A stretch of 64,000 bases of DNA from positions 74,989,601 to 75,053,600 of the forward strand of contig OZ026522.1 in NCBI GenBank assembly GCA_964019695.1, in the 5' to 3' direction. A program made the translations under genes and the position numbers. Shown here one piece after another: positions 1 through 64,000 of this stretch (positions are counted from its first letter, which is position 1; the number at the start of each line of letters is the position of its first letter). This DNA comes from Loripinus fragilis (taxonomy: Eukaryota; Mollusca; Bivalvia; Lucinida; Lucinidae). Under the pieces are notes generated by a model. That model did no database searches and was not told where the DNA came from. It saw only the letters and a list, made by a program, of their open reading frames with translations.

Positions 1-600
1 AAGATGCATCCACACACCAAATTTGGAATTCCAAACTCAAAGAATATAAGAGATATGCTCTGGACACAATAATTCTTAAAACTAGGTCAAAGGTCAAGGT
101 CACAGTGACCCAAAAATGGCATGTGACACCCCGTCATCCAAAGATGCATTTACACACCAAATTTGGAATTCCTATCTCAAAGAATATAGGAGATATACAC
201 CAGACTCAATGCAGTTTTCAAGAAACTAGGTCAGAGGTCAAGTTCAAGGTCACAGTGACCCAATTATGGTACGCGACACTTCGTCATCCCAAGATGCATC
301 CACACACCAAATTTGAGATTCCTACCTCAAATAATATAAGAGATATGCTCCGGACACGATTATTCTAAAAACTAGGTCAGAGGTCAAGGTCAAGGTGACC
401 TAAAAATGGTACGCGACACGTCGCCATCCCAAGATGTATCCACACACCAAATTTGGAATTCCTACCTCAAAGAATATAGGAGATATGGACCGGACACGAA
501 AGCGGGACAGACGGACTGACGGACGGACGGACGGACTGACGGACGGACGGACAGTGCGATTACTATATGCCTCCCAAAGTTCCTTTGGGGGCATAAAAAT
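1..600. mobile_element. pearl-like (HINE) element, 3' part, cut by the window edge
   Basis: Four tandem core units of about 140-150 bp (each with ATGCATCCACACACCAAATT and AGGTCAAGGTCA) lead into an ACGG microsatellite at about 507-552. The element closes with a hairpin CTCCCAAAGTTCCTTTGGGGG and ATAAAAA. This order (tandem core, ACGG tract, terminal hairpin) is that of bivalve pearl elements. Confidence 0.78.
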
Positions 601-956
601 GTACAAGGTTTTAAGTTGCCTGACAGGCTTTGTCATAAGGACAGACCCAGACTCCTGAAGGATCAATACATGTATATGCAATAAGTACCATGATCTCTCA
701 GTCAGGCCAATGGATTCTTCCTTCTAGTTTTATACAATAAACTTGGAATGGTCCATTGTATTTATTGAGGGGTCACAGGTTAAAATTTCCAAACAAAATC
801 GCATTTCTTTCACTGAAGATTGATTTTTTGATTGCAAACAGTGCAGACCCTGATAAAATGCCGCAAAATGCGGCAATTTGTCTGGGTCTTCATGCACTGT
901 TTGCTAAAGTACCCATAGAGGGGTTTCTGGTCTTCAAAAGGTTAAGAACATTTGGG

Positions 957-1192
957 CCTAGACATGAGATTTCCAACAATGTGGTATGTGCGACCAGCAA
1001 AGCCTCAGATCAGCCTGTGCATACGCGCAGTCTGATCAGAGTCTTTGCTAGTCAGTTGCATATTCTATGAGTGTTAAGCTACTGACTGAACATCATTTGG
1101 GGTTTCTAAGCTTAAAAGGAGGCTACACAGGCTTGTCTGAGTCTACACTGGTCAAAATACAACATTGTTGGATATCACATGTCACGGCTCAT
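957..1192. mobile_element. MITE, GAGCCGTGACATGAGATTTCC family
   Basis: Ends GACATGAGATTTCCAACAAT and TGTTGGATATCACATGTCAC are inverted repeats. The core is CAGATCAGCCTGTGCATACG / CAGTCTGATCAG, and one arm contains AAGCTTAAAAGGAGGCTAC. The family length is about 235 bp. Confidence 0.85.
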
Positions 1193-1329
1193 TTACTAAT
1201 GTATGCAAAGAACCTACCTGCTCCACAACAGCTGTTAGACATCCAATATAAAATAAAGATAATACAAATGCAGGCCAAGCACCTAGATATCTCCTGAAAT
1301 AAAAGAAAGCACTTGTAAGTAAACATTCA

Positions 1330-1650
1330 TCCTCCCAAGATTCAACCTTATCAGTTACCTCTCATATCAACTGCATTGTTGCAGGTTGCCTGATAAACGT
1401 TGTCTATCTCACAGCATGTGCCTTTATCAGGTCATGATGACGTTGCACTTTTTGAATGATGTCGCTGATGACTCTGAATCAACACAAAAATCGAAAATTA
1501 CGTCATGTTCCTGTCATTTGATGTCAAGTTTACCAGGTTCAACTTTGAGAATGCATGTTGAATCGCTCGGCAGGCCTCGCGATGTCAACAAGTGTTCTCA
1601 AAGCCTTGCCTTGTAAACTTGATATCAAAAGACACTCACCAAGTATTCTC
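1330..1650. mobile_element. Palindrome-bounded repeat, also at 62830-63185
   Basis: TCACCTCTCATA-like and AACTGCATTGTTGCA at the left. Then CCTTTATCAGGTCAT, ACGTTGCACTTTTTGAATGA, AGAATGCATGTTGAATCGC and CTTGATATCAAAAGAC at the right. A second copy at 62830-63185 keeps the same order. Several short reading frames here come from the repeat. Confidence 0.75.
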
Positions 1651-1734
1651 TATATATTAGCACAGGTTTGATGAAAAACAATCTGGATCCTGAAGACAAG
1701 TCAGGTCTGGACCTACACTGTTGGCAAAAGACAA

Positions 1735-1895
1735 TATATACAGAATTTTATATGAGTGCTCATGTTTTATTGAATTTATTAAACAAGTTGAGGAAAAGAG
1801 ACAAAATGTGAGGCTTGCTTTGTTTTGTCCATTTTCCCGATGAGTTCAATAAATTAAATAATACAGGAGCATAAATACTAGATTCTACATACGTC
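1735..1895. mobile_element. Palindromic element, GAGTGCTCATGTTTTATTGAA family
   Basis: ATGAGTGCTCATGTTTTATT, ACAAAATGTGAGGCTTGC and ATACAGGAGCATAAAT. Related copies are at 17868-18010, 58430-58570 and 62530-62650, all with AAAATGTGAGGCTTGC- or GGCAAACCTTGCATTTTA-like centres. Confidence 0.7.
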
Positions 1896-1978
1896 ACTTA
1901 AACAACTTTGAAATCTCGCTTTTGATGAGCTTTAGATTTTGCCAAATATACACGACATCGTTATGACCATCATTATAT

Positions 1979-2212
1979 GGACCTCGTCGCGAGAAAACCT
2001 GTCTTCAAGATTTCCGACAAAGGATAAAAACCAGTCTTGTCAGCTACAGAGATTAGGTAGAAATTTCAAATTTTGCTTGTAGGGAGCCTAGATATGATAC
2101 TTTGCAATAACAAATAACAAAGGCGCTGATCAGACTGCACGGATGTTCAGGCTGGTCTGTGCCTTTGTTATTCGCAAACCCCACGAAGACAGGATTTCTC
2201 ATGGTGAGGCCC
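1979..2212. mobile_element. MITE, GGGCCTCG/AAAACCTGTCTTC family
   Basis: Inverted ends (GGACCTCGTCGCGAGAAAAC, and the end GAGGCCC), the internal CAGCTACAGAGATTAG, and a hairpin core AACAAAGGCGCTGATCAGAC with CAGGCTGGTCTGTGCCTTTG. The family is about 230-240 bp. Confidence 0.85.
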
Positions 2213-2475
2213 ATATAACATTACTAAATATACATTGTATAAACCAGTAGTGATTTATAACTTTATATTACTCCCAGATGCGATGTCATCTGATCAGTTT
2301 GCGTTCACAACAAGACTGACATTTCTCGGCTGCTGGTAGCCAAGAATACTATCAAGATGGGTGGGCTGATTTGCATTGTTGTTACATTTGTATTTATAGA
2401 ACATTGATTAGGGCAGGTTGTTGCTTTTTACTAACTTTTCTACTAGCATGTTGATATTGGTGAAACACTTGTTTA

Positions 2476-2925
2476 ACCCTATAGAGGGTTCCCACAGAAA
2501 TTCAAAAACAAAGTTCCATGATTCATCCATGATTTTCCATGATCAACAATGTAATTTCAATGACTATTTAATGCATGGCCTCAAACCTCCCCTTTTAGCA
2601 GCATCTTCACCATGCTGAGCATTAAATGCGGAATGCAGCAACTGTAATGTATTTAAATAAGCATGCTTGTAGACCATGCATGCATTTTGAAATACATGTA
2701 ATTAAATTTGAAACCACCAGTAGCCGGAAAAATAGATGTCAGACACACAAAACTTGTGTATCTGACAGCTATTTTTTCTGGCTACTGAAGATTTCGTTGA
2801 ATTGTATCACAAAATTCCATGATTTTTCCATGATTATTCAGGTTTTCCAAATTGCCATAAAACGTTTTTTTTCTTGATTTTCTAGGCTTTCCATGATTTT
2901 CAGAGCTTGTGGGAACCCTACCAAT
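2476..2925. mobile_element. hAT-like non-autonomous element, CCATGATTTT-rich
   Basis: Ends AGGGTTCCCACAG and TTGTGGGAACCCT are short inverted repeats of the CAGGGTTCCCA type known from hAT elements. The interior repeats TTCCATGATT. There is no transposase. Same end type at 18145-18535 and 50603-50980. Confidence 0.65.
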
Positions 2926-3013
2926 CACACTCAGCCTGGCCACTCAGTCTCTATGGAGTTTTAGCAGATCTCAGTGAATTAGCGATAAGTTGCATTTGTG
3001 TGAATATAACAAG

Positions 3014-3114
3014 ACCAGGCCTAAGGCTATAAAACTTTTACATGTTTACATGCTCAACTCAACTGTCAGAGCATGAAATTTATCCTGCTCATAAATGTTA
3101 AAATGCCAACAATT
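3014..3114. mobile_element. Half of a palindromic MITE, cut at its centre by the left edge of the satellite
   Basis: The sequence from CCAGGCCTAAGGCTATAAAA to ATGCCAACAATTGT matches the left half of the MITE at 63259-63508. The match stops at the central palindrome CAACAATTGTTG, where satellite sequence (AGGAGGTACATG) begins. Confidence 0.8.
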
Positions 3115-3846
3115 GTAGGAGGTACATGTAATCTGACCAAGATGGAGGAAGTTACAATCTGGTAGATACTTACGCTGGTGGTATACAAGCTCCAACTATC
3201 TTCCAGAAGAATGTTAAGGAATGTAGGAGGTAATCTGACCAAGATGGAGGAAGTTACCATCTGGTAAATACTTACACTGGTGGTATACAAGCTCCAACTA
3301 TCTTCCAGAAGAATGTTAAGAAATGTAGGAGGTACATGTAATCTGACCAAGATGGAGGAAGTTACCATCAGGTAGAACGCTGGTGATATACAAGCTCCAA
3401 CTATTTTCTAGATGAATGTTAAGAAATGTAGGAGGTAATCTGACCAAGATGGAGGAAGTTACCATCTGGTAGATACTTACGCTGGTGGTATACATGCTCT
3501 AATTATATTCCAGATAAATGTTAAGAAATGTAGGAGGTATAATGACACAGATGGAGGAAGTTACTATCTGGTAGATACTTACGCTGGTGGTATACAAGCT
3601 CCAACTATCTTCCAGATAAATGTTAAGAAATGTAGGAGGTATAATGACCAAGATGGAGGAAGTTACCATCTGGTAGATACTTACGCTGGTGATATACAAG
3701 CTCCAACTATCTTCCAGATAAATGTTAAGAAATGTAGGAGGTATAATGACCAAGATGGAGGAAGTTACTATCTGGTAGTTACTTACGCTGGTGGTATACA
3801 TGCTCTAATTATATTCCAGAAGAATGTTAAGACATGTAGGAGGTAT

Positions 3847-4043
3847 TTTGTTTGATTTAATTCTTTACGTCCACTCAACAATCTTTCAGTTATGCGGGAC
3901 GGTTCTTCCTGGGTTTAACCAGTACTAAGCTAGGATAAATGTGTCTTGCTCAAGGACAACAACGCAGTGACGCCGGTGAGGCTCGAACCCGCTACCCTTC
4001 GGTCTCGAGTCAAGCACTCTACCACTGAGCCACTGCGCTCCCT
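3847..4043 (-). mobile_element. tRNA-derived SINE (family 1) inserted in the satellite, with 13-bp target-site duplication
   Basis: On the minus strand the element begins AGGGAGCGCAGTGGCTCAG with a tRNA-like A box (TGGCTCAGTGGTAGAGTGC) and B box (GGGTTCGAGCC). It continues through a conserved body (CTTAGTACTGGTT, CCCAGGAAGA) to a CAAA-rich tail. The satellite sequence ATGTAGGAGGTAT is repeated exactly at 3834-3846 and 4044-4056, a 13-bp target-site duplication. The insertion therefore happened after the array had spread to this point. Confidence 0.92.
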
Positions 4044-7000
4044 ATGTAGGAGGTATAATGACCAAGATGGAGGAAGTTACCATCTGGTAGATACTTACGC
4101 TGGTGGTATACATGCTCCAACTATCTTCCAGAAGAATGTTAAGAAATGTAGGAGGTAATCTGACCAAGATGGAGGAAGTTACCATCTGGTAGATACTTAC
4201 GCTGGTGGTATACATGCTCCAACTATCTTCCAGAAGAATGTTAAGAAATGTAGGAGGTAATCTGACCAAGATGGAGGAAGTTACCATCTGGTAGATACTT
4301 ACGCTGGTGGTATACAAGCTCCAACTATCTTCCAGAAGAATGTTAAGAAATGTAGGAGGTATAATGACCAAGATGGAGGAAGTTACCATCTGGTAGATAC
4401 TTACGCTGGTGGTATACATGCTCCAACTATCTTCCAGAAGAATGTTAAGAAATGTAGGAGGTATAATGACCAAGATGGAGGAAGTTACCATCTGGTAGAT
4501 ACTTACGCTGGTGGTATACAAGCTCCAACTATCTTCCAGAAGAATGTTAAGAAATGTAGGAGGTAATCTGACCAAGATGGAGGAAGTTACCATCTGGTAG
4601 ATACTTAGGCTGGTGGTATACAAGCTCCAACTATCTTCCAGAAGAATGTTAAGAAATGTAGGAAGTTATCTGACCAAGATGGAGGAAGTTACTATCTGGT
4701 AGATACTTACGCTGGTGGTATACAAGCTCCAACTATCTTCCAGAAGAATGTTAAGAAATGTAGGAGGTAATTTGACCAAGATTGAGGAAGTAACTATCTG
4801 GTAGATACTTAGCTGGTGGAATACAAGCTCCAACTATCTTCCAGAAGAATGTTAAGAAATGTAGGAAGTTATCTGACCAAGATGGAGTAAGTTACTATCT
4901 GGTAGATACTTAGCTGGTGGAATACAAGCTCCAACTATCTTCCAGAAGAATGTAAAGAAATGTAGGAGGTAATTTGACCAAGATTGAGGAAGTAACTATC
5001 TGGTAGATACTTACACTGGTGGTATACAAGCTCCAAGAAATGTAGGAGGTAATTTGACCAAGATTGAGGAAGTAACTATCTGGTAGATACTTATGCTGGT
5101 GGTATACAAGCTCGAACTATCTTCCAGAAGAATGTTAAGAAATGTAGGAGGTAATCTGACCAAGATGGAGGAAGTCACCATCTGGTAGATACTTACACTG
5201 GTGGTATACAAGCTCCAACTATCTTCCAGAAGAATGTTAAGAAATGTAGGAGGTAATTTGACCAAGATGGAGGAAGTTACTATCTGGTAGATACTTACGC
5301 TGGTGGTATACAAGCTCCAACTATCTTCCAGAAGAATGTTAAGAAATGTAGAAGGTAATCTGACCAAGACGAAGAAGTTACCATCTGGTAGATACTTACG
5401 CTGGTGGTATACAAGCTCCAACTATCTTCCAGAAGAATGTTAAGAAATGTAGGAAGTTATCTGACCAAGATGGAGGAAGTTACCATCTGGTAGATACTTA
5501 GCTGGTGGTATACAAGCTCCAACTATCTTCCAGAAGAATGTAAAGAAATGTAGGAGGTAATTTGACCAAGATGGAGGAAGTTACTATCTGGTAGATACTT
5601 ATGCTGGTGGTATACAAGCTCCAACTATCTTCCAGAAGAATGTAAAGAAATGAGGAGGTAATTTGACCAAGATGGAGGAAGTTACTATCTGGTAGATACT
5701 TATGCTGGTGGTATACAAGCTCGAACTATCTTCCAGAAGAATGTTAAGAAATGTAGGAGGTAATTTGACCAAGATGGAGGAAGTTACTATCTGGTAGATA
5801 CTTACGCTGGTGGTATACAAGCTCCCACTATCTTCCAGAAGAATGTTAAGAAATGTAGGAGGTAATTTGACCAAGATGGAGGAAGTCACCATCTGGTAGA
5901 TACTTACGCTGGTGGTATACAAGCTCCAACTACTTTTCAGAAGAATGTTAAGAAATGTAGGAGGTAATCTGACCAAGATGGAGGAAGTCACCATCTGGTA
6001 GATACTTACACTGGTGGTATACAAGCTCCAACTATCTTCCAGAAGAATGTTAAGAAATGTAGGAGGTAATCTGACCAAGATGGAGGAAGTCACCATCTGG
6101 TAGATACTTACACTGGTGGTATACAAGCTCCAACTATCTTCCAGAAGAATGTTAAGAAATGTAGGAGGTAATCTGACCAAGATGGAGGAAGTCACCATCT
6201 AGTAGATACTTACACTGGTGGTATACAAGCTCCAACTATCTTCCAGAAGAATGTTAAGAAATGTAGGAAGTTATCTGACCAAGATGGAGGAAGTTACCAT
6301 CTAGTAGATACTTACGCTGGTGGTATACAAGCTCCTGACTATCTTCCAGAAGAATGTAAAGAAATGTAGGAGGTAATTTGACCAAGATGGAGGAAGTTAC
6401 TATCTGGCAGATGCTTATGCTGGTGGTATACAAGCTCCAACTATCTTCCAGAAGAATGTTAAGAAATGTAGGAGGTAATCTGACCAAGATGGAGGAAGTC
6501 ACCATCTGGTAGATACTTACGCTGGTGGTATACAAGCTCCAACTATCTTCCAGAAGAATGTTAAGAAATGTAGGAGGTAATTTGACCAAGATGGAGGAAG
6601 TTACCATCTGGTAGATACTTCTGGTAGATACTTACACTGGTGGTATACAAGTTCCAACTTTCTTCCAGAAGAATGTTAAGAAATGTAGGAAGTTATCTGA
6701 CCAAGATGGAGGAAGTTACCATCTGGTAGATACTTAGCTGGTGGTATACAAGCTCCAACTATCTTCCAGAAGAATGTTAAGAAATGTAGGAGGTAATTTG
6801 ACCAAGATGGAGGAAGTTACTATCTGGTAGATACTTTTGCTGGTGGTATACAAGCTCCAACTATCTTCCAGAAGAATGTAAAGAAATGTAGGAGGTAATT
6901 TGACCAAGATGGAGGAAGTCACCATCTGGTAGATACTTACACTGGTGGATTACAAGCTCCAAGAAATGTAGGAGGTAATTTGACCAAGATGGAGGAAGTT

Positions 7001-8023
7001 ACTATCTGGTAGATGCTTATGCTGGTGGTATACAAGCTCCCACTATCTTCCAGAAGAATGTTAAGAAATGTAGGAGGTATTTGACCAAGATGAAGGAAGT
7101 TACCATCTGGTAGTACTTACACTGGTGATATACAAGCTCCAACTACTTTCCAGAAGAATGTTAAGAAATGTAGGAGGTAATCTGACCAAAATGGAGGAAG
7201 TTACCATCTGGTAGATACTTACGCTGGTGGTATACAAGTTCCCACTATCTTCCAGAAGAATGTTAAGAAATGTAGGAGGTAATTAGACCAAGATGGAGGA
7301 AGTTACTATCTGGTAGATACTTACGCTGGTGATATACAAGCTCCAACTATTTTCCAGAAGAATGGTAAGAAATGTAGGAGGTAATCTGACCAATTTGGAG
7401 GAAGTCACCATCTGGTAGATACTTAAGCTGGTGGTATACAAGCTCCCACTATCTTCCAGAAGAATGTTAAGAAATGTAGGAGGTAATTTGACCAAGATAG
7501 AGGAAGTTACTATCTGGTAGATACTTACGCTGGTGGTATACAAGCTCCAACTACTTTCCAGAAGAATGTTAAGAAATGTAGGAGGTAATCTGACCAAGAT
7601 GGAGGAAGTTACCATCTGGTAGATACTTACGCTGGTGGTATACAAGCTCCAACTATCTTCCAGAAGAATGTTAAGAAATGTAGAAGGTAATCTGACCAAG
7701 ATGGAGGAAGTTACTATCTGGTAGATACTTATGCTGGTGGTATACAAGCTCCCACTATCTTCCAGAAGAATGTTAAGAAATGTAGAAGGTAATCTGACCA
7801 AGATGGAGGAAGTTACTATCTGGTAGATGCTTATGCTGGTGGTATACAAGCTCCCACTATCTTCCAGAAGAATGTTAAGAAATGTAAGAGGTAATTTGAC
7901 CAAGATGGAGGAAGTTACCATCTGGTAGATGCTTATGCTGGTGGTATACAAGCTCCCACTATCTTCCAGAAGAATGTTAAGAAATGTAGGAGGTAATTTG
8001 ACCAAGATGGAGGAAGTTACCAT

Positions 8024-11000
8024 CTGGTAGATACTTCTGGTAGATACTTACACTGGTGGTTTACAAGCTCCCACTATCTTCCAGAAGAATGTTAAGAAAT
8101 GTAGGAGGTAATCTGACCAAGACGGAGGAAGTTACTATCTGGTAGATGCTTATGCTGGTGGTATACAAGCTCCCACTATCTTCCAGAAGAATGTTAAGAA
8201 ATGTAAGAGGTAATTTGACCAAGATGGAGGAAGTTACCATCTGGTAGATGCTTATGCTGGTGGTATACAAGCTCCCACTATCTTCCAGAAGAATGTTAAG
8301 AAATGTAGGAGGTAATTTGACCAAGATGGAGGAAGTTACTATCTGGTAGATACTTACACTGGTGGTATACAAGCTCCAACTATCTTCCAGAAGAATGTTA
8401 AGAAATGTAGGAGGTAATTTGACCAAGATGGAGGAAGTTACCATCTGGTAGATACTTACACTGGTGATATACAAGCTCAAACTACTTTCCAGAAGAATGT
8501 TAAGAAATGTAGGAGGTAATCTGACCAAGATGGAGGAAGTTACCATCTGGTAGATACTTACGCTGGTGGTATACAAGTTCCCACTATCTTCCAGAAGAAT
8601 GTTAAGAAATGTAGGAGGTAATTAGACCAAGATGGGGGAAGTTACTATCTGGTAGATACTTACGCTGGTGGTATACAAGCTCCAACTATTTTCCAGAAGA
8701 ATGGTAAGAAATGTAGGAGGTAATCTGACCAAGATGGAGGAAGTCACCATCTGGTAGATACTTAGGCTGGTGGTATACAAGCTCCCACTATCTTCCAGAA
8801 GAATGTTAAGAAATGTAGGAGGTAATTTGACCAAGATAGAGGAAGTTACTATCTGGTAGATACTTACGCTGGTGGTATACAAGCTCCAACTACTTTCCAG
8901 AAGAATGTTAAGAAATGTAGGAGGTAATCTGACCAAGATGGAGGAAGTTACCATCTGGTAGATACTTACGCTGGTGGTATACAAGCTCCCACTATCTTCC
9001 AGAAGAATGTTAAGAAATGTAGGAGGTAATTTGACCAAGATGGAGGAAGTTACTATCTGGTAGATACTTACGCTGGTGGTATACAAGCTCCCACTATCTT
9101 CCAGAAGAATGTTAAGAAATGTAGAAGGTAATTTGACCAAGTTGGAGGAAGTTACTTTCTGGTAGATACTTACGCTGGTGGTATACAAGCTCCAACTACT
9201 TTTCAGAAGAATGTTAAGAAATGTAGGAGGTAATCTGACCAAGATGGAGGAAGTTACCATCTGGTAGATACTTACGCTGGTGGTATACAAGCTCCCACTA
9301 TCTTCCAGAAGAATGTTAAGAAATGTAGAAGGTAATCTGACCAAGATGGAGGAAGTTACTATCTGGTAGATACTTATGCTGGTGGTATACAAGCTCCCAC
9401 TATCTTCCAGAAGAATGTTAAGAAATGTAGAAGGTAATCTGACCAAGATGGAGGAAGTTACTATCTGGTAGATACTTACGCTGGTGGTATACAAGCTCCC
9501 ACTATCTTCCAGAAGAATGTTAAGAAATGTAGGAGGTAATTTGACCAAGATGGAGGAAGTTACCATCTGGTAGATACTTCTGGTAGATACTTACACTGGT
9601 GGTTTACAAGCTCCCACTATCTTCCAGAAGAATGTTAAGAAATGTAGGAGGTAATCTGACCAAGACGGAGGAAGTTACTATCTGGTAGATGCTTATGCTG
9701 GTGGTATACAAGCTCCCACTATCTTCCAGAAGAATGTTAAGAAATGTAAGAGGTAATTTGACCAAGATGGAGGAAGTTACCATCTGGTAGATGCTTATGC
9801 TGGTGGTATACAAGCTCCCACTATCTTCCAGAAGAATGTTAAGAAATGTAGGAGGTAATTTGACCAAGATGGAGGAAGTTACTATCTGGTAGATACTTAC
9901 ACTGGTGGTATACAAGCTCCAACTATCTTCCAGAAGAATGTTAAGAAATGTAGGAGGTAATTTGACCAAGATGGAGGAAGTTACCATCTGGTAGATACTT
10001 ACACTGGTGATATACAAGCTCAAACTACTTTCCAGAAGAATGTTAAGAAATGTAGGAGGTAATCTGACCAAGATGGAGGAAGTTACCATCTGGTAGATAC
10101 TTACGCTGGTGGTATACAAGTTCCCACTATCTTCCAGAAGAATGTTAAGAAATGTAGGAGGTAATTAGACCAAGATGGGGGAAGTTACTATCTGGTAGAT
10201 ACTTACGCTGGTGGTATACAAGCTCCAACTATTTTCCAGAAGAATGGTAAGAAATGTAGGAGGTAATCTGACCAAGATGGAGGAAGTCACCATCTGGTAG
10301 ATACTTAGGCTGGTGGTATACAAGCTCCCACTATCTTCCAGAAGAATGTTAAGAAATGTAGGAGGTAATTTGACCAAGATAGAGGAAGTTACTATCTGGT
10401 AGATACTTACGCTGGTGGTATACAAGCTCCAACTACTTTCCAGAAGAATGTTAAGAAATGTAGGAGGTAATCTGACCAAGATGGAGGAAGTTACCATCTG
10501 GTAGATACTTACGCTGGTGGTATACAAGCTCCCACTATCTTCCAGAAGAATGTTAAGAAATGTAGGAGGTAATTTGACCAAGATGGAGGAAGTTACTATC
10601 TGGTAGATACTTACGCTGGTGGTATACAAGCTCCCACTATCTTCCAGAAGAATGTTAAGAAATGTAGAAGGTAATTTGACCTAGATGGAGGAAGTTACTT
10701 TCTGGTAGATACTTACGCTGGTGGTATACAAGCTCCAACTACTTTTCAGAAGAATGTTAAGAAATGTAGGAGGTAATCTGACCAAGATGGAGGAAGTTAC
10801 CATCTGGTAGATACTTACGCTGGTGGTATACAAGCTCCCACTATCTTCCAGAAGAATGTTAAGAAATGTAGAAGGTAATTTGACCTAGATGGAGGAAGTT
10901 ACTATCTGGTAGATACTTACGCTGGTGGTATACAAGCTCCAACTATCTTCCAGAAGAATGTTAAGAAATGTAGGAGGTAATCTGACCAAGATGGAGGAAG

Positions 11001-14000
11001 TTACTATCTGGTAGATACTTACGCTGGTGGTATACAAGCTCCAACTACTTTCCAGAAGAATGTTAAGAAATGTAGGAGGTAATCTGACCAAGATGGAGGA
11101 AGTTACCATCTGGTAGATACTTACGCTGGTGGTATACAAGCTCCAACTATCTTCCAGAAGAATGTTAAGAAATGTAGGAGGTAATTTGACCAAGATGGAG
11201 GAAGTTACTATCTGGTAGATACTTACGCTGGTGGTATACAAGCTCCAACTATCTTCCAGAAGAATGTTAAGAAATGTTGGAGGTAATTTGACCAAGATGG
11301 AGGAAGTTACCATCTGGTAGATACTTACGCTGGTGGTATACAAGCTCCAACTATCTTCCAGAAGAATGTTAAGAAATGTAGGAAGTTATCTGACCAAGAT
11401 GGAGGAAGTTACTATCTGGTAGATACTTACGCTGGCGGTATACAAGCTCCAACTATCTTCAAGAAGAATGTTAAGAAATGTAGGAGGTAATCTGACCAAG
11501 ATGGAGGAAATTACCATCTGGTAGATACTTACGCTGGTGGTATACAAGCTCCAACTATCTTCAAGAAGAATGTTAAGAAATGTAGGAGGTAATCTGACCA
11601 AGATGGAGGAAGTTTCCATCTGGTAGATACTTACGCTGGTGGTATACAAGCTCCAACTATCTTCCAGAAGAATGTTAAGAAATGCAGGAGGTAATCTGAC
11701 CAAGATGGAGGAAGTTACTATCTGGTAGATACTTATGCTGGTGGTATACAAGCTCCCACTATCTTCCAGAAGAATGTTAAGAAATGTAGAAGGTAATCTG
11801 ACCAAGATGGAGGAAGTTACTATCTGGTAGATACTTACGCTGGTGGTATACAAGCTCCCACTATCTTCCAGAAGAATGTTAAGAAATGTAGGAGGTAATT
11901 TGACCAAGATGGAGGAAGTTACCATCTGGTAGATACTTCTGGTAGATACTTACACTGGTGGTTTACAAGCTCCCACTATCTTCCAGAAGAATGTTAAGAA
12001 ATGTAGGAGGTAATCTGACCAAGACGGAGGAAGTTACTATCTGGTAGATGCTTATGCTGGTGGTATACAAGCTCCCACTATCTTCCAGAAGAATGTTAAG
12101 AAATGTAAGAGGTAATTTGACCAAGATGGAGGAAGTTACCATCTGGTAGATGCTTATGCTGGTGGTATACAAGCTCCCACTATCTTCCAGAAGAATGTTA
12201 AGAAATGTAGGAGGTAATTTGACCAAGATGGAGGAAGTTACTATCTGGTAGATACTTACACTGGTGGTATACAAGCTCCAACTATCTTCCAGAAGAATGT
12301 TAAGAAATGTAGGAGGTAATTTGACCAAGATGGAGGAAGTTACCATCTGGTAGATACTTACACTGGTGATATACAAGCTCAAACTACTTTCCAGAAGAAT
12401 GTTAAGAAATGTAGGAGGTAATCTGACCAAGATGGAGGAAGTTACCATCTGGTAGATACTTACGCTGGCGGTATACAAGTTCCCACTATCTTCCAGAAGA
12501 ATGTTAAGAAATGTAGGAGGTAATTAGACCAAGATGGGGGAAGTTACTATCTGGTAGATACTTACGCTGGTGGTATACAAGCTCCAACTATTTTCCAGAA
12601 GAATGGTAAGAAATGTAGGAGGTAATCTGACCAAGATGGAGGAAGTCACCATCTGGTAGATACTTAGGCTGGTGGTATACAAGCTCCCACTATCTTCCAG
12701 AAGAATGTTAAGAAATGTAGGAGGTAATTTGACCAAGATAGAGGAAGTTACTATCTGGTAGATACTTACGCTGGTGGTATACAAGCTCCAACTACTTTCC
12801 AGAAGAATGTTAAGAAATGTAGGAGGTAATCTGACCAAGATGGAGGAAGTTACCATCTGGTAGATACTTACGCTGGTGGTATACAAGCTCCCACTATCTT
12901 CCAGAAGAATGTTAAGAAATGTAGGAGGTAATTTGACCAAGATGGAGGAAGTTACTATCTGGTAGATACTTACGCTGGTGGTATACAAGCTCCCACTATC
13001 TTCCAGAAGAATGTTAAGAAATGTAGAAGGTAATTTGACCAAGTTGGAGGAAGTTACTTTCTGGTAGATACTTACGCTGGTGGTATACAAGCTCCAACTA
13101 CTTTTCAGAAGAATGTTAAGAAATGTAGGAGGTAATCTGACCAAGATGGAGGAAGTTACCATCTGGTAGATACTTACGCTGGTGGTATACAAGCTCCCAC
13201 TATCTTCCAGAAGAATGTTAAGAAATGTAGAAGGTAATTTGACCTAGATGGAGGAAGTTACTATCTGGTAGATACTTACGCTGGTGGTATACAAGCTCCA
13301 ACTATCTTCCAGAAGAATGTTAAGAAATGTAGGAGGTAATCTGACCAAGATGGAGGAAGTTACTATCTGGTAGATACTTACGCTGGTGGTATACAAGCTC
13401 CAACTACTTTCCAGAAGAATGTTAAGAAATGTAGGAGGTAATCTGACCAAGATGGAGGAAGTTACCATCTGGTAGATACTTACGCTGGTGGTATACAAGC
13501 TCCAACTATCTTCCAGAAGAATGTTAAGAAATGTAGGAGGTAATTTGACCAAGATGGAGGAAGTTACTATCTGGTAGATACTTACGCTGGTGGTATACAA
13601 GCTCCAACTATCTTCCAGAAGAATGTTAAGAAATGTTGGAGGTAATTTGACCAAGATGGAGGAAGTTACCATCTGGTAGATACTTACGCTGGTGGTATAC
13701 AAGCTCCAACTATCTTCCAGAAGAATGTTAAGAAATGTAGGAAGTTATCTGACCAAGATGGAGGAAGTTACTATCTGGTAGATACTTACGCTGGCGGTAT
13801 ACAAGCTCCAACTATCTTCCAGAAGAATGTTAAGAAATGTAGGAGGTAATCTGACCAAGATGGAGGAAGTTACCATCTGGTAGATACTTACGCTGGTGGT
13901 ATACAAGCTCCAACTATCTTCAAGAAGAATGTTAAGAAATGTAGGAGGTAATCTGACCAAGATGGAGGAAGTTTCCATCTGGTAGATACTTACGCTGGTG

Positions 14001-14060
14001 GTATACAAGCTCCAACTATCTTCCAGAAGAATGTTAAGAAATGCAGGAGGTAATCTGACC
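8024..14060. repeat. Higher-order duplications inside the satellite (shifts of 1,543 and 2,359 bp)
   Basis: A 13-bp partial duplication (CTGGTAGATACTT twice in a row) marks equivalent points at 8024, 9567 and 11926, and an older copy occurs at 6608. The block following 8024 recurs at 9567 (shift 1,543 = 15 units + 13 bp) and at 11926 (shift 2,359 = 23 units + 13 bp). Runs of several hundred bases after these points appear almost identical, for example 8061-8576, 9604-10119 and 11963-12478, and also 10885-11343 and 13244-13702. The array has grown recently by copying blocks of 15-23 units, not only single units. Confidence 0.9.
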
Positions 14061-14116
14061 AAGATGGAGGAAGTTCTTCACCATCTTCATCTGTTGAGCC
14101 ACCAACTGACATAGCA
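13994..14116 (-). CDS. NCX: NCX-type Na+/Ca2+ exchanger, internal exon: end of cytosolic loop and start of first C-terminal membrane helix; parent of the satellite
   Basis: This 123-bp exon has a CATATTTTCAG acceptor and a CCACCAGC|GTAAGTATC donor. It reads [18 protein letters not shown], then [22 protein letters not shown]. The match to vertebrate NCX is clear: AITVSAGEDDDD, then GEEKLPSCFDYVMHFL and TVFWKVLFAFVPP. It contains an acidic patch, the conserved D-Y-x-x-H-F-L-T-x-F-W-K, and the hydrophobic start of the membrane helix that opens the C-terminal transport domain. It ends in phase 2 at the PP(A/T) position. The last 80 bp plus 22 bp of intron are the unit amplified about 105 times immediately downstream (3115-14073). 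If the first donor is skipped, the frame enters the repeat and meets TAA directly after the Ala codon (GCG TAA). The alpha-2 repeat and remaining helices are not in the window. Confidence 0.9.
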
Positions 14117-14337
14117 CTGAAAATATGAAAAATATTATTATTGAGGTTTTAGCAATTCTGACAACTTGAACCAAAGAAAAACTATATCTAAGCTTCTGAC
14201 TTAGAATGCTGTCTGTTCTAGGGCTGTGTGTCTGTTGTTGTTAATTCGTGTTCCTACCAATGCTTATGGTGGTTTTGTGTTTGCTCTCTGCTTTGTAATG
14301 CAGTACTTAGTGTCCCTTTTTAATTTCGCAATTATCT

Positions 14338-14520
14338 TGCAGTGGCTCAGTGGTAGAGTGCTTGACTTGAAACTGAGGGGCCACGGGTTCAAGCCTCACC
14401 GGCATCACTGAAATGTGTCCTTGAGCAATTCTAGCTTAATACTGGTTCAACCCAGGAAGACCCGTCCCTTTATAACTGAAAGATTGTTGATGGGATGTAA
14501 AGAATCAAATCAAATAAACA
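14338..14520 (+). mobile_element. tRNA-derived SINE (family 1)
   Basis: It carries the A box TGGCTCAGTGGTAGAGTGC, the B box GGGTTCAAGCC and the family body ending in AAATCAAATAAAC. The first bases of the 5' end are missing. It sits in the 3.3-kb intron between the exons at 17387 and 13994, about 220 bp upstream (in gene orientation) of the acceptor of the latter. Confidence 0.85.
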
Positions 14521-14548
14521 AAATCTCGCTAAAGAAGAGAGAGCAGGA

Positions 14549-14804
14549 TGAGGTTATAAAAAAAAAATTTCATGCTCAACTTAATGAGCATGAAATTTTA
14601 ACTGCTCATAAATACTAAAATCTGACAAATAAAAAAGTATTTGCTTTGAGTCTCTCAGATGTTGTATTTATCATGCTAATAAATGTTAAAATGTCAACAA
14701 TTGTATTTTAACCAACAATTGTTGGCATTTTAACATTTATGAGCAGAATAAATTTCTTGCTCAGCTGAGTTGAGCATGGAAAGTTATATAACCCTTGGGC
14801 CTGG
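14549..14804. mobile_element. Palindromic MITE (GAGCATGAAATTT family), full length
   Basis: Arms of roughly 100 bp begin AGGTTATAAA and end TTATATAACCCTTGGGCCTGG. The internal parts include GAGCATGAAATTTTAACTGC, GACTCTCAGATGTTGTAT-type sequence and the central CAACAATTGTTGGCATTTTA. The same family lies at 3014-3114, 35897-36230 and 63259-63508. Confidence 0.85.
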
Positions 14805-15304
14805 TTGCTTTGAATTGTGTTCCTGCTGTTGCTTGGCTGTAAGTGTTCTATGTCTCTACCATAAGGTGCCAATTGAGGCTTTTCCTGGTCATACTCATTT
14901 GCATAAGAGTATTGTCTATTTTCAGAGGGAGCAAATTCTTTCCTTTAAGAGCAGTTCCTTAAGGAAATGAAAATCACTTGTACCACATTAGGCAGGCTCC
15001 CTTGAGTGTTACTATTTTTATTACTCATGTGCCTATACTGCATAATGGGAGCTATGCCAATGTTTATTAGATCAACTTTATTTGTCCCAAAGCGAGAAAA
15101 CCACACTTTACTGCATCCACACAGTCTGATCAGCATCTTTGGTATTCATGCTCTGCAAAGTCCTTTAACTAAACTTGCCACATGCAAAAAAATATTAAAG
15201 ACTTAGTTAATCTCTGTAGCTGAGCAGGCTTGTTAAAGAATGATATAGTCACAAACCCTGAAGACAGCTTTTTCTAGCGATGATGCTCATATGGTTAGAT
15301 GTTC

Positions 15305-16935
15305 TAACTAGAGGACCTGAAGGTCCTAAAGCGCTCACCTGATCTCCTTAATAATGTTAAAATAGGTCAAGGTCAACTTAGGCTTATTTTCAAACATATT
15401 TTGTATTACCATATATGGACAATGGCCATTTCGATCAAGTGACCCAAAAATAATATTACATTTACAGTTTTATCCACTGAATACTATATATGAAATTTGA
15501 GTTCAAACAGCCCAGTGAATTCTTAGAAAAAGATGCTTGGATATGTATAAGGCAGTCCAATATGAGTGGCCTTGGACGAAAGAAAATTGAACATTTCAAG
15601 ATTTTTCCAATATAAATGCATTAGGAATCAAATTTGGCCTTGCCATAATAAAGATCAAGGTCAACCCAGATTCATCATTTGTACAAACCTGGTAGGACCC
15701 ACATCCCCAATGCTATATACCAAGTCCCAAGGCCATTGGCCTTTTGGTTCAAGAGAAGAAAATATTTAAATGGTTTTTACCTTATATGGGCATGGCCGTC
15801 ATCTTGGTAATGTGACCATTTACATTTGGTTCAAATTTACTCCACTCAACTAAAGGAGTATCCATATGAAATTTGAATTCAATTGGCTAAGTGGTTTCTG
15901 AGAAAACTGTGTTTTAATATATTGATGGGCCTCCAATATGAGTGACCTTGGCTGAAAGGTCAAAGGTCAACCTTGACCTTTGGAATTGCCTCTTAACATA
16001 TCATGTGAGAACAATGACTTTGGCTTCAACAGTATTAACAAAAATCAACTTTTCAAAAAGAAACAAATTTAAATGCATTAGGAAGCAAATTTGACCTTCA
16101 TGTTAAGTAGGTCAAGGTCAACCTAGGATCATCATTTGAACAAACTTGGTAGGTCCAACATCCATAATGTTACATACCAAGTCCCAAGGTCATCAGCCTT
16201 CTGGTTCTGGAGTAGAAGATTTTTAAAGGGTTTTTACCATATATGGGCATGTCGGCCATCTTGGTCATGTGACCAAACCAATTTGCATAAATCTTGGCTA
16301 ATTTATTGTAAGGAGTCTTCATAAGAAATTTGAGTTCAATTTGTCCAATGATTTCTGAGAAAACTTTGTTTTAATATATTGATTGAACTCCAATATGAGC
16401 GCCTTGGCTGAAAGGTCAAAGGTCAACCTTGACCTTTGTTACTTATTTATAGCCATTGTCACATTAGATAAAACAAATCAAGTCAGAATAATGACTTTGG
16501 CTTCCATAGTTTTCAAAAAATCAACCTTTCAAAAATTTTCCCATTAAAATGCATTAGGAAGCAAATTTGACCTTGACATTATGTAGGTCAAGGTCAACCC
16601 AGGATCATTATTTGAACAAACTTGGTAGGCCCCACATCCCCAATGCTACATACCAAGTCGCAAGGCCTTCTGGTTCTGGAGAAGAAGATTTTTAAAGGGT
16701 TTCTACCATATATGGGCATGGCGGCCATCTTGGTCATGTGACCAGGACCATTTGAACAAACTTTCATTCCCCCATCCTAAGGAGTCTCCATATGCAATTT
16801 GAGTTCAATTGGCCTTCTGGTTTCAGAGGAGAAGATGTTTGGAAATGTTGACGGACGGACGGATGGACAACTGACGTCTGAGTCATTGGTATACTAATAG
16901 CTCACCTCGGAGCCTTCGGCTCAGGTGAGCTAAAA
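15305..16935. mobile_element. pearl-like (HINE) element, GCTCACCTGA/TCAGGTGAGCT ends
   Basis: The left hairpin GGACCTGAAGGTCC is followed by GCGCTCACCTGATC. Three to four diverged core units follow (ATATATGGGCATGGCGGCC, AAAGGTCAACCTTGACCTTT). An ACGG tract occurs at about 16851-16867, and the right end is GAGCCTTCGGCTCAGGTGAG, CTAAAA. It occupies most of the 3.3-kb intron between exons 17387 and 13994. Confidence 0.75.
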
Positions 16936-17134
16936 ATTCAAACACTACATGTAGTTAGTTGCCTACTGAAAGGATTAAACAAACAGGGCAGGCCCAAATC
17001 AGATTCTGATCTGCTTCTTCCCTGTTTCCTATTCTGTCAGGCGTCTTGTGAATTTCAAATCAGATAACAAATGTTTTATTTGAGAACGGAGAGTGGAAAA
17101 TGTTCGAGACTTTTAGCACATCTAGGGTATAAAT

Positions 17135-17372
17135 GGGCCTTGACATGAGAAAACCTGTCTTCCGGGGTTTGCGAACAACACAGGCGCAGACCAGCCTGCG
17201 CATCCGGGCAGTCTGATCAGCTCCTTTGTTATTCGCTTTTTTGTAAAGTATGATATGTAAGATTGCTACAGGTGAAATTGCAATTTTCTAGCTAGTCTCT
17301 GTAGCTGAGGAGACTGATTTGAATCTAGCTTTTTCGGACACCCCGAAGACAGGTTTTCTCCCGACGAGGCCC
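17135..17372. mobile_element. MITE, GGGCCTCG family, 14 bp from an NCX splice donor
   Basis: A full-length copy with GGGCCTTGACATGAGAAAAC at one end, CCGACGAGGCCC at the other, and the core CAGACCAGCCTGCGCATCC / CAGTCTGATCAG. Its right edge is 14 bp inside the intron from the donor of the exon at 17387-17462. Confidence 0.87.
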
Positions 17373-17386
17373 AAATGATATCATAC

Positions 17387-17462
17387 CTATGAAACTGTCC
17401 TCTCCAAGTAGCCTCCTCCTCCTCCTCTTCCACTATATCAGCTATTCTCTCACCCAGGGCAT
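17387..17462 (-). CDS. NCX: NCX-type Na+/Ca2+ exchanger, internal exon: acidic linker after CBD2
   Basis: This 76-bp exon has a TTTGTTCAG acceptor and a CATAG|GTATGA donor. Its leading AT completes a GAT codon with the previous exon. The frame reads DALGERIADIVEEEEEEA, then TWRGQFH. The run of six Glu is encoded by a GAG-rich tract (plus-strand CCTCCTCCT). The T-W-R-x-Q-F motif matches the SWREQF motif that vertebrate NCX proteins carry at the end of the large cytosolic loop, just before the C-terminal membrane helices. The final AG joins the first T of the next exon to give Ser, producing QFHSAMSVGG, which aligns with QFIEAITVSAG. A palindromic MITE begins only 14 bp beyond the donor. This exon links the Calx-beta exons to the membrane exon and settles the gene as NCX rather than another Calx-beta protein. 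Confidence 0.85.
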
Positions 17463-17867
17463 CTGAACAAAATAACAAATTTTCAGTTAACCTTTTCACA
17501 CCAGTTAGACGGCAATCAAAAAACGTTAATAAGTAATTCAATATAATAATTTCATACGGAATAATAATAATATGTTAATATTATACCACAATGGTCATCA
17601 TGGATGCTACTTAGCTGAGAAAATTGTTTCTAATATCCTGAAGAAGGCCCCAGGCCGAAAATTTGAGAAAGAGTGAATATAATTCAAAAACGTTAATACT
17701 ATCCAAAAACATAGATCAAAAATGGTTACAGAGTTTTTGATTGCCGTTTGTTGCCAGTCAGGCAACAAATGGCAATCAAAAACACTGTTACTAGCAATTT
17801 TTGATCCACGTTCATCGATTGTAAATTTCGAATGCCTCCTATCCGGTGTGCTTTTATATACAGAGGA

Positions 17868-18010
17868 TCTTACATGAGTGTTCATGTTTTATTGAATTTA
17901 TTAAATGAGTTGTGGAAAAGAGATAAAATGTGAGGCTTGCCGAGCATTTTATACCTTTTTTGCTATGAGGTTAATAAATTCAATAATACAGGAGCATAAA
18001 TTTTAGATGA
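17868..18010. mobile_element. Palindromic element, GAGTGCTCATGTTTTATTGAA family
   Basis: TACATGAGTGTTCATGTTTT at the left, TAATACAGGAGCATAAAT at the right. It lies in the 1.2-kb intron between the exons at 18700 and 17387. Confidence 0.7.
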
Positions 18011-18144
18011 TATTAAAATTACTTAAAGCTCAATTTTTTGTGTGAAAATGTCAAAACTTTGTCATCTTTTACTCAACGTTATAATGGATATCATTGTGTA
18101 ATGTTAAATTGGTGGTCAAGATTGTAGTTACTGTGCAATCTGTT

Positions 18145-18535
18145 AGGGATTCATACAGGCAATGGTGAGTAAAATTCAAGCACTTTTCAAGGACTTCTAA
18201 AAGCCTCTCCTAGAGTTTTCAAGGACTAAAAGATAATGAAAAATATTGATCTTAATGTTAAAATTCGACTTCAGAAATGCTAGGGAGAAATTTGTATTAA
18301 AAAATTAGTATAAAATTGTTATGCCTATATTTGGTGCAGCATAAAGGCACAACAATTTTATACTGATTTCGGTCCCTATCAACAGTGCTAAGTCCTACAG
18401 AAAATAGTAGAATTCAAGGACTTTTCAAAGCTTTTGAGTGATTTTCCAGTACTTTTCAAGGCAGATTTAATTTTAAAGGACTTTCAAGAAAGCCCTCTAA
18501 ATTCAAGTACTTTTCAAGCCTGTGCGAACACTGGC
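18145..18535. mobile_element. hAT-like non-autonomous element, CAAGGACTTTTCAAGG-rich
   Basis: GGGATTCATACAGGCAATGG at the left and TTTTCAAGCCTGTGCGAACA at the right. The interior has many TTTTCAAGGACTT repeats and a hairpin ATAAAATTGTTATGCC / GGCACAACAATTTTAT. It is a sister of 50603-50980. Confidence 0.7.
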
Positions 18536-18699
18536 TATAGGTGCATTGTGTTATTAAGGGACAAATTTACAAGGGAATTATAGGAAATTGACAACTTCAT
18601 AGACATTTTCCTATCAATATTTCAAAGTGTGTTATAATGAGACAGGTATAAATGGGCTGTACTGCAGTCTCTAGTCTCGTGACACAGTTGATATCTTAC

Positions 18700-18790
18700 C
18701 TTTGGTAATGTTGCATACGATTGCACTTCTATTGCCTATTTTAGCACCCAGACTTGGGTTTTTAAGGGTTATGATGAAGTTTTTTGGTCC
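18700..18790 (-). CDS. NCX: NCX-type Na+/Ca2+ exchanger, internal exon: last strands of the Calx-beta domain
   Basis: This 91-bp exon has a TTTATTTCAG acceptor and an AAAG|GTAAGA donor. It reads from phase 0: [19 protein letters not shown], then [11 protein letters not shown]. The K-N-F-x-x-x-L-x-N-P-S-x-G-A-x-I-G segment is the classic C-terminal strand pair of a Calx-beta repeat. Joined to the preceding exon (...DINKNSK + GPKNFIITL) it has the same length as the vertebrate CBD2 stretch VIDDEEYEKNKTFFLEI, so no missing exon is needed although the intervening intron is about 22.8 kb. The strand that usually ends in V-T-I-x-D-D reads V-C-N-I-T-K, again short of acidic residues. The exon leaves one base of a codon (phase 1), which the exon at 17387-17462 completes as Asp. 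Confidence 0.85.
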
Positions 18791-20284
18791 CTGAAATAAA
18801 ATAAAACAATTGAATTCAACATTGAGGGAGACCACTTCAATTTTGGCCTCTACATGAAATTCGATTTCAATCCTGGCCCAGTGGTATCAGCAATGAAAAT
18901 GTTTCAAAATGCTGATAGTCAACGGACAGAAATACAGACCCTTAGGCCAAATAAAAAAACACCTGCATTTAGGGTAACCCAACCCTACCTAAATTTACTA
19001 GTGAAACCTAGAATTTTTTCAGAGTTTCTGAAAAGAATATAATTTTATGCATTTTGAAAGACGAAATGCCTTTCAAAATGCATAAAAAAAAAATTGCCAC
19101 AAAAAAAAAAAAAATATGTGTTCCTAGTCTCTACCTCAAATTTCCAGACCTGTTACCGGAAACACACTTATTTTTTGATTTGGCCTTAGTAGAGGCATAG
19201 AGCACAAGTGAGCCTAAATGAGCCAGCATTCAGCACAAGGTACAAGCTGGCATGTGTGCTCAGTGAAGATTCAAATGAGTCTGTGCATTCACAGTCTGAT
19301 CAGAGCCTTAGTTTTCTGCCTGAAAAAAATGTTAGACCCTTGGCTATCCATAGATCAGACTATGCAGATGCGCAGGTTGATGAGAGTCTTAGATTGGTGC
19401 ACATACCAACTTGTACCTTTTGCTGGCCACCAGATCAAATTGGCTCAGGTGAGCTAGAAATCAGTGCATCTTAGCTTTTTTTCCCCAAAGTGTAAATCAA
19501 TATTTCATTACCCTTGTGCTATACCAGACAAAAGTTATCATAAATATGACAATTTCTAAATCAAGTCGTTGATGTCGGAAACATGGCAGAACAATTATGC
19601 ATTGGTTTAAGGTTATGATATGTCATACAAAAGGAAATGTTTTGCATTGTATAATAATAAAGCTTGAAGATTCTGACATAAGAAATATTCTGCAGAAAGG
19701 TGTGTGTCAAGACTGCATGAACTTTTAACATCATTTACTCTGTCAGAGTTCATACAAACTCTAAGCAACAAAATTCCAGACATTTCCTGATATTGCTGTT
19801 TTCTATGATACTTTTTAACCATACAAACCTCATAAAAATTGGACCATATGGAAACCAGTGATTTTATTTGGCCATTTTTCACCTTAAATGCAAGCGCATA
19901 GCCAGGCAGAGGCCAGGAAGCCTGTGCTTCAATATCATTATGAGCCTCGATGCAAGAAATCCTGACTTTGTTGCTTGCAAACAACAAAGGCGCAGACCAG
20001 CCTGCGTGTCCACACAGTCTGATCAGTGCCTTTGTTATTCGCTATATTTAAAGTAAAGTAACTAGGTCTGATATCTCTTAATTCTACATTTTATTTGGTG
20101 GGCTTCAAAATGATAACGCCTCTGACTATGCCCCTGAAATGAGAGTCATTCCCAATCCAAAATGGCCTTTATTTTCCCAATTTCATGTATTTTATATAGT
20201 ATTTATTTTCCCAAGTTTTATGATATATTTTCCCAAATGTGAAGGAAAAGGTCGCTTCCTAAAATCCCAAATAAAATCACTGGA

Positions 20285-20372
20285 AACCCCTAAACCGGTA
20301 CTTTTACAAACAGTGAAGACCCAGATGAAATGCTGCATAATGCGGCATTTCATCAGAGTCTACACTGTTTTT
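20285..20372. repeat. Hairpin element CAAACAGTG...CACTGTTT
   Basis: ACAAACAGTGAAGACCCAGA and its inverse AGAGTCTACACTGTTT flank AAATGCTGCATAATGCGGCA. A similar copy is at 26230-26305. Other hairpins of this type sit at about 27070-27135, 38205-38268, 40095-40165, 42553-42608, 45305-45367, 53863-53935, 55563-55630 and 57690-57745. Confidence 0.75.
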
Positions 20373-20491
20373 TAAGTTAGAAATGATATTCAGACAAAAA
20401 ACTATGATATTTTTTTGAAAATCATAACCTGACACCCTTAGAAATATACAATGGATATGATACTCCTGATCACCCATACATTATATTAGCA

Positions 20492-20540
20492 GGGCGCAGT
20501 GGCTCAGTTGGTAGAGCGTTAGGCTGGGGATCTAAACTGT
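20492..20540 (+). mobile_element. SINE head fragment (tRNA-like)
   Basis: AGGGCGCAGTGGCTCAGTTGG and TAGAGCGTTAGGCTGGGGATC look like the 5' part of a tRNA gene, but the acceptor stem does not close and no B box follows. It is a truncated family-1 or related SINE rather than a tRNA gene. Confidence 0.6.
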
Positions 20541-20643
20541 GTGGCAATTCTGCCTTTTAAAGGCAATGAGCACTTACTTTTTTTCAAAATCTATACCAAT
20601 TTTTCATGCATGATAAAATCTAGTCTGAAGTGCACTTGAATAT

Positions 20644-20880
20644 GGACCTCGATGCGAGAAAACCTGTCTTCAGGAGTTTGCAAACAATAAAGGCGCAGAC
20701 CAGCCTGCGCATCCCCGCAGACTGATCAGCACCTTTGTTATTCGCTTATTGGAAAGTTTCATATCTAGACTTGCTACAAGCAAAATTTCAAGTGTCTAGC
20801 TAATCTCTGTAGCTGAGCTGGCTAGTTTGAATCTCACTTTGTACGAAACCCTGAAGACAGGTTTTCTCGCGTAGCGGCCC
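20644..20880. mobile_element. MITE, GGGCCTCG family
   Basis: A full-length copy: GGACCTCGATGCGAGAAAAC to TTTTCTCGCGTAGCGGCCC, with the same core (CAGACCAGCCTGCGCATCCC, ACTGATCAGCACCTTTGTT). Confidence 0.87.
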
Positions 20881-21949
20881 ATATACAACAGACGTAAAAA
20901 GCAGGCACCATTTGCAGAACAAAAAACTAGTGGTGGGATAAGGGTCAAGCATAGTTTCATTTGCGCAGGCTAACATACAGATTTTGATATTTTCCTTGAA
21001 GTTTTTGTTTCAAGTCTTTTCTTGCTGAATCAGGATATTTGAAGCACTGATGTAGAGTACCTTGACTTGAATTCTAAATACTTGAAAGATCACTCAGTCA
21101 TACTTATGATAATTAGAAGTTATGTAAGCCATGACCATAGAAAATAGCCCTATAATAATCTCATATTATGTACAGGGCTTTAATTAAGAGTGTGTAACAG
21201 AAGAATAATTTTCAATTTCTCAACCAAAACAAATGTTGTGGGTACTTAAAAGGACCATGGATCTAAATAAGAGGATTCTTTGTATACCGAGAACATAGTA
21301 TGCTAAAATTATGGGTAATAAAATATTCACAATTTTTTGTTTATCTAAACCTGTCTATGTACCAGTCATCTGTAAGCAGTCCCCCCACCCCCAACCTAAA
21401 GGGTAATGATCAGGGCAATTACCTCCAGTTCCATTGCACTGCCAGGCTAGTGCTATCCCAAGAAATACACCATGGTAAGGAGCGGGCAATGACTACTGGG
21501 GATGGTTGCAATGGTTGCAATATCCTATTACTGTCATAATAGCCTACCGTATTTGCAGTTCTGACTCCGATAGTTTTCTGATGGTTTTCTCATCCAAAAC
21601 AGAGCTAAAAATATGGAGTTTTGGCAATTTAAAGGACACACGTTCCTTAATCTAGAGAGTAATGAATATCTAAAGAAAGCCTTCTGATCCCAAAACCTTG
21701 TCTCCTTTTGAAAAATGGCAAGTGTTAAGGTTCAGGCCCATTTTCTTGTAGTGAGCAGGTTATGCAGTCTCAGTAGTATTAGATATATCAGACTGTAATG
21801 ATAATGGGATGAATAACTTAATGCAACACCGGTTAATCACCCTTATGTTAAAAAAATGCAGTTTACAAAAATAGCCATATAAGGCCATAAACCATATTTG
21901 TCTTAATAGGCTAATATGTGCAGTCTTGGAACGTAATTTGACAAAACTT

Positions 21950-22695
21950 GGTGGCCCTATATCCATATGCACCAATAATAAATAATTGTACCAACTTTCC
22001 AACCCAATGTCATTGGCCTTAATTATCTTGGTCATGTGACCAGAATCACCTGAGCAATTAATCTTTCATTCCCCCACCCTAAGGAGTCTCAATATAAAAT
22101 TTGAGTTTAATTGGACTTGTGGTTTCTGAGAAAAATATACTAAAATATATTGATGGCAATCCAATATGCCCAACCTCAGCTGAAAGATCAACAACCTTGA
22201 CCTTTGATTCTTGTCTAGTATATAGTTGTTGTCTCATTTATTCAGGCATTTATAGCAAGTAAAATGACTTTGGCTTCAACATTTTTCAAAAATTCAACTT
22301 TGCAGGATTGTTCCCATTTAAATGCATTACAGAGCCACAAAGTAGGCCAAGGTTAACCAAGAAACAACATCTGAACATGGTAGGACCCACATCCCAAATG
22401 CTATATATACCAATTAACCCAATTAATATAAAAGTCCCAAGTTGTCAATGGCCATCTCATTAAGGAGAATACAAATTTCAAAGGGGCTTTAAAGATATGG
22501 ATGTGGCTGCTATACCTTTGTCATGTGACCAGGACCATTTGAACAAACTTCGTTCCTGCACCCTAAGTACTCTCCATGTGAAATTTGAGGTCAATTGGCC
22601 AAGTGGTTTCAGGGGAATAGGTGTTTGAAAAAGTTGACAGACACACAGATGAACAACAGAGTCATTGGTATATTATAATTAGCAGTAAAGGTGAG
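21950..22695. mobile_element. Degraded pearl-like element related to 15305-16935
   Basis: Shares TTGGTCATGTGACCAGAA, CTAAGGAGTCTC, TTGACCTTTGATTC and TTTGAACAAACTTCGTTCC with the 15.3-kb element. The ACGG tract and end hairpins have decayed (GACAGACACACAGATGAAC). Confidence 0.6.
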
Positions 22696-23884
22696 CAAGA
22701 AATGGTAGAGAATTTTGAAAAACTTAAGTGCTTCGTGCCATTAAAAGGTAAAATTGCCACACAATTAGTGAAAATCATGGTTGTCCCTAAAATACCTTAT
22801 GCCCCTAGATTGATTGGGACTAAAATTGACATTGGGCAAGAAAATGCTCATGCTGAATAAATCCATTGTCATTGACCGGAAGCATTTTATCAAATACTGA
22901 CCTGTATGATTTGAGCACTGTGGGTACATGTGACATACTTGTTTACCAAATGCGTCACAGAGTCATGTGATTCGCCCGATTGGCTGATTCAATATTGTTT
23001 ATCAAGCGCGTTATCACATGTCACAGAAAAGGTTTCTATGAAAATGCCATGCGGAGAATGTTTTCAAAAATGTTTTAGCGCATACAATATATGATCAGTC
23101 TTTAGCTGAATACCGTAATACCTATCATTGTTTTGTTTGCCTACCAAAAATAACTAGATATCTCCATTGAAGGATTATCTATAGGCGTTTTACGCTTGTT
23201 ACTTTTTAACGTAGGTGTTTTGAGTAATGCATATCGCGTAACACTACAAACCCGACTTTTCAGTCGTGATTTCCCATAGCAGACAGGTTGATTCTTTAGT
23301 ATCGCGTCTGCGCAAGACAATGGAATAAATCAAAATTTTAATTTACTAATGAATTTCAGCCAATCCAGCTGTATGACTCAATTTAATTATCATGTATTCA
23401 AAGACTGAATGGAAAACAGTGTGCATCCAGATCAGTTGGCTTCTTCAGAAGCCAGCTGATCTGGATGTGCACTGTTTTCAAATCAGAAAAATCCAGATTC
23501 AGCAGGAGAGATCAGGGATATGGGAGAGTACCATGACAGTTTGCCAATAAGATGTCATAGTAAATCGAAGCCTATATGGATACACTCTAGATAGACAGCT
23601 TACACTTGTTAACTCTCAGGAACAGAATGATTGGAGAACTGACCATCAAGATAAAAGACTGAAAGATTGTTGTAAGCTATGCACAATCCCAGAAGGCTAT
23701 AAACCATGAGCTCAGAAAATTAAGAGCTTTCTGAGAAAAAAAAAGCGTTGAGGACAATAACTCAAGAGAAACTGTTAAAGAGTTAGACAATATAAAAACC
23801 ACACCACTAGAATGATTAGAAGACAGAAAGATATGTGTGTCACAGCAGTTAGAATGTATAAGTATTACACATATACATAGTTGA

Positions 23885-24110
23885 CTCAAAAGCACAATGG
23901 GACCGAAATTTTCACTTTTGATTATCAGTTGGCTATTATATATGATGAGTTTAATTTTTGTACAATTAATCACACCAGATAGGCAGCAGTCAAAAATGCT
24001 CTTAACAATTGATGAACGCAGATCAAATATGGATACAAACAGTGTTTTTGGTTGGGCGACAAATGGCAATCAAAAACTCTGTTTCTAATGATTTTTGATT
24101 AAAGGATTTA
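23885..24110. repeat. Inverted repeat element, GACAAATGGCAATCAAAAAC type
   Basis: Shares CACACCAGATAGGCAGCAGT-type sequence and GGCGACAAATGGCAATCAAA with the region at 17480-17870 (AACAAATGGCAATCAAAAAC, CAATCAAAAAACGTTAA). Both copies form imperfect hairpins. Confidence 0.55.
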
Positions 24111-24211
24111 GTACTGGAAAATTGGCATTAAATTTTTATGCCTGTTTGGTGCACTATATGCTGGATCAAATAATGGCACAACAACTTTATACTGATTAAA
24201 GTCTATAGGGA

Positions 24212-24350
24212 CTGCAATCGTGTAGTGCATATCCTTGTTAATCAGGGGTTGTGGGTTCAATCCCCAGAATTTACCAGTCTATCAGATGAGACTTAGCTGT
24301 GGGCAGTGGCCCAGTCTCCATATGACCTTAGCTGTTGGGACACACTGATT
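24212..24350 (+). mobile_element. tRNA-derived SINE (family 3), partial
   Basis: It shares AATCAGGGGTTGTGGGTTCAA (B box region), ACCAGTCTATCAGATGAGAC and CCAGTCTCCATATGACCTTA with the copy at 44708-44868. The A-box half is degraded. Confidence 0.75.
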
Positions 24351-24978
24351 TAGGTCTCAATAACAGATCTGTGACTATTTTTTTACACACAGTTATGCTT
24401 TTCCTTTTATGGTTCTGACACTCAAAGATTTGATGTTTAGAGATTGGTCATTCTGAGTGCAATAGAGTAAAGAGAAACATCTCGACCATTCATTAGCAGA
24501 ACTTTTAAGAACAGGATGCTACTCAGAGGAGCTATGGTAGCCAGAAATAGGCACTTGTTGCTAGAATGGTTGCCAGCAAAAATACAGATAACAACATAAT
24601 TAGACTTTGGGGTTAATGTAACAACAAGAGTGAGAGAATTTGTTGGATAAGCAACTTTGATACTTTACTTGATAATGTCTGTCAGTCACGTCTATCAGCT
24701 GTCGAAACAAAAAACAACTTTTCATTTCAGGTTCCATCATTGGCAGAAAAATAGTGACTTGTTAAGTAAGTATTAAGTAAGTAAGTAAGTTGGCAGAAAA
24801 ATAGCAACTTGTTAACTCTTTCCTTGCAAGCGCAACTTTGTAGTCTGCTGATAACCTTTGCAAACAGTTTGGACCTAGATCAGAACGGACAGAATGTCAG
24901 TCCTGAGCTGGATCCAAATCATTTCACATTCTGAAAGTATTCCTGAAAGAGTTTTTTGTTGTTGAAAAATGATTTTAA

Positions 24979-26082
24979 ACTAGAAATGTGTCCATGGGAC
25001 ACGGACGCCCCCTTCATTGCCAAATTCGTATAAATAGGGAATCGTCATTAACAAAGGGCAATAACTCCTGAAGGCATGATGCGATATGGGCCATTCTGAA
25101 ACTTGAACACATTATAATACTTAATAATGTGACCAAGTTTCATAGAATTATAATCAAAACTATTCATGTTAAAGAGCAGACGTCATTTTAACCAATGATT
25201 TTTCATAAACAAAGGGCAATAACTCCTTAAAGCATGGTGCCATATAGACCATTATCAAACTTGAAGAAGACATCATGGTACTAAACTATGTGACACACTT
25301 TCATAAAAATCTGATCAAAACTATTCGACTTAGAGAGCGGACATCGTTTAAAACTGTGAATTTTCATAAACAAATGGCCATAACTGCAGGAAGCAAGCTG
25401 CGATATGGACCATTATCGAACTTGAAGAAGACATCATGGTACTAAACAATGTGACCAAGTTTCATAAAATTCTGATAAAAAATATTCGACTTAGAGAGCA
25501 GACATCGTTTAAAATGGTGAGTTTTCATCAACAAAAGGCCATAACTACAGAAAGCATGGTGCAATATGGACCATTATCGAACTTGAGGAAGACATCATGG
25601 TACTAAACAATGTGACCAAGTTTCATAAAATTCTGATAAAAAATATTCTAGTTAGAGAGCGGACATCGTTTAAAACAGTGAATATTCATAAACAAAGGGC
25701 CATAACTACTGAAAGTCTGGTGCGATATGGACCATTATCAAACTTGAAGAAGACATGGTACTTAACAATGTGACCAAGTTTCATAAAATTCTGATATGAT
25801 AAAAAATATTCGAGTTAGAGAGTGGACATCGTTTAAAACGGTGAATTTTCATAAACAATGGGTCATAACTACTGAAAGCCTGGTGTGATATGGACCATTA
25901 TCGAACTTGAAGAAAACATCAATCATGGTACTAAACGATGTGACCAAGTTTCATAAAATTCTGATCAAAAGTATTCGATTTAGAGAGCGGACATCGTAGG
26001 GACAGATGTACGTACGTAAGTACGGACGGACAGGGGTAACACTTAATGCCCCAGCCATTATCATGGCGGGGGCATAAAAAAG
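24979..26082. mobile_element. pearl-like (HINE) element, ~160-bp core x6
   Basis: The left end CTAGAAATGTGTCCATGGGA, CACGG contains a hairpin. About six core units follow, with GATATGGACCATTATC and AATGTGACCAAGTTTCATAA recurring every ~150-165 bp. Then come TACGTACGTAAGTACGGACG and a right hairpin ATGCCCCAGCCATTATCATG, GCGGGGGCATAAAAA. Confidence 0.8.
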
Positions 26083-27832
26083 TCTGCAGAAGACATCAAG
26101 AGAAATCCAGTGACAAAACAATATGCCTAGTCACTACTCAAAATATGTTACTACTGTTATGGTGCACAGAGGGACCAACATTGGAGTTAACGCTTAACCA
26201 TTGTATTCCGGGAAACCCCTAAACAAGTACTTTTGCAAACAGTGAAGACCCAGATGAAATGCAGCATAATGCTGCATTTCATCAGAGCCCACACTGTTTG
26301 TAAAGGTAAAAAAGATCTTCAGACAAAAGAATACATTTTTTTTTCTAATTTATAACTTGACACCCCAAGATATGTACAATAAACTATCCCAAGTCTATTG
26401 TATCAAACCAGGAGGAAGAATCCATTAGTATACAAAGGGTAAAAAAATATGTGCACAGCTATATAGTGATGTTTGAAATTGTCTAAATAAAGAATTCTAT
26501 TTTAATCCAAATAAAGAATTCTATTTTAAAAGTACACCCATATCAAAATGTTTTATGTGAATGAATGAAATATCGAATAATCCTATTGCATTCAGGCTGG
26601 CCAAACGTCCATTGACTTTTGGCCAGTCTGAGTGCAAAATACTTTAGGTTTGTGCATGACATCATGTACCTTCGTAGCATGTGACAGAAAAATTGTTGAA
26701 GCGATCAAAATCAAATGTTATATTATGCTTCTAGGACTTCTTTTAGAATGAAAGCTTGCTTTTCACCTAGGAGGCCTGTAAAACTCACAGTGAATAAAAA
26801 AAGTTGAAAATGTAATTAAAAAGCTCTTGATTAAGATAAATGGCAAAAGCTCGGAACAGCTGAGATCAATGCATTATGCATTTCAAATTACAGCAATAGA
26901 TTATTGTATTAGAATCAGGTTACTTTTAAGCTCATCATTTCTGAAAAGGACTAATTTTATCCCAAATGTATTTTACCATCCTTATCAATTGGACGAGTCC
27001 ATTTCCAATTTTAGGGTTATTGGGTGGTTTTTATCATTTTCATTCAAATTTTAAAAGAAACTTCTGTAAGCAAACAGTGGAGAACCTGATCAGACGCCAC
27101 ATTTTGTGGTGTCGAATCAGGTTTTGCACTGTTTGACGATATCCTACATTCTAGGCTTCCCCCCCCCACCCCCCCCCCCCCACACACTTTTTATTCTGTT
27201 AGCCTGCAGCATCCCAGTCTTAAACATGTATTTTCAATCATAGTGGAAAAACTGTAAGTATTGATCCTGAGCCCCAAAAAGGACAAATCCCGGTTTAGTA
27301 GAACAATAGTTAATAGAATGGAAACTGATACAGTCTACAATCAGGTATTGAACTACAACTATAATACTCTAAAGATTGCATTTTTTATCTAAGCAATTTG
27401 CCAAACTGTGAGGAACCTGATGAGATTCTCATCTGAGTCTACATAAGGTTGATATAACCAAATGCTCTTATGTGCATTAAGTATGTATACTGACGCTAGT
27501 ATCAGTCTGGGAATTGCAGAAATCTAATTTAGAAAATGGAAGTTATAATTAGATTAGATGAAGAAATTATTCCATAAAATTGTTTTTATAATGTGGTTAA
27601 TTAACACTTCTGCACTAAAACAGGTAAACTAATCGGTGGAGTATACCCATTTTGAGTGTATTTGTTTAAATTAGCATTTGTTTAAATAAAAGAAGGCTCT
27701 TCAGCTTAATGTTTAACATTAAAAGGATTTTATACTGCCCCTTGACACTTCTGAACCCTGATATTGCCCACTTTTAACAGGTTGTAAAATAAATTCCACA
27801 ACTATTCTATACTTATTGTGGATTAAAGCTAG

Positions 27833-28072
27833 CCAGCCACGACATTATATTTTCAACAATGTGGTATATGCGACCAGCAAAGGCTCAGACCAGCCTCCGC
27901 ATACACGCAGTCTGATAAGAGCCTTTGCTAGTCGCTTGAATATTCTACAACTGTTAAGCTACTGACCGAACAGTATTTGGACTTTCAAAGCTTAAAAGGA
28001 GGCTGCAAAGGCTCGTCTGAGTCTATTCATGGTAAAATGCCACATTGTTGGAAGTCACATGTCACGGCTCAT
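27833..28072. mobile_element. MITE, GAGCCGTGACATGAGATTTCC family
   Basis: Same arms (TTCAACAATGTGGTATATGC, AAGTCACATGTCACGGCTC) and core CAGACCAGCCTCCGCATACA. Confidence 0.83.
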
Positions 28073-28894
28073 ATCAGCAATTCATTCAACCACAATCTAA
28101 TAGAATCATAAAATTTAATCTATGAATAGCGATAAAGGAGTTTTTATGAACTTATACTTCAGGATGATTCTTGACAATGACACAAAGATTATGCTTTTCA
28201 AGCACTTGCAAAAAGACTCTATTTAAAACCCATAATGTGCAAATCGCAACAAAAGTTGTCTGCTTTTCTCGTCAGCTGAAATGTTTAAGAAGCCTCTATG
28301 GCAAACAGTGTGGACCCAGATCAGTCTGCTCCTATAGTCTATTCTGGGTACAGTAAATGTTCTAAAATTACGAACACTAAAAAATTATCATTTTTTCCGC
28401 TGTTCGTAATTTTAGAAATTACGTTTGTGAAAAAAATGCTAGTGTATGAAATTTTAGAATCTGGGCTTTATCATGAGAATAAACGGTATATCTGCATGTC
28501 AAAATGTGGTAGAAAAGTGTTGAAAACATGGGGATATGATTCTGTGCTATCTCCTCTTTTTCTTTTCTTTAATCTTATTAAAACCGCCGCTAAATTCATG
28601 TGAACTGAGTTAGTAAAATGTCCAGTGCGTGTGTATTCGCCAAGTAGTGAGCCAGGCACGTGCATATTATGTCACTCAATTTACTTACAAGTCATAAAAG
28701 TCCACTGATTTAAACTATTCGATAAGCCGGGTCTCCTATGTTCACTCATCTCGGACTACCGATGAATCACTACTTCAGAAATCAAAACGCTTTTGCTCGC
28801 TCTGCCGACTTCCAATTCCAGTTAATATTGTACCTCGGACCCAGTAATTTTTGGTCCGAGATTGTACTCAAGAATTGAAACCGCTAGACATCTC

Positions 28895-29080
28895 GTACGA
28901 TCAGATTTTTTTTTTTTTTTTTGCAAAGATCGACACAAAACTTTGAAATACGTAGACGAGTTCCCAGAGTAAAAAAAACAAACTGACAAAAATCAAAAAG
29001 AACACACACACACACACACATCTCTCTTTCTCTCTGCTTGTCGATCTGCCGATGCAATGTTTACTTTGACGTGCCTGCAC

Positions 29081-29122
<42 letters not shown>

Positions 29123-29460
29123 GCAAACACGGTTTGGATCCAGATCAGACCCGAATGGTATTCAGGATAGAATGTTTCGTCAATTTAGAAATGTGTGCAT
29201 GCAATAGAAAGTACACAAAGCGTTAATACTGTGGAATGTCCGACTTTGCCGTACAACAGCCGATGCGCACGATAAGTTGGGGGTTTTGAGTCCTCATCTG
29301 AAGCAGTTGTAACAATATTGATTGACTGACCCAAACATTGTGTTTCGATATTCTAAGAAACCAAGCCAAAACAAAAGATTCGTGTGCAAACACCGTGAAG
29401 TCTCTCTCTCTCGCTCTCTCTCTCTCTCTACTTTTACGACCTGATATCAAAGTTTGCAAA
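28895..29460. repeat. Cluster of microsatellites
   Basis: Poly-T at about 28908-28922, (AC)n at 29004-29019, (CT)n at 29082-29118 and again at 29399-29430. Short frames rich in S/L or R/E here come from the CT/GA tracts. Poly-C at about 27159-27182 is a further simple repeat nearby. Confidence 0.9.
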
Positions 29461-30352
29461 CAGTTTGGATCCAGAAGATCGTTCGACGTATCTGATCAGG
29501 AGCAAACAAGCATACCAAGAGTCATAATCTAGTCCGACTTTGCGTCCGATGATCACGGAACATTTCAGACAAGTACCTTCTTTCAGATGCATGCCATGTG
29601 CGGATCGTGAGGGGGGCAGGGGGTCTGGACCTCCCCTGAAAAATCACAAAAATATAGGGTTTCCTAGCAATATTGATCCGGATCCCCTAAAAATCACAAA
29701 GCTACCAAGCCAGCATTCAATGGTGGGCCATTAACACGCCAGCAAAACGCCATTTCAAAGGCGTTTCGCTGATGGGCCGATGGTGGGTTGATCCATTTTT
29801 AGTGGCATTTCGGTCCGCTCTCACTACCCCCTCAGACAAAATGTTCTGGAATCGTGCATGCATGCAGTGCGTGTGAACCGGCATCGATTGAAATTAAACT
29901 GTCGACCAAAGACTCAGACGAGTCTACGCAAGTCTGCATTCTCAATTCAGCATTGATGGCTCTGGTATGTCAAGCATCACCGCTTTTATGTTGAATGGAT
30001 TAATTTGTGTCTCACGACTCAAACCACAACTTGGAAAAAGGCCCTTTTGTATTATATAAGTTTGTATAAGCAAGCTATCTTAGCAAATTTACTCAGCTGT
30101 TTAACGCTGTGGTTTGCATGGCTTTTTTTTTAAAGTAGTAACATCTACTGTTACTTGCAAATGTTCAATTTTGACGACCAGGCTGCGTATGACCTAAGTC
30201 CTTCAAGGTGAACATAAGCTTAGATGGGCGTTTTCTCGCGATAAATGTAACTCCTAATCCTTGCCCGAGGCATGTCTGTTTAATGTCTGTGACCATGTTA
30301 ATGACCATTGCTGAAGAATTCCAATGGATTGAATGCTTCTATAGGAGCCAGT

Positions 30353-30583
30353 GCATGAGATTTACAATAATGTGGTGTGTGCGACCAGCAAAGCCTCAGA
30401 TCAGCCTGCGCATATGCCCAGTCTGATCAGAGCCTTTGCTAGTCACTTGAGTATTTAATGATTGTTAAGCTACTGACTGAACACCATTTGGAGATTCTAA
30501 GCTTAAAAGAAGGCTGCAGAGTCTCGTCCGAGTCTACACTTTCAAAAAGTCAAATTGTTGGAAATCTCATGCTGCGGCTCATT
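30353..30583. mobile_element. MITE, GAGCCGTGACATGAGATTTCC family
   Basis: Starts GCATGAGATTTACAATAATG and ends AAATCTCATGCTGCGGCTC. Core CAGATCAGCCTGCGCATATG / CAGTCTGATCAGAGCC. Confidence 0.83.
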
Positions 30584-32179
30584 AATTTAAAATTTAATTT
30601 ATTAGGTAAACATTTCGCCAATGAAGGGTTTTAAAAATATTTGAGCCTGCACTGTTTCTTAAACCAATAACATACATGAACTTTGTCACGTTCATGTAGA
30701 AAAGTCTGTGCTTTTAATGCGCTCTTGCCTTTGATCTTATCTGAAAGCATGTATCGCACAATTAGCAGACAAAAAGTATAGTCTTGCGCTCGGCATGCGA
30801 AAAAGAACATAACGTGCCAGATTACTCATTTAAGTAGAATGGAACCTTCCAAATGTCGCTGTACGGTATAAGTACGGACATCGATTTTCCGCCGAAAATA
30901 ACTTGTGTTCGTAATTTTAGAAATTCACTTTCTCAAAAAAGGTCAGTGTTTGATTTTTTAGGATGTTTTGAAAATTATTTTAGGCGATAATTTTAGGTGT
31001 TCGTAATTTTAGAGTGTTCGAAATTTTAGAACATTTACCGTACCTGCTGTTTATTTTTTTTACTTAATCTGTCAGTAATATTAGGCAATTATTTGCAGAA
31101 GGTGACTTCAGCAGACAATATTTTCAGATGCATTTTTTTTTCTTGGCGCTTTAAGGGTTAATAAAGCTTACAGTGTTTCTTGAATATTGATAGTCTCAGA
31201 CAAAATGCTAATACTTTCAAAATATGAATAATTCCAGGTTACTAGGATTATCAATAGCACTGGCTATTTGTGATGCATGTTCTGATACCAGCTAACAGCT
31301 GAGAAAGCCTCCCTTATTAACTCATAAAACATAATTTTGTGATACTTATTGTTTTTATCTGCTTTTCCAAAATAGTTCTTAATCGAAGTTTGGTAGTTAC
31401 GACATAAGGTAGCAGCGAAGCCTATAGTGGGCTGATCGAGAGCCTTTGCCACTCAGATATGCAAAGCATGGAAGCACATTGTAGAGGCAACAGACAAAAA
31501 CTAAAACTAAAATTCTAGCTCCAACAGATAGGTGGTTTAGTCTTTGAATGCTGGTTGTTGTCATCTGCAAAAATGATCTTTTTCAATTAAAAAAAATTCA
31601 GGAACGCTATCACTCTGACTGAATTTAAATAGTTTGAATCCAGACCAGGCCTGACATTCTGTTGCCCATGATCTGGGTCCAAACTGTTTGCAAAGGCTAT
31701 ATATGTGGGATACAAAATTTGCCCCAAGCAAGGAAAGACTTAAAGTGTTTTTTCTTTTAAAAAATAAATGCAATATGTTAAGTACCAATATTTTAGGCCA
31801 TCCTTTAAAAAATTGTTTGCTGTCACCCTACTCATAATTTTACAGGTGGGTAGGTAGGTAGGTAGGTATTTATTTTTTTTTCCGCTGATTTGTTTTAAAG
31901 ACATTAAAAATAAAGAAAAAAAAATGTCTAAAATTAGAATATTTTTTTTATTTCTCTGAAACGGCCATAAAATATTTTGGGTAGGTGGCTTTTTGAGAGT
32001 GTCGGTCGGGTGATGGAAAACAAATATTTTTTTAAGAATGGCCTTATGTGTTGGCCCATATGTAAATCAGTCACATGCAACTATATATTGGGTTGTTCTC
32101 AGAAATTTTCTAAGGCCCTCAATCTTGAGTATATGAAAAAGCACTTTTAAGAAATTCCATGACTACATAACATCTAGCG

Positions 32180-32374
32180 GGAGTGCAGTGGCTCAGTGGT
32201 AGAGTGCTTGACTAGAGACAGCAGGGTCGCGGGTTCCAGCTTCACCAGCGTCTTTGCGTTGTGTCCTTCAGTAAGACACATTAATCTTAGCTTAGTACTG
32301 GTTCAACCCAGGAAGGCCCGTCTAACGTAACTGAAAGATTGTTGACTGGGACGTAAAGAATCAAATCAAACAAA
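32180..32374 (+). mobile_element. tRNA-derived SINE (family 1) with 13-bp target-site duplication
   Basis: A full-length copy with A box, B box (GCGGGTTCCAGCTTC, slightly degraded), the CTTAGTACTGGTTCAACC body and an AAATCAAACAAA tail. ATAACATCTAGCG flanks it at 32167-32179 and 32375-32387. It lies in the 22.8-kb intron. Confidence 0.9.
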
Positions 32375-32403
32375 ATAACATCTAGCGCAGCTCGGCTTTA
32401 ATC

Positions 32404-32632
32404 CTAGTGTATGGTAAATGTTCTAATATTTGGAACACTAAAGTTGCCTGCCAAAGGCCTTGACAAACAGAGCAGACCCAGATCAGACTGGTTCTGAAGA
32501 AGCAGTCTGATCAGAGTCTGCCCTGTTTGCTATACTGATCAGCATTTTGTGAATTCCAGCCACGATAAATAACCAGTGTTTTGTTTGAGAAAAGAAGAGA
32601 AAAGTGTTCGAAACTTTAGAACATTTACCAAA
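32404..32632. mobile_element. MITE, GGTAAATGTTCTAAAATTT family
   Basis: Inverted ends GGTAAATGTTCTAATATTTG and CGAAACTTTAGAACATTTACC enclose a hairpin CAGATCAGACTGGTTCTGAA / CAGTCTGATCAGAGTCTGCC. Related copies, some partial, are at 28347-28450, 30860-31042, 35499-35715, 42663-42860 and 44466-44680. Confidence 0.8.
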
Positions 32633-33111
32633 GTTGGAATGGCCAAAACTACAATGAGTTTTGAAGTAATTTTTCCATGAAACTATGCATTATCATCTTC
32701 AATCACACCAACTCAATATTTGATCTTGTGAAATAAGTTTTGACCATTCAAAGCACTATATGACCAGTTCTAGGAAGCTACAGGAAGGATAAAAGCTAAA
32801 GTCAGATAAAAATGTTCATATTTCCAAATATTAATGGCTACTCTAGCTAATACTAAGGTTATCCTACCTCCTCCTATACATGAAATAAGAACAAAGATAC
32901 AATATATAAATGTGCCATTAAAAGCATTAGAATTGTTATATGCATGTCTATAACAAAAAACGTGAATCTGCACAAGCGACATGTTGGCTTATACAAACCA
33001 TATAAATCATATTTCCTTTACGGACTTCATTCTGACAAAAATGGATTAAATTGTTAACAAAATTATATGTATAACAAGCTTGGATATATGTGACAGGCTC
33101 AGATATAGTGA

Positions 33112-33372
33112 CCTGGGTCCGGAATTACAATGCCTCCTTAGAGTTAAGGAAGACTTAAGTTAAGTATTGATTTTTCAGGTTGCGAAAAATAACGTTTAAA
33201 ACTGATTAAAATCAAAATAGTTTTAATTTTTCTGAAGATCACAATGATATCTTTGGCCACAAATACCACATCGATCGAGGCAATTAATTTAGCATTTGAT
33301 ATAGCATGTTGAAATATCAATACTTAACTTAAGTCTTGCTTAACTTTAAGGAGGCATTGTAATTCCGGGCCC
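33112..33372. mobile_element. MITE with ~55-bp terminal inverted repeats
   Basis: CCTGGGTCCGGAATTACAAT at the left and ATTGTAATTCCGGGCCCAGG at the right. The arms continue as TGCCTCCTTAGAGTTAAGGA and TTAAGTTAAGTATTGA on both sides. The interior is AT-rich and non-coding. Confidence 0.85.
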
Positions 33373-33539
33373 AGGACACCATCAGTGAAAATGTCTCTCA
33401 TAAAATTGACCATTATCTTCTATTCACTAGAACATAACTTAGCCTTTAGACAGAACTGAGAAGAAATGTAACAGTATTACTTGCCTTTATTGCAACTTGA
33501 GCTCCATACACTTTTTTTGTACTTAAAGATCAGTACCAT

Positions 33540-33718
33540 TGCAGTAAAACCTGTCTTAAGCCGCCACTCAAACAGAAGACCAAAAATTTGTTTTCAAGAC
33601 TGATTATCACTTAATGCAGGTCAAATGTAGCTGACCTTCATTAAGCTACCATTTGTCTTTAAGACCTTTGTTTCGTTTATTTTTAAATGGCTGCATTAGA
33701 AAGGTTTTACTGTAATAT
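33540..33718. mobile_element. Palindromic MITE, CAGTAAAACCTGTCTTAAG family
   Basis: Ends CAGTAAAACCTGTCTTAAGC and AGAAAGGTTTTACTG. Fuller copies are at 46274-46490 and 53525-53729. Confidence 0.8.
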
Positions 33719-34189
33719 GAAAAATATTGCATATTTTTGCATGTGAATGCTATGAAGATCAAAATGTCAGAGACTGTCACATATTTCCTCCTTCCAGGGG
33801 CTGCAATCCTTAAATTACCATATTTGACCAACTAAGTACAGATTGAGTACTTATGTACTACTTATGTTGTGAGAAAACCTGTCCTTAGAGACTCAATCGG
33901 ACCTGCTGTGTTACCAAGACTAGCTATGATATTGAAATTTTACATGTAACAAGTTGAGATATTAAACTTTCCAGTAAGCCAAAATGAAGGTGCTGATCAG
34001 ACTGCATGGATGTGCAGACTGGTATGCGTCTTTGTTGTATGCATGCAACAGTAAATGTCCAAATAAAGTTAATCCAGTGATCTAAATACATCACAAATAT
34101 GCATTCTTTGTGTGGATGAAAAAGTATGGATCCTGATCAGCTGGCTTCATCAAAAACTAACTGGTCTGGATTATAAGAATCTATCATGA

Positions 34190-34320
34190 GTGTGAGGGTA
34201 GGATAGATAAATCCGTCCCGAGGATCACCTTTTGACATCATGTGGCTTGCCGAGTGATAACAAACGGTGATCCTGAGGGATGGATTTTTCTATCCCACTC
34301 TCATCCGAATAATGGATTCC
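34190..34320. repeat. Palindromic repeat GAGTGTGAGGGTAGGATAGA
   Basis: GAGGGTAGGATAGATAAATC and CCGAGGATCACCTTTTG at the left, CGGTGATCCTGAGGGATGG and TTCTATCCCACTCTCATCC at the right. A decayed partial copy of the TAAGATAGCAAGGG type follows at about 34505-34560. Confidence 0.7.
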
Positions 34321-34635
34321 TTTTCTTGCTCACCATTAGATACCACATTTTATTTTCAAGAAAAGGCTCCCAGAAGTTCCTGAATACGTACGCCGAGATG
34401 CGACATGTTATGATGACGTAACTTTGACATAACAATGACGTCACTTGACGACCATGTGGGTGAGCTCCAATACAACCAATGTATTTAGTACTCACATGAC
34501 AGCCTGGGTAAGATAGCAAGGGTAAGATAAGATTTTCTAACCCAGGATAAAATCTCAGATGTCCCTATCCAGTGTGCAAGAAGTACAGTTCTATCAAAAT
34601 TATGACAACATTTACTTATAAGGTCAAATACAGTA

Positions 34636-34865
34636 TATGAGCCACAGCATGTGGTTTCCAACAATGTGACATTTTGAGAAGTGTAGACTCAGACCAACCT
34701 GTTCAGCCTCCTTTTAAGCTTAGAAACTCCAAATGATGCTCCGTCAGTAGCCTTAGAATTATGGAATATTCAAGGGACTAGCAAAGGTTCTGATCACACT
34801 GCGCAGGTATGTGCAGTCTGATCAGAGCCTTTGCTGGTTGCTCATAATCTCATGTTGCAGCTCAT
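34636..34865. mobile_element. MITE, GAGCCGTGACATGAGATTTCC family
   Basis: A reversed copy: GAGCCACAGCATGTGGTTTC to CATAATCTCATGTTGCAGCTC. AAGCTTAGAAACTCCAAATG and CAGTCTGATCAGAGCC are diagnostic. Confidence 0.83.
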
Positions 34866-35115
34866 ATGTTAATTTAAACCTTGTCCTGCTGAATCCAGAT
34901 TTATCTTTTATTGAAAACACTGTAGATCCAGATCAGCTGGCTTCTGACTAAGCCACCTGATCAAGATCTACCCTATTTTTCGCTCTAACTTACAACTGAA
35001 ATGCTGGGTAGGTGTGTTGTACATATACTCAGCATGACAAGGGTCAAAGCAAGCACACATTAGCTGAGAAAGAAAATCATACAGACATGGCTCCATGGGC
35101 GGATCTTAAAACAAT

Positions 35116-35354
35116 TGAGCTGTGGCATGTAATTCCCAACAATGTGACATTTTGACAAGTGTAGACTCAGACCAGCCTGTCCAGCCTCCTTTTAAGCTTA
35201 GAAACTCCAAATGATGTTCGGTCAGTAGCTTAACATTCATAGAATATTCAAGCGACTAGCAAAGGCTCTGATCAGACTGGGCCTATACGCAGTCTGATCT
35301 GAGGTTTTGCTGGTCGCACATACCACATTGTTGGAAATCTCATGCACTGGCTCA
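35116..35354. mobile_element. MITE, GAGCCGTGACATGAGATTTCC family
   Basis: A reversed copy: GAGCTGTGGCATGTAATTCC to GGAAATCTCATGCACTGGCTC, only 250 bp from a sister copy. Core TCTGATCAGACTGGGCC. Confidence 0.83.
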
Positions 35355-35498
35355 ATACATTCACAGTATTTTTCAACATCTGGAGAATTTTACTAACACC
35401 CTATTTTTAATAATTTTACTACAATGAAAATGTCTAAATCTGAAGAAATTCCATGACTTTTTCTGTTACTTGGGAGCAAAAGTTCCGCAAAAAGGCTA

Positions 35499-35715
35499 TG
35501 GTAAATGTTTATATAAAATTTGGAACACTTTTCCCTTTTTACGCTAATAAAATGTGGGTTACCAGAGCTGGAATTCACAAAATACTTGTCAGAAAAGCAA
35601 AAAAGGAAGAACCTGATCAAACTGTTTGATCTGAGTCTGCACTTTTTGTTTTAAGCCTTTTTGTCAGGCACCTGTATTATTACAAAAATGTGTTCGAAAT
35701 TTTAGAACATCTACT
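35499..35715. mobile_element. MITE, GGTAAATGTTCTAAAATTT family
   Basis: GGTAAATGTTTATATAAAAT to CGAAATTTTAGAACATCTAC, with the internal hairpin CCTGATCAAACTGTTTGATC and the CACAAAATACTTGTCAG arm typical of the family. Confidence 0.75.
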
Positions 35716-35896
35716 AATGTTCTGTGATTCACCATAACTTGTCCTGCGGGTACTAAAAGGATTAGTCTCAATGCGATTAATTAAATATGTTCCAATGCGA
35801 TTAATTAAATATGATCAAATAAGTCTTTATTAATAGGTAAACTTATATTGTAACTCATATTAATCCTCTAACTTAATACATCAGTCGGTTTTGAGA

Positions 35897-36230
35897 ACAT
35901 TTTTCATGCTCAACTCAACTGAGCACGAAATTTCAACTGCTCATAAAAACTACAATACTTTTTTGTGGTTTTCCTGGGCATAAACCAGTTCCGCCGGGTT
36001 GGTTTAAGATTTGTGTGTTGGTTTTATTACGGGAACACCCAAGGGCTCACCGAAAGTTGTTTTTATGGAGGAGCCGGGAATCGACCCTGCGACTCCTGGT
36101 TAACAAGGCATAGCGCTTATCCGCTACACCAGGGCTTGCATAAAAACTAAAATACTCATAAATAGAGAAGTGTCTTCCTTGACGTCTCTCAGATGTTGTA
36201 TTTATCATACTTATAAATGTTAAAATTAAC
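35897..36230. mobile_element. Palindromic MITE (GAGCATGAAATTT family) carrying a nested SINE
   Basis: The MITE has the family arms ATGCTCAACTCAACTGAGCA and CTGCTCATAAA on the left, and CTCATAAATAGAGAAGTG, GTTGTATTTATCATAC on the right. It is split by a tRNA-derived insertion at 35959-36138. Confidence 0.8.
35959..36138 (-). mobile_element. tRNA-derived SINE nested in the MITE, ~17-bp target-site duplication
   Basis: On the minus strand: head CCCTGGTGTAGCGGATAAGC (A box) and GCAGGGTCGATTCCCGGCTCC-type B box at about 36067-36087. It continues with AACTTTCGGTGAGCC and CGTAATAAAACCAACAC. The flanks at 35942-35958 and 36139-36155 read CATAAAAACTACAATAC and CATAAAAACTAAAATAC, which differ at one base. 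This SINE differs from families 1-3. Confidence 0.85.
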
Positions 36231-36354
36231 AGTCCAGCTATGAATTTTGATAGATCAGCAGTTTCATTTAGACTTTGAATGTATAAGTTTCTATTTATTA
36301 TGTTGACAAAATTAACATGATGTAGAACCTCAACTTTTCTTTATATAAGTAAGT

Positions 36355-36800
36355 TTTTAATAGGAAAACATGTGACCATTTTGGCCCCCATTATTTGAAC
36401 AACCTGGTATAAATTCACCATAATATCAAGGCTCTATGCCTAATGGTTTTAGCCAAGAAGATTTTTTTTATTGTTTTCTTATATAAGCCTATGAAAAATA
36501 TGTGACCTCCACCTCCAAGGCAGGGAGGGCCACTTTTGGACAAATAATGAGGAATTTAACACTAACATCTTCCATGAAAAATGTTCTTATTATTTGTATT
36601 TTATCTTTCATTTTCAAAATCTACCCAGAATTAAGGGAGTGAACTCTAAAAATAAAACAGAAAGATAACCATGACTGCAAGTGCTGTCTCCCTTACGTTG
36701 ATTTTTAAAGTTTTCCCTTCATTAACATAGGAAAAACTGGCCATGCCCCTTGGCGACCATATTTTTTGGACGGATCAATGTAATTTGAACCTAAAAAAGG
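36355..36800. mobile_element. Pearl-like core fragment
   Basis: ACATGTGACCATTTTGGCCC, ATTATTTGAACAACCTGGTA and AAGGCTCTATGCCTAATGG are the core words of the element at 49008-49908. No intact ends are visible. Confidence 0.5.
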
Positions 36801-37104
36801 ATAAATCCAGGTTCAGCAGGACACTTGAAGTGTTAGCTCTCTAAATGTTGGGTAATTTTGCATGCTTGTTGTTGTCTTCTGATTGTTTTCCTTCAAAATC
36901 CACATTTCAGGAAAACCATCAGTGTCAAACAGTGTTTTTATCCAGATCTGATTAGGCTTGATGTTTTGTCTTGTCTGATACGAGTTTAAACTCTTTACAA
37001 AGGTGATCAGCAGACATTGCTAGTATGCAATGAACATGCTTCCAATACTGTATTCAACCTATTAAGGGGACATGCTCTTATAAGCAGACACTAGCATCTA
37101 TACT

Positions 37105-37993
37105 TAAAACCAAAAGTAACTTTACACAGGCCTCTTACTAGAGCAATAATCAAAAACCTAAAAATTAATTCAGCAGCGGGGGTTGTGGTGGCCGCATGCC
37201 CCGGTAGGGGGGCTAGGGGGGTCAAAGTCCCCCGGCTGAAAGTGATTTAGCTGTTTCTTACGATGCCAAAGTCACTTTCCTGGCATCTATTTTGTTTTTG
37301 AAAAATGAGAAAGCATGAAAAGTAAGTTAAAAGAACATAAATATTTTGAAATTGTATTGTATTAGCTACTATAGGGAAGCATGAAATAAACATGACAAAT
37401 TAGTTGATTTTAGTTGCTTTTTTTACCAAGTTTTTCATGCCAAAACAAGAACAAAATTAGCATGAAATCATGTAAAATTCAAGATGTGAAAGCCTGAAAT
37501 CCTGCAGAAGCCTGAAAAGTATGAGGCCTGTTTACAGTGCTTTCAATGGAATTAAACTTGTTTGCCATTTTTCTTCCGAACCAATGGGACTTTTTATTTG
37601 ATGATCATGTCACAAGCTCTCAGAAGAGGTCCAAAAATTCACTGTGATCAGAGAAAGAGCTCTTTGATAGGAGCGTTTTAATTCAAAGGGAGACAATTTC
37701 AATGTGAAGCAACTTTATGATGCTGTCAAGGACAAAATTTCTTCCAGTATTTTTTATTGGCAATCAATGACCCTTTAAACAGCATGTTCGAATCCTCAGT
37801 TTACCTAAAATTTTGTGAGAAAATATTGATTTTGTGTTTTTAATGAAAACACAGGTAACTTGTAAGAAGGTTAACTTGCGTAAGTTGTTTTTCATTCGGG
37901 CATGTGCTGGGAACACATTGCAATATTTAATTTGCTTAAAATCAAAATGGGTACAAATGACAAGTGTAAAGTTACTTTTGGTTTTAGGTGTAT
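37105..37993. mobile_element. ~890-bp element with ~26-bp terminal inverted repeats, TA flanks
   Basis: CTTAAAACCAAAAGTAACTT, TACAC at the left is mirrored by GTGTAAAGTTACTTTTGGTT, TTAGGTG at the right, each next to TA. The interior has no open frame for a transposase. It contains a G-rich stretch at about 37170-37235 (GGTAGGGGGGCTAGGGGGG). It may be a non-autonomous Tc1/mariner-type element. Confidence 0.6.
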
Positions 37994-38203
37994 GACCTTC
38001 TGATTTTCAGCTAATCCAGTAGTAGTATTTCATTATCAATTTATGGATGTAAAACAGAGTTAATCCTCAGATCAGCTGGCTCCATCAGAAGCGAGCTGAT
38101 CTGGATCTATAATTGATGTTTTCAAAAGTGGATATTATCCGAATGAGCAGGTCAAGTGTTATTTAGTTTCATTTCATTATTAACATGGATTATTGCGTAA
38201 AAC

Positions 38204-38270
38204 AGTGTAGATCCAGATTAACTGGCTTCTCATGAAGTCAGTTAATCTGGATCTACACTGTTTTTAAAAC
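38204..38270. repeat. Near-perfect 66-bp palindrome
   Basis: AAACAGTGTAGATCCAGATT, AACTGGCTTC and then its inverse GAAGTCAGTTAATCTGGATC, TACACTGTTT. It can form a long hairpin. It is the cleanest copy of the CAGTG...CACTG hairpin group. Confidence 0.85.
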
Positions 38271-38286
38271 TTACATTTTTATGTCC

Positions 38287-38760
38287 CAGTCAACAATTTT
38301 TCAGTCATGTCAGGACAGGTCTTCCTGGGTTGAACCAGTACAAAGCAGAGGATAAAGTCTCATGCTCAAGAACACAATGCAGTTTTGTTTGTTTTGTTAC
38401 TTTACGTCCCAAGTCAACAGCTATGGTCATGGCGGGATGGTCAGTTCACCTAAACACACTTTTTCCTGGGCAAGCTTGAACAAGCAGTTAACAAGAATTT
38501 AGTGCACATACTTTCGCTTGTAAGTGACAACAATCCTTCTTGAATGATTCAGCGGAAGGGAGGAGAATGACCATAGAAATCATTTCATAATCAATCTCCA
38601 CGAAAGTTTGGGACCGGGCCGGGATCGAACTCGCGACCCCTGGATCTGCAGTCAGACTCGCATCTGTTGCCAGACACGTTCCGGGCTGCGCTACGCGGCC
38701 AACACAATGCAGTGACTCTGCTGGCTGGGATAAAACTTTATTCAAGCAGACAATGGTGAA
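38287..38760 (-). mobile_element. Old family-1 SINE interrupted by a nested family-2 SINE
   Basis: Family-1 body sequence (GTCAACAATTTTTCAGTCATG, CTTCCTGGGTTGAACCAGTA) runs to 38383. It resumes at 38701 as CAGTGACTCTGCTGGCTGGG. The interruption at 38384-38700 is a second SINE family flanked by AACACAATGCAGT at 38371-38383 and 38701-38713. This is a direct sequence record of the relative ages of the two families. Confidence 0.85.
38384..38700 (-). mobile_element. tRNA-derived SINE (family 2), ~317 bp, 13-bp target-site duplication
   Basis: On the minus strand it starts with a tRNA-like head (GCGTAGCGCAGCCCGGAACG) and has the B box GGGTCGCGAGTTCGATCCC. It continues with the family body (CTTTCGTGGAGATTGA, CCCTTCCGCTGAATCATTC, GGACGTAAAG) to a CAAAACAAAC tail. 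Target-site duplication AACACAATGCAGT. It is longer than family 1 but shares the GGGACGTAAAG-type 3' region. Confidence 0.9.
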
Positions 38761-39339
38761 GCAATCTTTCTCATGTCAAATACTGGACCAACTTTCTGGA
38801 AGGCTGACAAAATTTGGCAAATATTATTACAAGAAATCTGAAAGTTCCAGCAGTTTTGTTTAAGTCTAGACAACTGATATTATTTCCAGATTTACCATTA
38901 TATACTGTTGTTGCTTTTTTTCTCCAAGATTTCATATTTTTTGGCTTTAGATTTTTGCTTGTGGAAATGCAGAGTCATTGTAGAATTATGATGAATCTCC
39001 CACAACAGTGGTTGATGATGTATATCATAAAGAAAGGAACATTAGCCAGTTACATCCTTAGTTACTATGTGTCGCCTAACTAAACCCAAGTCATAAAAGG
39101 GCCATAACTCAATCAAAATTTTGCAGATGATATCCAAATTCAAACTTGACCTGTATTTTACAATGATTTACCCTTCTGTAAAATACAAATGAAATTGATG
39201 AATTGCTTCAAAAGTTATTGACCAGAAACCAGAAGTGTGACGCTGCCTTCAACAATGATGACGACAACATGGGCATCATCCCTATAGGTCTACCATGCTT
39301 TGCAGGTGATATGATAATAAACCATCAATATTCTTATTG

Positions 39340-39571
39340 AGCCGAGTCGCGAGAAACCTGTCTGGGGTTTCCGACAAAAAAGCGAGTTTCAAACCTCCTC
39401 AGCTACAGAGACTAGTTAGAAAATTTAAATTTCACCTGAAGCAAGTTTACTTTTGATACTGTCTTAAAAGCGAATAACAAAGGCGCTGATCAGACTGCGC
39501 AGAAGCGCAGGCTGGTCTGCGCCTGTGTTGTTCACAAACCCCCAAAGACAGGCTTTCTCGTGTCCAGGCCC
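39340..39571. mobile_element. MITE, GGGCCTCG family
   Basis: A reversed copy: GAGCCGAGTCGCGAGAAACC to TTTCTCGTGTCCAGGCCC, core GGCGCTGATCAGACTGCGCA / GCAGGCTGGTCTGCGCC. Confidence 0.85.
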
Positions 39572-40654
39572 AATTAATGATCATATTAATTGTGATATCA
39601 AATGTTCATTTGTTGAATAAACATGCAAAAATGACCTGCCATGCAAAGAGTTAACAAGAAACCTATAAACAATTTGATCTGAATTTCAGAGCCAAGTGAA
39701 GGAACATTTATTACACACTGTAGATATATATAATAGTTTATTTCTATGCCAACTCATATAATATTTTTATTGTTTACACATGCTTTCTCTTATTATTTTC
39801 AAGGAAGTGATTAAGGATCTCATTTATAAATCTTTGAAGAATAATGGATCAACATTGTAAAAACAAGCCATCTTGCCAAACAAATTATTTTGTGGTATTT
39901 ATCATGTTAAATTAGACATTTGCAGGAAACTGCTGCAGCAAAAAACAGCAAAGTAAATGCCAGGAATACAAATATTACTGTTTTCCAAGAAATTTTAAAT
40001 CTTTGCATTCTGGGTAATTTTGCATGCTTTTTTGTCTTCTGCTGAATTTTCATCAAAAACAACTTTTTCGAACAATTCTTTCAGGAATACCATCAGTGTC
40101 AAGCAGTTTGGATTCAGATCAGGCCCGACATTTTGTCGGGCCTGATCTGTTTCCAAACTGTTTGTAAATGTTCCAAACTTATCAGCAGACGGCACTAGTA
40201 GGCAAAGAGTTAACTAAAAATGTTTATATTTCTCATGGAAGTTTGACACTAAATCATACAAACAATTAATGCAACCAACCAATCAAATGAAATGCCAACA
40301 AAAAAAACGGCTTCTGTTATTATGGATTTCAAGCTGACTTCTTGCACTTTTAAAGCAGAGCTGCACCTGAGTCTTATGAAATATGAGCCTGGTTATAAGA
40401 AACCTGTGTTCAGGCTCAAACCCAGCTGCTCAGGACTAGCTAAAAAGTAGAAAAAAAAATTTCTGAAATATTTTTTTTTTTATCTGCCAACTCTAAATAT
40501 TATTTGTTTCATTGTAAAAAAAAAATGTATTTTTGAGGTTCTGTCTGTGTATTTTTGAGCGTGACAGTGTTACAAGTGATTGTCCTATCCAGATTTTTAG
40601 GAAAATTATGAAATATTTTTAATACAGACTGTTGGTTTACAAAAAACAACAATA

Positions 40655-40712
40655 AAAAAAACCCTCTGAAAATGACCAGTCAACTGGTCATTTTCAGAGG
40701 GGTTTTTTTCCG
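40655..40712. repeat. Near-perfect palindrome (AACCCTCTGAAAATGACCAGT)
   Basis: ACCCTCTGAAAATGACCAGT, then CA, then ACTGGTCATTTTCAGAGGGG with A/T runs outside. It is isolated, with no larger element visible around it. Confidence 0.85.
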
Positions 40713-41312
40713 TCCCCCCAACCCTAAAACTTAAAAAAAAATCCCGTAAATCAACTAATAAAAATATTCTGGCCTTACCAGAGAGGGAGAAATGAAGGCA
40801 CTGATCAGAATCGTGTGGAGCCTTAATTTACTTTAGCAGAAACGAAGCGCTTTAAAGGGAGGTTACTCTCATTCTTTTTGTCTCCAATCTAGGACATAAT
40901 CTTTTAAACCTGAAGACCCTCATTTTTGTATCTTTGGTAAAATTGGCCCTTATTCCACTTGCATTTATTTTTCAGTTCTGTTGCCCATTACTTCCATTGA
41001 TTCAGTAGCTGAGTGGACCTGATCAGTTGGCTTCTTCAGAAACAATATACAGTTATTTCATGCCTATTTGTTGTATAGTCAAAACTATTACCCTGAGGTG
41101 CATCAGGTCGTCCACGGTACTGAGGGGTAATAGTTGGACTATACTACAAATGGCGGCCATTTTTCAAGATGGCCACCATTTCCAAAAGAAAATACAGTTT
41201 TGAGCATAAATCCAGACATAATTGGCAGATTTTTAGATGGCTGATGGGCTTCAATGGAAAAAGAGACATAAATATGAGTATTTCTGCCAAGTTTCGTGTT
41301 TGCATCACTATG

Positions 41313-41516
41313 GTAAGTCAGGTAACTTCGGACAACAGGTAAATTCGGACATACATTTGCAAACCATGGAAATCCAGATGAGACGGCTCCTTATGAGCCG
41401 CCTCATCAGGATTTTCACTGTTTGCCTAGTTAATTTTTTTTTATTCCATAAAGTAAAATATGAAACAAACAAGGTCGCTGTCTGAATTTACCTAATGTCC
41501 GAAGTTACCTGACTTT
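41313..41516. mobile_element. Palindromic element with GTCAGGTAACTTCGGACA ends
   Basis: The arms TAAGTCAGGTAACTTCGGAC and GTCCGAAGTTACCTGACTTTA are near-perfect inverted repeats. They enclose a GAGACGGCTCCTTATGAGCC hairpin and the flanking words TTGCAAACCATGG / CACTGTTTGCC used by other hairpin elements in the window. Confidence 0.8.
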
Positions 41517-41602
41517 ACCCTATATGCATGATTTTGCCGAACATTTTTATCTCCCTTAGAAAACAAAATTACTGCCCAACTGGACTATAGGCGTATGCTT
41601 AC

Positions 41603-41732
41603 CTTGGAATTTTTATTGATATCAATGGTGATGGTTTTTGAGGTTTCTGAGTGGTTGAACTGTAAGGTCCCTTGCTGTGACACGTAGTCAATTTTTGGTG
41701 AAAGCTCTGCTCCCCCAACAGCTGTACCATCG
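41603..41732 (-). CDS. NCX: NCX-type Na+/Ca2+ exchanger, internal exon: second part of the Calx-beta domain
   Basis: This 130-bp exon has a TTGTTTAG acceptor and a CCAAG|GTAAGC donor. The first base completes an Ile codon with the previous exon. The open frame then reads DGTAVGGAELSPKIDYVSQQ, GTLQFNHSETSKTITIDI, NKNSK. The D-G-T-A, G-G, D-Y-x-x-x-x-G-T-L-x-F and E-x-x-K-T-I-x-I elements are the diagnostic Calx-beta core. They align without gaps to NCX CBD2 (EGTARGGGEDFED, then GELEF and KTISVKV). The loop after the KTI strand, usually acidic (DDEEYE in vertebrates), is here NKNSKG and contains no acidic residue. The exon ends in phase 0. A tRNA-derived SINE ends about 25 bp upstream of the acceptor. 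The identification is secure for the Calx-beta domain and strong for NCX because of the exons that follow. Confidence 0.87.
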
Positions 41733-41756
41733 CTAAACAAGAATTAAAAGACGGTT

Positions 41757-41955
41757 ATTTGTTTGATTTGATTCCTTAGGTCCCATCAACAATCTTTCAG
41801 TTAAACAGGGACAGGTCTTCCTGGGTTGAACCAGTACTAAGCTAGGACAAATGTGTCTTGCTCAAGGACCACAACGCAGTGACGCCGGTGAGGCTCGAAC
41901 CCGGGACCCTTCGGTCTCGAATCAAGAACTCTAACACTGAGCCACTGCGCTCCCT
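41757..41955 (-). mobile_element. tRNA-derived SINE (family 1) next to the 41.6-kb exon
   Basis: The copy is in the minus orientation: tail TTTGTTTGATTTGATTCC at the left, tRNA-like head (AACACTGAGCCACTGCGCTCCCT) at the right. Its tail ends about 25 bp from the acceptor of the exon at 41603-41732, so the SINE nearly abuts the polypyrimidine/branch-point region. No clear target-site duplication was found. Confidence 0.88.
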
Positions 41956-41961
41956 AACAAA

Positions 41962-42175
41962 TATACGCGAGAAAACCTGTCTTCGGGGTATCCATCAAAG
42001 CGAGATTCAAACCAGTCTCCTCAGCTACAGAGACTATCTAGACAATTGAAATTTCACCCGTAGCAAGTTTACATATGAAACTTTCCAAAAAGCGAACAAC
42101 AAAGGCGCTGATCAGACTGCGCAGATGCGCTGGCTGGTCTGCGACTGTGTTGTTCGCAAACCTTTGAAGACAGGT
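41962..42175. mobile_element. MITE, GGGCCTCG family, ends trimmed
   Basis: Starts ATACGCGAGAAAACCTGTCT and runs through CTCAGCTACAGAGACTATCT and the GCGCTGATCAGACTGCGCAG core to GAAGACAGGTTAAA. Part of both terminal repeats is lost. Confidence 0.8.
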
Positions 42176-42197
42176 TAAAAGACGGTTAACAAATAAT

Positions 42198-42437
42198 TGA
42201 GCCGTGACATGTGATTTCCAACAATGTGGCATTTTGACAAGTGCAGACTTAGACGGGCCTGTGAAGCCTCCTTTTAAGCTTAGAAACTCCAAATGATTTT
42301 CAGTCTGTAGCTTTACCCTCATAGAATATTTGAGAGACCAGCAAAGGCTCTGATCAGCCTGCGCGCTTGTGCAGGCTGATCTGAGGCTTTGCTGTTCGCA
42401 CATACCACATTGTTGGAAATCTCATGTTGTGGCTCAA
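42198..42437. mobile_element. MITE, GAGCCGTGACATGAGATTTCC family
   Basis: A reversed copy: GAGCCGTGACATGTGATTTC to AAATCTCATGTTGTGGCTC. Core TCTGATCAGCCTGCGCGC / GCAGGCTGATCTGAGG. Confidence 0.85.
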
Positions 42438-42961
42438 TTATAAGCTAAATGGAATTTCCCACTCTTAGCACTTGGATCAGTCCATTTCCATTTTAGGGGT
42501 TGGGTTGTATTTTTATTTTTTTATTCAAATTTTGATATAACATTCTGTAAGCAAACAGTCGAGACCCTGATCAGACCCTGCATTATGATCTGGGTCTGCA
42601 CTGTTTGCCTACGAATGTCTAACAAAAAAGAATGACACTAGTAGGCTTTTATGGGTCAGAGTTATGGCTAAATGTTCTAAAATTTTGACCACTTTTTGCT
42701 GAATCTGTTTTCAAATTACATGATGGTTGTAAGCTAGAATTCACAAAAAAACTTGCCAGATTAGCAAATGGTGAGGATGCTGATCAGACTACTTCTTCAG
42801 AAGCAGTCTGATCTGAGTCTGCTATCTTTGCATTTAAATTTTGCACTTACAGCAATCTACTTTTATTTTGAGGTCAAACAACTTAATCATGCTGAACGTT
42901 TATCCGAAAATGTCTCTCCCAATTGACTGATAATATTCAAAATATAAGACAAAACTAGAAC

Positions 42962-43975
42962 ACATTCGATGGCGCGCCATCGCAAATCCCCACGCTCTCG
43001 AAGAAATGTAATGGTAATTGACCCTTTGACCCCATCCCAAGGTCACCAGTTTGATCGTAGGTTAAAATTTTTCAGTGTATCCTGGTCTACTGCAAATTCC
43101 CTTTAATTTGATATGCCACATGACCATGTTCAGAAAATTAAATTTTTGACCCCTCCCCAAGGCCCCAGGGGCTGAGGACCCAAAAAATTGTGCCGCTGCA
43201 TGTGCAATTCATGTAAGTAACTAGCACACCAAATCTGGCTGAATTTCGGAAAAAAAAAATTTGTGGCCCCCCAACCCCCACGGTACCCCAAAGTCCCACC
43301 CCTGGGCATGACCCAGGCGCCTTAATGAAAATTCCGTCTGATATGTTATATATCTTTCATATGTGAGAAGATACACAAAGTTTGGTTTAAAAATCTTTGA
43401 AATTGACTTTGTAATTCAGATTTCATGATATTTGACCTTTTGGCCCCTCCCCAGGGCCCCAGGGGGCGGGGACCCAAAAAATGGTGCCGTTGCATATGCC
43501 ATTCATGTAAGTAACTCACACAACAAATCTGGTTGAATTTCGGAAAAAAAAAATTTTGACCCCACAACCCCCCACGGTACCCCCAAGTCCCACCCCTGGG
43601 GCATGACCCAGGCGGCCAAATGAAAATCCCGTCTGATATGTTTTATATCTTTCATTTGTGAGAAGACACACAAAGTTTGGTTTAAAAATCTTTGAAATTG
43701 ACTTAGTAATTGAAATTTAATGATATTTAATGATATTTGACCTTTTGGCCCCTCCCCAGGGCCCCAGGGGGCGGGGCCAAAAAAAAATGTGTCGTTGCAT
43801 ACCCCATTCATGTGAGCAACACACACACCAAATTTGGTTGGATTTCGTCCAATGGTTTAGGAGGAGATAGTGTGACGGACGGACGGATGGACGGACAGAC
43901 GGACGGACAGACGGACGGAGGCGATTGCAATATCCCCGACGCTTTTTTAAAAAAGCGTGGGGATAATTATTGAAC
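42962..43975. mobile_element. pearl-like (HINE) element, ~300-bp core x3
   Basis: The left hairpin GATGGCGCGCCATC at about 42970 is followed by three core units about 295-300 bp apart (GGCCCCAGGGG at 43163, 43457 and 43760). A pure GACGGACGG tract follows at 43875-43920, and the right hairpin is TCCCCGACGCTTTTTTAAAA, AAGCGTGGGGA. Frames of 73-107 codons over it are artefacts. Confidence 0.82.
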
Positions 43976-44465
43976 TATAAAATATAGGTCACAGTGATCT
44001 GCTTTTATTTTTATGTCAAACATCTAGTCATAGCTATCTAGAAGGATAGATGTCATTATTTTATTAGTCTGGACCTTCATCTTTCTTTAGAATACAGAGG
44101 ACTTGACCATTCCAAGGCAGTACTTCTTTTGTGGATCTTTTTTATTTTGTGTTTGTTTTTGCTATATTGTCTTGTAGGTCTGTGTGATGCAGTCTTGTTG
44201 TCACCTGCTGGTAAAAGGGCTGACGTCTTGGCTCTCCTGTGTGTGATGTTTTCTTGTGTATTTGTCACTTTCCCATATGGTAACCTGGGTCAGGTGTGGT
44301 ACTTGATTGTATCGATTCCTGATCTTTGCCTTATTCCCTACTATGGTTATAGCTAGTTGTCTAAATGTTTAGAATACATTTCACATGAACTTGCATAAAT
44401 TTCTTATTAACAATCATCGCAATCTATTGGACCATATTCACCCTCAAAATAGCCAAAAGCAGAAC

Positions 44466-44680
44466 GGTAAATGTTATAAAATTTCAAACTTTGACCTGTT
44501 CTCAAATAAAATGTTGATCATCCTGGCTGGAATTAACAAATGCTTATCAGAATAGCAAACAGGGAAGATCCTGATCAGACTGCTTCTTCAGAAGCAGTCT
44601 GATCTGGGTCTGCACTGTTTGTCTAGGCTGTTTTGGCAGGCAACTAAGTGTTAAAAATTTCATAACATTTAGGGTATGCC
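44466..44680. mobile_element. MITE, GGTAAATGTTCTAAAATTT family
   Basis: GGTAAATGTTATAAAATTTC at the left. The hairpin CCTGATCAGACTGCTTCTTC / AGAAGCAGTCTGATCTGGG is in the centre, and the right end is degraded (AAATTTCATAACATTTAG). Confidence 0.75.
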
Positions 44681-44707
44681 TTCCAACTTTTTCAATATTG
44701 ATGGAGG

Positions 44708-44868
44708 AGCTGCTTTGGTATAGTGGATAAGCCACTTGCCTTGTAAATCAGGGGTCGCAGGTTTGATCCCCAGCTTCACCAGTCTGTTGGATGAGACTTT
44801 AAGCCATGGCCCCATCTCCATATGACCTTAGCTGTCAGTGGGATGTTAAAAACAAACACAACAACAAT
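44708..44868 (+). mobile_element. tRNA-derived SINE (family 3) abutting an NCX exon donor
   Basis: The head GCTTTGGTATAGTGGATAAG has a tRNA-like A box, and GGTCGCAGGTTTGATCCC is a B box. It continues with CATGGCCCCATCTCCATATG and a tail of AACAAACACAACAACAATAA. The tail ends within about 7 bp of the 5' splice site of the exon at 44876-44999. Confidence 0.82.
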
Positions 44869-44875
44869 AACTTAC

Positions 44876-44999
44876 ATGGTAGCATATTGCATGGTGACTA
44901 CTCCATCAAAGCCGTGGTCTCTCTCAACCTTGACAACAACATTGCCTTCTTCTAAGTTAGCTATACAGTGATCTTGACTGAACTCAAACTCACCAGGTT
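44876..44999 (-). CDS. NCX: NCX-type Na+/Ca2+ exchanger, internal exon: first half of a Calx-beta domain (CBD2 position)
   Basis: This 124-bp exon is the most upstream confident exon of the gene. On the minus strand it follows a TTTCTATACAG acceptor and ends at an AT|GTAAGT donor (GT at 44875-44874). It reads in one open frame after two leading bases: PGEFEFSQDHCIANLEEG, then VVVKVERDHGFDGVVTMQYAT. This is the start of a Calx-beta domain: the F-F strand, the E-E-G turn, the VKV-R-G strand and the Y-x-T strand. Mammalian NCX CBD2 has the same spacing (G-I-F-T-F ... VKVLR ... YKTI). The exon starts with two codon bases (phase 1 in) and ends with two (phase 2 out). Joined to the exon at 41603-41732 it makes a seamless Y-A-T-I-D-G-T-A. 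A SINE tail lies within about 7 bp of its donor, and another SINE begins about 55-70 bp beyond its acceptor. Other Calx-beta proteins (ADGRV1, FREM) are possible for this exon alone, but the downstream exons point to NCX. Confidence 0.85.
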
Positions 45000-45070
45000 C
45001 TGTATAGAAAAACACAAAAAGAAATTGCATCGTTAAAATTCTTAAAAAACAAACGCTTTCTCTTTCTGTT

Positions 45071-45268
45071 TGTTTGTTTGATTTGATGCTTTACGTCCCA
45101 TCAACAGTCTTTCAGTTATAAATAGACGGGTCTTCCTGGGTTTAACCAGTACTAAGCTAGGATTAATGTTCTTGCTCAAGGACACAACGCAGTGACGCCG
45201 GTGAGGCTCGAACCCACGGCCCTTCAGTCTTGAGTCAAGCACTCTACCACTGAGCCACTGCGCTCCCT
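45071..45268 (-). mobile_element. tRNA-derived SINE (family 1) with 15-bp target-site duplication
   Basis: A minus-orientation copy with intact A and B boxes. CTTTCTCTTTCTGTT occurs at 45056-45070 and again at 45269-45283. It lies just upstream (in gene orientation) of the exon at 44876-44999. Confidence 0.92.
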
Positions 45269-45494
45269 CTTTCTCTTTCTGTTCTCAACTAAAATACTTA
45301 TCAGGATAGCAAACATGGAAGACCCTGATCAGGAAGAAGCAGTCTGATCTGGGTCTGTGCTGTTTATCTATGCCTTTCTCAGGCAACTTTAGAACATCTG
45401 CCTTAATCATAGATTTTCAATACCTGAAAAGTATGTTTTCTCACCAAATTTTGATAAGAATATAATTTTTGTTACTAATACCAGTTTACGGCTT

Positions 45495-45807
45495 AGCGCA
45501 GTCGGTAACGTGTCTGGCTACAGATGCGTGGCTGACTGCAGATCCAGGGGTTGTGAGTTCGATCCCGGCCCGGTACCATACTTTCGTGGAGATTGATCAT
45601 GAAATAATTTCTACGGTCATTCTCCTCCCTTCCGCTGATTTATTCAAGAAGGGTTGTTGTCAGTTACAAGCAAAGTATGTGCACAAATTACTGGTTAACC
45701 ACTTGCTCAAGCCTGCCCAGGAAAAAGTGTGGTTAAGTGAACTGACCGTCTCGCAATGACCATAGCTGTTGACATGGGACGTAAAGCAACAAAAACAAAC
45801 AAACAAA
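45495..45807 (+). mobile_element. tRNA-derived SINE (family 2)
   Basis: A plus-orientation copy: TAGCGCAGTCGGTAACGTG head, B box GTGAGTTCGATCCC, family-2 body and an AAACAAACAAACAAA tail. TTACGGCTT at 45486-45494 and 45808-45816 is a likely 9-bp target-site duplication. Confidence 0.88.
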
Positions 45808-46273
45808 TTACGGCTTGCATAATAAATATACAGTATTCAGTGTAATAAGTGAACAGGGTGCAAAACCTTTTTCAAAACTCTATATATTGTTTTGAAAACA
45901 GTGAAGATCCAGATTTGTTGGCTTCTGTTAATTAGGATCCACACTTCTTCAGCATTTTAACTTTACCTCATACATGTAGTGTCATCTGACAATCTTAGCA
46001 AACAGTTTCGGGACATACAATCGTGCATGTTCTGGGTCCAAACTATTTGACACGCTGGTGATATTCCTGAATGATTTTTAAAAAAAAAATCAGCAGACAA
46101 CAAACAAGAATGAAAAACACACAGAATACAAAGAGTTAATAATATAATCACTGTTGGACTGACACGCTAAACACAAAGCGTTCACAACCCAAAAAGAACT
46201 TGGTGCGTGCTTATGATAGCATGTGTGCTTATGATATCAAATACAGTAGTGCTGACTCTTCTAGATAGTGCAG

Positions 46274-46490
46274 CAACAGCAAAACCTGTCTTAAGCGGTC
46301 ACTCAAAAATAGACAAAACAAAGATCTTCATGACAATATTAATGGTAACTTAATGAAGGTAGAAAGTATTGCAGAATGCTCCCCTTGGAGCATTCTGCAA
46401 TCCTTTTGACCTGCATTAAGCAATAATCGGTCTTGAAAACCAATTTTTGGCCTTCATTTGAGTGACCACTTAAGACATGTACCAGTCAGC
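46274..46490. mobile_element. Palindromic MITE, CAGTAAAACCTGTCTTAAG family
   Basis: GCAAAACCTGTCTTAAGCGG at the left, AGTGACCACTTAAGACATG at the right, and a central perfect hairpin ATTGCAGAATGCTCC / GGAGCATTCTGCAAT. Confidence 0.8.
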
Positions 46491-47784
46491 AATTTACTGT
46501 AGTTCAATACTGAGACTAGAGGGAAACTGCAACATAGCTGAGCTTTTTGTGTGTCTAACATGAGAATTTGGAACTTATTGCAAATGTGTAGAAGCCTCCT
46601 TTAAACCAGCATACTGCTGCATCCAGCAGGACTAGAGGTCTAAATTTAAGTCTGAGTCTTCATCTAGATCCATACTTTGTGTATACAAGCTGTGAAGGCT
46701 TGCATAAGCTTTCTTTAAATTTGTTGACAATGCTGGAAGTATCAAAATCTCATGTGCTGGCTCATATTCTAATATATATAAGAACCTTTTACTTCAATCA
46801 AACATTCTCTTATTGCTATTAGATTATGGATTCTTTACCTAGTTTTGATGTCTTTTCAATTATAGTAGTAAGCTTTTTGTAACTATCCTAAACATAACAT
46901 CCTAAATATATACTCGCACCTGTGGAAGTTAAATTTCCTATGAGGTAAAAATAACCAAATTTCATAGAGAATATCATCAGATTATTGTTTGTAATTTACA
47001 GCATTGCATTCAGATTGGCCAAAATCCACAAATATTATGCCATTCTGATGAAAATGTTTATAAGCTGATTGGAGCGGTTTCTGAAAGTTTTGTCAAATAT
47101 TCAAATGGGAATTCATTCTGTAGCTTCCCGAGGTCATTGTTTGTGTTGGTTCAACGCTAAAATTACATGTACGGTTAACTGGTGTAGTGAATGGTCTTCT
47201 TTTTTTTTTTTAAATGATTATAAAATTTTGAAGAAGCATAATGTCACTGTGCAATATCTTCTTGATTATAACCAATGTATAGAATCTGTATGTCCCTGTT
47301 GTGAAAATGGACTATCTATTCAGCATTCTGTTGATTGGGTAATCAAATCATATGTAAAAAATATGAATCGGCTGGATGCCATGTGGGATTTTTTGAAGAA
47401 AAAAAAGTTTCCTGAAAAGAAAATATAATGAACAGTGACGAAATAAGTCTTAATGTTCTTTGAAGTCATGTAGATGTATCATGTCTAGTCTAGCCACAGA
47501 ATTATCAAATGGGAAGCCTTGAAGTTACTGGGGAACTGGTGGACAGGTGGTAGCCGTAGCGTCAAGGAAAATTGAAGAACAACATCTCCGATGAATTAAA
47601 AGTTATTAAACTTTAAAGAAGGTAGCATTGATCATTAATTTTGTTCCTTCACCCCAACTGCTGATAGTTTTCTAGATTTTGTATTCATTTTTTTTTTGCA
47701 AGGCGAAAACGAGGAGATGAGTCTGAAGTGCATTTTTATGAGATCTAGCCTCGATAATATAAAGCTGTAACTACTCTGTTATAT

Positions 47785-48320
47785 CACCTTAATTGCAGTG
47801 ATATATCAACGTAATATCGCCGCAATTTCATCGCTAAAATTGGTAGCAATTACGGTCCATATCACCGCAATTACAGTGATATATCGATGTAATAAAACTG
47901 GTATTACGCCGCTATATCACCGCTATTTCGGTGATATACCAGCATAATAACGATGATATTTTGGCGATATTACACTGTTATATCATCCTAATTGCGGTGA
48001 TATTGACCGTAATTGCTACCATTTTTAGCGGTGATATGCGACGATATTACGGGGTAATAACGGTGATATTTCGGCAATATTACACAGTTATATCATCGTA
48101 ATTGCGGTAATATGGACCATAATTGCTACCAATTCAGCAGTGATATAACAGTGATATTGCGGTGATATTAGGGCGTAATAACGGTGATATTTTGGCAATA
48201 TTTTACCATTATATCATCGTAATTGCGGTAATATGGACGGTAATTGCTACTTATTTTAGTGGTGATATAACGTTGATATTGTGGCAATATTACGGCGTTA
48301 TAACTGTGATATTACACCAA
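47785..48320. repeat. GATATTACGG-type inverted and tandem repeat block
   Basis: The left arm (47785-47900) reads GCAGTGATATATCAACGTAA, GGTAGCAATTACGGTCCATA. The same words return inverted three times to the right, with GACCGTAATTGCTACC at 48005 and close variants at 48115 and 48236, about 110-121 bp apart. The block is made almost entirely of GTGATAT, GTAATA and GGCGATATTA words. It can fold into very long hairpins. Confidence 0.85.
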
Positions 48321-49007
48321 CTTTTTCACCTGGGAAAATCAATTGATTTTATTTCTGTTGTTAATATCCACGGCCACCAATATTTCCCCTTATTGCTTAT
48401 TCCAGTTGGATTAAACTAATCTGTTTCTTAATTTTGACAGCAAAACTTAGAAATCAGGCAGTGCTATTCGATGAGACTCATTGAACTTTTTGACATTGAC
48501 ATCGGTTTTAAAAGGGTTTTCTACTTGACAGATTAATATGGTTTGTAGTGAAGAATATTGACATTTTTTCAACTTCAACACAGATTCTAGAATCAGTTTA
48601 TGTGTCAGGGCACACTATTTAAAGTATGTCAAAGGTACACATCAAGGCCATCGAATAGCAGTTTCAGATTTTTAATTTTTTGTATTTGTTAGAAAAAATA
48701 ACGATTTTGCTGAAATTTAAGTCCCTCTCATTCATAGGAAACAGGCTCCTCTTCTTCATAGCACAGTATTGATTTTATGCTATGAAGGAGATGGATTGGT
48801 TGCCGTGATATCTCTACATATGAAATATATGCCTCATCACAAGAAAACCTATTTTCTGGGTTAACAACCAGGTACATGTAAATCTCATATTATTTTTTTG
48901 CAGCACGTTCAGCTATCATCTCTTTAAGACAGTGAATATCAAAGGCACTGATCAGAACCTGTGATTGCACTGATCAGACTGCAAAATTCTTGCCTTTGTT
49001 GATCAAA

Positions 49008-49908
49008 TATAACAACAAGAGGGCCAAGTGGCCCTGGATCACTCACCTGAGTCTTGTTTAAAGCTAATATATAGGTATCTGCTGAAAGCTGGCCACTTCC
49101 CTGGTGGCACTTGCGGTGGTCATTTTTGGGCCCAGAGGCCATAATTTCAACAAACTTGATTCATTAGATGATGCTCTATACCAAATATTCATGCTCTAGC
49201 TTCTAGGACAAGAAGATTTTTTCATATTTTCCCAATAAAGGCCTTTGTAAAACATGTGAACCTGGCGTGGGGCTATTTTTGTTCCCAGGGGCATAATTTG
49301 AAGGAACTTGGTAGAGGTTCACTAGGTGATGTCACATACCAAACATCAACCCTATATGCCTTGTGGTTTCAGAAAAGAAGATTTTTTCATGTTTTCCCTA
49401 TATAAGCCTATGTAAAACATGTGACCGTCTGGTAGATGTCCACTAGGTGATACTACAGGCTCTAGGCCTTGTGGTTTCCAACAAGAATTTTTTTTCCATG
49501 TTTTCCCTATAAAAGCCTATTTAAAACCTGTGACCCCCAGGGAGGGCCCATTTTTGCCCCAGGGGCATAATTTGAACATCCACTGGATGATGCTACATAC
49601 CAAATATCAAGGCTCTATGCCTTGTCGTTTCAGACAAGAAGATTTTTAAAGTTTTAATCTCAAAAATCTATTTTTAGCCTGTGTGACCTAGATGTGCAAC
49701 GGGCCAGAACCATTTGAACTTTTATTAAAGAGGGCTATACAAGGATCATCCCTGCCAAGTTTGGTAAAAATCCAGCCAGCAGTTTAGGAGATGTCCTTTG
49801 AAGCAATTGTTGACGACACAAGACAGAGGACACACACCAAACGACACACGACGGACATTCAATGATCACAATAGCTCACCATGAGCCAATGGCTCAGGTG
49901 AGCTAAAA
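49008..49908. mobile_element. pearl-like (HINE) element, ~130-150-bp core
   Basis: The left hairpin GAGGGCCAAGTGGCCCTGG is followed by ATCACTCACCTGAGTC. Core units carry CCTATGTAAAACATGTGACC and CTCTAGGCCTTGTGGTTTC. The right end is ATGAGCCAATGGCTCAGGTG, AGCTAAAAA. The microsatellite is weak (GACGACACAAGACAG). Confidence 0.75.
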
Positions 49909-50275
49909 ATCGGTTAACAAAAACAGGTTTCTTTGTGATACTGGAACATGCCATACAGTGTTTTTTTCCAAAGTCTGTCTAAAATCACAGGTGGTACTGC
50001 ATTCATGATAGCAATATACAACTGGGAATTATGAAGAAAGCCATGCCCTGATTAAGATCTGTTTCATAAACAAAATTAGTCTGAAATACATTATGTAAAG
50101 AATATGATCAAATGATGAGGAAGGGGTGTTTTTCACATCAAAACTCTGATAAATTCAAAAAGAGAAGAACTTGGTAAACCCCATTATATTCAAAAGGGCT
50201 GAACACTTCATATTTTTGGCAATAATTATTCTGAGTGTAATAGAGTACCAACCAAAGGTTAAACTTGAGCAGCTT

Positions 50276-50450
50276 GTTTGTTTGTGTTGATGCTTTTCAA
50301 GCCAGTCAACAATTTTTCAGTCATGTCAGCATGATTCACTGTCTTCTTGGGTTGAACCAGTACTAAGTTTTGCTCAGGACACAACACAGTGACCAGTGAG
50401 TTGCGAAATAGTGTTCCACTCTACCAACTGAGCCACTGCTCCCCACACAA
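50276..50450 (-). mobile_element. Degraded tRNA-derived SINE (family 1)
   Basis: Recognisable by GTTTGTTTGT at the tail, GTCAACAATTTTTCAGTCATG, GGTTGAACCAGTACTAAG and the end ACTGAGCCACTGCTCCCC. The B-box region has decayed, so this is an old copy. Confidence 0.75.
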
Positions 50451-50602
50451 TTCCCAGAGCATAAAACATGTTTTTTTGATGTATGTGAATAACAGTTAAA
50501 GGTGCGGACTTATCAATGCTTTTAAGATGCTGATCTGTCTGTCACTGTGTCAATACTGAAGCTGATCTGACATTCTGTGCCTTTGTTGTTCCTTCCTATA
50601 CA

Positions 50603-50980
50603 CAGGGTTCATACAGGCAAGATTGTGTAAAATTCAAGGACTTTCCAAGGACTTCTAAAGGACTGAAAACTTAAGAAAAATATTGATTTACACCTTAATA
50701 GTCTACTTCTGAAATGCAAGAGTATTAGTTTAAGATAATAAGTAAAACTGTGGTCCCTTTTTTGGTGCTTTTGGTGCAGCACCAAATAAAGGCACCACAA
50801 TTTTATACTGATTTAGGTCTCCAAAAAAAACAGTTGAACCCTTCTGTAAATGGTAAAATTCAAGGACTTTTCAAGGCCTTTGAGTGTTTTTCAAGTACTT
50901 TTCAAGGCAAATTGTATTTTCAAGGACTTTTCAAGACAGTCCTGTATATTCCAGTACTTTTCAAGCCTGTGCGAACCCTG
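50603..50980. mobile_element. hAT-like non-autonomous element, CAAGGACTTTTCAAGG-rich
   Basis: CAGGGTTCATACAGGCAAG at the left and TTTTCAAGCCTGTGCGAACC, CTG at the right. TATACA occurs on both sides (50597-50602 and 50981-50986). The interior hairpin GGTGCTTTTGGTGCAGCACC sits at about 50765. Frames of 98-116 codons over it are low-complexity artefacts. Confidence 0.75.
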
Positions 50981-52049
50981 TATACAGCTAAAAACAGATT
51001 TTCTCATGATATGGCTTGGCAATTTTTTATTAAGGTTGGAGGCTAAAAGAGTTAAAGAGATCATAATTATATTGCTAAGATGTAAAGATTTGTTTAATCA
51101 AATGTTAACATATCTTTTTCTTGGAGTGGCTTTTTTAGCCATAGTGTGTAAAATGAGCACTTGGATAAAACTTAGGGGTTTTTATCTTCCAAAAATCTAA
51201 AAATAAATAAATAAATAAATAAAAAATAAAAGACAATATTCTGATCATGATAAACATTGCGCTGGTAAAAATGCACAATATTAATCTTGATCAGAATCCA
51301 AAATATTTGAAATGCATTATAATATAGCTAGATTTTCTAATTAATTCTACTGTACATACTTTGATCAGCAAAACTGTGGCTCATAGTTGATTTTTCTGTC
51401 CAAAAGCAAGCAAAATCGTGAACAATTAATGTATAAAAAAAAGTTTAGATTGCAAAAGAAAACAACCAAATAGTGATTGTCAAACCCAACTTAATGATAT
51501 CAAATGTTGTTGTTTTTTTTGCATTCATAATTTTTTTTTGTTCATGATCTCTGGCTACTCAGTATAATCATTAGACAATAGACTCTTTTCACATTGTTAG
51601 TGCGCATGCGCCAAACAGTCTTGTTCCACGTTATCTCCGCGAGACTACACGTGAAGGGGCAACCTTTATACGGCTGCCTTACATTACACAATGGAATATG
51701 GAAAACGATTATAAGAAAAATAAATCCACAAATAAAGATTAGACAAATAGTAAAATTAAATGATAAATGTATCAAAAATAAGTGATTAATTCCAATATTC
51801 CGAATATTTGAGATAAAAAAAAAAAATTCCTGAGCATCCTAGACTGACTTTTTTACGAATGAGCGGGTGCCTTAAGGACTGTAATGGTCATACATTGTAA
51901 CATACACTGTATCAATACTTTCCTTCCTTACTATGCATATGAGAGCAGTGAAGAGTCTGGTAAGCTTCGTTCTTATTCAAGGTCTACATGGTTTATGATT
52001 ACATTCCATACACTTGACGTCTAAACAGGGTCTTCTGGTTTAAATAAGT

Positions 52050-52294
52050 GGACCATCTCGCGAGAAACCTGTCTTGCGGGTTTCTGAGTAAGACTCAAAC
52101 CAGGCTGTTCAGCTACAGAGACTAGTTAAAATGAAATTTTGCATTAAAATGAAATTTTGCATGAGGCAAGTTTAGATATTATACTTTCCAATAAGTGAAC
52201 AATAAAGGCGCTGATCAGACTGCGTAGATACAAATACAGGCCTGCGCCTTTGTTGTTCGCATGCACCAAAGTCAGGTTTTCTGGCGTCGAGTCC
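52050..52294. mobile_element. MITE, GGGCCTCG family
   Basis: GGACCATCTCGCGAGAAACC to TTTTCTGGCGTCGAGTCCC, with a duplicated ATGAAATTTTGCATTAAA segment in one arm and the usual TGATCAG core. Confidence 0.83.
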
Positions 52295-52440
52295 CATTTT
52301 CATATCTACTACTGTGCATCCGGTTCTTTAATCCTATGCCCGGGGCTCTTTGAAAACAATAAAAGCACACGTGCCTTGCACACGTTTGTAATTTGACGGT
52401 ATTCGATTGATATATGACGTGATGTGCCGCTTTCTTTAAT

Positions 52441-52456
52441 TGGTATAAAAGGCGCC
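52441..52456 (+). promoter_or_regulatory. Isolated TATA-box-like site
   Basis: GGTATAAAAGGCGCC is a very good TATA element by sequence. No initiator, coding exon or conserved gene is visible downstream, so it may be chance. Confidence 0.2.
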
Positions 52457-53524
52457 AATATATACCCACACATTCTTAACCAGTAGACTGGTGTTTAAAA
52501 AAGATAGATCTGAGTCTTCAACTACTTCCATAATTTGTGTGTACTAGCAGTATGCGCATAAGCGGACGTTGTGTAGAAATGATGTAAATTAATGGGTCTA
52601 TGATTGGAGGTATTTACTTATAGTTCGATTTCGACATTTATTGCATATGCTTAGTCATTATGTGCAACTACACGCACGTCTATTTGGTAGTATGAGTGCG
52701 CTACTGCATGCTTATCTGGTGGGATCTATTTTTGTCTGAGCCTCCGTCTACATGCACTGCCTTTATGTACGCTCGGACTCAACAATGGATCCGATGTGTG
52801 TGCGCACAGCAAATGCCCTGATGAGACTGTGCATTTGCCCAGGCTCTTCTGAGTTGTCGATGCTCGCATATAAACAGACATTTTGTCTTATTAGTTGGCA
52901 TGTGTTTCAAATAATTTTTTGCAACTTCCATTTGTGCCCGAAGAAGAAGCGATTTCGTGCCTGAAGAAGAAGCCGATTTTAGCTCGATATCAAAGTATAT
53001 TTTATACTAATTAAAGTGAAACAAATACTGAAGACTTATAAAATGTATATGAAAACATTAATTTATCTGATTTCTAGAATAAGATATCTAATTCTAGCGG
53101 TGAAAGGCTAAACAATCGACTTATAATGCATCACTATGTGTTTTGCAATGTAACTAATAAGCAATCTGCCCCTTCATTTTCAAAAACAGCTTTATCGATT
53201 TTTTAATTGAAGAGCAATTGCTAAGGGAGATAACAATGTGAAAGGGTATTCAAGTCATTCCAAAAGTACCCAAACATTACTGTGTTCATCATATTACCAT
53301 ATACAGAAGATCCTCATTTACTCATCAAAAATATCAGAAGACACAAAACAATGGCGTTAAAACAATGTTGTATAAAGTTGATATGACTTGACGACATTGC
53401 AATAATGTTTTGACTGTGTTATGCTAGAAGTTAACATTTATTTAACCTAAAGAGCCATCACCTGAGATTTTGGTACATATCGCATGGGAGAGCAGCAAAA
53501 GCGCAGACAAGCATACAAAAGGTA

Positions 53525-53729
53525 CAGTAAAACCTGTCTTAAGCGGCCACTCAAAAAGAAGAGCAAAATTGTTTTTCAAGACAGATTATCGCTTCATGCA
53601 GGTCAAAAGTATTGCAGAATGCTCCAAAAGAGCATTCTGCAATACTTTTTACCTTCATTAAACTACCATTTGTCTTTAAGACCTTTGTTTTGTCTGTTTT
53701 TGAGTGTCCTCTTAAGACAGGTTTTACTG
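53525..53729. mobile_element. Palindromic MITE, CAGTAAAACCTGTCTTAAG family, full length
   Basis: CAGTAAAACCTGTCTTAAGC to CTTAAGACAGGTTTTACTG with the central hairpin AGTATTGCAGAATGCTCC. Short frames across it are artefacts of the palindrome. Confidence 0.87.
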
Positions 53730-53999
53730 TATGGAAGAAGATGAAGGCTCAGACCAAGATTCAGGTCTCTACCCCACTAGATAGCTGTGCAGTGGTGTTT
53801 AAAGAGTGACTTGACACATATGCCATTAGTACCAGTGTATCATAGGCTGCTGGCCCAAATAGTGTAAACCTTGATCAGACTGCTCCCAGGGACTGCTCCT
53901 AGGAGCAGTCTGATCAGGGTGTGCACCATTTTCTCTCACCTATCTGTTGGAATACTCCAGGCCTCCAGATAAGAGTGCATAATTAAAAAATAATTTTGT

Positions 54000-54280
54000 T
54001 ATTTCTCAACCAGACATATGTTATGGGTACTCAAAAGATTTGAGCACCCAAAACATTTGTTACAACAAATGAGTAAGAAAATAATCACAACTTTTACATA
54101 AAAAATTCCCTTAAACCTTTTCAGCATAAAATTGTAAATATTCTCTTACCCATTATTATTGGCATATGTTTTGGGTGCTCAAAAGAACCATCTCATTGAG
54201 ATGGCTCTTTTGAGTACCCACAGCATAATCTATGTTTTGGTTGAGAAATAAGAAAATTATTTTTAGTTGCGCACTCTAAA
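54000..54280. mobile_element. Palindromic MITE, GGGTGCTCAAAAGAACC family
   Basis: ATTTCTCAACCAGACATATG at the left and TATGTTTTGGTTGAGAAATA at the right form the ends. The centre is TGCTCAAAAGAACCATCTCA and its inverse. Copies are also nested at 58850-59000 and partly at 21200-21270. Confidence 0.75.
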
Positions 54281-54333
54281 AGCCTGCCTTATCTGTATTC
54301 TACGTTTGGGGTAAATACATTTGAACCTTGACA

Positions 54334-54562
54334 TGAGATTTCCAACAATGTGCTATGTGCGACCAGCAAAGCCTCAGATCAGCCTGCGTATATGCGCAGT
54401 CTGATCAGAGCTTTTGCTAGTCCCTTGTGTATTCTATGAATGCTAAGCTACTGACTGAACACCATTTGGAGTTTCTAAGCTTAAAAAGAGGCTGCAGAAG
54501 CCCGTCAAAGTCTACACTTGTCAAAATGTCAAATTGTTGGAGATCTCATGCCACGGCTCATT
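54334..54562. mobile_element. MITE, GAGCCGTGACATGAGATTTCC family
   Basis: ACATGAGATTTCCAACAATG to GAGATCTCATGCCACGGCTC with a full core. Confidence 0.85.
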
Positions 54563-55012
54563 TTTTTACCTGACTCTCTAATCTATTCAACCATGTTTTT
54601 AGTGCATAAAACTAACATAAACTATCTTAAAGGATCATGAGGATGATAATCTTATCAGGATTTATGTTAAACATGGCAATAATTTCTTTCTGATAAATCT
54701 AAATAAACAATAAAAAAAGTAAGTAACCATTTAGCAAGATAAAATAGCAAGCTGAACTTAACACCTGTAAAAGCTAGAAAGCTTCTGATTTTTTCATAGG
54801 AGTTCTAAGAAAATGAGAGCTAGGAACCTGTATACTCAGAGCCTGCAGCTCTTCAGTGTTTTTTAACAAAATAATAAATCTGTTTTTTCACCAGGACAAG
54901 GGTTAACAAACAAAGTCTTTTCTTTTTGAGACATATAGACTTTTTTTATACCATCAATAGTTCAATTAATGATCATATTAATCAAAGATATCAAATCGTT
55001 AATCTATTAATT

Positions 55013-55238
55013 GGGCCGCGACGCAAGAAAACCTGTCTTCGGGGTGTCCAACAAAGCAAGTCTCCTCAGCTACAGAGACTAGCTAAAAAATTGAAATTTC
55101 ACCTGTAGCGAGTTTACATATGATACTTTCTTTAAAACAAATAACAAAGGCGCTGATCAGACTGCACAGATGCGCAGGCTGGTCTGCGCTTGTGTTGTTC
55201 ACAAACTCTCGAAGACAGGTTTTCTCGCGCCGAGGCCC
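55013..55238. mobile_element. MITE, GGGCCTCG family
   Basis: GGGCCGCGACGCAAGAAAAC to TTTTCTCGCGCCGAGGCCC. Core GGCGCTGATCAGACTGCACA / GCAGGCTGGTCTGCGC. Confidence 0.87.
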
Positions 55239-55821
55239 AATTTGTGTTAGATGAAATATGATCATTTTTACAGACCATTAAGTATCAGTAAGCTCATATA
55301 CAGATATATACAGCTTAAACATCTTTCTATTTATGCATGTACTATTATTTTATTTTATGTCCATAACAAGTATTATTATTATTATAATTTTTATGTTTTT
55401 CTACTATATTAGCTATATTCACACAGTATATGTATACACACTTAACCCATTTATGCCGAATGTATTTTTCCAATCCTTATCAATTGAACGAGCCCATTTT
55501 CAATTTTAGGGTTGTTGGGTGGTATTTTTCATTTTTATTCAAATTTTAATAGAAATTTCTGTAAGCAAACAGTAGAGAACCTGATCAGACGCCACATTTT
55601 GCGGCTTATGATCTGGTTTTGCACTGTTTGCCAATGTCCCACAAAAAGGACGCTAGGCTTATATGGGTTAAGATTCACTCACTGCACTTACATGTAGATC
55701 TGTAGAGTTCTTTATCCATCATGGCAGTAATATTTGAGACCCAAGTTTTAACAGTTTTGAAACAACTAAACAGACTAAGTCAATTTGCAAGATGCCCACC
55801 AGTGAAGTAATACTGGATATA

Positions 55822-56152
55822 CAGATGTCTGTTTGTTTGTTTTGTTGCTTTACGTCCAAAGTCAACAGCTACGGTCATGGCGGGACGGTCAGTTCACCTT
55901 ACCACACTTTTTTTCTGGGCAAGCTTGAACAAGCAGTTAACCAGTACTTTGTGCACATACTTTTGCTTGTAACTGACAACAACCCTTCTTGAATGATTCA
56001 GCAGAAGGGAGGAGAAAGACGGTAGACATTATTTCCTAATCAATCTCTATGAAAGTATGGGACCGTGCCAGGATCAAACTCGCGATCCCTGGATCTGCAG
56101 TCAGACTCGCATCTGTTGCCAGACACGTTACCAACTGCGCTATGTCCCCAGT
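55822..56152 (-). mobile_element. tRNA-derived SINE (family 2)
   Basis: A minus-orientation copy with the family-2 tail (GTTTGTTTGTTTTGTTGC), body and a degraded B box (GGATCAAACTCGCGATCCC). TGGATATA on both sides (55814-55821, 56153-56160) suggests a short target-site duplication. Confidence 0.85.
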
Positions 56153-56256
56153 TGGATATAGAAGATGATATCATTTAACTCTTTACCTACTACAGACACC
56201 AGCTGATAACTTTTGCAAACAGTTTGGACACAGATCAGGCCTGAGAAGTAAAAACA

Positions 56257-56768
56257 AGGGGGCCCTATGGCAAGGGATCGCTCACCTGAGTCCTGGCACA
56301 TAAGATGATGTAATGGCCTGTGGCTGAAGAGATATTTTTAAAGATATTTCTATTTTTGCTTTGGAAGTCATGGAGGCATCATAAGGAACTTTTCTGTGAA
56401 ATTATTTTGAGTTTGGAACAGTTATTCAGAAGGAAATGCTGTTTAAAGATATTCTTATCTGGAGCTCTGACAGCCCTTTTGTTCAGCAAAGCGTAACCAT
56501 TTGTGCAATTTTGGTAGAGGGTATTATGAGGAACAATTCTGTGAAATTATTTTGAATTTGGGCCAGAGATGTCATTTAAAAGATCTTATCTAGAGCTCTG
56601 ATGGTCCTCACAACCATTTAAGCAATTTTGGAAGAGGACATCATTAGAAACATTCATGTGAAGTTATTTTCAAGTTTGGACCAGTGGTTCAGGAGGCGAT
56701 GTCGTTTAAAGAAAAAGTTTATGCACAATCACAATAGCTCACCTTGAGCCAACAGGTGAGCTAAAAAA
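56257..56768. mobile_element. pearl-like (HINE) element, short
   Basis: AACAAGGGGGCCCTATGGCA, AGGGATCGCTCACCTGAGTC at the left and ATAGCTCACCTTGAGCCAAC, AGGTGAGCTAAAAA at the right. Core units with TTTTGAATTTGGGCCAGAG recur two to three times. Confidence 0.72.
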
Positions 56769-58684
56769 TTAGTTTTAAAAATGGCTGACCTTATTAGAAG
56801 GCTCATATAAATCTCAGCTCAGTCTTACAAAGAAGAAGTTAAAAACCTATCTCCAGGACAATATGATTTCACAAAATCAGATGAATGAAATTTCTGCTAC
56901 CAGTATTATGGAGAAGTGGAAAATCAGTTTTCAAGATGGCCCACTTCAGTTGCAATGGCCATCCAATCAGCAGAACTTTAACAACTCTGAATCTACAAGA
57001 TTCTGAAGGCTCTCACCCTGTCTGTAGTTGATAAGCCCAGTGGCTCTGGAGAATCAAAACAAACACACACACACGCACAAGGAAACCTATTGCGCCACTG
57101 GAGTTTCACTACAGGTGAACAAACCAGAAAATCAGGAGTAAAGCTTAAAACAGAATTCATTCACACAATTATGACTGAAATATTAAGTAATATCTAATCT
57201 AAATTTTTATTTTAACTGTTCAGGCCGCATTTGGCCAATATACATATTTCTAATGTTTCCGAAATTAACTCTTTGCCAGCTAGTTTTATCTACTGATAAC
57301 TTTTGCAAACAGTTAGGACCCAGATCAGGCCTGAAAAACTGGTAAGCCGGTCATAGATTCAAACTGTTTGACACTGATGGTATTCCTGTGAGAATTTTTG
57401 AAAATAAAAAAAATCAGCCGAGAACAAAAAAATCATGGAAAATTTCCCAACATGCAAAGAGTTGATAAAATGAGAGCCATGAGGCCACTTTCATATATAG
57501 GTTTCTAGCTATATAAGGTAACAAAGGATAAAAGAAGCACATGTGTGGTGTTTGCATTAAGCGATATTGTTTCAATCATATGATAAACTGTTAAGCTGGT
57601 ATTCCCTTAATGCAAAAGAATTATAATATTTTGCCTACCAAAGCAATGTTCAAAGTCCAGCGTTTCTAGCATCCTTTTTGTGGGACATATGCAAACAATG
57701 TAGACCCAGATCAGATGCCGTCTGATCAGGGTCTCCACTGTTTGCTTACAGAATGTCGTATTAAAATTTGAATATAAATGAAAAATACAACCCAACAACA
57801 CTTAAAACGGAAATGGACTAGACCAATTGATAGGGGTTAGAAATCCCATTAGGCATATATGGGTTAAACTCCCAACAAGCAATGGAAATCATTGCTACTG
57901 ATGGGATGGGGTGGGTGGGGGTCTATAAGTTTTAAAATTGCTCATAACTGATTACAAATAATGTCCTTGACATTTTTTTCTCTATCTTAGCAATCATTGC
58001 AGACCCTGATGAGATGCAGCATTCTGAGAATGCCACCTCCCTGCACATCAATATAGTGTTGATATTTTTTCTTACTCTTGTCCTTCATACATTGGGTTTC
58101 AGCAGAATGCTAAATACTGCTCAAGCCAGTACTAGCCTGTTAGGGGGTGTGAAAAATGCTGAACTTTCCACTATTACTTCTCATGAACAGACTTAATTAA
58201 ACTGAGTACTGTATGTGTTTTTATCTTTTTTTTTATCACATGACGTCGCGTTTGGGAGTGATATAATGCCATGCAATAAAACTGATAACCACTGGTGGTT
58301 TAGAGATTTAGTAAAGTTAAGTAATGGCGTCCATTATAACATTGGGTAAAATATGGCAAAATCTTGACGTTTTCACGCCAAAAATGTGATTTTAAGTAAT
58401 TTCAATGTCATATGATAAATAGAATCTAACATTCGTGCTCCTGTATTATTGAATTAATTAAACTTGTTGCGAAAAAGCAATAAAATGCTCGGCAAACCTT
58501 GCATTTTATCCCTTTTCCTCAACTTATTTAATAAATTCAATAAAACATGAGGGCTCATGTAGGATCTTCTAGTTAGATTCTCAATCTATGTTTTCCAGAT
58601 AATTTAATTTTTTCCATCTATGCATTTAAAGGATTACCACAATAAGTAATGACACAGTTCATATGATCTTGATAAAAAAAAAAT

Positions 58685-59112
58685 GGGCCTCATCGCCAGA
58701 AAACCTGTCTTTTGGGTTCCGACCAGGTCATGCTCAAACCAGCCTGCTCAGCAACAGAGACTAGCTAGAATGTTGAAACCTCCAATGAAGGAAGTTAAGA
58801 TATCTTTGCTGGGAGCGATTAACAAAGGTTATAGATCCAGATAAGGAAATTTTATAAGCGTAAAATTGTATTTATTTTCTTACCCATCAATTCAAACATG
58901 TGTTTTGGGTGCTCAAAAGAACCGTCTCATTCAGAGGGTTCTTTTGAGTACCCACAACATATGTTTTGGATGAGAAATGAAGAAAATCTTTTTACAATAC
59001 ACACTCTTATCTGGTGGCCTGAAGGTGCTGTCAGCCTGTGCGGATGCCCAGGCTGGTCTACGCCTTTGTTGTTTGCAAGCTCCAGAAGGCAGGTTTTGTC
59101 ACGACGAGGCCC
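58685..59112. mobile_element. MITE, GGGCCTCG family, with a second palindromic element nested inside
   Basis: Outer ends GGGCCTCATCGCCAGAAAAC and GTCACGACGAGGCCC. The interior at about 58850-59000 is a hairpin element with GGTGCTCAAAAGAACC and GGTTCTTTTGAGTACCC, also seen at 54000-54270, so the outer MITE was the target. Confidence 0.78.
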
Positions 59113-59550
59113 ATATACTGGTGCACCTCAGATAGTGCTCGTCTATCTTGCTTATCAAGAGATGTCTATCCTGCAGAAATAAACACCCCTTTACCAAGGT
59201 AATCATAATTCAAAATGTGCTGATCTCTTTGTTTTCATCTCTGATATTAATTGATTGTCATATAGGTAGACCTAAAAACAATATATATTATCTGGCTGCA
59301 AGTAACACACCCCAAAAAAAATTAATCAAGTTAAAAAAATAAACACTATTTTTTACATTCAGTTTGATGCAAAGAGTAATAACAATAATTTATATTAAAA
59401 AAATAGTTATTCAGCTTATTCTGTACCTTGCAATAGATTGCCTCTTTGCAAAACTTACAAACGTATTTGCAAAACTTATAATCTGCCTAAACTTTCTCAT
59501 TCTCGTTGATGACATCTGTGGTTGAAAGATTATCCTTTGATATTCTAAAA

Positions 59551-59730
59551 TGAGCCGTGACATGAGATTTCCAACAATGTGGTATGTGCGACCAGCAACG
59601 CCTCAGACCAGCCTGCGCATACACGCAGACTGATCAGAGCCTTTGCTAGTCTATTAAATATTCTTTGACTGTTAAGCTACTCACTGAACATCATTTAGCG
59701 TTTCTAAGCTAAGCGGAGGCTGCACATGGT
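59551..59730. mobile_element. MITE, GAGCCGTGACATGAGATTTCC family, 3' truncated
   Basis: Begins GAGCCGTGACATGAGATTTC and stops after GGAGGCTGCACATGG. The right inverted repeat is missing and the 123-bp tandem array begins about 100 bp later. Confidence 0.8.
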
Positions 59731-59829
59731 GATTAGTTTACTGAAATGCAAGATCTCCCCCTCTTCTGTTGGCCTTAATAAGGCAGTAAGTGGAAGGAGA
59801 TTAGCTACTGTCAGATTAGATAAGACCAC

Positions 59830-60890
59830 GGACTTGATCTAGCTGATAAGCAGCATGGCCACCTAGCTGATAAGATCATTTCACAGGTAAACTTCACATA
59901 AAAGTATTAACCAATCAAATTGTTGGATTAGATGACCACTGAACTAATCTATGCTTGATGGTAAGCAGTATAGCCACCTAAATGATAAGAGTTGTCAGTC
60001 ATTTCACAGGTAAATTGCACAGAAAAGTATTAACCAATCAAATTGTTGGATTAGATGACCACTGAACTAATCTATGCTTGATGGTTAGCAGTATGGCCAC
60101 CTAAATGATAAGAGTTGTCAGTCATTTCACAGGTAAACTGCACAGAAAAGTATTAACCAATCAAATTGTTGGATTAGATGACCACTGACCTAATCTATGG
60201 GAGCTGATAAGCAGCATGGCCACCTAGCTGATAAGAGTTGTCAGTCATTTCACAGGTAAACTGCACAGAAAAGTATTAACAAATCAAATTGTTGGATTAG
60301 ATGACCACTGAACTAATCTATGCTTGATGGTTAGCAGTATGGCCACCTAAATGATAAGAGTTGTCAGTCATTTCACAGGTAAACTGCACAGAAAAGTATT
60401 AACCAATCAAATTGTTGGATTAGATGACCACTGACCTAATCTATGGGAGCTGATAAGCAGCATGGCCACCTAGCTGATAAGAATTGTCAGTCATTTCACA
60501 GGTAAACTGCACATAAAAGTATTAACAAATCAAATTGTTGGATTAGATGACCACTGAACTAATCTATGCTTGATGGTAAGCAGCATGGCCACCTAGCTGA
60601 TAAGAGTTGTCAGTCATTTCACAGGTAAACTGCACAGAAAAGTATAAACCAATCAAATTGTTGGATTAGATGACCACTGAACTAATCTATGCTTGATGGT
60701 AAGCAGCATGGCCACCTAGCTGATAAGAATTGTCAGTCATTTCACAGGTTAACTGCAAAGAAAAGTATTAACAAATCAAATTGTTGGATTAGATGACCAC
60801 TGACCTTATCTATGCTAGCTGACTAGCAGCATGGCCACCTAGCTGATAAGAATTGTCAGTCATTTCACAGGTTAACTGTACAGAAAAATA
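59830..60890. repeat. 123-bp tandem array, 9 copies
   Basis: The word TCATTTCACAGG occurs at 59876, 59999, 60122, 60245, 60368, 60491, 60614, 60737 and 60860, an exact 123-bp period. Units contain AATCAAATTGTTGGATTAGA, TGACCACTGAACTAATCTAT and two alternating versions of the GCAGCATGGCCACCTAG segment. The versions (TGCTTGATGGT versus GGGAGCTGATA) recur in a pattern that suggests two-unit duplication. No protein-like frame was recognised. Confidence 0.92.
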
Positions 60891-61597
60891 ACAACCAAAT
60901 TAGAGATATTAAATGTTTACTCTTATATGGTTATTGGATTTATGAGAAAAGGTGGCTAACTTTGCCATATTTGTCAGTCTTGCTTAGCTAAGAACATTTC
61001 CATATCCTGAAAAGAAGCCGTGATAATAGGGTCTATTTTGTCGTTTTGTGCCAGTTGCTAGCCTAACAACGGTGTAACTGGAATGTGTTACACAGCAGAA
61101 ATGAAACTTTAATGAGCCCTTTTATACTATACTTTATACAAAATATAAAATTTACCTTATCTAATTAAACAATAACATAGCACTTAATAACAGTGAGTTT
61201 TGCAGTGATCAGACAAAAATATGAAGAAATGTTTTATATTGCATTTATGTGACACAACTTTTCTTTTTTATTTTAAGTAGATTTAAGAGAAGTTTTGACA
61301 AGAAAAGGTCTACAAGCAACAATTTTATAATAAAATATAACAAACAAAGACAGAAATTAAATTAGAAATAATCAAAAATTGTTAACATTTGAGAACAAGA
61401 AACAGTCAATGTTAAAATCAGAACTACTGATCCAAAATACTCAAAGCAAGTACATGTAATTGTAACAATAAAAAATATAGTCAACAATCAACACATTTTG
61501 GATTATTTTTAAAGTTTTGAACAAAAGTTACCTTTAGAACCTGTACAACATAAATGATATTGTGAAAGCACAAGAAATAATACTATGGTTTGATAAT

Positions 61598-61833
61598 GGG
61601 CCTCGTCGCGACAAAACCTGTCTTCGGGGTTTATGACAAAGCGATACTCACACCAGTCTCCTCAGCCACAGAGACAAGTTTGAAAAATGAATTTTCACTG
61701 GCAGGAAGTTAAGATATGATACTATCTAAAAAGCAAATAACATAGGCGCTGATCAGTCTGTGCGGATGCGCAGGCTGGTCTGCGCCTTTGTTGTTCGCAA
61801 ACTCCGAAGACAGTTTGTATGGCGTTGAGGCCC
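61598..61833. mobile_element. MITE, GGGCCTCG family
   Basis: GGGCCTCGTCGCGACAAAAC to GGCGTTGAGGCCC, core GGCGCTGATCAGTCTGTGCG / GCAGGCTGGTCTGCGCC. Confidence 0.87.
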
Positions 61834-62829
61834 AAATAATAGTATGGATTGATGATCTCATGAACTATCCTAAAATTGAAAATCTAAGTACAGAGCAGTT
61901 CCTTTATAACACAACTTGGACCAACACTGATTTGGATATGACACAGCTATGTTGTAGCACAAACATTTCTGTACCGTTGAATTTTACAAAGGAATTTTAG
62001 GGAAGCTAGAACAGTCGGACTCCGACAAAGAGCCCCGAATAATGCCCTGCAGTAAAAAGGGATATCCGTTTTGGCGACAACCTTGATAAGCCTACTTCGG
62101 ACAAAACCCATATATATTTTAGACATGAACAAAAGTTTGATGTAAGTAGTCCAATAAGTCCATATATGAAATTTGGAAGAAATCGGGTGATAAATGACGA
62201 AGTAAGAGTGTCCACAAGAGCAAACTGACAGGTGGTGGACATCTTGGTTATCAGACAAAGCCCATATTCGAATTTGGGTGAGAGTTTGATAAAAGTTATC
62301 CGTATATGAAATTAACATAGTGTTATAAACAGACTGCACTGTATAATGCAATTTTATCACATGTTACGTCTGGGAGTGTAAAATGCCACATAAATAAAAT
62401 TGATAATACACAAGTGTATTCTATATTTAGTAGCATTATGTATTAAGCCTGTAACAATGTTGAGTATGGCAAAACTGACATTTACTCCATCAAACTGATT
62501 TCAAAGTAATTTTCAGTTATAGAATAAAAAGATTCTAGCATTTGTTCAAGCTGTTGCGAAAAGCGATATAATGCTTGGGAAGGCTCCCATTTTATCTTTT
62601 CCCCTCAACTCATTGAATAAATTCGGTAATACATGAGCACCCTTGCACCTGAAAGCTGAAACTAGATACAATTTCAAAAATCCATTTTTGTAGTGGCTCT
62701 AAAAGCTTCAGATAATATGGCCCTTGTCTGGAGAAAAACTGTTTTCAGGGCTAGACTCAAACCAGACTGCTAGCTACAAAGACAAGCCAGAGTATTTCAA
62801 TTTTGCATGATCCATGTTTGTTTAGCTAT

Positions 62830-63185
62830 TATTAGTCACCTCTCATACTAACTGCATTGTTGCATGTTGACATGATAAACGTTGCCTACCTCACGACATC
62901 TGCCTTTATCAGGTCATCATCACGTTGCACTTTTTGAATGACATCGTCAATGACATTGAATCGACATAAAACTCGATAAGGACATCATAATGGCTAGTTT
63001 GAAGAGTGAATTGACTTGTAAATTGAAAAATAGAATACCAGGTTTGCGTCTTTTGATATCAAGTTTAGCAGGCTCGGCTTTGAGAACGCATGTTGAATCG
63101 CTTGGCAAGCCTCGCGATGTCAACAATTGTTCTCAAAGTCTTGCCTGGTAAACTTGATATCAAAAGACGCTCACCTAGTATTCTC
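62830..63185. mobile_element. Palindrome-bounded repeat, sister of 1330-1650
   Basis: Shares TCACCTCTCATACTAACTGC, TTGCACTTTTTGAATGACAT and GTAAACTTGATATCAAAAGA. Here both GTCTTTTGATATCAAGTTTA and its inverse are visible, forming long arms. Confidence 0.78.
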
Positions 63186-63258
63186 TATATTTTCCAGAAA
63201 TTAAATAACAAAGGTACTGATCAGACTGTCTCCATCTTTTATGTTCGCATGCAGAAAA

Positions 63259-63508
63259 GTCAGGCCCGGAGGTTATAAAACTTTTTTCAGACTCAACTCA
63301 GTTGAGCACAAAATTTATCCTGCTCATAAATGTTAAAATGCCAACAATTGTTGACATTTTAACATTTATTAGCATGATAAGTACAGCACCTGAGAGACTT
63401 AACGCGAGAAACATCTTTATTTGTCGATATATTAGTGTTTATGAGCAGTCGAAATTTCATGCTCAGATGAGTTGAGCATGAAAAAAGTTTTATAACCTTG
63501 GGGCCAGG
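63259..63508. mobile_element. Palindromic MITE (GAGCATGAAATTT family), full length
   Basis: Ends CAGGCCCGGAGGTTATAAAA and TTTTATAACCTTGGGGCCAG form the terminal inverted repeats. The interior contains CAACAATTGTTGACATTTTA and GAGCATGAAAAAAGTTTTAT. It has no coding capacity. Confidence 0.85.
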
Positions 63509-63985
63509 ATTTCTACCATCGCGGCCCATATTATCATACCTTTTCAGAGTAAATTGTTCAGTAAAAGAGCCTAAACTGTTATGATGTAGTAGTTAAATAG
63601 ATTAGATAAGCAGGTCACATGGGTGGGATGAAGAAGAAATGGGTGGGATAAGGAAATTCTGAACATCTTTTTGCCATTGTAACAGCATGTCTTCAGCTTT
63701 GGGTAAAGTGCATCTAGTTTTTCACAGTACAATAGAATAAAATGCAAAGTGATCCACATAATGAATACAGGCAATTCTAATCATAATACATGTATCTTTA
63801 TCGCAGATAAATCATGATTAAGAAGGGAAAAACTGCCCAGGAATTGACTCTTTTCAAGCTTATATCTCTGCTAGGTCTCCATATTGGAATAAACTCTTAA
63901 TTTCTTTGCCGTTTCCTTATTAACAAAATTGTTTGCTATTCTCTAAGTAGCAATATATTCCTAGCGCATATCTTTAAATGCTTAC

Positions 63986-64000
63986 CATGTGAATGCATCC
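63986..64000 (-). CDS. Possible edge-truncated upstream exon of the same gene (weak)
   Basis: The last 15 bases read on the minus strand as GGATGCATTCACATG followed by a good GTAAGC donor at 63985-63980. If this is an exon end, its G joins the AA that opens the exon at 44876-44999 to give a Glu codon, and the peptide across the junction would be MHSHEPGEFEF. The phase therefore fits, and Calx-beta repeats are commonly preceded by a short polar linker. Only 15 bases are visible and GTAAGC occurs by chance, so this is only a pointer to where the missing upstream exon may lie. Confidence 0.25.

Follow-up and report, generated by a model that had tools for sequence, protein, structure and literature searches.

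A tandem array built from the 3' edge and splice donor of a sodium/calcium exchanger exon in the bivalve Loripinus fragilis

Results

Gene context of the array

The window analysed here, a stretch of 64,000 nucleotides from the lucinid bivalve Loripinus fragilis, carries exons of a sodium/calcium exchanger gene (NCX, SLC8), a long tandem array and several other repeats (Table 1). Exons A and B together encode a Calx-beta domain (Pfam PF03160, E 1.7e-11), and two further matches of the Calx-beta type lie upstream of the window. Exon E is bounded by an acceptor ending in TTTTCAG and by the donor GTAAGTATC, both read directly from the sequence. The alignment to NCX proteins suggested by an earlier sequence-only reading of this stretch bears out the assignment, as the 40-residue translation of exon E matches the human NCX1 chains in PDB (E 6e-07). 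When exons D, E and F are joined, 72 residues align to human NCX1 (E 2.5e-16, with R in place of S at one join of the query), and this joined peptide on its own gives no Pfam match at E<=1. Exons D to I join in phase, and exons G, H and I, located beyond the window, continue in phase to the stop codon and encode the motif GTSLPDTFAS. The gene thus combines a Calx-beta domain, an alpha-2 repeat with GTSxPDTFAS and the exon phase by which NCX (SLC8) genes are recognized. A weak NCX-like match at 612-562 was dismissed as a chance hit (E 1.8).

The C-terminal part of the gene looks intact, judging from these joins. Within the 144 kb examined, no significant tblastn match was obtained for the N-terminal half (alpha-1 repeat), which may be located further upstream, and an exon between B and D was not found. 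Since neither was located in these 144 kb, describing the gene as a working one is an extrapolation from its C-terminal part.

Table 1. Positions of exons, repeats and related features; coordinates refer to the window unless a locus is named
Feature	Position	Strand	Basis
Exon A, start of the Calx-beta domain shared with exon B	44876..44999	-	AT|C join to exon B, giving ATIDGTA
Exon B, part of the Calx-beta domain	41603..41732	-	PF03160 on exons A and B
Exon D, ending in EEATWRGQFH	17387..17462	-	AG|T join to exon E, giving S; joined alignment; coordinates counted by hand
Exon E, complete copy, 123 bp	13994..14116	-	Acceptor and donor read; match to NCX1 in PDB; contains array row 0
Exon F, next after exon E, 76 bp, RYLGAWPAFVLSLFYIGCLTAVVEQ	1218..1293	-	Phase fits exon E (GC|G)
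102-bp tandem array of exon 3' edge and 5' splice site	3128..14075	-	Tandem Repeats Finder; wrap-around alignment
Proximal copy of the 2,359-bp (23-unit) block duplication, including the last 82 bp of exon E	11689..14075	-	Self-alignment
Unit 23, hybrid of array unit and exon	11635..11736	-	Column comparison
tRNA-derived SINE within the array	3847..4043	-	Array sequence ATACCTCCTACAT (13 bp) on either side
Acceptor-edge array of the C3 paralogue, with complete exon	L033:6344-7317 = C3:2899344-2900317		
Parent exon of the C3 paralogue array	L033:6521-6344		

Extent and unit of the array

Tandem Repeats Finder describes the array as a minus-strand repeat with a period of 102 bp, and wrap-around alignment resolves it into 108 rows. 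Row 0 consists of the last 82 bp of exon E, rows 1-106 are repeat units and row 107 is a partial unit of 46 bp. Rows 98-100 represent a single unit interrupted by a SINE; leaving aside row 0 and the partial unit, the array holds this unit and 103 others, 104 in total. These numbers agree with the sequence-only reading, which had counted about 105 copies and had taken the exon itself as the first unit; row 0 indeed lies within exon E, where the array starts. All counts given below for 103 units exclude rows 0, 98-100 and 107. The mean identity of these units to their consensus is 96.4%, and the regularity of the array is far beyond chance. With exon F at 1293-1218, the array occupies most of the 12.7-kb intron between exons E and F. 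It adjoins exon E directly and repeats its 5' splice site, as in a splice-donor VNTR.

The unit joins the 3' end of exon E to the donor GTAAGT and about 13-20 intron bases. In the sequence-only reading it had been divided into 80 exon and 22 intron bases; the exon edge, the donor and some intron sequence are confirmed, and the exact division is challenged by the heptamer AGATGGT in the unit, which has a counterpart in the exon, 4 bp upstream of the 82-bp block. On the basis of this 7-bp match, the sole evidence for such a division, the seed may have comprised 89 exon bases (AGATGGT, a 4-bp gap corresponding to GAAG, which would have been lost, and the last 82 bp) and 13 intron bases, with 80 plus 22 as the alternative.

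The SINE within the array measures 197 bp, and its 13-bp target duplication ATACCTCCTACAT, found at 4044-4056 and 3834-3846, consists of array sequence. Other copies of the same tRNA-derived family occur in the window at 41956-41758, 45268-45073, 32179-32377, 14339-14518 and, in part, at 38383-38271; their similarity to the copy inside the array is 82-91%, and the one at 45268 is called as a tRNA by both ARAGORN and Rfam.

A single locus in the genome

A 27-bp pattern spanning the exon-intron junction found 102 matches in the 1.987-Gb assembly when up to three mismatches were allowed, and the same number, 102, in the window; the 100 genome matches that were listed all fall inside the array, and the reversed control pattern gave 0 matches. 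As the two counts are equal, this is an array at a single locus and not a dispersed satellite. A 247-bp DNA query gave at least 48 matches in the genome, all within the array. With a 65-residue protein query covering exons E and F (E<=10), 108 matches were obtained, of which one is exon F, three lie elsewhere (C1:130982578, C3:49321690 and C3:2897267, one match each) and, by subtraction, 104 belong to exon E and the array.

A repeat of mobile or dispersed origin that resembles the exon by chance, similar to the arrays carried by oyster Helentrons, would have precedent in bivalves, since dispersed tandem arrays are described as common in oyster in the abstract of one study (PMC7492417). Against such an origin, the unit is coding sequence of an exon that resembles human NCX1, and it was found at one locus only. 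Dispersal of the unit through the genome, which the sequence-only reading had named as fatal to a local exon-derived origin, was refuted at the sensitivity of the DNA, protein and pattern searches used, and we give this explanation a practically negligible probability. The term satellite, used in that reading, was in turn an overstatement: satellites are recognized by arrays at numerous loci or by extensive heterochromatic blocks, whereas the searches recovered one place, with 102 matches in the genome against 102 in the window. With the in-phase exon joins, the alignment of D-E-F to human NCX1 and no second locus of the repeat found in these searches, the proposed origin from the edge of the NCX exon holds, and the derivation can be regarded as secure from the sequence.

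Variation among units and their donors

Changes in the units are not independent because blocks have been duplicated, and constraint was therefore assessed from distinct changes. In the exon-derived part of the 103 units, these amount to 13 of 54 possible synonymous, 32 of 167 nonsynonymous and 3 of 13 stop changes, and a constrained peptide encoded by the array was rejected. The exact exon peptide is kept in 15 of the 103 units, a stop occurs in 8 and an indel in 11. Variants number 52 over the 82 exon-derived columns and 13 over the 20 intron-derived ones.

A cluster of tandem, mutually exclusive alternative exons was considered, given that the unit length of 102 bp is a multiple of three, that the donor is kept in units and that an AG (TCAG) preceded by a run rich in pyrimidines is kept in 52 of 104 rows. 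In such a cluster each copy has an acceptor, a donor and an open, constrained frame, but the copies here are without the parental acceptor and exon start, a TAA follows the exon in frame at the donor, and coding constraint is absent. This explanation was rejected as extremely improbable.

Of the 103 units, 76 have an intact donor GTAAGT, and the first such unit carries the true donor. The sole CpG of the unit is formed by the C|G at the exon-intron junction, and the 102 junctions read CG in 57, CA in 17 and TG in 14 cases, with 14 others. Among the 27 units that have lost the first G of the donor, 17 have G changed to A, which fits CpG deamination; these CpG counts were not restricted to distinct changes and are non-independent owing to block duplication. 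Downstream of the first donor, 66 intact GTAAGT donors were tested (units 2-97), and splicing at each of them would bring in the same immediate stop (PPA-stop). Their use would thus yield truncated or decayed mRNA and no new protein, so that a full exchanger requires use of the first donor, which is presumably the one used in vivo.

These donors suggest a further possibility, namely that the array acts as a functional splicing rheostat in which many decoy 5' splice sites would sequester U1 and the amount of full-length exchanger would be set by the length of the array. The retention of GTAAGT in 76 of 103 units and the identical truncated frame produced from 66 of 66 tested downstream donors would agree with this, as would the increase in skipping of the next exon with array length described in passages of a study of human ABCA7 (PMC5954066). 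On the other hand, the same passages report that retention of the repeat unit does not change with length, and no sign of constraint is seen in the NCX array: its exon-derived parts are as variable as its intron-derived parts, and among the 27 units lacking the donor G, 17 (again non-independent counts) show the CpG-type G-to-A change. The three paralogous places found with the E-F protein query, moreover, were matched only once each. We consider a rheostat unlikely.

Growth of the array and exchange with the exon

Self-alignment shows that the first 23 units have been duplicated as a block, with 2,387 aligned bp, 5 mismatches and a shift of 2,359 bp. The duplicated tract includes the last 82 bp of the exon, since it starts at 14075, where the homology between exon and units starts. 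Unit 23, at the end of the block duplication, is a hybrid: its columns 0-47 are those of array unit 46 (also of unit 62), and its columns 20-101 are those of the exon. The G at column 51 is exclusive to unit 23 and the exon. A point of exchange between exon and array unit within the 28 bp at 11716-11689 would explain this structure. The position of the hybrid at the end of a block with 5 mismatches implies that the exon was a recent partner in exchange, and the reciprocal product would have placed array-derived sequence in the exon.

Apart from unit 23, the exon shows one synonymous difference to every unit that has a base at that site, and the exon is therefore not the unchanged direct seed of the recent units. 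The mean identity to the exon is 0.959 for units 1-23, 0.956 for 24-45, 0.950 for 46-67, 0.954 for 68-91, 0.965 for 92-97 and 0.931 for 101-106; no clean gradient of divergence with distance from the exon is apparent in the means of these six groups.

Near-identical blocks of 2,359 bp can be misjoined by assemblers, and the array could on that ground be an artefact, with few copies at the true locus. This seems very unlikely, as private and shared changes distinguish the units, five changes separate the two block copies, a SINE bearing a target duplication of its own interrupts the array, and the array is situated within a contig of 99.5 Mb.

Arrays at paralogous exchanger loci

At one of the NCX paralogues (C3:2893001-2903000), a 130-bp array of 7.0 copies was found, made of six upstream copies, each comprising the acceptor and about 106 bp from the start of an exon some 178 bp long. 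The copies are spaced at 130, 127, 130, 130, 130 and 130 bp. Their first 108 bp are identical across all six and differ from the exon by one substitution and a 3-bp deletion. This array is young, corresponds to another part of the protein and is the acceptor-side mirror image of the main array.

After filtering (period of at least 25, at least 2.5 copies, overlapping rows merged, 43144-43847 excluded), 13 arrays were counted over 190 kb of NCX loci, of which 2 lie on an exon edge. A chance model with these 13 arrays and about 20 exons predicts 0.32 exon-edge seeds, as compared to the two seen (P 0.039); with 12 arrays, 0.29 are expected (P 0.033). The first case was pre-selected, and the probability of at least one among the other 12 arrays is 0.26; the two cases are hence no proof of a preference for exon edges. 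Random seeding combined with tolerance is enough as an explanation.

Further tandem arrays were noted at these loci. One in the window (59847-60898; 123 bp, 8.6 copies) has on the minus strand an acceptor-like pyrimidine stretch and CAG in most units, and no NCX exon match was found near it. A 140-bp array of about 9.8 copies crosses the left edge of the window (1-499 and the adjoining 900 bases), and the C1 paralogue carries a 33-bp array of 27.9 copies (L031:2637-3561) in the intron corresponding to the array-bearing one described here.

Discussion

Origin and consequences of the array

The array is real, correctly derived and locally unusual. It lies at one locus in one orientation, its unit joins exon edge, donor and intron, and it has grown by blocks, with at least one unequal exchange involving the last 82 bp of the exon. 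We propose that it is most likely a neutral expansion, tolerated through the retained complete exon. A short tandem duplication across the end of exon E, covering its 3' edge and the 5' splice site, would have seeded the array in the following intron. Such an expansion would be tolerated since it leaves a full copy of the exon, acceptor included, and since the first donor encountered is still the one closest to the exon body; the copies would then evolve neutrally. Any effect of the array would probably be length-dependent splicing noise, comparable to what has been measured in human ABCA7, where the next exon is skipped. The whole of this scenario, a tolerated neutral tandem expansion from a local seed across the exon edge, with growth in blocks and exchange with the exon, has in our view a high probability.

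More speculative is a wider reading, which has some chance of being right albeit a small one: exon edges of working genes could be recurrent seeds of arrays in this genome, on the donor as well as the acceptor side, with the live exon still exchanging sequence with its decaying copies. The array would then serve as a store of coding changes able to pass back into the gene and, through its length, as a dial for splicing.

The locus offers a readable case in which the edge of a coding exon has grown into a large tandem array without loss of the complete exon, and in which a footprint of exchange between exon and array is present. It makes testable whether mutations of the array are fed back into the exon, and how the splicing machinery handles an intron containing dozens of identical donors. 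That a paralogue has a mirror-image array hints that the process is general and countable, and not a freak.

Comparison with known systems

The closest counterpart is the 25-bp VNTR in intron 18 of human ABCA7, whose first two bases are the donor of exon 18 and which reaches up to 10,678 bp, or about 427 units, according to passages of its description (PMC5954066). The same passages state that retention of one unit causes a frameshift and a premature stop, and that it is the skipping of exon 19, not unit retention, which rises with array length (PMC5954066). As far as those passages go, both arrays lie inside a gene, start at the 5' splice site of an exon and carry a donor in each unit. They differ in that the ABCA7 unit is 25 bp long, intronic and begins at the donor GT, whereas the NCX unit is 102 bp long and consists mostly of coding exon, and in that the NCX exon has exchanged sequence with its array.

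A second counterpart is the human IFI6/6-16 (G1P3) minisatellite, the original account of which is reportedly that of Turri et al. 1995; its unit is about 12 bp, unlike the 102 bp of the NCX array. Its repeat units serve as several splice donor sites, as stated in passages of two papers (PMC4526556, PMC3618361), and two downstream units are used as donors according to one of these (PMC4526556). Both arrays thus have donor-bearing units; use of downstream donors is, on the evidence of those passages, described for IFI6. A more distant likeness is with the dispersed tandem repeats carried by Helentrons in oyster (PMC7492417), which are also satellite-like arrays outside heterochromatin; the NCX array differs from what is described there in having one locus and in deriving from a coding exon of the host.

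The claim of exceptionality made from the sequence is therefore only partly right. ABCA7 and IFI6/6-16 show that arrays of this kind are already known, so that the NCX array is an extreme variant and no new category, and the acceptor-side array of the C3 paralogue is a further precedent. In the open-licence literature, judged from titles, beginnings of abstracts and some passages, no case of a coding-exon unit of such size was found. New in comparison with the cases found there are the unit made of coding exon, the scar of exchange between exon and array, and the mirror-image array on the acceptor side.
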